Part shown: positions 1-20,648 of the stretch, piece by piece
Numbering within the stretch: the stretch's first letter is position 1
Layout: every line of letters begins with the position of its first letter
IMG/VR virus record: IMGVR_UViG_3300047678_000116
Span: 1 to 20,648 of that record
From: a virus
DNA length: 20,648 bases
Strand: one strand, 5' to 3'
The notes under the pieces: model-generated
Told to the model about the DNA's origin: nothing
The model's input: the letters and a program-made list of their open reading frames with translations, nothing else
Database searches by the model: none
Made by a program: the position numbers and the translations under genes

Positions 1-11
1 CCCGAGGTCGG

Positions 12-55
12 TCGACATCGAATCGACATCGAATCGACTTCGCATCGACATCGTA
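12..55. repeat. Four 11-bp tandem repeats
   Basis: Four head-to-tail 11-mers of the form TCGACATCGAA, TCGACATCGAA, TCGACTTCGCA and TCGACATCGTA. The first two are identical and the others differ at two positions or fewer each. The period is about one helical turn. The repeat lies in the non-coding stretch beyond the end of the leftward operon (1-178), which otherwise holds only a hairpin and a short direct repeat. It could be a protein-binding array or simple slippage; no function is claimed. Confidence 0.7.
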
Positions 56-120
56 GGGCCCACACAGGCACGCACAGGCCCACATGGATAGTGATAGGCA
101 TCATAGGGCACATACGACAA

Positions 121-148
121 CGCACCCCCTGCTAGGCAGAGGGTGCGC
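121..148 (-). terminator. Hairpin after the leftward genes, probable terminator
   Basis: An inverted repeat CGCACCC-C-CTGC, loop TAG, GCAG-A-GGGTGCG gives 7 + 4 base pairs with one internal mismatch and a 3-nt loop. It sits 30 bp beyond the stop of the zinc-ribbon gene at 179, where leftward transcription should end. No T-run follows on the minus strand, so it may stop or slow polymerase without being a classic intrinsic terminator. A 12-bp direct repeat GCTATATCGGGG (147-158 and 162-173) lies between it and the gene. Confidence 0.45.
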
Positions 149-178
149 TATATCGGGGTAGGCTATATCGGGGGTGGC

Positions 179-745
179 TTATGCCCCCTTGGCGATACCG
201 TTGAACTTGCGCCACTGGTAGTATTCGATCGACGCATTGTTCGGGTTCCAGCCGGAATCGGCCGCCAGCTCCTTGACCGTCTTGCTGGTCGGAAGCTCGC
301 CGGTCTCAGCGCGATACTCGTCCAGGGCGTCCCAGATAGCGCGGCACTTACCGCCTGCGCTGGGGCGCTTGATACCGTTCTGCTCAGGGCGGTCCTTTTC
401 GATCTTGAGCCCCGTGCCAGTGTGGGCATCGGGCTTGGCATCTTCGTAGGTGACCGGATCACCGAAGTGCTCCCCGCAACCCATGCAGACGTTGGCGCCT
501 GCTGCGAAGGCAGGGTCCTTGGCATCGCGGTAGCTGCGACCAGTGCTGCCACCGTCCACATGCTGCTCGTCATCCACGCAATAGACCCCGTTGGACAGGT
601 GGATGCCGCAGTTCGGGCAGAGCTGCTGCTCCAGGGGAAGCGCATCGTGCAGGGCGGTCAGGGTAGCGACATTCGCCTTGCGCGGTATGGCGACGTTGGC
701 GAGGGTGAGGGCTTCGGTGAGCTGCGCCTTGGTGAACTGGATCAT
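179..745 (-). CDS. Zinc-ribbon phage protein with a C-terminal domain shared with a second gene
   Basis: A 188-residue protein of unknown function. Residues 1-40 resemble a short SAP/HeH-like helical domain (QLTEALTLANVAIPRKA). Two CxxC pairs (CPNC at 43-46, CMGC at 87-90) look like one zinc site spread over a long loop. Residues 119-184 form a compact domain beginning PEQNGIKRP and ending with WRKFNGI, about 40% identical without gaps to residues 93-156 of the protein at 16869-17438. The start has a good ribosome site (AAGGAAG) in the minus-strand leader. It is the last and longest of the leftward genes, separated from the small genes upstream by a 118-bp leader with promoter-like motifs. 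The zinc ribbon plus helical domain suggests DNA or RNA binding. An overlapping plus-strand frame of similar length is rejected because it has no such motifs. Confidence 0.85.
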   Translation of the reverse strand: MIQFTKAQLTEALTLANVAIPRKANVATLTALHDALPLEQQLCPNCGIHLSNGVYCVDDEQHVDGGSTGRSYRDAKDPAFAAGANVCMGCGEHFGDPVTYEDAKPDAHTGTGLKIEKDRPEQNGIKRPSAGGKCRAIWDALDEYRAETGELPTSKTVKELAADSGWNPNNASIEYYQWRKFNGIAKGA

Positions 746-810
746 GGTATGCTTCCTTTGCTATGGGCGGATGCTGAAGTGCCCCGCTTCCATTGTTTGC
801 TTCTACGGGA

Positions 811-850
811 TAGGGATTAACAAGTCTATAACAAAATGCGAATTATTCCG
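811..850 (-). promoter_or_regulatory. Candidate leader promoter/operator for the zinc-ribbon gene
   Basis: The minus strand here reads GTTATAGACTTGTTAA, which matches 14 of 16 positions in the element ahead of the 1399 gene (GTTATTGATTTGTTAA). Both lie in leaders with good downstream ribosome sites. Whether this is a promoter recognised by host sigma factor or a binding site related to the GTTAAC boxes at 1551-1815 cannot be decided from sequence. Confidence 0.35.
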
Positions 851-868
851 TTCGATGTGCGAATTATT
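837..868. repeat. Two copies of TGCGAATTATT, 21 bp apart
   Basis: Perfect 11-bp direct repeats at 837-847 and 858-868. The start-to-start distance of 21 bp is two helical turns, so both would face the same side of the DNA. The second copy overlaps the stop codon of the 57-residue gene and the first lies next to the candidate leader promoter, an arrangement that fits a paired operator. Confidence 0.55.
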
Positions 869-1037
869 TTGCGTCTACGATTGCGATCGCTTCAGCGAGG
901 GGAATGTTGGCGTTCAGCAGGAGCTCCAGCTCGTGCGAGCGGCGACCTTCAGCTGCCTTGCGTGCCCAGTGCTCCTTGTTGGCGCGTTGGGCAAGGTCGT
1001 GCAGCGCACGCCCATTGATGCGGCGGTCATGGAACAT
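864..1037 (-). CDS. Small basic hypothetical protein (57 aa)
   Basis: A 57-residue frame starting MFHDRRINGRALHDLAQRAN and ending with AIAIVDAK. It is mostly helical and basic, rich in Arg, His and Ala, with no motif I recognise. Support comes from context. Its ATG overlaps the TGA of the upstream 58-residue gene in the pattern TGATATG, and AGGAGG lies eight bases ahead of the start. The stop TAA precedes the leader of the zinc-ribbon gene. It is too short for ordinary gene-calling thresholds but is consistent with the coupled leftward operon 1399 to 864. Confidence 0.7.
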   Translation of the reverse strand: MFHDRRINGRALHDLAQRANKEHWARKAAEGRRSHELELLLNANIPLAEAIAIVDAK

Positions 1038-1038
1038 A

Positions 1039-1215
1039 TCAGCGGCCTCCTACTGCGATGCGCTTGTTCGTTTCAGTGTCGCGGATGCGAACCTGATTAC
1101 CATGCCGGTCAGCGCGTATGACGCGGGCATGGGTGCGCGCTTGTGCAAGGTCAGCGAACTCGCCGCAGAACTGCCACATGCGCTCACTGTGGATAAAGAG
1201 CGACACGCTATACAT
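1039..1215 (-). CDS. Small hypothetical protein (58 aa)
   Basis: The frame is open further upstream, but the start chosen is the internal ATG giving MYSVSLFIHSERMWQFCGEF and 58 residues. It sits immediately after the stop of the membrane-peptide gene (TGATATG) and has GAGG in a suitable place. The longer version would overlap the upstream gene entirely. The product has a hydrophobic first third and a basic second half (ARVIRADRHGNQVRIRD), with a strand-turn-strand look; no family is recognised. It is coupled on both sides by TGATATG junctions, so the three small genes are probably translated together. Confidence 0.65.
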   Translation of the reverse strand: MYSVSLFIHSERMWQFCGEFADLAQARTHARVIRADRHGNQVRIRDTETNKRIAVGGR

Positions 1216-1216
1216 A

Positions 1217-1399
1217 TCAGTCCTCACCCGGGCGGTTGACGAAGCGCATCGGCGCAGGGCGCGCCTTGTGCTCGATGGTGCGGATGCCTGCAAGGCGCTC
1301 CTTGATGCGCTTGCGCTCTGCCAGCTTGCGGGTGACCACATTGTAGAGCGCGATCTGGGCTGCGAACACTGCAACTCCAATTAGAATCGATGTAAGCAT
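1217..1399 (-). CDS. Small single-pass membrane protein (60 aa)
   Basis: A 60-residue product whose first about 20 residues (MLTSILIGVAVFAAQIALYN) form one membrane helix, followed by a strongly basic tail (TRKLAERKRIKERLAGIRTI). The likely topology is N-out with the basic tail in the cytoplasm. The start is well supported by AAGGAG seven to eight bases upstream. It is the first gene of the leftward set, next to the large non-coding hub. Small phage proteins of this shape include early host-takeover and superinfection-exclusion proteins, but nothing in the sequence identifies one. A second frame across the same DNA (1224-1421) lacks a ribosome site and is rejected. Confidence 0.75.
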   Translation of the reverse strand: MLTSILIGVAVFAAQIALYNVVTRKLAERKRIKERLAGIRTIEHKARPAPMRFVNRPGED

Positions 1400-1439
1400 G
1401 TAACGTCTCCTTCCTATGCACCCCTTCTAGCCGTCATGA

Positions 1440-1460
1440 GTTAACAAATCAATAACATTC
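1440..1460 (-). promoter_or_regulatory. Candidate promoter/operator for the leftward small-gene operon
   Basis: On the minus strand GTTATTGATTTGTTAAC lies about 40-55 bases upstream of the 1399 start. It contains one GTTAAC box (1440-1445) and closely matches the element at 811-850. A third related copy (GTGTTAATTTGTTAA, minus strand) lies at about 2565-2579. Confidence 0.35.
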
Positions 1461-1550
1461 GCACATCTAATTGGACACCTTTATGCAGCGGGCGCGCACG
1501 CGCGTTGCAAGAACCATACCAGTTTCATGATTAATGAAATCGCCCGGCGG

Positions 1551-1815
1551 GTTAACCATATTCGTTAAGGTTAACATCTAGACCGAACTTGTTAACCATG
1601 TCTGTTAAGGTTAACGCCATCTGATAGATGTTAATGATGTTTGGTAATCAATGCGAGCCGGTGCTATACTGTTGCTGAGATGCAACACTGTCACCCATCG
1701 ACCATCCAAATGGTTAACGCGGCGTTAAGACTAATCGATATGGTTAACGTCGCCACGCGATGAATGGTTAACGCATCGTTAAGGATGCTTCGTAACCCTA
1801 ACAGATATGGTTAAT
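1551..1815. repeat. Array of GTTAAC boxes (iteron- or operator-like)
   Basis: Seven perfect GTTAAC palindromes (starting at 1551, 1570, 1591, 1610, 1713, 1743 and 1767) and at least six GTTAAG/GTTAAT variants (1564, 1604, 1630, 1724, 1778, 1810) lie within 265 bp. They form ordered units. The 25-bp blocks 1551-1575 and 1591-1615 match at 22 positions, and the blocks around 1710-1730 and 1764-1784 share ATGGTTAACGC followed by CGTTAAG 11 bp after the first box. A hexamer is expected about once per 4 kb. Dense ordered palindromic boxes in a non-coding hub fit iterons for a replication initiator or a cooperative repressor array. Confidence 0.8.
1641..1670 (+). promoter_or_regulatory. Extended -10 promoter inside the GTTAAC array
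   Basis: TTGGTA (1641-1646), an 18-bp spacer and TATACT (1665-1670), with TG one base ahead of the -10 (TGCTATACT). This is a good sigma-70-type match. The inverted repeat TGTTGC-TGAGAT-GCAACA (1670-1687) covers the expected transcription start, so it could be an operator or a 5' RNA hairpin. No gene begins within the next 1.1 kb, so the transcript may be non-coding, an origin primer, or a very long leader for 2831. Confidence 0.55.
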
Positions 1816-1823
1816 GCAGCCGC

Positions 1824-1920
1824 GCAAATCGGAACAAATCAGTCCGACTCGGCCCCTAGCTGCCCTCCCCCGATCGGTTTACGGGTCCCCTTGGGTCGCG
1901 GCGCCGGCTGTCCGATTTGC
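1824..1920 (+). other. 97-nt element closed by a 10-bp perfect stem
   Basis: GCAAATCGGA (1824-1833) and TCCGATTTGC (1911-1920) are perfect inverted copies enclosing 77 nt rich in G and C. It lies about 150 bp downstream of the promoter at 1641-1670, so it could fold as part of an untranslated RNA. I do not recognise a known RNA family and it does not fit a tRNA cloverleaf. Smaller inverted repeats follow: CTGTG/CACAG (1944-1961), GACCAC/GTGGTC (2003-2033) and AGGTAT/ATACCT (2058-2079). Confidence 0.4.
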
Positions 1921-2122
1921 ATCAACGAAAAGGTGGACGCCAACTGTGAATTTTAGCACAGCTGACGCCCATAGTTGAGCAAAGGACACTCTGTATCCCA
2001 ATGACCACACCAGTCGGCGCGCCTAGCGTGGTCTTGCTGCCCTTGGGACGCGGGCAGAGGTATAGTGCGACCCATACCTAGGCTTCCGTGAGCGACACAT
2101 CAGCCTGCGTCTTACGACGCTC

Positions 2123-2258
2123 CCGACGGTTCTACTACATCTTGCAAGCAAGCGCCTCAAACCGTCGGTTGCACATGCCAGGCTTACGACCGACATGCAG
2201 TTGAATTAGTTCATAACATTCTCGGACGGTTAACTATCTGGCCTGGACCCCAACCGTC
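2123..2258. repeat. Two inverted pairs of the GACGGTT motif
   Basis: CCGACGGTT (2123-2131) faces AACCGTCGG (2160-2168), a 9-bp perfect inverted repeat with a 28-bp interval. About 60 bp on, GACGGTT (2225-2231) faces AACCGTC (2252-2258) with a 20-bp interval. The same heptamer is therefore used four times as two head-to-head pairs. This suggests binding sites for a dimeric protein or repeated stem-loops in an RNA. The left arm of the second pair overlaps a GTTAAC box (2229-2234). Confidence 0.6.
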
Positions 2259-2528
2259 AGGGCAGTCTCCTGAACACTGATACACTATGCCGCCCTAGCC
2301 AGACGGTGCGTCCATCGGTCCTGCAGAACCAGCCGGATGACCTATACCAATGCACTGAAGCATTGCACCCCTTATAAGCGCCTGCATACGGTATCGCAAC
2401 AGGAATCGCGCATCGATATTTTGCCGCCACCCGGCTGCTGCGCCAATTATTCTGATGTATCCCATTCTAGAATCCATGGTAGGGGCGATATGCGTATTAC
2501 ATCCGTAGTTCTGCGAAACGCACAAAAC

Positions 2529-2560
2529 AGGGCAGAAAGCAAGCCCTTTTCCCTATAGGG
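2529..2560 (+). terminator. Weak hairpin with T-run, then palindrome CCCTATAGGG
   Basis: AGGGC, a 9-nt loop and GCCCT followed by TTT resembles a weak intrinsic terminator on the plus strand, which would end a transcript from the 1641 promoter. The 10-bp palindrome CCCTATAGGG (2551-2560) follows directly. The stem is only five pairs, so this is tentative. Confidence 0.3.
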
Positions 2561-2617
2561 GATATTAACAAATTAACACATTATTTTAGACTACCCTACC
2601 ATTAGCATTACAGACAT

Positions 2618-2629
2618 TTTTTGCAAAAA
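2618..2629. repeat. 12-bp palindrome TTTTTGCAAAAA
   Basis: A perfect AT-rich palindrome in the hub. The same 12-mer recurs at 11487-11498, inside the end of the Sak4-like gene, within a longer 16-bp palindrome. Both stand out in a GC-rich sequence. Confidence 0.5.
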
Positions 2630-2641
2630 GCGGCAGCGGGT

Positions 2642-2758
2642 TGTAATGGACTTAGGGGTTTAAGGGTTTCTGCGTTTCTTGTTAATTAATGCCTAGCCTA
2701 GTTCTGTGCTTCACCATTACATTACAGCCCTTGCCTGCATCCTACCATCGCCATTACA
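2642..2758. repeat. CCATTACA motif, three copies, ahead of the first rightward gene
   Basis: CCATTACA occurs at 2714-2721 and 2751-2758, and in inverse orientation (TGTAATGG) at 2642-2649. A near copy, CCATTAGCATTACA, lies at 2599-2612. The TGCATATG octamer also occurs twice (2768-2775 and 2803-2810) just before the 2831 gene. These are candidate operator or promoter elements for the rightward operon; no clear -35/-10 pair was identified. Confidence 0.35.
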
Positions 2759-2830
2759 TATTCCCTTGCATATGCGCGCCCAAGCCCCTAGCATACAGCA
2801 TCTGCATATGTCATCAAAGGTGCCCATCCA

Positions 2831-3508
2831 ATGTCATACAACACTATCCCTCCATCTGTTGCATGGTTGGCGACAACGGATAGTGAGACTGTGCAATGGG
2901 ACCACTTCGCCCATTGTGTTGCTGACTGGGATACCTATCTGCGCAACGAGGGCGTCACTGACCTGCCTAACCCATCCACATGGACGCAACCAGGCGACCT
3001 ACAGGATTATTCTAATGTGGTCAGTTGGTGGCCTAATGACGCTCCGGCCTCCCATGCAATGCCCACGCTGCACCGCCTTCTTCAGCACTACAGGTCAGAC
3101 GCTACCTTTGGGCACGCGCTGGACTGGTATGTGGAACGCGCTAAGGCGTGGATGCTTGCTAACAAGCGTGACCCGTCCAATCCCAATGAGACCAAGGCAG
3201 AGCGGGAGGCTAGGCTCAATAGAGAGCGCGTTGCCCGACACCGCTTGCGCCATACGGAAGGATCCGATGACCCTGAGCTGGACGCGCTGCTCAAGGCTGC
3301 CAAAGCTGCTGACCACAATGCTGTCGAAGGGCGTAGGTGGCTCAAGGGAGAGATTCAGCGGGCTAAATCCGACATGGACGCTGCTATTGCCCAGGCCAAG
3401 CTGGATAAGGCAGAGCGGGTGCAGCGCGCCGAAGACGCTGTTGCCCAGGCAGAGCTCCAGGCTCGAACTGCGCGTGACGCCGTTGATAATTACCGCATCA
3501 ACAAATAG
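2831..3508 (+). CDS. Hypothetical protein with C-terminal coiled coil, first rightward gene
   Basis: A 225-residue protein of unknown function. Residues 1-115 are rich in Trp and His with no recognised fold. Residues 118-145 are very basic and charged (TKAEREARLNRERVARHRLR), and residues 150-222 form a long Ala/Glu/Lys/Arg coiled coil ending DNYRINK. The start has AAAGGTG nine bases upstream. A longer overlapping frame (2706-3602) is rejected: it begins within the repeat-rich leader, has no ribosome site and has a random, Thr/Leu/Pro-rich composition. Third codon positions are less GC-rich than in genes after 8 kb. A basic region plus coiled coil next to the hub could indicate a DNA-binding replication or regulatory factor; this is inference from position and composition. 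Confidence 0.75.
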   Translation: MSYNTIPPSVAWLATTDSETVQWDHFAHCVADWDTYLRNEGVTDLPNPSTWTQPGDLQDYSNVVSWWPNDAPASHAMPTLHRLLQHYRSDATFGHALDWYVERAKAWMLANKRDPSNPNETKAEREARLNRERVARHRLRHTEGSDDPELDALLKAAKAADHNAVEGRRWLKGEIQRAKSDMDAAIAQAKLDKAERVQRAEDAVAQAELQARTARDAVDNYRINK

Positions 3509-3579
3509 CGGCTTGCGACTAAGCACATGCTGCGTTAGGGTCGCTGCAACGGCAACACTATCACGCCTGGCGGGGATCC

Positions 3580-3813
3580 ATGTCTGCACAGCAAGAGTTT
3601 GACGAGAAGTATATTAGCAGCACGGAAGTCTGTCAGCAACTGGGCATCCACCGAACGACGGTGCTGCTGGCGCTAAAGACTGGACGCCTGCCCGATCCTG
3701 TTGTTCTGCGACGTCCCAATGGACAACCGCAAATCCTCCTTTGGGAGCGAGCGCCCATGGTGCCAATCCTGGCAGAGTGGGCCGCCAACCGTGCGCAGCG
3801 TGCAAGCGCGTGA
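3580..3813 (+). CDS. Small helix-turn-helix protein, AlpA/excisionase-like
   Basis: A 77-residue protein. Residues 10-40 (YISSTEVCQQLGIHRTTV, then ALKTGRLPDPV) match the pattern of the MerR/AlpA/excisionase-type helix-turn-helix, in which a helix-turn-helix is followed by a short wing (here VVLRRPNGQPQILLWE). It ends in a short helix. Such proteins are transcription regulators or directionality factors. It overlaps the primase gene start by four bases (GTGA), so its translation is coupled to that of the primase. Candidate targets are the operator-like arrays in 1551-2760. The ribosome site is modest (GGGG six to ten bases upstream). Confidence 0.7.
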   Translation: MSAQQEFDEKYISSTEVCQQLGIHRTTVLLALKTGRLPDPVVLRRPNGQPQILLWERAPMVPILAEWAANRAQRASA

Positions 3814-6332
3814 GGCCCGTCTCTAACTGGACACGCATTCCAGAAGCATTGCGTGAACGCCCGCAATGGGCGGTAGCTGGGGCAAGCAAAGCGCCCATGG
3901 CGCTCATCAACGGTAAGCTGCGGAACATTAGCGTAACCGCGCCGTCCGAGTGGATGACGTTTGAGGATGCTGCCAACCTCGCATGGGATAATCGAGACAC
4001 GCTGACCACATGGGTCAACCCGCAAGGCGTCACAATCACGCAGACGGGTTTCACCATCGGTTACATCCTCAACAGCTCGGACCCGTTCAGCTGCATTGAC
4101 TTGGACGTTAAGGACGCTGCCACACACCCGGATGAGCCTGATAAGTGGACCAGCCCAGAGCAGTTCCAGTTCTATCAGGACATCATGCAGGCGTTCGATA
4201 GCTACACGGAAAAGTCCAAGTCCGGCAAGGGCTTCCACACATGGATCCGCGGTAAGATTGGGCGCGGATACCGCCGTGACGGTGTGGAGGTATATTCGCA
4301 GGAACGCTTCATTATCTCCACGGGCGACGTTGTGTTGTCCAAGACCATTGAAAACCGGGAGCACATGCTGCTCAACATGGTGACGCGGATGCGCCCCATG
4401 CAGAAGGTTGTGGAGCTGGAGGAACTGCCTGAGCAGTTTGATGACTGGTATCTGCTCCAGATTGCTACCAGCGCGTCCAATGGGGAGAAGTTCACCAAGC
4501 TGTTCAAGGGGCTGTGGCGGGAGGACGAATTCGCGTTTCCATCCCAGTCCGAAGCTGACCTTGCGCTTATGTCCATGCTGACGTTCTACTCCGACTGCAA
4601 TGCACAGTGCAGGCGCTTGTTCCGCGAAAGTGGATTGGGCAAGCGGGAGAAGGCGGTCAAGGACGACAAGTATATCAACTTCACGCTTAAGACCATCCGT
4701 GACCGCCAGGAGCGTGAGCGTAGCGTGGAGATGTCTGGGCTGTTGATGGCTGCTGATGCGGTTCTGGAACAGCAACGCTTGGCTCGGGAGGAAATTGCGG
4801 CGCTGCAAGGGGGTGTGCCAGCGGCTACAGCGGTTGACGGTCCCTTTGGCACCATTGCACCCCGCACGGTGAGCCCGCTACAGGTGCCCGGCACAGGCGA
4901 GCCTGTCGCTACCCCTGCACCCGCCGAGGCCCAGCTTGCGCAGGCAGCACCCGTCACGCCCGCAGCTATGCACGCGGTTGAAAGCGGACTGCAATGGCCT
5001 CCAGGATTTGTGGGCGCGCTTGCGCAATACATCTTCAACAGTAGCTATCTGCCTATCAAGGAAGTGTCCATCACTGCTGCACTTGGTCTGATGGCAGGCA
5101 TGTGCGGTAAGGCATGGCACATCCCCGGTTCGGGCTTGAACCTGTATATCGTTCTTGTTGCGCGCTCCGCTATCGGTAAGGAAGCACTCCACACCGGAAT
5201 TGCCAATGTGGTCAATGCCTGCCTATCGCATTCACCCATCTTTGGGAACTTTGTGGACTTCACAGAGTATGCGTCAGGCCCTGCACTTATCAAGGCGTGC
5301 GCCCATAACAACTCGTTCGTCAACGTGTCCGGTGAGTGGGGCAGGCGCATGAAGCGCATCGCCAACGAGGACGATAGGGAAGGCCCTATGACGACGCTGC
5401 GCACACAGATGACGAACCTGTATCAGAAATCTGCACCGCGCTCCATCGTTGGTGGCATTGGATATAGCTCCACGGAGAACAACATTGAGGCGCTGACGTC
5501 CGTTGCCTACAGCATGGTGGGCGAGTCCACGCCACAGACGTTCTTTGACAGCTTGACCGAATCCATGATGGAGGACGGTTTCCTGTCGCGCTTCCTTGTT
5601 ATCCAATATGAGCATGACCGCCCAGACGAAAACGCTAATATCCTGGAGCGCCCGGATGATGCAATGGTGCGCTATCTGTGCTCCATTGCTAACATCGCAG
5701 ACGTTGCTATTGCCAAGGGTGATACGCATCCAGTTTTGCGCACGGAGGAAGCTGCCCGCAAGCTGCAAGAGTTCAGCAACATGGCGTCCAAGAACATCCG
5801 GGGCACCACAGACGAATCACGCAGGCAGATGTGGAACCGTGCAACGCTGAAGGTCTTGCGGGTCGCTGCACTGTTGGCAGTGGGTGACAACATGAGCAAC
5901 CCCATCATTAGCATCCAACATGCGGATTGGGCTATCAATCTGATCCTTGCTGACATTGCTATCATGCGCAAGCGCCTTGAGGGTGGCGACGTTGGGCTTA
6001 ATGATGCTTCACGTGAGCGCAAGCTGGTGGACATTATGAAGCAATACCTGTCCAAGCCTGTCCCAGCGTCCTACAAGATTCCAGATGCAATGCGGGAGAA
6101 CGGTATCGTTCCGCGCAACTATCTGCAGATGCGCGTGTCGCGCGTGTCCAGCTTCTACAAGCACAAGTTCGGCACAAGCAAAGCACTGGACGAGGCGCTC
6201 TTCCAGATGGTGAACAATGGTATCATCATGGAGGTCAAGGGCGACAAGCTGGTGGAAGCATATTCGCACCACGGCAAGGCATACCGTATCCTGAAGCTGC
6301 CAGATTACAGCGCGCTAGGGGACGATGCCTAA
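3810..6332 (+). CDS. Primase-helicase: AEP-like primase domain plus DUF3987-type ATPase
   Basis: The likely start is the GTG at 3810, overlapping the TGA of the helix-turn-helix gene and giving 840 residues. The frame is open back to an ATG at 3741, but that would lie inside the upstream gene. Residues 5-80 (RIPEALRERPQWAV and following) are typical of the front of phage primases. A DLD motif at 97-99 and GKGFHTW at 139-145 match the metal-binding and His motifs of archaeo-eukaryotic-type primases, followed by VEVYSQERFIISTG. A Pro/Ala-rich linker spans about 335-385. The second half begins near WPPGFVGALAQYIF and matches DUF3987-type phage ATPases; its P-loop is unusual (VARSAIGKEAL at about 449-459, lacking the usual GxxxxGKS/T). 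It probably primes and unwinds DNA at the phage fork. A C-terminal winged-helix-like end is possible. Confidence 0.8.
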   Translation: MRPVSNWTRIPEALRERPQWAVAGASKAPMALINGKLRNISVTAPSEWMTFEDAANLAWDNRDTLTTWVNPQGVTITQTGFTIGYILNSSDPFSCIDLDVKDAATHPDEPDKWTSPEQFQFYQDIMQAFDSYTEKSKSGKGFHTWIRGKIGRGYRRDGVEVYSQERFIISTGDVVLSKTIENREHMLLNMVTRMRPMQKVVELEELPEQFDDWYLLQIATSASNGEKFTKLFKGLWREDEFAFPSQSEADLALMSMLTFYSDCNAQCRRLFRESGLGKREKAVKDDKYINFTLKTIRDRQERERSVEMSGLLMAADAVLEQQRLAREEIAALQGGVPAATAVDGPFGTIAPRTVSPLQVPGTGEPVATPAPAEAQLAQAAPVTPAAMHAVESGLQWPPGFVGALAQYIFNSSYLPIKEVSITAALGLMAGMCGKAWHIPGSGLNLYIVLVARSAIGKEALHTGIANVVNACLSHSPIFGNFVDFTEYASGPALIKACAHNNSFVNVSGEWGRRMKRIANEDDREGPMTTLRTQMTNLYQKSAPRSIVGGIGYSSTENNIEALTSVAYSMVGESTPQTFFDSLTESMMEDGFLSRFLVIQYEHDRPDENANILERPDDAMVRYLCSIANIADVAIAKGDTHPVLRTEEAARKLQEFSNMASKNIRGTTDESRRQMWNRATLKVLRVAALLAVGDNMSNPIISIQHADWAINLILADIAIMRKRLEGGDVGLNDASRERKLVDIMKQYLSKPVPASYKIPDAMRENGIVPRNYLQMRVSRVSSFYKHKFGTSKALDEALFQMVNNGIIMEVKGDKLVEAYSHHGKAYRILKLPDYSALGDDA

Positions 6333-6340
6333 ATGATGTG

Positions 6341-6370
6341 TTGTGATGGCGCAACGGTGCGCGCTATGCT
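6341..6370 (+). promoter_or_regulatory. Possible promoter before the MazG-like gene
   Basis: TTGTGA (6341-6346), an 18-bp spacer and TATGCT (6365-6370) in the 62-bp gap after the primase-helicase gene. The inverted repeat GGTGC/GCACC (6356-6360 and 6373-6377) overlaps the -10 region and could be an operator or a weak hairpin. Confidence 0.35.
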
Positions 6371-6394
6371 TAGCACCTCGTTCAACGGAGTAAC

Positions 6395-7069
6395 ATGATG
6401 ACCACACACTCAATCACGCATCCGCAGCTTGTCACCGCGCTGGTGAAGCCTGCACCCGATATCATTGCAACCCTGACGCCCTATGGCGTGGACCTGTGGC
6501 ACGGTGCAACCGGCGTGGCAGGCGAGACCGGCGAACTGCTGGAAGCAATCCTGTTCCCGCCCGCAACAGGCATCGACCGCGTCAACCTGCGCGAGGAGAT
6601 GGGTGACACCTATTTCTATATCGAACAGATCGTTCAGCGCGCCGGCATTACGATCGCCTATGACACTGCGGCGGAGATCGCTGACGGTGCGGACATGCGG
6701 GCCAAGCTGGCGCTCACCTACGCGGGTCAGTGCGCCGTCCACGGTTCGCAAGTGCTGGACACGGTCAAGAAGCAGGCCATCTACAACAAGCCGCTCGACG
6801 TGGAGCTGCTCACGAACCAGTTGAACGCGCTGGTCGCTTCAATGGCCACGCTGGGCAAGATGTTTCAGCTCGACCGGGCGGAATGCCTGTCCGCCAACAT
6901 CCACAAGCTGTCCAAGCGCTACCAGTCGCTGAGCTACAGCGATGCCGCTGCGCAGGCACGCGCGGACAAGCAGACCGGAACCGACGCGGTTATCCCCGCA
7001 CGCAAGCCCTTCAAGGGCGAGCCCACGGAAGACGACGTGAAGCGCGGTATGCTGGGCAAGGACGCATAA
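6395..7069 (+). CDS. mazG: MazG-like nucleoside triphosphate pyrophosphohydrolase
   Basis: A 224-residue all-alpha NTP-PPase-type protein. The metal-binding pattern ExxE...ExxD is clear: E44 and E47 in VAGETGELLEA, then E68 and D71 in REEMGDTYFYIE, with 20 residues between. The C-terminal half carries NIHKLSKRYQSLSY, typical of phage MazG-like proteins. These enzymes hydrolyse (d)NTPs to monophosphates and pyrophosphate; in phages they tune nucleotide pools or act on ppGpp. Given the modified-guanine genes at 17513-20648, removal of unmodified dGTP is an appealing role but not shown. Two ATGs are adjacent (6395 and 6398) behind CGGAG; the second has the better spacing. GC-rich third positions contrast with the preceding two genes. 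Confidence 0.85.
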   Translation: MMTTHSITHPQLVTALVKPAPDIIATLTPYGVDLWHGATGVAGETGELLEAILFPPATGIDRVNLREEMGDTYFYIEQIVQRAGITIAYDTAAEIADGADMRAKLALTYAGQCAVHGSQVLDTVKKQAIYNKPLDVELLTNQLNALVASMATLGKMFQLDRAECLSANIHKLSKRYQSLSYSDAAAQARADKQTGTDAVIPARKPFKGEPTEDDVKRGMLGKDA

Positions 7070-7075
7070 TAACGC

Positions 7076-7115
7076 TTGCATTGACCGGACCTGTGCTGCA
7101 TATAGGTCCGGTCAA
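7076..7115 (+). promoter_or_regulatory. Promoter-like site overlapped by an 11-bp perfect inverted repeat
   Basis: TTGCAT (7076-7081), a 17-bp spacer and CATATA (7099-7104). The perfect inverted repeat TTGACCGGACC (7081-7091) and GGTCCGGTCAA (7105-7115) lies over the spacer and -10. The 13-bp interval and lack of a T-run favour an operator over a terminator, though the hairpin could also attenuate transcription from the mazG side. The next gene starts 19 bp on, with AAAGGAG. Confidence 0.5.
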
Positions 7116-7133
7116 CAAGCAAAGGAGTAAGCA

Positions 7134-7592
7134 ATGGCAGACCTTACCGAAGAAACCGCTGTCACCCCGGCGGAGTTGAGCAAGTGGTATCTGCTCAAGA
7201 AGCAACTGGCGGAAGTCAAGACCGCTGAGTCGCTAATGCGTTCGCGCATTGCCAAGTTCTTCTTCCCTACGCCAGACGAGGGAACGAACACCCATCCGCT
7301 CAAGGACGGGACCGGCGCCAACCTCAAGATGGTTCACACTATCGACCGCAAGGTGGATGAAGGTGAGCTGGAGGCGCTCAAGGCAGCGCTGGCCGCAGCG
7401 GAGACGGACGAGGGCTCCAACCTCAAGGGTGTGGAGTTTGACTTCGACAAGCTGATTGTCTGGAAGCCCGAGCTCAAGATTGCGGAATACCGCAAGCTCA
7501 GCGAGGCCCAACAGGCCATCTTCGATCGCGTGCTGGTCGTGAAGCCCGGTATGCCGCAGCTCGACATCACGATCCCCAAGCGCGGGGCGTGA
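7134..7592 (+). CDS. Conserved phage protein of unknown function, DUF7173-like
   Basis: A 152-residue protein. Residues 10-48 form a charged helix (WYLLKKQLAEVKTAESLMRS) running into FFFPTPDEGTNTHPLKDG, followed by a strand-rich part with HTIDRKVDEGELEALKAALA and a C-terminal VVKPGMPQLDITIPKRG. This order (helix, FP..EGTN loop, DRKVDE, ending in KPG.PQL) is one I associate with a family of small phage proteins found in replication modules (DUF7173); the match is from memory and tentative. The start has an excellent AAAGGAG. It overlaps the RNase H gene by four bases (GTGA). No catalytic motif is visible, so a structural or accessory role is likely. Confidence 0.75.
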   Translation: MADLTEETAVTPAELSKWYLLKKQLAEVKTAESLMRSRIAKFFFPTPDEGTNTHPLKDGTGANLKMVHTIDRKVDEGELEALKAALAAAETDEGSNLKGVEFDFDKLIVWKPELKIAEYRKLSEAQQAIFDRVLVVKPGMPQLDITIPKRGA

Positions 7593-8056
7593 GGGTCACC
7601 GTTATTGCTGACGCGTCCCATTGCCCGCAATCTGGTGCTGCTGGATACGGGTATTGGGCGGTCAGCGAGCGGGGTCGGCAAGGGGGTGGTGGGCCCATGC
7701 AGAACCCTATCGACAACTCCACCGCTGCTGAGATGGCAGCGCTAGTGAACGGGCTTTACTTCGCCCTTGCGTCTGGAATTGCACAGTCCGGTGACCATGT
7801 GCTATTGCAAACAGACTGCACAGGCGCTATACTGGCTTTGGAAAGTAAACGGAAGGAACTATCCAAAGACGAACGGGGCGCGCGCAAGTCGTTCTACGCC
7901 CTTAAAGAGAAGCACGGTGTGACGGTGTCCTTCCGACACGTTAAGGGTCACACCAAACGGGAAGAAGCACGCTACGTCACGAACAACCTCTGTGATCAGC
8001 GTGCTAAGGTTGGAATGAGGTTGGCACGCAAACGGATTAAGGAGTCCACGAAATGA
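7589..8056 (+). CDS. rnhA: Ribonuclease H type I-like
   Basis: A 155-residue protein starting at a GTG that overlaps the preceding TGA. It has the RNase HI arrangement: first strand VTVIADAS with D8, helix TAAEMAALVNGL with E48, strand VLLQTDCTGAI with D76, then VSFRHVKGHT (H117, H121) and a final helix NLCDQRAKVG with D136, giving the D-E-D-D set. It would degrade RNA primers in RNA-DNA hybrids during phage replication, working with the primase and ligase nearby. Length is normal for RNase HI. Third codon positions are less GC-rich than in the next genes, as in 2831-6332. It overlaps the next gene by four bases (ATGA). Confidence 0.85.
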   Translation: MRVTVIADASHCPQSGAAGYGYWAVSERGRQGGGGPMQNPIDNSTAAEMAALVNGLYFALASGIAQSGDHVLLQTDCTGAILALESKRKELSKDERGARKSFYALKEKHGVTVSFRHVKGHTKREEARYVTNNLCDQRAKVGMRLARKRIKESTK

Positions 8057-8634
8057 AACAGAAGCACCTCTATTCGCTGCTCGACCAGACCTATACGACG
8101 GTCAAGGTAGCGTTCACGGACCGCGTCCTGCCCGCTGGCACCTATGACAACGGCGCGGACCTGGGCGAATACGACCAAGGGGCTGGCGCACCGCGCACGA
8201 ACCTCGGCCAGATCAAGACCAAGGGCAAGACCCCTCCGTGGGGCGGCGACCGTGGACGCGGATACACCTACAAGGTTCCGAAGTCCTGGGACATCAAGGA
8301 AGGTGACACGCTCATCGTCCTGACCGAGCGCAACGGCCTGTCGTTCGTGCATGTGGTCAGCGTGGACGACATGCCCGACATCGACGTGGACGCCGACTTC
8401 CACTACCGCTGGGCGGTGCAGAAGGTCGACCTGACCGAGTTCCAGGAGCTCACGCTCAAGGAAGAGCAGTTCGGTCGCCAGATGATCGAGGTCGAGCGCG
8501 TCAAACAGCGCGAGTCGCTCCTGGACAGCTTCCGCAACTCGCTGCCCGAGGGCAGTGCGGCGCGCAACCTGTTCGAACAGACGACCGCGTCCCTCCAGGC
8601 GCCGCCCATCCCCTCCGAGGAGAAGGGCGCATGA
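8053..8634 (+). CDS. Conserved hypothetical phage protein with a small beta-barrel motif
   Basis: A 193-residue protein. Residues about 70-105 read GYTYKVPKSWDIKEGDTLIV and continue to FVHVVSVDD. The YxYKVP...GD.L/V pattern recurs in small phage beta-barrel proteins and resembles the N-terminal barrel of PriA-type proteins. A strand-rich stretch (IDVDADFHYRWAVQKVDL) and a charged C-terminal helix follow. Function is unknown; DNA binding is plausible from the barrel and the replication context. The start is supported by AAGGAG eight bases upstream and an ATGA overlap with RNase H. It overlaps thyX by four bases (ATGA), so the block 7134-9473 is translated as a coupled series. Confidence 0.75.
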   Translation: MKQKHLYSLLDQTYTTVKVAFTDRVLPAGTYDNGADLGEYDQGAGAPRTNLGQIKTKGKTPPWGGDRGRGYTYKVPKSWDIKEGDTLIVLTERNGLSFVHVVSVDDMPDIDVDADFHYRWAVQKVDLTEFQELTLKEEQFGRQMIEVERVKQRESLLDSFRNSLPEGSAARNLFEQTTASLQAPPIPSEEKGA

Positions 8635-9473
8635 CCACAATCTCCGCGCACAGCATCTTGCGGACGCGGAACAGCGCGCGTGGAGGGGCTCACGTCCTCT
8701 CCACGTTGCTGCTGACCTATCCGCGGTTTATCCATGCGGAGTTCATGACGCATCGCGTTATGTCCCGCAACGCTGCCAGCAGCCGCGCTATTCCGTTCGA
8801 GCGCCAGCTTGACGCAATGCTGGCGAACCCCGCTGTCCCCTTGCATTGGGGCGCGCACCAGAAGGGGATGCAGGCCAACCGGGAGCTTGAAGAGCCCGAG
8901 AGGCTCAAGGCAGAGATGACATGGCTGGACGCCATGAACGCTGCCGCTGCCCACGCTACCATGATGCACAGGCTGGGCGCGCACAAGCAGATCACGAACC
9001 GGATCATCGAACCCTTCACGCACATCAAGGTTCTGGTGTCAGCAACCGAATGGGACAACTTCCTGGAGCTGCGCGACCATCCGGCAGCGGAACCGCATAT
9101 GCAGCTTCTGGCGCAGGCAATCAAGCACGAGCTGGACCATGCACCTATCCAGACGCTGGACCCCGGCCACTGGCATCTGCCGTTCGTGGACTACAGCCCG
9201 GACGATGACGCTGACTTGCTCGACGGGCTGATCCCACTGTGCGTGGCGCGGTGTGCGTCGACCAGCTACAAGACGGTTGACAACTTCGACATGACAATGG
9301 AGAAGGCAACCGAGCTGCACGACCAGTTCGTCCACAGCCGGCCACAGCACGCCAGCCCGCTGGAGCACGCTGCACTTCTCGATGACGGTATGGAAATGCC
9401 GCTCTGGCAGTGGGCGCACCCGCACGAGCACGCCAACTTCGTTGGCTTCCGTCAATACCGGCATATGGTGTAA
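8631..9473 (+). CDS. thyX: Flavin-dependent thymidylate synthase
   Basis: A 280-residue ThyX. The family signature RHRxxSxNxxSxR appears as THRVMSRNAASSR at residues 40-52, with Thr in place of the first Arg, as in many phage enzymes. The C-terminal half keeps ARCASTSYKTV and the Leu/His-rich helices that build the flavin and dUMP sites, and ends HPHEHANFVGFRQYRHMV. ThyX makes dTMP from dUMP using methylene-tetrahydrofolate, NADPH and FAD, raising thymidine supply during phage DNA synthesis. It is somewhat longer than usual (about 220-250). The start overlaps the upstream stop (ATGA) and has GGAGAAGG. It leads directly into a small zinc-binding protein gene two bases after its stop. Confidence 0.93.
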   Translation: MTTISAHSILRTRNSARGGAHVLSTLLLTYPRFIHAEFMTHRVMSRNAASSRAIPFERQLDAMLANPAVPLHWGAHQKGMQANRELEEPERLKAEMTWLDAMNAAAAHATMMHRLGAHKQITNRIIEPFTHIKVLVSATEWDNFLELRDHPAAEPHMQLLAQAIKHELDHAPIQTLDPGHWHLPFVDYSPDDDADLLDGLIPLCVARCASTSYKTVDNFDMTMEKATELHDQFVHSRPQHASPLEHAALLDDGMEMPLWQWAHPHEHANFVGFRQYRHMV

Positions 9474-9474
9474 G

Positions 9475-9852
9475 ATGAGCACGTTCACCGTCGCAGATGA
9501 AATCCACTTCCAGGGCTACCGCGTTGCGATCCTGTGCTCGGACGTCCCTGCGACGGTGATCGGCACGTTCGAGGACCATATCAACGCTGGCACCCTGTTC
9601 GAGAACGACAAGTGGAAGTGTGAGGAGTGCAACGAGGAAGCGGAGATCCGTCACCTCCATGACTGCAAGCATTACAAGCCACCGGAGAAGGGTGGCAAGG
9701 GCGGGGAGACACGCGAGAAGGTTGAGGAAAGCGCTTACGATTGCGCCCTCGATGATGTCCAGCGTGTCGCCAAGGAATATGCGCGCGGGGGCTTGCTGAA
9801 GCTCACGGACCTTGCTAAGCTGCTCCAGACGCTAAAGGAGTCCGAAGAATGA
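9475..9852 (+). CDS. Small putative zinc-binding protein (125 aa)
   Basis: The frame opens upstream within thyX, but the ATG at 9475, one base after the thyX stop, is the natural start and gives 125 residues. Residues 1-40 are strand-rich (FTVADEIHFQGYRVAILCS). The centre carries CEECNEEAEIRHLHDCKHY at about 50-68, a Cys/His cluster fitting one zinc finger. A Lys/Gly-rich hinge leads to a helical C-terminus (DDVQRVAKEYARGGLLKLTD). No family is recognised. It overlaps the ligase gene by four bases (ATGA). An accessory DNA-binding role is plausible from the finger and the operon. Confidence 0.75.
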   Translation: MSTFTVADEIHFQGYRVAILCSDVPATVIGTFEDHINAGTLFENDKWKCEECNEEAEIRHLHDCKHYKPPEKGGKGGETREKVEESAYDCALDDVQRVAKEYARGGLLKLTDLAKLLQTLKESEE

Positions 9853-10787
9853 AGCCCATGCTCGCTGAAACCTGGAAGCCGGAGAAGGTCAAGTTCCCGG
9901 TGATTGCGCAGCCCAAGATTGACGGGGTGCGCGCGCTCAACATGACCGGACGTCTTACCGGGCGGTCGCTGAAGCCCTTCAAGAACAAATACCTGACCAC
10001 ACAACTCAGCCACAGCGCGCTGATCGGATTCGACGGGGAGCTTGCTGCGGAGCGCGAGACGCACCCCGACCTCTGCCGCCTTACGTCCAGCGCGACCGGC
10101 ACCATTGAAGGACGCCCCTACGTCCTCTGGTGGCTGTTCGATTACGTTACTGTTGAGAACAAGGCGGTTCCATACGAGCGGCGCCTGCTGCAACTGGAAG
10201 ACCGCATCAAGGAACTGCGTGACGAGCAACCGTTGCTCTACCCGCACATGCGCCTGATCCGTAGCAAGCTGGTCCACACGATGGATGAGCTGGAAGAATT
10301 CGACATGCAGAACCTGATGGACGGGTTCGAGGGCACATGCTTCCGCGATCCCAAGGGGTTGCACAAGCAAGGACGTTCGTCACCGACACAAGGCGGCCTG
10401 CTGCGCATCAAGCGCTTCGTGGACTTCGAGTTCAAGGTGCATACCATCCTGGAGGGTGAGAGCAACGAGAACGAAGCGCAAATCAATGAGCTGGGCAACA
10501 CATTCAGATCTTCGCATCAAGAGAATATGGTTGCAAATGGCATGGTTGGCGCTATGCTGGGCAACGTGCTGGCTGACGTCTTTGATGGGGATACGCTGTT
10601 GTTCTCCAAAGGACAGGAAGTCCGAGTCGGTGCGGGATGTTTGACGCACGATCAGAGAAGGCACTACTTCATCAACCAGAACGAATTCAAGTCGCTGATC
10701 CACAAGGCGAAGTTCTTCCCCAAGGGGATTAAGGACAAGCCCCGGTTCCCGACATGGCAGTCGTTCCGCAACGCGGAGGATATGTAA
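9849..10787 (+). CDS. ATP-dependent DNA ligase
   Basis: A 312-residue ligase of the small phage (T7-like) type. The start MKPMLAETW is typical. Motif I is QPKIDGVRA with nucleophile K23; motif III is FDGEL at 61-65; motif IIIa-like YVLWWLFDY lies at 91-99; motif IV is FEGTCFR at 160-166; motif V is LLRIKRF at 184-190. The C-terminal OB domain follows, with FLRVG-like content (KGQEVRVGAG). It seals nicks between Okazaki fragments and after repair. It has a strong ribosome site (AAAGGAG) and an ATGA overlap with the zinc protein. The end overlaps the Sak4 gene start by one base (TAATG). Confidence 0.93.
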   Translation: MKPMLAETWKPEKVKFPVIAQPKIDGVRALNMTGRLTGRSLKPFKNKYLTTQLSHSALIGFDGELAAERETHPDLCRLTSSATGTIEGRPYVLWWLFDYVTVENKAVPYERRLLQLEDRIKELRDEQPLLYPHMRLIRSKLVHTMDELEEFDMQNLMDGFEGTCFRDPKGLHKQGRSSPTQGGLLRIKRFVDFEFKVHTILEGESNENEAQINELGNTFRSSHQENMVANGMVGAMLGNVLADVFDGDTLLFSKGQEVRVGAGCLTHDQRRHYFINQNEFKSLIHKAKFFPKGIKDKPRFPTWQSFRNAEDM

Positions 10788-11512
10788 TGGCATTGGTGTT
10801 CACGGACGCTGCGCACGCAACACAGACGGGCGGTATCAAGTCGCTGGTCTACGGGGAGGCGGGCGTCGGCAAGACCATGCTGCTCGCTACCGCACCCGTC
10901 CCGGTTATGATCAGCAACGAGGCTGGCGCGCTGTCGCTGCGCAAGGCGAACCTGGAACGTCTCTACGGGGTGGGCAACCCTCACATCACCTACAACATGC
11001 CCATCATCGAGGTGAAGACGGTGGAGGATCTTACCGACGCCCATCGCTGGTGCGCGGAGTCCGCGGAAGCCAAAGCGTTCCAGACCATCGGCATGGACAG
11101 CTCGTCCGAAATTGCTGAGGTTATCCTCAACAACGCCAAGCGGCAGGTCAAGGACCCGCGCCAGGCGTATGGTGAGCTTATCGAGAAGATGGAAACGACC
11201 ATCCGTTCCTTCCGTGACCTCCCGAACAAGCACGTTCTGATCACTGCGAAGATGGAACCGCAGAAGGACGAGCTGACTGGTGTGGTCAAGTATGCGCCCG
11301 CCATGCCCGGTGCCAAGCTGGGGAACAAGCTGCCATACTTCTTCGACGAGGTGTTCCGCCTTGGTATCAACCAAGCGCCGAACGGCGAGAAATACAGATT
11401 CCTACAGACTCAGCCTGATCTGCAGTATGTAGCGAAAGACCGGAGTGGTGCGCTGGCTCCGATCGAACCTCCTATCCTCAGCGCGATTTTTGCAAAAATC
11501 TTGGCGGCTTGA
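10787..11512 (+). CDS. Sak4-like RecA-fold ATPase (single-strand annealing/recombination)
   Basis: The internal ATG at 10787, overlapping the ligase TAA, is chosen over the earlier ATG at 10754; it gives 241 residues and has GGAGGA upstream. Walker A is GEAGVGKT at 23-30. Walker B is TIGMDSSSE around D104. HVLITAKME at about 147-155 fits the strand-4 sensor region. The length and order match AAA_24/Sak4 phage proteins, which pair with a DUF669 ssDNA-binding protein to carry out single-strand annealing; exactly such a partner follows at 11543. The 3' end holds a 16-bp palindrome (11485-11500). Confidence 0.85.
   Translation: MALVFTDAAHATQTGGIKSLVYGEAGVGKTMLLATAPVPVMISNEAGALSLRKANLERLYGVGNPHITYNMPIIEVKTVEDLTDAHRWCAESAEAKAFQTIGMDSSSEIAEVILNNAKRQVKDPRQAYGELIEKMETTIRSFRDLPNKHVLITAKMEPQKDELTGVVKYAPAMPGAKLGNKLPYFFDEVFRLGINQAPNGEKYRFLQTQPDLQYVAKDRSGALAPIEPPILSAIFAKILAA
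11485..11500. repeat. 16-bp perfect palindrome GATTTTTGCAAAAATC
   Basis: It lies in the last codons of the Sak4-like gene (reading AIFAKILAA) and includes the same TTTTTGCAAAAA core as 2618-2629. A short hairpin GGCGG-CTTGAT-CCGCC follows, spanning the stop codon. Together they could cause pausing or RNA processing between the Sak4 and SSB genes, or bind a protein. Confidence 0.5.
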
Positions 11513-11542
11513 TCCGCCGCCTATGAAAGGAATGACACTACC

Positions 11543-12511
11543 ATGGCACAACTGAATTTCGACGCCACTCAGGTGGAACCGGATGCAGGGTTCGACACGA
11601 TCCCGGCAGGCTGGTATAACGCCCGCATGGACGAATCGGACCTCAAGCCGACCAAGGACGGCCTGGGCACCTACCTCCAGGTCCGCTTTGCGGTTATCGA
11701 CGGGCAATACGCCAATCGCAAGCTGTTCGCGCGTCTGAACATCAAGAACGCGAATGCGACCGCACAGGAGATCGCTCTCAAGCAACTCTCCGCAATCGGT
11801 CACGCGGTCGGCGTCCTGCACATCGCCAATTCGGAGCAGCTCCACGGGCTGCCGCTGAAGATCAAGGTGAAGATCCGCAAGGGCGACGACAACTACGAAG
11901 ACCAGAACGAGATCATCGCCTACAAGAACATCAACGAGCCGGTCGAGACCGTGGGCGCTGGTGCTTCTGGTGCAGCCGCTCCGGCTGGTGGCGGTGCGCC
12001 GGCTGGCTTCGGCGGCGGTGCTCCTGCCGGGTTCGGAGGTGCGGCACCCGCTGCTCCTGCCGCTCCGGCTGCCCCCGCAACCCCTGCGGCGCCGGCCGCT
12101 CCGGTGCATGACCCGATTGCTGCCGCACTGGCGGACGGTTGGGCGCTGCACCCGGAGAACAAGGAATATCACTGGAAGGGTTCGGAAGTCGTTAAGACGA
12201 CCGACCTCGCTCAGCGCTATCCTGCACCGGCCGCTCCTGCGGCGCCTGCTGCCCCGGCAGCTCCCGCCGCACCCGCTGCACCGGCCGCACCCGCTGCCGC
12301 TGACGGTGGGGCCCCGTGGGCAACTGGTGGGGCTGCGGCGCTTGCTGCGGACCCTGCTAACCCGTTCGGTGGCGGTGCTCCCGCACAGCCCTGGGCAGGG
12401 GGTGAAGCTCCTGCGGCTGCTGCTCCCGCGGCACCCGCTGCGGATCCGGCTGCTGCGGCGGCTGCTGCCGCTCAGGGTGCTGCTCCTCCGTGGGCCGCGC
12501 CTCAGGCGTAA
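11543..12511 (+). CDS. DUF669-type single-stranded DNA-binding protein with long Ala/Pro tail
   Basis: A 322-residue protein. Residues 1-135 form the DUF669 OB-like core (start MAQLNFDATQVEPDAGFDTI, then PAGWYNARM, LQVRFAVIDGQY, KLFARLNI, HGLPLKIKVKIRKG). This family is the usual partner of Sak4 ATPases and binds ssDNA. A Gly/Ala/Pro hinge (about 137-187) leads to a short module DGWALHPENKEYHWKGSEV (about 193-211). More than 90 residues of AP repeats follow, with three PW motifs (APWA, QPWA, PPWA), the last at the C-terminus, which ends PPWAAPQA. There is no acidic tail as in bacterial SSB. The AP repeats make long antiparallel frames on both strands, all rejected as artefacts. The ribosome site is AAAGGA, eleven bases upstream. 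Confidence 0.85.
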   Translation: MAQLNFDATQVEPDAGFDTIPAGWYNARMDESDLKPTKDGLGTYLQVRFAVIDGQYANRKLFARLNIKNANATAQEIALKQLSAIGHAVGVLHIANSEQLHGLPLKIKVKIRKGDDNYEDQNEIIAYKNINEPVETVGAGASGAAAPAGGGAPAGFGGGAPAGFGGAAPAAPAAPAAPATPAAPAAPVHDPIAAALADGWALHPENKEYHWKGSEVVKTTDLAQRYPAPAAPAAPAAPAAPAAPAAPAAPAAADGGAPWATGGAAALAADPANPFGGGAPAQPWAGGEAPAAAAPAAPAADPAAAAAAAAQGAAPPWAAPQA

Positions 12512-12518
12512 CTGGTAT

Positions 12519-12540
12519 CGGGGGCGCTTCGGCGTCCCCG
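12519..12540 (+). terminator. UUCG tetraloop hairpin after the SSB gene
   Basis: GGGGGCGC, loop TTCG, GCGTCCCC: an eight-pair stem with one G-U pair, extended by a closing C-G, capped by the very stable C(UUCG)G loop. It lies eight bases after the SSB stop. No T-run follows, so it may be a transcript-stabilising 3' hairpin or a Rho-independent pause site. Confidence 0.55.
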
Positions 12541-12542
12541 CT

Positions 12543-12624
12543 GCTAGGTGGGCGGTGGAAGTCACAACGGTTCGTGCTCTAGAAGACTTCGGTCCTACCA
12601 CGGCGCTGCCACCGTCCTCCTAGC
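12543..12624 (+). other. Structured 82-nt RNA element before the nuclease gene
   Basis: GCTAGGTGGGCGGTGG (12543-12558) pairs with CCACCGTCCTCCTAGC (12609-12624) along all 16 positions except one U-U mismatch, with one G-U pair. The 50-nt loop can form an inner stem AAGTC/GACTT. The 3' arm ends five bases before the AGGAG ribosome site of the nuclease gene. It could regulate translation, be a processing site, or be a small RNA. A tRNA is excluded by arm order. Confidence 0.5.
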
Positions 12625-12638
12625 GGACAGGAGATTTC

Positions 12639-13610
12639 ATGGGTGCTCTAATGCACGCGCTTCTAACGATGCGCAAAATAGATGCAATGATCGAAGCGGA
12701 TCAAGGAGCATCGTTCCGCGGCTGGGAAGGCAAGGTGTTACCACATATCGGTGACGCCTACCGTGACGACCCGGAGGACGGACACCGACCGCACCTTGGC
12801 GCATCCATCCTGGGCGGGGAATGCCCGCGCGCCATCTACTACTCGCACCGCTGGGCCACCAAGGCAAAGTTCGAAGGGCGCGTGCTGCGCCTGTTCAACC
12901 GTGGACACCTAGAGGAAGGCCGCATCATTGCGATGCTGCTGATGATCGGGTGCGAGGTCTGGCAACAGGACGCCAACGGTAAACAGTTCCGCATCAGCTG
13001 GGCGGATGGGCACTGCGGCGGGTCTGGCGACGGCGTAGCGCGGGGCATTCCCGACCTTGCTCCGGACATGCCGTTCGTCAACGAATACAAGACGCACGGT
13101 GAGAAGTCCTTTATCGAGCTGGCTGGCAAGCTACCCGAGTGGCGCAAGTATGTCGCGGGCGAGGGTCCGTTCACTGGAATGGGCGTCAAGGCTGCCAAGC
13201 CCGAGCACTATACGCAGATGCAGCTCTACATGAGGAAGATGGGCCTTACGGTTGCGCTTTACGTCGCAGTCTGCAAGAACACCGACGACCTCTACATGGA
13301 GATTATCTACCTGAATCCCGAATATGCAGACCAGTATCTGGACCGGGGTGAGATGCTGGTGTGGCGGGAAACCGCTCCGAAGAAGATCAACACGAGCGCG
13401 GGCTTCTTCAAGTGCCGCTTCTGCGATCACCGTCCTGTCTGCCACCTGAACGGTCCAACAGACATCAACTGTCGGACGTGTCAATTCAGCACACCCGACC
13501 GAGGCACCGAAGGCACTTGGTCTTGCAATAAGCACAAGATGCAGCTAAGCAAAGCCAAGCAACTGGTCGGGTGCCCTGACTGGTATGAAGATGATGGTCT
13601 GCGTGCATGA
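12639..13610 (+). CDS. Cas4/RecB-like PD-(D/E)XK exonuclease with iron-sulfur-type cysteines
   Basis: A 323-residue nuclease. LGASILGGECPRAIYY contains C62. Then come the RecB-family motifs H90xxE93, GSGDGV with D131, NEYKT with E149 and K151, and the QxxxY-type HYTQMQLYM (Q193, Y197). Three C-terminal cysteines (C259, C262, C268 in KCRFCDHRPVCH) with C62 reproduce the 4Fe-4S arrangement of Cas4 and AddB-type enzymes. A second cluster (C278, C281, C296, C312) may bind zinc. It probably acts as the phage recombination/degradation exonuclease, with Sak4 and SSB upstream and the SF2 helicase downstream (ATGA overlap). A good AGGAG precedes the start. Confidence 0.88.
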   Translation: MGALMHALLTMRKIDAMIEADQGASFRGWEGKVLPHIGDAYRDDPEDGHRPHLGASILGGECPRAIYYSHRWATKAKFEGRVLRLFNRGHLEEGRIIAMLLMIGCEVWQQDANGKQFRISWADGHCGGSGDGVARGIPDLAPDMPFVNEYKTHGEKSFIELAGKLPEWRKYVAGEGPFTGMGVKAAKPEHYTQMQLYMRKMGLTVALYVAVCKNTDDLYMEIIYLNPEYADQYLDRGEMLVWRETAPKKINTSAGFFKCRFCDHRPVCHLNGPTDINCRTCQFSTPDRGTEGTWSCNKHKMQLSKAKQLVGCPDWYEDDGLRA

Positions 13611-15532
13611 GCCCCGCTACTGGCTTCCTAGATGAAATCCCCGGGATTGGACATAACGGCCCACCCGAACCCCTCCCCGCATTCCAGGACCGTCAATACC
13701 AGTCTGAAGCCGTAGGTTCGATCTGGGACTACTTCCGGACGCATCCCACTGGCAACCCGCTGGTCGCGATGCCCACCGGCACGGGCAAGAGTGTGGTCAT
13801 AGCGCGCTTCCTCGAGAGTGTGCTGATGCAATACGGCCAACAGCGCATCATGGTGCTCACGCACGTGAAGGAGCTGATCCAGCAGAACTACGAGAAGCTG
13901 AAGCAACTGTGGAGCTTCTCTCCTGCTGGCATCTACAGCGCGGGTCTTGGGCAGCGCAACATGGCGCAACCCATCACGTTCGCTGGCATCGCAAGCGTGG
14001 CGCGCAAGTGGGCAGCGTTCGGGCATATCGACCTTGTCATCATTGACGAGTGTCACCTGATGAGCCCCAACGACCAGACCATGTATCGGACGTTCATTGC
14101 TGGTCTGCTGTCCATCAACCCCTACCTTCGCGTCATTGGCTTCACCGCTACCCCGTGGCGCATGGGTCACGGGCACCTGACGGATCCTTACGAGGACAGC
14201 AAGGGAAACCTGAGCGATCCGCTGTTCAAGGATATGTGCTTCGACATCACGGGGCGTGAACCGTTCAACCGCCTGTTCAATGAAGGCTACCTGATCCCGC
14301 TGGTCCCCAAGCGGCCCAAGCTCCACCTCGACACCGAAGGCCTGCATACGCGGGGCGGTGAGTATATCGAGAAGGAGATGCAGGAGAAGTTCGACCGGGA
14401 CGAGATCACCGAAGCGGCGCTCAAGGAGTGCCTCGAGTATGGTGCAGACCGGAAGCACTGGTTGATCTTCGCCTCCGGCACCGATCACGCGGACAACGTC
14501 TGCGACATGCTGAACATGATGGGCGTTGCTGCCGGTTGCGTCCACAGCAAGCGCGCGGGTCGCGACCAAACCATCGAGGACTTCAAGGCGGGGAAGATCC
14601 GTGCGCTGGTGAACAACAATGTGTTGACCACAGGCTTCGACTTCCCGGGCATTGACTTCATCATCATTCTGCGGGCAACCGGCTCGGTTGTGCTTTGGGT
14701 CCAGATGCTGGGACGGGGCACCCGCCCGGTCTACGGGTTGGATGGCAAGGGGCTGCTCCCTGACGGCACCCGCGCAGACCTCAATACTATCGAAGGTCGC
14801 TTGCAGGCCATCTTCGCATCCGACAAGCATGACTGCCTTGTGATGGACTTTGCGCGCAACACCGCTTCGCTTGGACCCATCAACGACCCCGTCATTCCCA
14901 GGCAGAAGGGTAAGGGTGGCGGTGACGCCCCCGTCAAACTGTGCGAGGTCTGTGAGACATACAATCACGCATCGGTGCGCTACTGTGGTGGGCAACCGTT
15001 CAAGACCGCGCTGGGCTGTGGCGCTGAGTTTCTGTTCGAGGTTAAGTTCAAGACGGAAGCTGCGCAGGACGAGCTTATCAAGATTGACGAGCCTGTGGTT
15101 AAGGTGTTCAAGGTGGACAGCGTCACCATTGACCGCCACGAGAAGGCTGGCAGTCCGCCAATGATGAAGATGAGCTATTATTGCGGATACAAGTCCTTCA
15201 GTGAGTTCATTTGTATCGAGCACACGAACTTCGCTGGTCGTAAGGCGCGCAAGTGGTGGGCTGAACGCACCGACACCCCCATGCCAGCCACCACGGCAGA
15301 AGCTATCGCTATCGCAGACCAAGTGCTGGCAGCGCCCACGCACCTCCGCGTCTGGACGAACAAGCAATACCCCGAGATCATGGCCATGTGCTACGACGGC
15401 ACGTCCTTCGGCACCATTGAGTCCGATGGGTATGTTCCAGAGATTGAGAACCGCGAGGTTCTATCCGCGCAGAAGGCCGAGTTGTCGTCCCGCACCTATG
15501 TCGACGATCTGGACGATGACATTCCGTTCTAA
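13607..15532 (+). CDS. Superfamily 2 DEAD/DEAH-type helicase with zinc ribbon
   Basis: A 641-residue helicase. Q-motif-like RQYQSEAV is followed by Walker A MPTGTGKS at 55-62, motif Ia VLTHVKEL, DECH at 147-150, motif III GFTATPWRMG at 178-187, and motifs V-VI VLTTGFDFPG and QMLGRGTRP in the second RecA lobe. CEVC...YC...GCG (about 447-472) makes a zinc ribbon, as in RadD-type helicases. The C-terminal 150 residues are unassigned. The N-terminus contains GIGHNGPPEP, resembling the IGHN peptide seen at the start of many alphaproteobacterial phage proteins. It likely unwinds forks or recombination intermediates with the nuclease encoded just before it. Confidence 0.9.
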   Translation: MSPATGFLDEIPGIGHNGPPEPLPAFQDRQYQSEAVGSIWDYFRTHPTGNPLVAMPTGTGKSVVIARFLESVLMQYGQQRIMVLTHVKELIQQNYEKLKQLWSFSPAGIYSAGLGQRNMAQPITFAGIASVARKWAAFGHIDLVIIDECHLMSPNDQTMYRTFIAGLLSINPYLRVIGFTATPWRMGHGHLTDPYEDSKGNLSDPLFKDMCFDITGREPFNRLFNEGYLIPLVPKRPKLHLDTEGLHTRGGEYIEKEMQEKFDRDEITEAALKECLEYGADRKHWLIFASGTDHADNVCDMLNMMGVAAGCVHSKRAGRDQTIEDFKAGKIRALVNNNVLTTGFDFPGIDFIIILRATGSVVLWVQMLGRGTRPVYGLDGKGLLPDGTRADLNTIEGRLQAIFASDKHDCLVMDFARNTASLGPINDPVIPRQKGKGGGDAPVKLCEVCETYNHASVRYCGGQPFKTALGCGAEFLFEVKFKTEAAQDELIKIDEPVVKVFKVDSVTIDRHEKAGSPPMMKMSYYCGYKSFSEFICIEHTNFAGRKARKWWAERTDTPMPATTAEAIAIADQVLAAPTHLRVWTNKQYPEIMAMCYDGTSFGTIESDGYVPEIENREVLSAQKAELSSRTYVDDLDDDIPF

Positions 15533-15539
15533 AAAGTGT

Positions 15540-15567
15540 TTGCATTCCTGTTGAACTCATGTAAAAG
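15540..15567 (+). promoter_or_regulatory. Possible promoter after the helicase gene
   Basis: TTGCAT (15540-15545), a 16-bp spacer and TAAAAG (15562-15567) lie in the 57-bp gap before the small-gene block. The -35 is identical to that at 7076. The -10 is poor, so confidence is low. Confidence 0.25.
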
Positions 15568-15589
15568 GGTTGCAACAAGGAGACGCACA

Positions 15590-15715
15590 ATGCAACGCTT
15601 CACTACCGCCGCTCAGGAACGAATCTATATGAACCGCGTCCGTGACCTGAAGCGCCTGCTGGGCGACCGCAACGTCCACCCGAAACCCTTCTCGGAGGTG
15701 ATCCAGCATGGATGA
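15590..15715 (+). CDS. Very small basic hypothetical protein (41 aa)
   Basis: The frame starts MQRFTTAAQERIYMNRVRDL and ends FSEVIQHG; 41 residues, strongly basic, probably one long helix. It is shorter than usual gene-calling limits. Support is an excellent AAGGAG eight bases ahead of ATG and overlap with the next gene, whose start lies eight bases before this stop. No function can be suggested beyond a nucleic-acid or protein-binding peptide. Confidence 0.65.
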   Translation: MQRFTTAAQERIYMNRVRDLKRLLGDRNVHPKPFSEVIQHG

Positions 15716-15845
15716 CAAGCGTATCGATGAGCTGAAGCTCCGGTCGCTGCGGATGCGCCTCAAGGGCTACCGCGCTTCCCCGGAAGCTACCCCGGAACAC
15801 ATTGCTCGCATGGAGCAGGAAATCAAAGAACTGGAGTCCAAGTGA
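15708..15845 (+). CDS. Very small charged helical protein (45 aa)
   Basis: 45 residues, MDDKRIDELKLRSLRMRLKG, ending MEQEIKELESK. It is almost entirely helix-forming and charged, fitting a short helical hairpin with a turn at ASPEATPE. GGAGGT lies nine bases before the ATG, and its stop overlaps the next start (TGATG). The previous, this and the next gene form a tightly overlapped set, which supports all three despite their size. Confidence 0.65.
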   Translation: MDDKRIDELKLRSLRMRLKGYRASPEATPEHIARMEQEIKELESK

Positions 15846-16069
15846 TGGCAGACCTCAAGACCTACTGGCTCAGCCCGCTGCCCGCAACCGGCTGCCAGCT
15901 CCGCAATAAGCCCTTCGGGGAAGTGATGTATGACGCCAACCTGCCCGGCATCGGGTGGGGCAACTGGTGCCAGGAGACGTTCGAGCAGTTCGGCGGTAAG
16001 CTGGGCACCGGGCTCGGGCAGAAGTATGTCCTCCAGGACGACGGTCGCTGGCTCAAGGTGGAGGGATAA
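15845..16069 (+). CDS. Small hypothetical protein (74 aa)
   Basis: The ATG at 15845, overlapping the preceding TGA, is preferred to the GTG one codon earlier. The product (MADLKTYWLSPLPATGCQLR ... YVLQDDGRWLKVEG) is aromatic and glycine-rich with likely beta structure, two cysteines and no known motif. GGAG lies upstream. The one-base gap to the following gene and GGAGGG just before its start suggest joint translation. Confidence 0.65.
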   Translation: MADLKTYWLSPLPATGCQLRNKPFGEVMYDANLPGIGWGNWCQETFEQFGGKLGTGLGQKYVLQDDGRWLKVEG

Positions 16070-16070
16070 G

Positions 16071-16793
16071 ATGTTCGTCTCCATAGACATGGACACCCTT
16101 CAGTTCCTGCACAAGCATCACGATCAGATGGTGCTGGGCGGGTTGTCGTTTCTGGAGGCGCCCCACCACAGCATCCGCAACGAGAACGTCAACTCGGAGC
16201 ACTTCCTGCTCGGTATGACCGCGCTGGAAATCCGGATGCTTTACCGTAACACGACCGGAGAGGATGTGACAGGCTCGGACGACCTAGTGCTGCGCGAGAT
16301 GCTGGCAATGATCGTCTATGACCACATGCCTCCGACGCTCGCGCTCGCCGCTGAGGTCGAAGCACAGGTAGCGGCAGTCGAGGACGACCTCTACAAGGGC
16401 ATTCCGTGGAAGTATGCCCTCGGTGCCAAGGTTCCCGCTAAGGCGATGGAACTGTTCCCCTTGCACTGCAAACCTCTGGACGCGGTGGACAAGCATAAGG
16501 CCGCGCAGCAGGCCCCACAGCGCCGCGCGGTGCGCAGTGCCCCCAAACCCCGCGCACCCGTGGAGTCAGCACCACAGCCGCCCCGCGCACCGAAACAGCG
16601 TGCTTCTAGCGTGCGGCCCACTATTTGGGCGGTCGCTGACACCATGTGGGCCGAGGCTGGTAAGCCAACCGATAAGACGGTCGTTCTGGAACTGCGCAAG
16701 AAGATGTATGATGTGCTCGAGGAAAAGCACGGGGTAAAGCGCACCAGCTCGAGCAACGAACTCGGTAACTGGATGAAAGATCGATTAGGCTAA
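16071..16793 (+). CDS. Hypothetical three-part protein with basic Pro/Ala linker
   Basis: Start ATG at 16071, one base after the preceding TAA, with GGAGGG upstream; 240 residues. Residues 1-145 are a mostly helical domain (FVSIDMDTLQFLHKHHDQMV; HFLLGMTALEIRMLY). Residues about 146-182 are a basic Pro/Ala/Arg linker (QRRAVRSAPKPRAPVESAPQ). Residues 183-240 form a compact C-terminal domain (RPTIWAVADTMWAEAGKPTD ... NELGNWMKDRLG) that resembles in layout, but not clearly in sequence, the RP...W..D domain of the proteins at 179-745 and 16869-17438. The basic linker suggests DNA binding. Function unknown. Confidence 0.75.
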   Translation: MFVSIDMDTLQFLHKHHDQMVLGGLSFLEAPHHSIRNENVNSEHFLLGMTALEIRMLYRNTTGEDVTGSDDLVLREMLAMIVYDHMPPTLALAAEVEAQVAAVEDDLYKGIPWKYALGAKVPAKAMELFPLHCKPLDAVDKHKAAQQAPQRRAVRSAPKPRAPVESAPQPPRAPKQRASSVRPTIWAVADTMWAEAGKPTDKTVVLELRKKMYDVLEEKHGVKRTSSSNELGNWMKDRLG

Positions 16794-16794
16794 A

Positions 16795-16829
16795 AGGGGG
16801 TTGCGCTTCCCCTAAGTGAGTGCTAAGCG
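16795..16829 (+). promoter_or_regulatory. Short hairpin overlapping a promoter-like site
   Basis: AGGGG (16795-16799) can pair with CCCCT (16809-16813). TTGCGC (16801-16806), 17 bp and TAAGCG (16824-16829), with TG one base before the latter, could be a weak promoter for the 16869 gene. The gap of 75 bp in an otherwise gapless region supports some control element here. Confidence 0.3.
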
Positions 16830-16868
16830 TAGTTTGTCCATTTGGGCACCATTCTATTGGAGATTGCA

Positions 16869-17438
16869 ATGAGCGACGAACAGCAGGCGGCGCAGGCCGC
16901 GCAGGAAGCGGAGGCCGCGAAGCAGGCTGCCGCTCAGAAGAAGGCGGACGAAGCCGCTGCCAAGAAGGCAGCCGCGGCGGAAGCCAAGGCCAAGAAGGAC
17001 GCCGAAAAGGCGGCCGCCAAGGAAGCCAAGGAAGCGGAGAAGAAGGCCGCTGCCGAGCGCAAGGAGCAGGAGAAGGCCGAGAAGGCCGCTGCGAAGGAGA
17101 AGGCCAAGGCCGACGCCATTGCCGCTCGCGAAGCTGCCAAGATGCCCGAGCAGAACGGCATCCGCCGTCCGAAGCCCGACGGCCTCTGCGGCAAGGCCTG
17201 GGCGATCTTCGACCAGATCTCCGCCACCAACGGCTCGCCCGCTTCGATCGGTGAATCGATGGAGGTCGCCAAGGCCCAGGGTCTCAACGAAGCGAACGTC
17301 CGGGCGGAATACGCTCGCTGGCGCAAGTTCTTCGGTGTGGTCGGCCGCGTGGAAGATCCGCGCAAGCCGGCGAAGCCCGAAACCCCGCCTGCCGCTCCCG
17401 CTCCGGAAGCGCCCCCGGCACCGCCGGTCGAAGGCTAA
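16869..17438 (+). CDS. Lys/Ala-rich coiled-coil protein with the PEQNGI-WRKF domain
   Basis: 189 residues from the ATG at 16869 (GGAG upstream); a longer frame would need a TTG at 16842. Residues 1-91 are almost pure Ala, Lys, Glu and Gln, forming a long charged helix like histone H1-type or TolA-type repeats. Residues 93-156 form a domain starting PEQNGIRRP and ending WRKFFGV, about 40% identical without gaps to residues 120-184 of the leftward gene at 179-745. The tail is Pro/Ala-rich (ETPPAAPAPEAPPAPPVEG). A basic helix joined to a small conserved domain suggests a DNA-condensing or chromosome-binding phage protein; this is inference. It has its own gap upstream and a strong inverted repeat downstream. 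Confidence 0.8.
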   Translation: MSDEQQAAQAAQEAEAAKQAAAQKKADEAAAKKAAAAEAKAKKDAEKAAAKEAKEAEKKAAAERKEQEKAEKAAAKEKAKADAIAAREAAKMPEQNGIRRPKPDGLCGKAWAIFDQISATNGSPASIGESMEVAKAQGLNEANVRAEYARWRKFFGVVGRVEDPRKPAKPETPPAAPAPEAPPAPPVEG

Positions 17439-17461
17439 TCTAGCCTAACACCCCGAAACCT

Positions 17462-17496
17462 GCTAAGGGGGTATGCCAATCGGCTGCCCCCTTAGC
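17462..17496 (+). terminator. 10-bp perfect inverted repeat before queE
   Basis: GCTAAGGGGG (17462-17471) and CCCCCTTAGC (17487-17496) with a 15-nt loop. It ends 17 bases before the queE start and directly precedes the palindromic ACCTCCGGAGGT (17499-17510), which contains the queE ribosome site. It may terminate the upstream transcript or, because its position would affect ribosome access, control queE translation. No T-run is present. I could not match it to a preQ1 riboswitch. Confidence 0.5.
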
Positions 17497-17512
17497 CACC
17501 TCCGGAGGTTCT

Positions 17513-18235
17513 GTGATTAACAAACAACCAATCGAGAAGCGTGAACCCTCCTATGAGGGGACGCTCCAAGTCCATTCCATCTTTAAGACGATCCAAGGCG
17601 AGGGCCCGTTCTGTGGCACGCCTTGCGTTTTCGTGAGGTTGGCAGGATGCAACCTTCAGTGCCCCGCGTGCGACACTGACTACACATCGAACCGGCAGAT
17701 CATGCAGCCCGGTGAGATCCTGTTCCACGTCAACGAGCTTTGGCGTGCCGAACGCTACCGCCGAGGGCTTGTGGTCATCACGGGTGGCGAACCGTTCAGA
17801 CAGCACATCGGTGAGCTGATTGCCGTCCTGACGATGTCGAACTACTATGTGCAGATCGAATCGAACGGCACGATGAACCCGCCGGCCGGTCCGTGGCGGA
17901 CGGACACGTCCAAGCGTGAAGGTGCGTTCCTTGTCGTCAGCCCCAAGACCGGCAAGCTCAACCCGCTGGCGCTCGAGGAAGCGTGCGCGCTGAAGTATGT
18001 CGTGGCCGAGGGTGACATTCATACCGACGGGCTACCGCTGCACGCGCTGGACCATCCGTCGAATCCCTACCCGGCGCGTCCGCCGTTTGGCTGGGACCGC
18101 CCGGTCTATGTGCAACCGATGGATGCTAAGTCCACAGCTCAGAACCATCGCAACACCGCCGCAGCGGTGCAGTCGTGCCTGGACCACGGCTACATCCTCC
18201 AACTTCAGGTCCACAAATATATCGGAGTCGAATAA
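17513..18235 (+). CDS. queE: 7-carboxy-7-deazaguanine synthase QueE
   Basis: 240 residues from a GTG start behind CGGAGG. A radical SAM enzyme that converts 6-carboxy-tetrahydropterin to 7-carboxy-7-deazaguanine, the third step of preQ0 synthesis. Visible features are QGEGPFCGTP at 28-37, the CX3CX2C cluster C46, C50, C53 in LAGCNLQCPACDTDYT, and GGEPF at 91-95, which helps bind SAM. Length is normal for QueE. The following queC overlaps its TAA (TAATG). In bacteria this pathway serves tRNA queuosine; in phages with queC, queD, queE and folE together it usually serves DNA modification, a role inferred here. Confidence 0.93.
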   Translation: MINKQPIEKREPSYEGTLQVHSIFKTIQGEGPFCGTPCVFVRLAGCNLQCPACDTDYTSNRQIMQPGEILFHVNELWRAERYRRGLVVITGGEPFRQHIGELIAVLTMSNYYVQIESNGTMNPPAGPWRTDTSKREGAFLVVSPKTGKLNPLALEEACALKYVVAEGDIHTDGLPLHALDHPSNPYPARPPFGWDRPVYVQPMDAKSTAQNHRNTAAAVQSCLDHGYILQLQVHKYIGVE

Positions 18236-18999
18236 TGGATAAAGCACTTGTCGTTCTGTCCGGCGGGCAGGACTCGGTCACCTGTCTGTTCTGGGCGATG
18301 AAGGAATTCAGCGAGGTCCATGCGATCACGTTCGATTACAACCAGCGCCACCGCATCGAAATTGATGCTGCAATCAAGACCGCTGAGATGGCGGGGGTTG
18401 CGTCCCATGAAGTCGTCGTGCTGGGCCCCGTGCTCGCTGGCAAGTCCCCTCTCACCAATCCCGACGAGCAGCTCGAGAAATACGAGTCGCACGAGCAGAT
18501 GGAAGCGGTGATCGGCGACCGTCGCGAACTGACGTTCGTTCCGATGCGCAATGCGCTGTTCCTCACCATTGCTGCCAACCGTGCGGAAGTGCTGGGCTGC
18601 AACGTGATCGTCACCGGCGTCTGCCAGATGGACAACGCCAACTATGATGACTGCCGCGAGGTGTTTATCGACAGCATGAACGACATGATCGAACATGCGC
18701 TCGGGTATGACCACAGGGGTGATCTGGACGCCGGCATCAGCATTGCGGCACCGCTGATGGACCTCACGAAGGCAGACACGGTGCGCCTGGCGCAGGAGCT
18801 TCCGGGCTGCTGGGAAGCGCTTGCCTACAGCCACACGTCCTACGATGGGACGTATCCGCCGACCGACAACAATCACTCCAACGTCCTGCGAGCGCAAGGG
18901 TTTCTGGATGCAGGGTTCCCCGACCCGCTGGTCCTGCGCGCTTACGACGAGGGTCTGATGGCGCTGCCGGATACCCCGAACTACGACGCCCATCGCTGA
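18235..18999 (+). CDS. queC: 7-cyano-7-deazaguanine (preQ0) synthase QueC, zinc cysteines absent
   Basis: 254 residues from the ATG that overlaps the queE stop; CGGAG lies eight bases ahead. QueC makes preQ0 from 7-carboxy-7-deazaguanine, ammonia and ATP. The PP-loop SGGQDS is at 9-14, followed by AITFDYNQRHRIE and FVPMRNALFLTIAANRAE, both typical. Ordinary QueC ends with a Cys...CxxCxxC zinc site before LRxxGF; here the matching stretch is SHTSYDGTYPPTDNNHSNVL, so the four positions are S202, T210, N213 and N216. The flanking SHT.Y.G and LRAQGFLDAGFPDP remain. This may be a phage lineage that folds without zinc or a divergent activity. It overlaps the next gene (TGATG). Confidence 0.9.
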   Translation: MDKALVVLSGGQDSVTCLFWAMKEFSEVHAITFDYNQRHRIEIDAAIKTAEMAGVASHEVVVLGPVLAGKSPLTNPDEQLEKYESHEQMEAVIGDRRELTFVPMRNALFLTIAANRAEVLGCNVIVTGVCQMDNANYDDCREVFIDSMNDMIEHALGYDHRGDLDAGISIAAPLMDLTKADTVRLAQELPGCWEALAYSHTSYDGTYPPTDNNHSNVLRAQGFLDAGFPDPLVLRAYDEGLMALPDTPNYDAHR

Positions 19000-19412
19000 T
19001 GGACATCGTTAGCCATGCGGTGGCGGGTGCAGCGGTTGGCGCTGCATTCGGCCATCCCATCCTTGGCGTCGTCTTTGGAGTGCTGCCCGATCTGGTGCTG
19101 CTAACCCCCAAGCGCTTGACCCTGCCCCCAGCGCGCTACAGCGCCACGCACAGCGCGTTGTTCGTTGCGGGGGCAGGGTTGCTAGGGTGGCTGGCGTTCG
19201 CCACTGTGGTGCCGCTGCTGGCGGTGCTGTCGCACATCCTGTTGGATCTCCCAACGCACGGGCGCCGCTGGGGCCCGCAACTCCTTTACCCGTTCAGCCA
19301 CCGCGTGTATAGCTACGGAACTGAATGGGAATGGTTCAATCGATCCTGGTGGCAGGGTCTCGCTCTAACCCTCTTGTGGAGTCTCGCATGGCTGTTCGTC
19401 ACACTCAAGTAA
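18999..19412 (+). CDS. YdjM-like membrane-bound putative metal-dependent hydrolase
   Basis: 137 residues with three to four membrane helices (about 7-33, 52-85, 119-135). His/Asp residues sit where YdjM-type (PF04307-like) hydrolases have them: H6 near the N-terminus, D31 in VLPDL, H51, then SHILLDLPTHG with H79, D83 and H87, and LYPFSHRVYSYG. Family members are inner-membrane proteins with a possible zinc-dependent hydrolase site; their substrates are mostly unknown. The start overlaps the queC stop (TGATG) and the end overlaps the next gene by 25 bp, so it is fully embedded in the preQ0 operon. Whether it takes part in base metabolism, lysis or host-envelope change is unknown. Confidence 0.75.
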   Translation: MDIVSHAVAGAAVGAAFGHPILGVVFGVLPDLVLLTPKRLTLPPARYSATHSALFVAGAGLLGWLAFATVVPLLAVLSHILLDLPTHGRRWGPQLLYPFSHRVYSYGTEWEWFNRSWWQGLALTLLWSLAWLFVTLK

Positions 19413-19684
19413 GGCACTGGCTGCCTATCATCACCTTCTGCCCGGTGAACCATCTTCCCGACCTCATTTACGTCGAGGTGGCGTTCCGCGACGACACGCT
19501 GGACGATAGGGCGCCGGTCCATGAGCTCTACGGGATCCGCAAGCGCATTCGCAAGGTTGCGCAGTTCAAGAAGAAGTTCATGGAAGACATCGCTGCGGAC
19601 CTGTTCCGTGAATTCAATACCTGCGACTATGTCACGGTGACGCTTGCGTTCGGCCGGCATGTGGTCACGCACTCGGAGGACTGA
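19388..19684 (+). CDS. Small QueF-like T-fold protein (98 aa)
   Basis: 98 residues from the ATG at 19388, with GGAG upstream. FCPVNHLPDLIYVEVAF aligns with the QueF active-site region CPVTxQPD: C18 and D25 are spaced seven apart, as are the nucleophile Cys and catalytic Asp of QueF. FMEDIAADLFREF corresponds to the QueF FHExxxNxIxxDL helix, with Glu kept and His replaced by Met. The NADPH motif ExKSxK is replaced by ELYGIRKRIRK. Size and motif loss recall archaeal QueF-like amidinotransferases, which turn the preQ0 nitrile into an amidine. A role in making a deoxy-archaeosine-type or reduced base is therefore possible but inferred. It overlaps the membrane gene and is followed by queD after one base. 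Confidence 0.7.
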   Translation: MAVRHTQVRHWLPIITFCPVNHLPDLIYVEVAFRDDTLDDRAPVHELYGIRKRIRKVAQFKKKFMEDIAADLFREFNTCDYVTVTLAFGRHVVTHSED

Positions 19685-19685
19685 A

Positions 19686-20147
19686 ATGCACCGCGTCACC
19701 AAAACCTACGGTCATGAACTTGGCCTGTCCGCAACCTTCCGCCAACCTCAGGCAACCAGCCATTGCCGCTTCATCCACGGCTATGCGCTGGGCTTCAAGA
19801 TCGTGTTTGAATCTGACACGCTTGACGGCAACGGATGGGTGAAAGACTTCGGTTCGCTCAAGGCGCTCAAGCAACGCTTGTGCGACACCTTCGACCACAA
19901 GCTGCTCCTGGCGCAGGACGATCCCTACCTCCAGCATCTCCAGGAAGCGCTGAGCTTCAATGGTGCGCCACTGCTGGCTGACATCGTTGTCGTGCCGAAG
20001 GTCGGGTGCGAGTCGTTCGCTGAGATGGTGTATGGCTGGGCGGTCGAGACCATCACCCCGCCGGAATACCAGCGAGGCGTCCGCGTCACTGAAGTTGAAT
20101 GCAGGGAGCACGCGGGGAACGCGGCCTCTTACTTGGGGAACTACTGA
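19686..20147 (+). CDS. queD: QueD-like 6-carboxy-tetrahydropterin synthase with altered zinc site
   Basis: 153 residues with CGGAGG before the start. The 6-pyruvoyl-tetrahydropterin-synthase T-fold is recognisable: SHCRFIHGYALGFKIVFE, WVKDFGSLKALK, TFDHKLLL and the late VECREH. C27 sits at the catalytic Cys position and FDHK supplies the catalytic Asp-His pair. The usual zinc triad differs: the first His of the F.AAH motif is Phe18, and HGH is H31-G-Y33. Similar sequences are annotated as QueD in other phages as far as I recall. It would make 6-carboxy-tetrahydropterin for QueE. A reassigned metal site (H10, H26 or H31) or other substrate is possible. The stop overlaps the next ATG (TGATG). 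Confidence 0.8.
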   Translation: MHRVTKTYGHELGLSATFRQPQATSHCRFIHGYALGFKIVFESDTLDGNGWVKDFGSLKALKQRLCDTFDHKLLLAQDDPYLQHLQEALSFNGAPLLADIVVVPKVGCESFAEMVYGWAVETITPPEYQRGVRVTEVECREHAGNAASYLGNY

Positions 20148-20648
20148 TGGCTGAACAGGTTTACGATACGCTCGGGGTCCTGGACCTCGCTGGTGACATG
20201 CAGAACCGCATCCTCACCAAGTTCGACCGGGGGCACCGCCCGATCAAGGTTTATGCGGTTCCGACCGCCGGCATTGCAGCGCGCTTGGCGCTGTTCGCGC
20301 TGGACGATGTGCAAGCGTTCGTCGTTGAGGACGACTGGACCAAGGCGGACGTCATTGTTGACGACCTGATCGACACCGGCAAGACGATGGAACGCTTCGG
20401 CGACCATTACTTCGAGGCGCTTATCGACAAGCGTAGCTGGGAGCACGGTGACGCCTGGGTCGTGTGGCCTTGGGAGGGGAACGGAAGTGCAGGGATCGAA
20501 GATCACATTGTTCGACTTCTTCAGTATGTCGGGGAAGACCCTTCGCGTGGCGGACTGGCAGAAACGCCCGCTCGCGTTGCTAAGGCGTGGAAGGAATGGT
20601 GCGCGGGTTACGACATGGACCCGAAGGACATCCTGAAGACGTTCGAGG
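20147..20648 (+). CDS. folE: Phosphoribosyltransferase-GTP cyclohydrolase I fusion, cut by window end
   Basis: The frame is open from the ATG at 20147 (TGATG overlap) to the last base, 167 residues so far. Residues 1-110 form a compact type I phosphoribosyltransferase: VYAVPTAGIAARLAL, the PRPP loop VIVDDLIDTGKTM at 69-81, and WVVWPWE at 104-110, a common end of such domains. Residues about 115-167 start a FolE domain (GIEDHIVRLLQYVGEDPSRG, then TPARVAKAWKEWCAGYD). FolE makes dihydroneopterin triphosphate from GTP, the first step of preQ0 synthesis. The catalytic Cys/His zinc residues of FolE lie beyond the window. The joined PRTase might recycle guanine to GMP or add PRPP to a 7-deazaguanine base; neither is shown. 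Confidence 0.85.
   Translation, partial: MAEQVYDTLGVLDLAGDMQNRILTKFDRGHRPIKVYAVPTAGIAARLALFALDDVQAFVVEDDWTKADVIVDDLIDTGKTMERFGDHYFEALIDKRSWEHGDAWVVWPWEGNGSAGIEDHIVRLLQYVGEDPSRGGLAETPARVAKAWKEWCAGYDMDPKDILKTFE

Follow-up and report, generated by a model that had tools for sequence, protein, structure and literature searches.

The window analyzed here, which spans all 20,648 bases of an IMG/VR virus record, ends in a cassette of preQ0 genes that encloses a short open reading frame of 98 codons plus stop (Table 1). Translation of the window showed this ORF to be real: its start codon is identical to the annotated start of gp33 of Sphingomonas phage vB_StuS_MMDA13 (MMDA13; QHB80466.1), and it is under purifying selection, with dN/dS values of ∼0.19 against MMDA13 and ∼0.10 against the relative L002. 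A shortened or frameshifted version of a longer QueF was ruled out, full-length relatives normally having 88–98 residues (one has 128). Since archaeal QueF-L has 109 residues, the small size of the phage protein is not unusual.

Table 1. Genes of the cassette at the end of the window and features of the 98-residue gene.
Feature	Position	Strand	Basis
QueE (radical SAM CDG synthase)	17513..18235	+	
QueC, without glutamine amidotransferase domain and without C-terminal zinc cysteines	18235..18999	+	
YdjM-family (PF04307) membrane protein; final 25 nt overlap the QueF-L gene	18999..19412	+	
GGAG, putative ribosome-binding site, 6 nt 5′ of ATG	19378..19381	+	sequence
QueF-like (QueF-L type) T-fold protein, 98 aa	19388..19684	+	translation, family alignment, profile comparison, fold prediction
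Cys18 codon, predicted thioimide nucleophile	19439..19441	+	invariant in 14 relatives; role by homology (PMC5485725)
Asp25 codon, predicted general acid/base	19460..19462	+	invariant in 14 relatives; role by homology (PMC5485725)
E46-L-Y-G in place of QueF NADPH motif ExKSxK; Glu alone retained	19523..19534	+	E46, L47, Y48 invariant
F64-M65-E66 at QueF FHE position; Met replaces His throughout the family, Glu retained	19577..19585	+	
R90-H91 at QueF RGG position; H91 invariant	19655..19660	+	alignment
QueD (6-carboxytetrahydropterin synthase)	19686..20147	+	
FolE (GTP cyclohydrolase I), PRTase-like domain at N-terminus; incomplete at window end	20147..20648	+	

Among contigs containing enough of the cluster, the common gene order is QueE, QueC, YdjM, QueF-L, QueD, FolE, DpdA, DNA polymerase III beta subunit, and DNA polymerase. 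The window stops before DpdA, which follows FolE in L002 and MMDA13 and is also present on further family contigs. The order differs in L040 (DpdA-QueFL-QueC-..., then QueE-FolE), and YdjM is absent from the 6.4 kb of that contig. Cassettes of this type replace guanine in DNA with 7-deazaguanine bases, which give protection; DpdA itself was seen in relatives only.

Several of the neighboring genes have features of their own. The C-terminal zinc cysteines are lacking from the QueC proteins of the window, L002, L003, L022, L031, L033, L035, L038, HD01, Iggy, and RHEph04, which have an intact P-loop and the sequence SHTxYDGxYPPTxxxH where others have CYNG...CGxCxxC; they are present in QueC of L036, L037, L039, and L040. 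FolE carries an N-terminal domain of ∼115 residues in the window (20147–20500), as well as in L002, L022, and L035. The sequence DDLIDTGKT in it is a motif for PRPP binding (Pfam PF00156, E = 8e-4), and this domain might serve in the salvage of guanine released in the DpdA exchange. Nearly every member of the family has the YdjM-family gene between its QueC and QueF-L genes; within the phage record collection, this gene was found in MMDA13 only. Farther upstream, the genes at 16842–17438 (+), the product of which has an Ala/Lys-rich N-terminus, and 179–745 (−) have a C-terminal domain (EQNGIxRP...YxxWRKFxGI) in common with each other and with MMDA13 gp37; similar domains sit directly before QueE in related phages.

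Homologs of the 98-residue protein were gathered from IMG/VR with the exact pattern FCPVNxxPD and ORF reading, followed by alignment-based and pattern scans, whereas a genome collection queried with the window protein gave no match. The pattern recovered a phage family in which the proteins of L002 and MMDA13 are 96 and 84% identical to the window protein and those of other distinct phage relatives ∼40–56%; the median pairwise identity among 13 aligned sequences was 49%. Conservation of C18 and D25 among homologs had been set beforehand as a test of the original prediction, and both residues proved invariant in 14 relatives (the 13-row alignment plus L065) with pairwise identities of 39–96%. 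Residues invariant in the 13-row alignment include W11, C18, P19, P24, D25, E46-L47-Y48, R51, M65-E66, and H91, and the fourteenth member, L065, keeps all of the C, D, ELY, ME, and RH residues. A further search of the genome collection gave one contig with the QueF-L cassette, L041 (PBAL01000089.1), in a Verrucomicrobiales MAG bin; because L041 and the IMG/VR virus contig of L036 are both 55,901 in length, L041 is probably a phage contig inside the bin.

The family was then compared by direct alignment with the motifs of QueF, with B. subtilis represented by 4F8B, and of archaeal QueF-L, represented by the single sequence 5JYX from P. calidifontis. As had been proposed, C18 and D25 keep the spacing of QueF, being seven residues apart as in CPKTGQPD, and the same spacing is found in CPISKTVD of QueF-L; Cys18 is the counterpart of QueF-L Cys21 and B. 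subtilis QueF Cys55, and Asp25 of QueF-L Asp28. The remaining motifs are ESKSLK, FHE, and PRGG in B. subtilis QueF, to which phage Dp-1 is identical in all four; ELKSLK, SHE, and PRGG in phage HVTV-1; and EEFKK and LHE, without RGG, in 5JYX. The phage family has CPVNxLPD, ELYxVRK, FME, and RH replacing RGG. It thus shares with QueF the CPxxxxPD core of B. subtilis and Dp-1, the equivalents of E46 and E66, and similarity at the profile level, but has none of the QueF motifs ExKSxK, FHE (SHE in HVTV-1), and RGG whole.

The changes that the original prediction had pointed to in the NADPH motif and at the FHE histidine are therefore real: ExKSxK is absent and replaced by ELYxVRK, with the Glu alone retained, and FHE has become FME in every family member, again with the Glu retained. 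Archaeal QueF-L had been said to show the same kind of loss, and this holds for the NADPH motif, neither ExKSxK nor RGG being present in the phage family or in 5JYX, but not for the histidine, since the His-Glu pair of P. calidifontis QueF-L (ILHEE), the one archaeal sequence compared, is Met-Glu in all phage members. The invariant ELY, R51, and H91 likewise belong to the phage family and set it apart from archaeal QueF-L. A different, intermediate change was seen in the QueF-like proteins of L046 (Funsized), L055 (Rinkes), L051 (Mufasa8), and L045 (phi38:2), which retain E(S/L)K(S/A)LK and RGG and have Cys or Gln at the position of the FHE histidine.

HMMER searches with single sequences or small alignments against Pfam, PHROGs, NCBIfam, and PDB returned no link to QueF, and the 98-residue protein had no match to the Pfam QueF family (PF14489); a weak Pfam match to Sulfotransfer_2 (0.042) and weak phrog matches were dismissed as chance. 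Because single-sequence and HMMER searches are blind to the link, the earlier QueF call from sequence was not trivial. The link was recovered by hhalign, which aligned the family with a profile of 11 QueF proteins at a probability of 73% (E = 3e-5, score 34.1). None of 200 column-shuffled controls reached this score (best 22.7), the reversed family profile scored 11.6, and profiles of FolE, QueD, QueC, QueE, YdjM, and DpdA each gave probabilities <1%; against a single QueF-L sequence, the probability was 17%.

The T-fold that had been named beforehand as the second test was borne out by AlphaFold2 models of the window protein (pLDDT 84) and the L007 protein (pLDDT 94). Both consist of an antiparallel sheet and two helices, and the ten best PDB matches of each were all archaeal QueF-L chains (5K0P/5JYX), with a best E of ∼3e-4 and TMq up to 0.73. 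Matches to QueD, PTPS, and GCH-I were close behind, and the T-fold matches also included DHNA. QueF 4F8B was found at 1.8e-2 for the window model and was absent among the 50 matches listed for L007. Archaeal QueF-L (5JYX, 5K0P; PMC5485725) and the phage protein thus share a T-fold (predicted for the latter), the Cys/Asp spacing, and a length of ∼100 residues, despite a sequence identity to 5JYX of only 15–21% (TM ∼0.5–0.7); they also differ in that the archaeal enzyme uses tRNA. In BFVD, structural matches to A0A8S5S4R5, an 'Archeaosine synthase' of Siphoviridae sp. ctJ7x27, and A0A516LEE5 (E = 5e-11 and 7e-11, 40–44% identity) are predicted structures of phage entries from the same family. 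It is nearly certain that the product of the 98-codon gene is an enzyme similar to archaeal archaeosine synthase.

The position of the gene bears on its role. In phages 9g, NP1, MiCath, Vid5, PSTCR4, and VPv62, the slot between QueE and QueD-FolE-DpdA holds a Gat-bearing QueC, and no significant match to QueF-L or YdjM was found there; the DpdA proteins of these six phages are 64–70% identical to that of MMDA13. Gat-QueC, in which QueC is fused to a glutamine amidotransferase, is unrelated to QueF-L, whereas QueC of the window is bare and QueF-L is a separate gene. A plain QueC alone, without QueF-L and YdjM, occupies the slot in HD01, Iggy, and RHEph04, so that syntenic relatives show three architectures: Gat-QueC; plain QueC; and plain QueC with YdjM and QueF-L. 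Gat-QueC and DpdA of phage 9g lead to 2′-deoxyarchaeosine (dG+) in DNA, as detected by LC-MS, and the minimal gene set of phage CAjan leads to dPreQ0 (PMC6884629). QueF-L with YdjM thus looks either like an addition to a cassette for dPreQ0 or like a substitute for Gat-QueC.

In archaeal QueF-L, the cysteine attacks the nitrile of tRNA-borne preQ0, and free ammonium resolves the resulting thioimide to a formamidine (PMC5485725). In the phage, FolE, QueD, QueE, and QueC would convert GTP to preQ0, and DpdA would insert the 7-deazaguanine base into phage DNA in exchange for guanine. A thioimide would form when Cys18, assisted by Asp25, attacks the nitrile of preQ0, which could be the free base but more probably has already been built into DNA; the enzyme may be an oligomer resembling the archaeal decamer. 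As the NADPH site is missing, the reaction would be completed by ammonia and not by hydride, and the resulting formamidine, dG+, would protect phage DNA against restriction. The archaeal-type route is the most likely chemistry because the Cys, the Asp, and both Glu residues are kept and the NADPH determinants are gone, and an amidine product is favored because of the preQ0 genes, DpdA downstream in relatives, and the presence of QueF-L in the slot that Gat-QueC takes elsewhere. We consider it reasonably likely that this QueF-L-type T-fold enzyme completes a pathway of phage DNA modification by making dG+ from preQ0. Of the original prediction, the observation of a QueF-like protein stands, and its reading as an amidine-forming enzyme stands in part, supported by the T-fold and C18/D25 but not by a shared loss of histidine. 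Against this reading, QueF family members switch chemistry easily, and identity to 5JYX is low, with other T-fold enzymes close behind in the fold search. Since the FHE histidine that archaeal QueF-L keeps is Met here, the active sites are not identical, and this Met, together with the invariant His91, leaves room for another nucleophile.

One such nucleophile would be water: a nitrile hydratase in which water attacks the Cys18 thioimide would place a 7-amido base (dADG) in phage DNA. To our knowledge, no T-fold hydratase of this type is known, and relatives fill the corresponding slot with Gat-QueC, which uses ammonia, so we regard this as unlikely, even though the thioimide chemistry would be unchanged apart from the nucleophile, the His-to-Met change and invariant H91 set the active site apart from QueF-L, and dADG occurs in the DNAs of phages 7-11 and MED16, where its enzyme is not known (PMC6884629, PMC8306585). 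Another 7-deazaguanine reaction, with a different amine added to the nitrile or with decarboxylation of CDG and possibly with YdjM as partner, is an outside possibility. YdjM is directly 5′ of QueF-L in every member with the usual gene order for which upstream sequence is available, and the Gat-QueC loci examined have neither gene; L040, however, has QueF-L and no YdjM in its 6.4 kb. DpdL, from work by Cui et al. in 2023 on new 7-deazaguanines, is said to be a CDG decarboxylase, but in this cassette QueC is present and would consume CDG. Other amines are possible given that archaeal ArcS adds lysine to preQ0 (PMC11298593).

A non-catalytic protein that binds preQ0 and passes it to DpdA would agree with the small size, the missing NADPH site, and the retention of both Glu positions, which align with two QueF residues that we take to hold the base. 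It is improbable in view of the nucleophilic Cys and acid Asp that are invariant across a divergent family, and of relatives with 59–70% identical DpdA proteins that manage without QueF-L. Least probable, and very much so, is a QueF-like nitrile reductase making preQ1 with an altered cofactor site. The higher hhalign probability for QueF than for the single QueF-L sequence would favor it, as would the Dp-1 and HVTV-1 proteins, which were labelled QueF-L by HHpred and come from phages in which Hutinet et al. found mainly dPreQ1 (HVTV-1) or dPreQ1 without dG+ (Dp-1) (PMC6884629). In that 2019 work, whether phage QueF is a reductase or an amidotransferase was left open. The fold search favors QueF-L, however, and ExKSxK, RGG, and the FHE histidine are lost in every member, whereas Dp-1 and HVTV-1 retain ExKSLK and RGG; these two proteins are ordinary QueF by motif, and their dPreQ1 is therefore no argument against a phage QueF-L family.

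Returning to dG+ synthesis by a QueF-L-type enzyme, we tentatively offer an extension that is itself unlikely in its full form: YdjM and QueF-L may be a two-gene add-on that redirects a dPreQ0 cassette to dG+ or to an amidine carrying a substituent. YdjM, a membrane protein, would provide or channel ammonia or another amine in place of the glutamine amidotransferase of Gat-QueC, and the active site (His to Met, invariant H91) would be unlike that of archaeal QueF-L.

MMDA13 gp33 was annotated in 2020 by HHpred as a putative archaeosine synthase QueF-like protein, and the proposal that it leads to dG+ was published with it (PMC7472734); the window protein is its ortholog, with the same start and gene order and differing only by sequence divergence. 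The present work contributes an alignment of the family, a contrast of its motifs with those of the QueFs of dPreQ1 phages, the three slot architectures, and the correction concerning the histidine. The 98-residue phage QueF-like protein probably modifies DNA, and its family is the phage group truly without an NADPH site and hence the right one for testing QueF-L on DNA. If dG+ is made, T-fold enzymes would gain a DNA substrate, and phages would reach one base, from the same gene position, both by Gat-QueC and by QueF-L, and hence by two or more unrelated routes.

Follow-up and report, generated by a model that had tools for sequence, protein, structure and literature searches.

The window, i.e. 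the whole stretch of DNA analysed here, is the entire virus record IMGVR_UViG_3300047678_000116 with 20,648 bases. It ends within a gene for GTP cyclohydrolase I (FolE), so the rest of this enzyme and any DpdA gene are not visible in it. Pfam and PHROG searches detected FolE (incomplete), QueD, QueE and QueC, all four on this record (Table 1). The small ORF in front of QueD gave no match in Pfam or PHROG; its counterpart by position, gp33 of Sphingomonas phage vB_StuS_MMDA13, was termed QueF-like by its authors (PMC7472734, in part). The start codon assigned to the terminal gene overlaps the stop codon of QueD (TGATG at 20145-20149). A second in-frame ATG is found upstream at 20099, but relatives align from the start at 20147. 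A search with the alignment of phage DpdA sequences gave no match in the window, which stops before the place where DpdA is expected: in syntenic relatives (MMDA13 and the loci L003 and L004) the full-length fusion comprises about 295 amino acids and DpdA is located directly downstream.

Table 1. Features at the end of the window, in order of position
Feature	Position	Strand	Basis or remark
QueE radical SAM enzyme	17513..18235	+	phrog_2076, E 5.3e-54
QueC without amidotransferase extension	18238..18999	+	phrog_1550, E 3.4e-58
YdjM-like inner-membrane protein inside the cluster	18999..19412	+	PF04307, E 2.3e-10
Small ORF at the position of MMDA13 gp33, start unsure	19325..19684	+	synteny
QueD	19686..20147	+	phrog_2389, E 2.6e-39
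Fused PRT-FolE gene, cut by the record end	20147..20648	+	no stop, 167 residues
Compact phosphoribosyltransferase domain, predicted XGPRT-like, residues 1-110	20147..20476	+	profile, AF2, Foldseek, VIA-align
Pyrophosphate-loop position, residues 38-42, V-P-T-A-G	20258..20272	+	V-P-R-G-G in most relatives
PRPP-binding loop VIVDDLIDTGKTM, residues 69-81	20351..20389	+	translation, Pfam
Lys95, aligned to Lys115 of XGPRT	20429..20431	+	invariant in three alignments of relatives
Base-site motif W-V-V-W-P-W-E, residues 104-110	20456..20476	+	aligned to W134-I-E-Q-P-W-D140 of XGPRT
FolE (GTP cyclohydrolase I), N-terminal part, incomplete	20495..20648	+	PF01227, E 5.5e-10; phrog_2197, E 2.4e-11

As stated by the original prediction, a phosphoribosyltransferase (PRT) domain and then FolE follow each other in one uninterrupted frame. 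The FolE part is recognized by the Pfam family GTP_cyclohydroI, which matches residues 117-164 of the fusion with 39.4 bits (cut-off 27, E 5.5e-10). The Cys and His positions C187, H189, H190, H256 and C258, located beyond the end of the window, are invariant across 49 related fusions; among them are presumably the Cys, His and Cys of the zinc site. In a phage collection, where the GenBank and RefSeq versions of a phage were counted apart, 65 records match the part of the fusion present in the window, 30 of them over at least 80% of its length. With the PRT part alone as query 39 records were obtained at E values up to 1, namely 33 in which the match to the window part continues from PRT into FolE and six stand-alone PRT genes (E 0.3-0.7). 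Both domains share one ORF in all nine records that were checked out of these 33. A PRT-domain profile, whose search pattern contained DD..D.G, was used further against viral contigs, and among the best 80 of 246 relatives the two domains lie in one ORF in 78 and in separate neighbouring ORFs in two (L079 and L099). As this set is ranked by likeness to the fused PRT, it shows that this PRT seldom occurs apart from FolE and not which share of FolE is fused. The apparent fusion would have a trivial cause if a frameshift, an assembly join or a wrong start had been at work, and the record of phage PaMx25 annotates two overlapping genes at this place. Yet PRT and FolE lie in one ORF in PaMx25 too, a single frame is the state of 78 of the 80 contigs, and the domain is under purifying selection (see below), all of which makes such an artefact highly improbable.

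How frequently FolE is fused was estimated from a second profile that was headed by unfused FolE. Among the best 80 of at least 590 viral relatives found with it 29 are fused and 51 are without PRT. In genome contigs the match begins only from fusion residue 89 onward in 78 of the best 80 of at least 565 loci, and FolE without PRT appears to be the rule in cells. The earlier statement that FolE normally stands alone thus holds for cellular genomes and has to be corrected for phages, in which more than a third of these best-matching loci (29/80) are fused. A cellular origin of the fusion was considered and rejected: PRT was matched in only two of the same 80 genome-contig loci. One of them (L111) contains the whole cluster including DpdA; the other (L142) comprises QueD, QueE and the fusion without a DpdA match within 9.4 kb, and by eye its neighbours look phage-like. 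Parsimony counts 17 changes of the fusion state, only three of which are forced by well-supported branches, and long-branch warnings were raised; because of this discrepancy and these warnings no number of fusion origins is claimed here.

On Pfam alone the assignment of the N-terminal domain is weak, since the Pribosyltran family covers residues 69-87 only and its 19.2 bits fall short of the cut-off of 26.3 (E 8.1e-4). The single domain searched with phmmer against PDB sequences gave zero matches. A profile of 14 PRT sequences finds XGPRT (6kqc) as the best solved relative (E 2.5e-13), followed by a Pyrococcus purine PRT and the GpT enzymes of Sulfolobus, and matches ancestral PyrR weakly (E 0.24-0.53). 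AlphaFold models reach a pLDDT of 90.1 for the PRT domain of the window itself and of 94.4 for the full fusion of its relative L023. With Foldseek XGPRT is again the best match (E 4.3e-5) and all 25 matches below 1e-3 are XGPRT or purine PRTs of Sulfolobus; one Sulfolobus entry is titled adenine PRT. VIA-align likewise ranks XGPRT at the top (Z 10.8, rmsd 4.5, 112 residues aligned) with other purine PRTs next; a ppGpp-bound protein of PRT fold (5vog) reaches Z 9.7 and PyrR appears from Z 8.9 downward. From profile and model comparisons the domain can be described as a compact relative of XGPRT with the PRT type I fold. Between the window and L023 its dN/dS amounts to 0.146 over 109 PRT codons, and values range from 0.022 to 0.278 in the 36 rows printed, which contain one pair twice. 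In 32 of 34 printed rows giving both values PRT exceeds FolE. These ratios indicate a domain under purifying selection that is less constrained than FolE.

Positions invariant in the 49 fusions are P38, G41, D71, D72, I74, D75, G77, K94, W103, P107, W108 and E109 in the numbering of L023, which is one less than that of the window. An alignment of 47 rows shows D72, D73, D76 and G78 (window numbering) as invariant; positions of the PRPP loop are conserved partly by construction, since the search pattern held DD..D.G. Invariant are also K95, W104, P108, W109 and E110 (window numbering), and these K, W, P, W and E lie outside that pattern. In the profile alignment they stand opposite K115 and W134..P-W-D140 of XGPRT, residues that take part in holding the base. 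Phage D76-T80 is the counterpart of the loop D137-T141 of human HGPRT. In the latter, D137 is within 2.8 A of purine N7 (PMC11089518, in part).

Other parts of the active site deviate from this pattern. In the 47-row alignment R40 and G41 of the pyrophosphate loop are conserved to at least 90% and the window has T and A at these positions. By motif R-G-G is present in 60 of 78 rows, some of the rest being mis-parsed; T-A-G is found in the window and in L023, and T-G-G in L022. Accordingly, Arg-Gly-Gly is present in most relatives and absent from the copy in the window, which may be weaker than its relatives because it lost the Arg-Gly of this loop. XGPRT further has an insert of 22 residues just before the PRPP loop without counterpart in the phage profile, and in correctly parsed rows 21-33 residues separate the pyrophosphate and the PRPP loop. 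Loop II of HPRTs is mobile and covers the active site (PMC6783271, in part), and we take the missing segment to be this loop. Of the residues that the original prediction proposed to compare in homologues, those of the base site are thus invariant in 49 fusions, and it is the pyrophosphate loop of the window that departs.

These losses have to be weighed with regard to function. The main rival to the guanine recycling proposed below is a ligand sensor, in which a non-catalytic PRT domain would bind guanine, GMP, GTP, ppGpp or PRPP and adjust the activity of FolE in a PyrR-like manner. Missing loop II, the loss of the pyrophosphate-loop Arg in the clade of the window, the attachment of PRT to the enzyme that opens the pathway and the places of PyrR (Z 8.9, after the purine PRTs) and of ppGpp-bound 5vog (Z 9.7) in the fold list would all suit such a regulator. 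On the other hand, the base-site Lys and Trp and the acidic residues of the PRPP loop are invariant (the acidic ones partly by construction), which is stricter than mere sensing would require. Together with the evidence from unfused genes given below this leaves the sensor as a possible but rather unlikely explanation.

DpdA was searched with an alignment of phage DpdA sequences; the Pfam family TGT (PF01702) had been tried as detector and was abandoned, as it matched only one of 28 records though several of them carry an annotated DpdA. Among the 80 loci ranked by PRT (78 of them fused) DpdA was found in 69, and searching whole records added five, giving 74/80. Five of the six records without a match measure only 4.2-13.5 kb. 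The sixth, L099 with 56 kb, gave no match to the DpdA alignment and has a tRNA-guanine-transglycosylase match with E 4.6e-6. In the set based on FolE (best 80 of at least 590) DpdA is present in 29 of 29 fused and in 49 of 51 unfused loci. PRT thus appears to accompany DpdA, but DpdA is common without PRT, and from the 49 PRT-less loci with DpdA it follows that the PRT domain is dispensable. In 90 PRT-containing loci with distinct FolE QueC is plain in 52, N-terminally extended as in NP1 in 19 and lacking in 19 (i.e., none in the fetched stretch). When the extensions were inspected for an amidotransferase, the N-terminal MCG motif was seen in only one locus. Since PRT occurs with plain, extended or no QueC, it is not linked to a single end product.

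All 80 PRT-ranked loci contain FolE and at least one of QueC, QueD, QueE and DpdA on the fetched stretch, and in most of these relatives FolE is next to QueD and DpdA. This set was ranked by likeness to the fused form, which favours cluster association. For it 18 arrangements were listed, some being truncated forms of others, with five different orders among those that have all six parts. The link of PRT to the cluster therefore outlives rearrangement. It speaks against general purine or xanthine salvage by a gpt gene that was taken up from a host next to FolE and is unconnected with DpdA, although the cluster count of 80/80 that opposes it comes from a set whose ranking favours this very result. 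XGPRT-like enzymes are common in bacteria, and the phage record MT835497 has such a PRT while FolE, QueC and DpdA were searched and none of them was found; this PRT probably serves ordinary salvage. For the fused form we consider general salvage very unlikely.

Stand-alone PRTs of phages belong to phrog_8995 and are known from Flavobacterium phage immuto, Brevundimonas phage StAshley, Cellulophaga phage phiST, Campylobacter phage CP220 and Pseudomonas phage MIJ3; a further one is present in Campylobacter phage F379, whose record labels the gene 'purine phosphoribosyltransferase / queuosine biosynthesis protein', so that the link between PRT and queuosine has already been made in annotation. 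FolE was detected on seven and QueC on five of eight records with stand-alone PRT. The gene adjoins FolE in immuto (with DpdA nearby) and in two Brevundimonas phages that themselves encode a ribonucleotide reductase and a dNMP kinase, and it adjoins QueE in MIJ3, where the W..PWE motif is absent. The longer loop segment is kept in StAshley, phiST and two fecal contigs and mostly lost in immuto, CP220, F379 and MIJ3. CP220 and F379 carry phrog_19058, to which the annotated DpdA gene of immuto belongs, and by family membership the assignment of DpdA in these three phages is clear. In phiST DpdA is likely present as phrog_20335, which is linked to DpdA through Youna2 and BSP7. For the Brevundimonas pair the assignment is tentative: StAshley_00090 aligned with DpdA in hhalign at a probability of 6.8% alone and of 63.6% (E 6.8e-5) together with two relatives. 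These two were obtained from the phage-record search, none having been found in the viral-contig scan; StAshley_00090 joins the phrog_20335 family and its two relatives match the DpdA family of immuto. In MIJ3 DpdA was searched on the record and none was found.

Such genes bear on the suggestion made at the outset that a free 7-deazaguanine base is turned into a nucleotide and incorporated into DNA before replication. The PRT would join preQ0, preQ1 or CDG to PRPP, and kinases, ribonucleotide reductase and polymerase would use the product, so that the domain or its stand-alone cousins could supply modified dGTP besides or instead of the exchange by DpdA. In its favour, the domain belongs to a cluster in which bases of this kind are made, stand-alone PRTs are known from phages in which DpdA was not found (MIJ3) or is doubtful (Brevundimonas), the Brevundimonas phages have the reductase and kinase of their own, and a route via modified dGTP was proposed for Campylobacter phages (PMC6884629, in part). 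That the Brevundimonas phages support this route by lacking DpdA became doubtful after the alignment of StAshley_00090 with DpdA. The apparent cases without DpdA become fewer (CP220, F379, phiST, StAshley_00090), and the PRT of MIJ3 is without W..PWE. For the fused form a route around DpdA found no support: DpdA is found on 74 of the 80 PRT-ranked records and in each of the 29 fused loci from the FolE-based search. Moreover, the third Asp of the PRPP loop is the counterpart of D137 in human HGPRT, a residue that approaches N7 of the purine (PMC11089518, in part); 7-deazaguanines have a substituted carbon there. We regard nucleotide formation from a modified base, be it besides or instead of exchange by DpdA, as unlikely.

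A further hint comes from clusters that lack PRT. In Aminobacter phage Erebus a nucleoside-deoxyribosyltransferase (NDT)-like gene is located between QueD and FolE, and such genes were detected in six of 51 PRT-less loci versus none of 109 PRT-containing loci, in which some contigs are counted twice. When only distinct FolE are considered, the numbers are 6/47 versus 0/88 (Fisher p 0.0014). It has to be mentioned that the PRT-containing loci were searched only with a model built up from the gene of Erebus and that the Pfam scan of the PRT-less neighbours covered 65 of 100 listed ORFs. The place of the NDT-like gene varies among the six loci: QueD and FolE flank it in three, FolE and DpdA in one, and in two it is positioned beyond DpdA. 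As the three QueD-FolE loci are near copies (FolE 86-92% identical), independent cases amount to about four, plus Erebus. NDT and PRT both act on a free base together with a sugar, and by analogy this fits a shared need; the NDT family includes also members that cleave nucleotides. That QueD and FolE are separated by an unrelated NDT-like gene in Erebus and in three near-identical contigs argues against the ligand sensor, as do the stand-alone versions beside FolE.

We propose that the fusion is a two-domain enzyme of the phage 7-deazaguanine DNA-modification pathway, in which the PRT domain recycles guanine released by DpdA, and assign to this reading a probability of about one half. The exchange of guanine in DNA for a 7-deazaguanine is attributed to DpdA (PMC6884629, in part), and therefore one free guanine is expected per modified base. 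The PRT domain, according to its predicted activity, would join this guanine to PRPP to give GMP, which kinases would turn into the GTP that the attached FolE takes as substrate. There would be two gains: guanine would be removed, so that it neither competes with the modified base at DpdA nor builds up, and a purine would flow back into a pathway in which each modified base costs one GTP. With 25% of G replaced, 100 progeny and an assumed phage of 63.6 kb and 63% GC, the load is estimated at about 1e6 guanine molecules per cell, i.e. 1.7 mM in 1 fL. Guanine is poorly soluble.

For recycling speak the purine PRTs, XGPRT first, as top homology and fold matches, the base-site residues D75, K94, W103, P107, W108 and E109 (L023 numbering) invariant in 49 fusions, purifying selection and DpdA on 74/80 records and in 29/29 fused loci of the FolE set. 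Stand-alone PRTs beside FolE (immuto, Brevundimonas) and the NDT contrast between PRT-less and PRT-containing clusters point in the same direction. Its occurrence with varied QueC is as expected if the substrate is a common by-product and not one final base. Against recycling count the apparent absence of loop II, the lost pyrophosphate-loop Arg in the window, L022 and L023, and a domain that is dispensable and less constrained than FolE. Moreover, GMP needs two kinase steps to become GTP, so that the fusion gives no direct channel; PRTs of the host could equally take on this task, and few lineages underlie the NDT contrast. The idea of guanine salvage that feeds GTP, put forward initially, fits as far as salvage is concerned; a general supply of GTP seems to fit less well than recycling of the DpdA by-product.

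The pathway, FolE, DpdA and XGPRT are already known. A description of the PRT-FolE fusion was not found in the open-access literature, and prior description is possible. The term 'phosphoribosyltransferase' has a count of 0 in the MMDA13 paper (PMC7472734), and 'phosphoribosyl' is absent from the consulted parts of the 2019 survey (PMC6884629). On the fate of the guanine expelled by DpdA nothing was found in the open-access literature either. Work on phage 7-deazaguanine DNA has so far followed the origin of the new base, and further phage 7-deazaguanines were reportedly described by Cui et al. in 2023 (NAR). The recurrent fusion of a guanine-type PRT and the NDT-like genes elsewhere suggest that handling of the by-product belongs to the system. 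Many proteins of phages that are annotated simply as GTP cyclohydrolase thus consist of two domains.

If compared to known proteins, the fusion shares with FolE of phage preQ0 clusters the FolE domain with its invariant Cys and His positions and differs by the additional N-terminal PRT, which is absent from 51 of the 80 FolE-set loci (best 80 of at least 590); FolE of phage 9g was shown to be functional (PMC6884629, in part). A close known relative is gp31 of Sphingomonas phage vB_StuS_MMDA13, a full-length fusion in the same gene order that is 73.7% identical over the part present in the window, keeps V-P-R-G-G in the pyrophosphate loop in contrast with V-P-T-A-G of the window copy, and was named FolE only (PMC7472734, in part). 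The stand-alone PRTs of phrog_8995 are XGPRT-like and occur in phages with FolE as the fused PRT does, but they are unfused. PyrR, a regulator, shares the PRT fold (Z 8.9), and no RNA role is implied for the phage PRT. XGPRT itself (Gpt of E. coli and Yersinia; 1a95, 4jls, 6kqc) has the same fold, motif order and PRPP loop DDxxD[TS]GxT, and the counterparts of its Lys115 and W134..PWD140 are invariant in the phage fusions; the phage PRT, however, comprises only about 110 residues versus 152 in XGPRT and, unlike the latter, is fused to FolE.

The fusion of an XGPRT-like phosphoribosyltransferase (PRT) domain to the N-terminus of FolE recurs in other records. The DNA of phage PaMx25 (JQ067084.3) holds both domains in one reading frame, and at this site the annotation gives a hypothetical protein in a different frame together with a short FolE. 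A further fusion, from a Thermoguttaceae metagenome-assembled contig, is accompanied by QueD and QueE, and no match to the putative base-exchange enzyme DpdA was found over the 9.4 kb that were fetched.

Stand-alone PRT genes show variation in the base site and the PRPP loop. The XGPRT-like protein of Pseudomonas phage MIJ3 lacks the W..PWE base-site motif, and neither DpdA nor QueC was found on the 288-kb record of this phage; in the PRTs of Campylobacter phages CP220 and F379 the glycine of the PRPP loop is replaced by serine.

Nucleoside-2-deoxyribosyltransferase-like genes occur in the 7-deazaguanine clusters of Aminobacter phage Erebus (L018) and of six further contigs (L235, L237, L240, L234, L254 and L270); all of these clusters lack the PRT. 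The FolE of Providencia PSTCR7 carries an N-terminal extension that differs from the fused PRT and is not the same domain, and only the FolE part of this protein matches a Pfam family above cut-off. Hypothetical proteins of StAshley, Youna2 and BSP7 seem to form a strongly diverged family of DpdA (phrog_20335 / phrog_19058).

Coordinates of the features discussed
Feature	Stretch	Position	Remark
PRT-FolE, PaMx25	L013	2877-3807	single ORF
PRT-FolE, Thermoguttaceae	L142	5926-6846	binned as bacterial
XGPRT-like, MIJ3	L110	5995-6429	adjoins QueE
PRT, CP220	L108	8992-9405	DDINDTSKT
PRT, F379	L105	8992-9405	DDINDTSKT
Deoxyribosyltransferase-like	L018	3558-3944	between QueD and FolE
Deoxyribosyltransferase-like	L235	4541-4975	between QueD and FolE
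Deoxyribosyltransferase-like	L237	4508-4912	between QueD and FolE
Deoxyribosyltransferase-like	L240	4488-4910	between QueD and FolE
FolE, PSTCR7	L017	2545-3000	extension ~150 residues
Hypothetical protein, StAshley	L102	6975-7772	adjoins DNA polymerase, preQ0 cluster
Hypothetical protein, Youna2	L271	3932-4699	adjoins DNA polymerase, preQ0 cluster
Hypothetical protein, BSP7	L272	3821-4606	adjoins DNA polymerase, preQ0 cluster
MazG-like pyrophosphatase	window	6395-7069	
ThyX-like thymidylate synthase	window	8631-9473	
YdjM-like membrane protein	window	18999-19412	between QueC and QueF-like ORF

The ThyX-like and MazG-like genes are additional nucleotide-pool genes of the phage represented by the window. 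At the position matching its YdjM-like gene, the syntenic Sphingomonas phage vB_StuS_MMDA13 encodes the hypothetical protein gp34.
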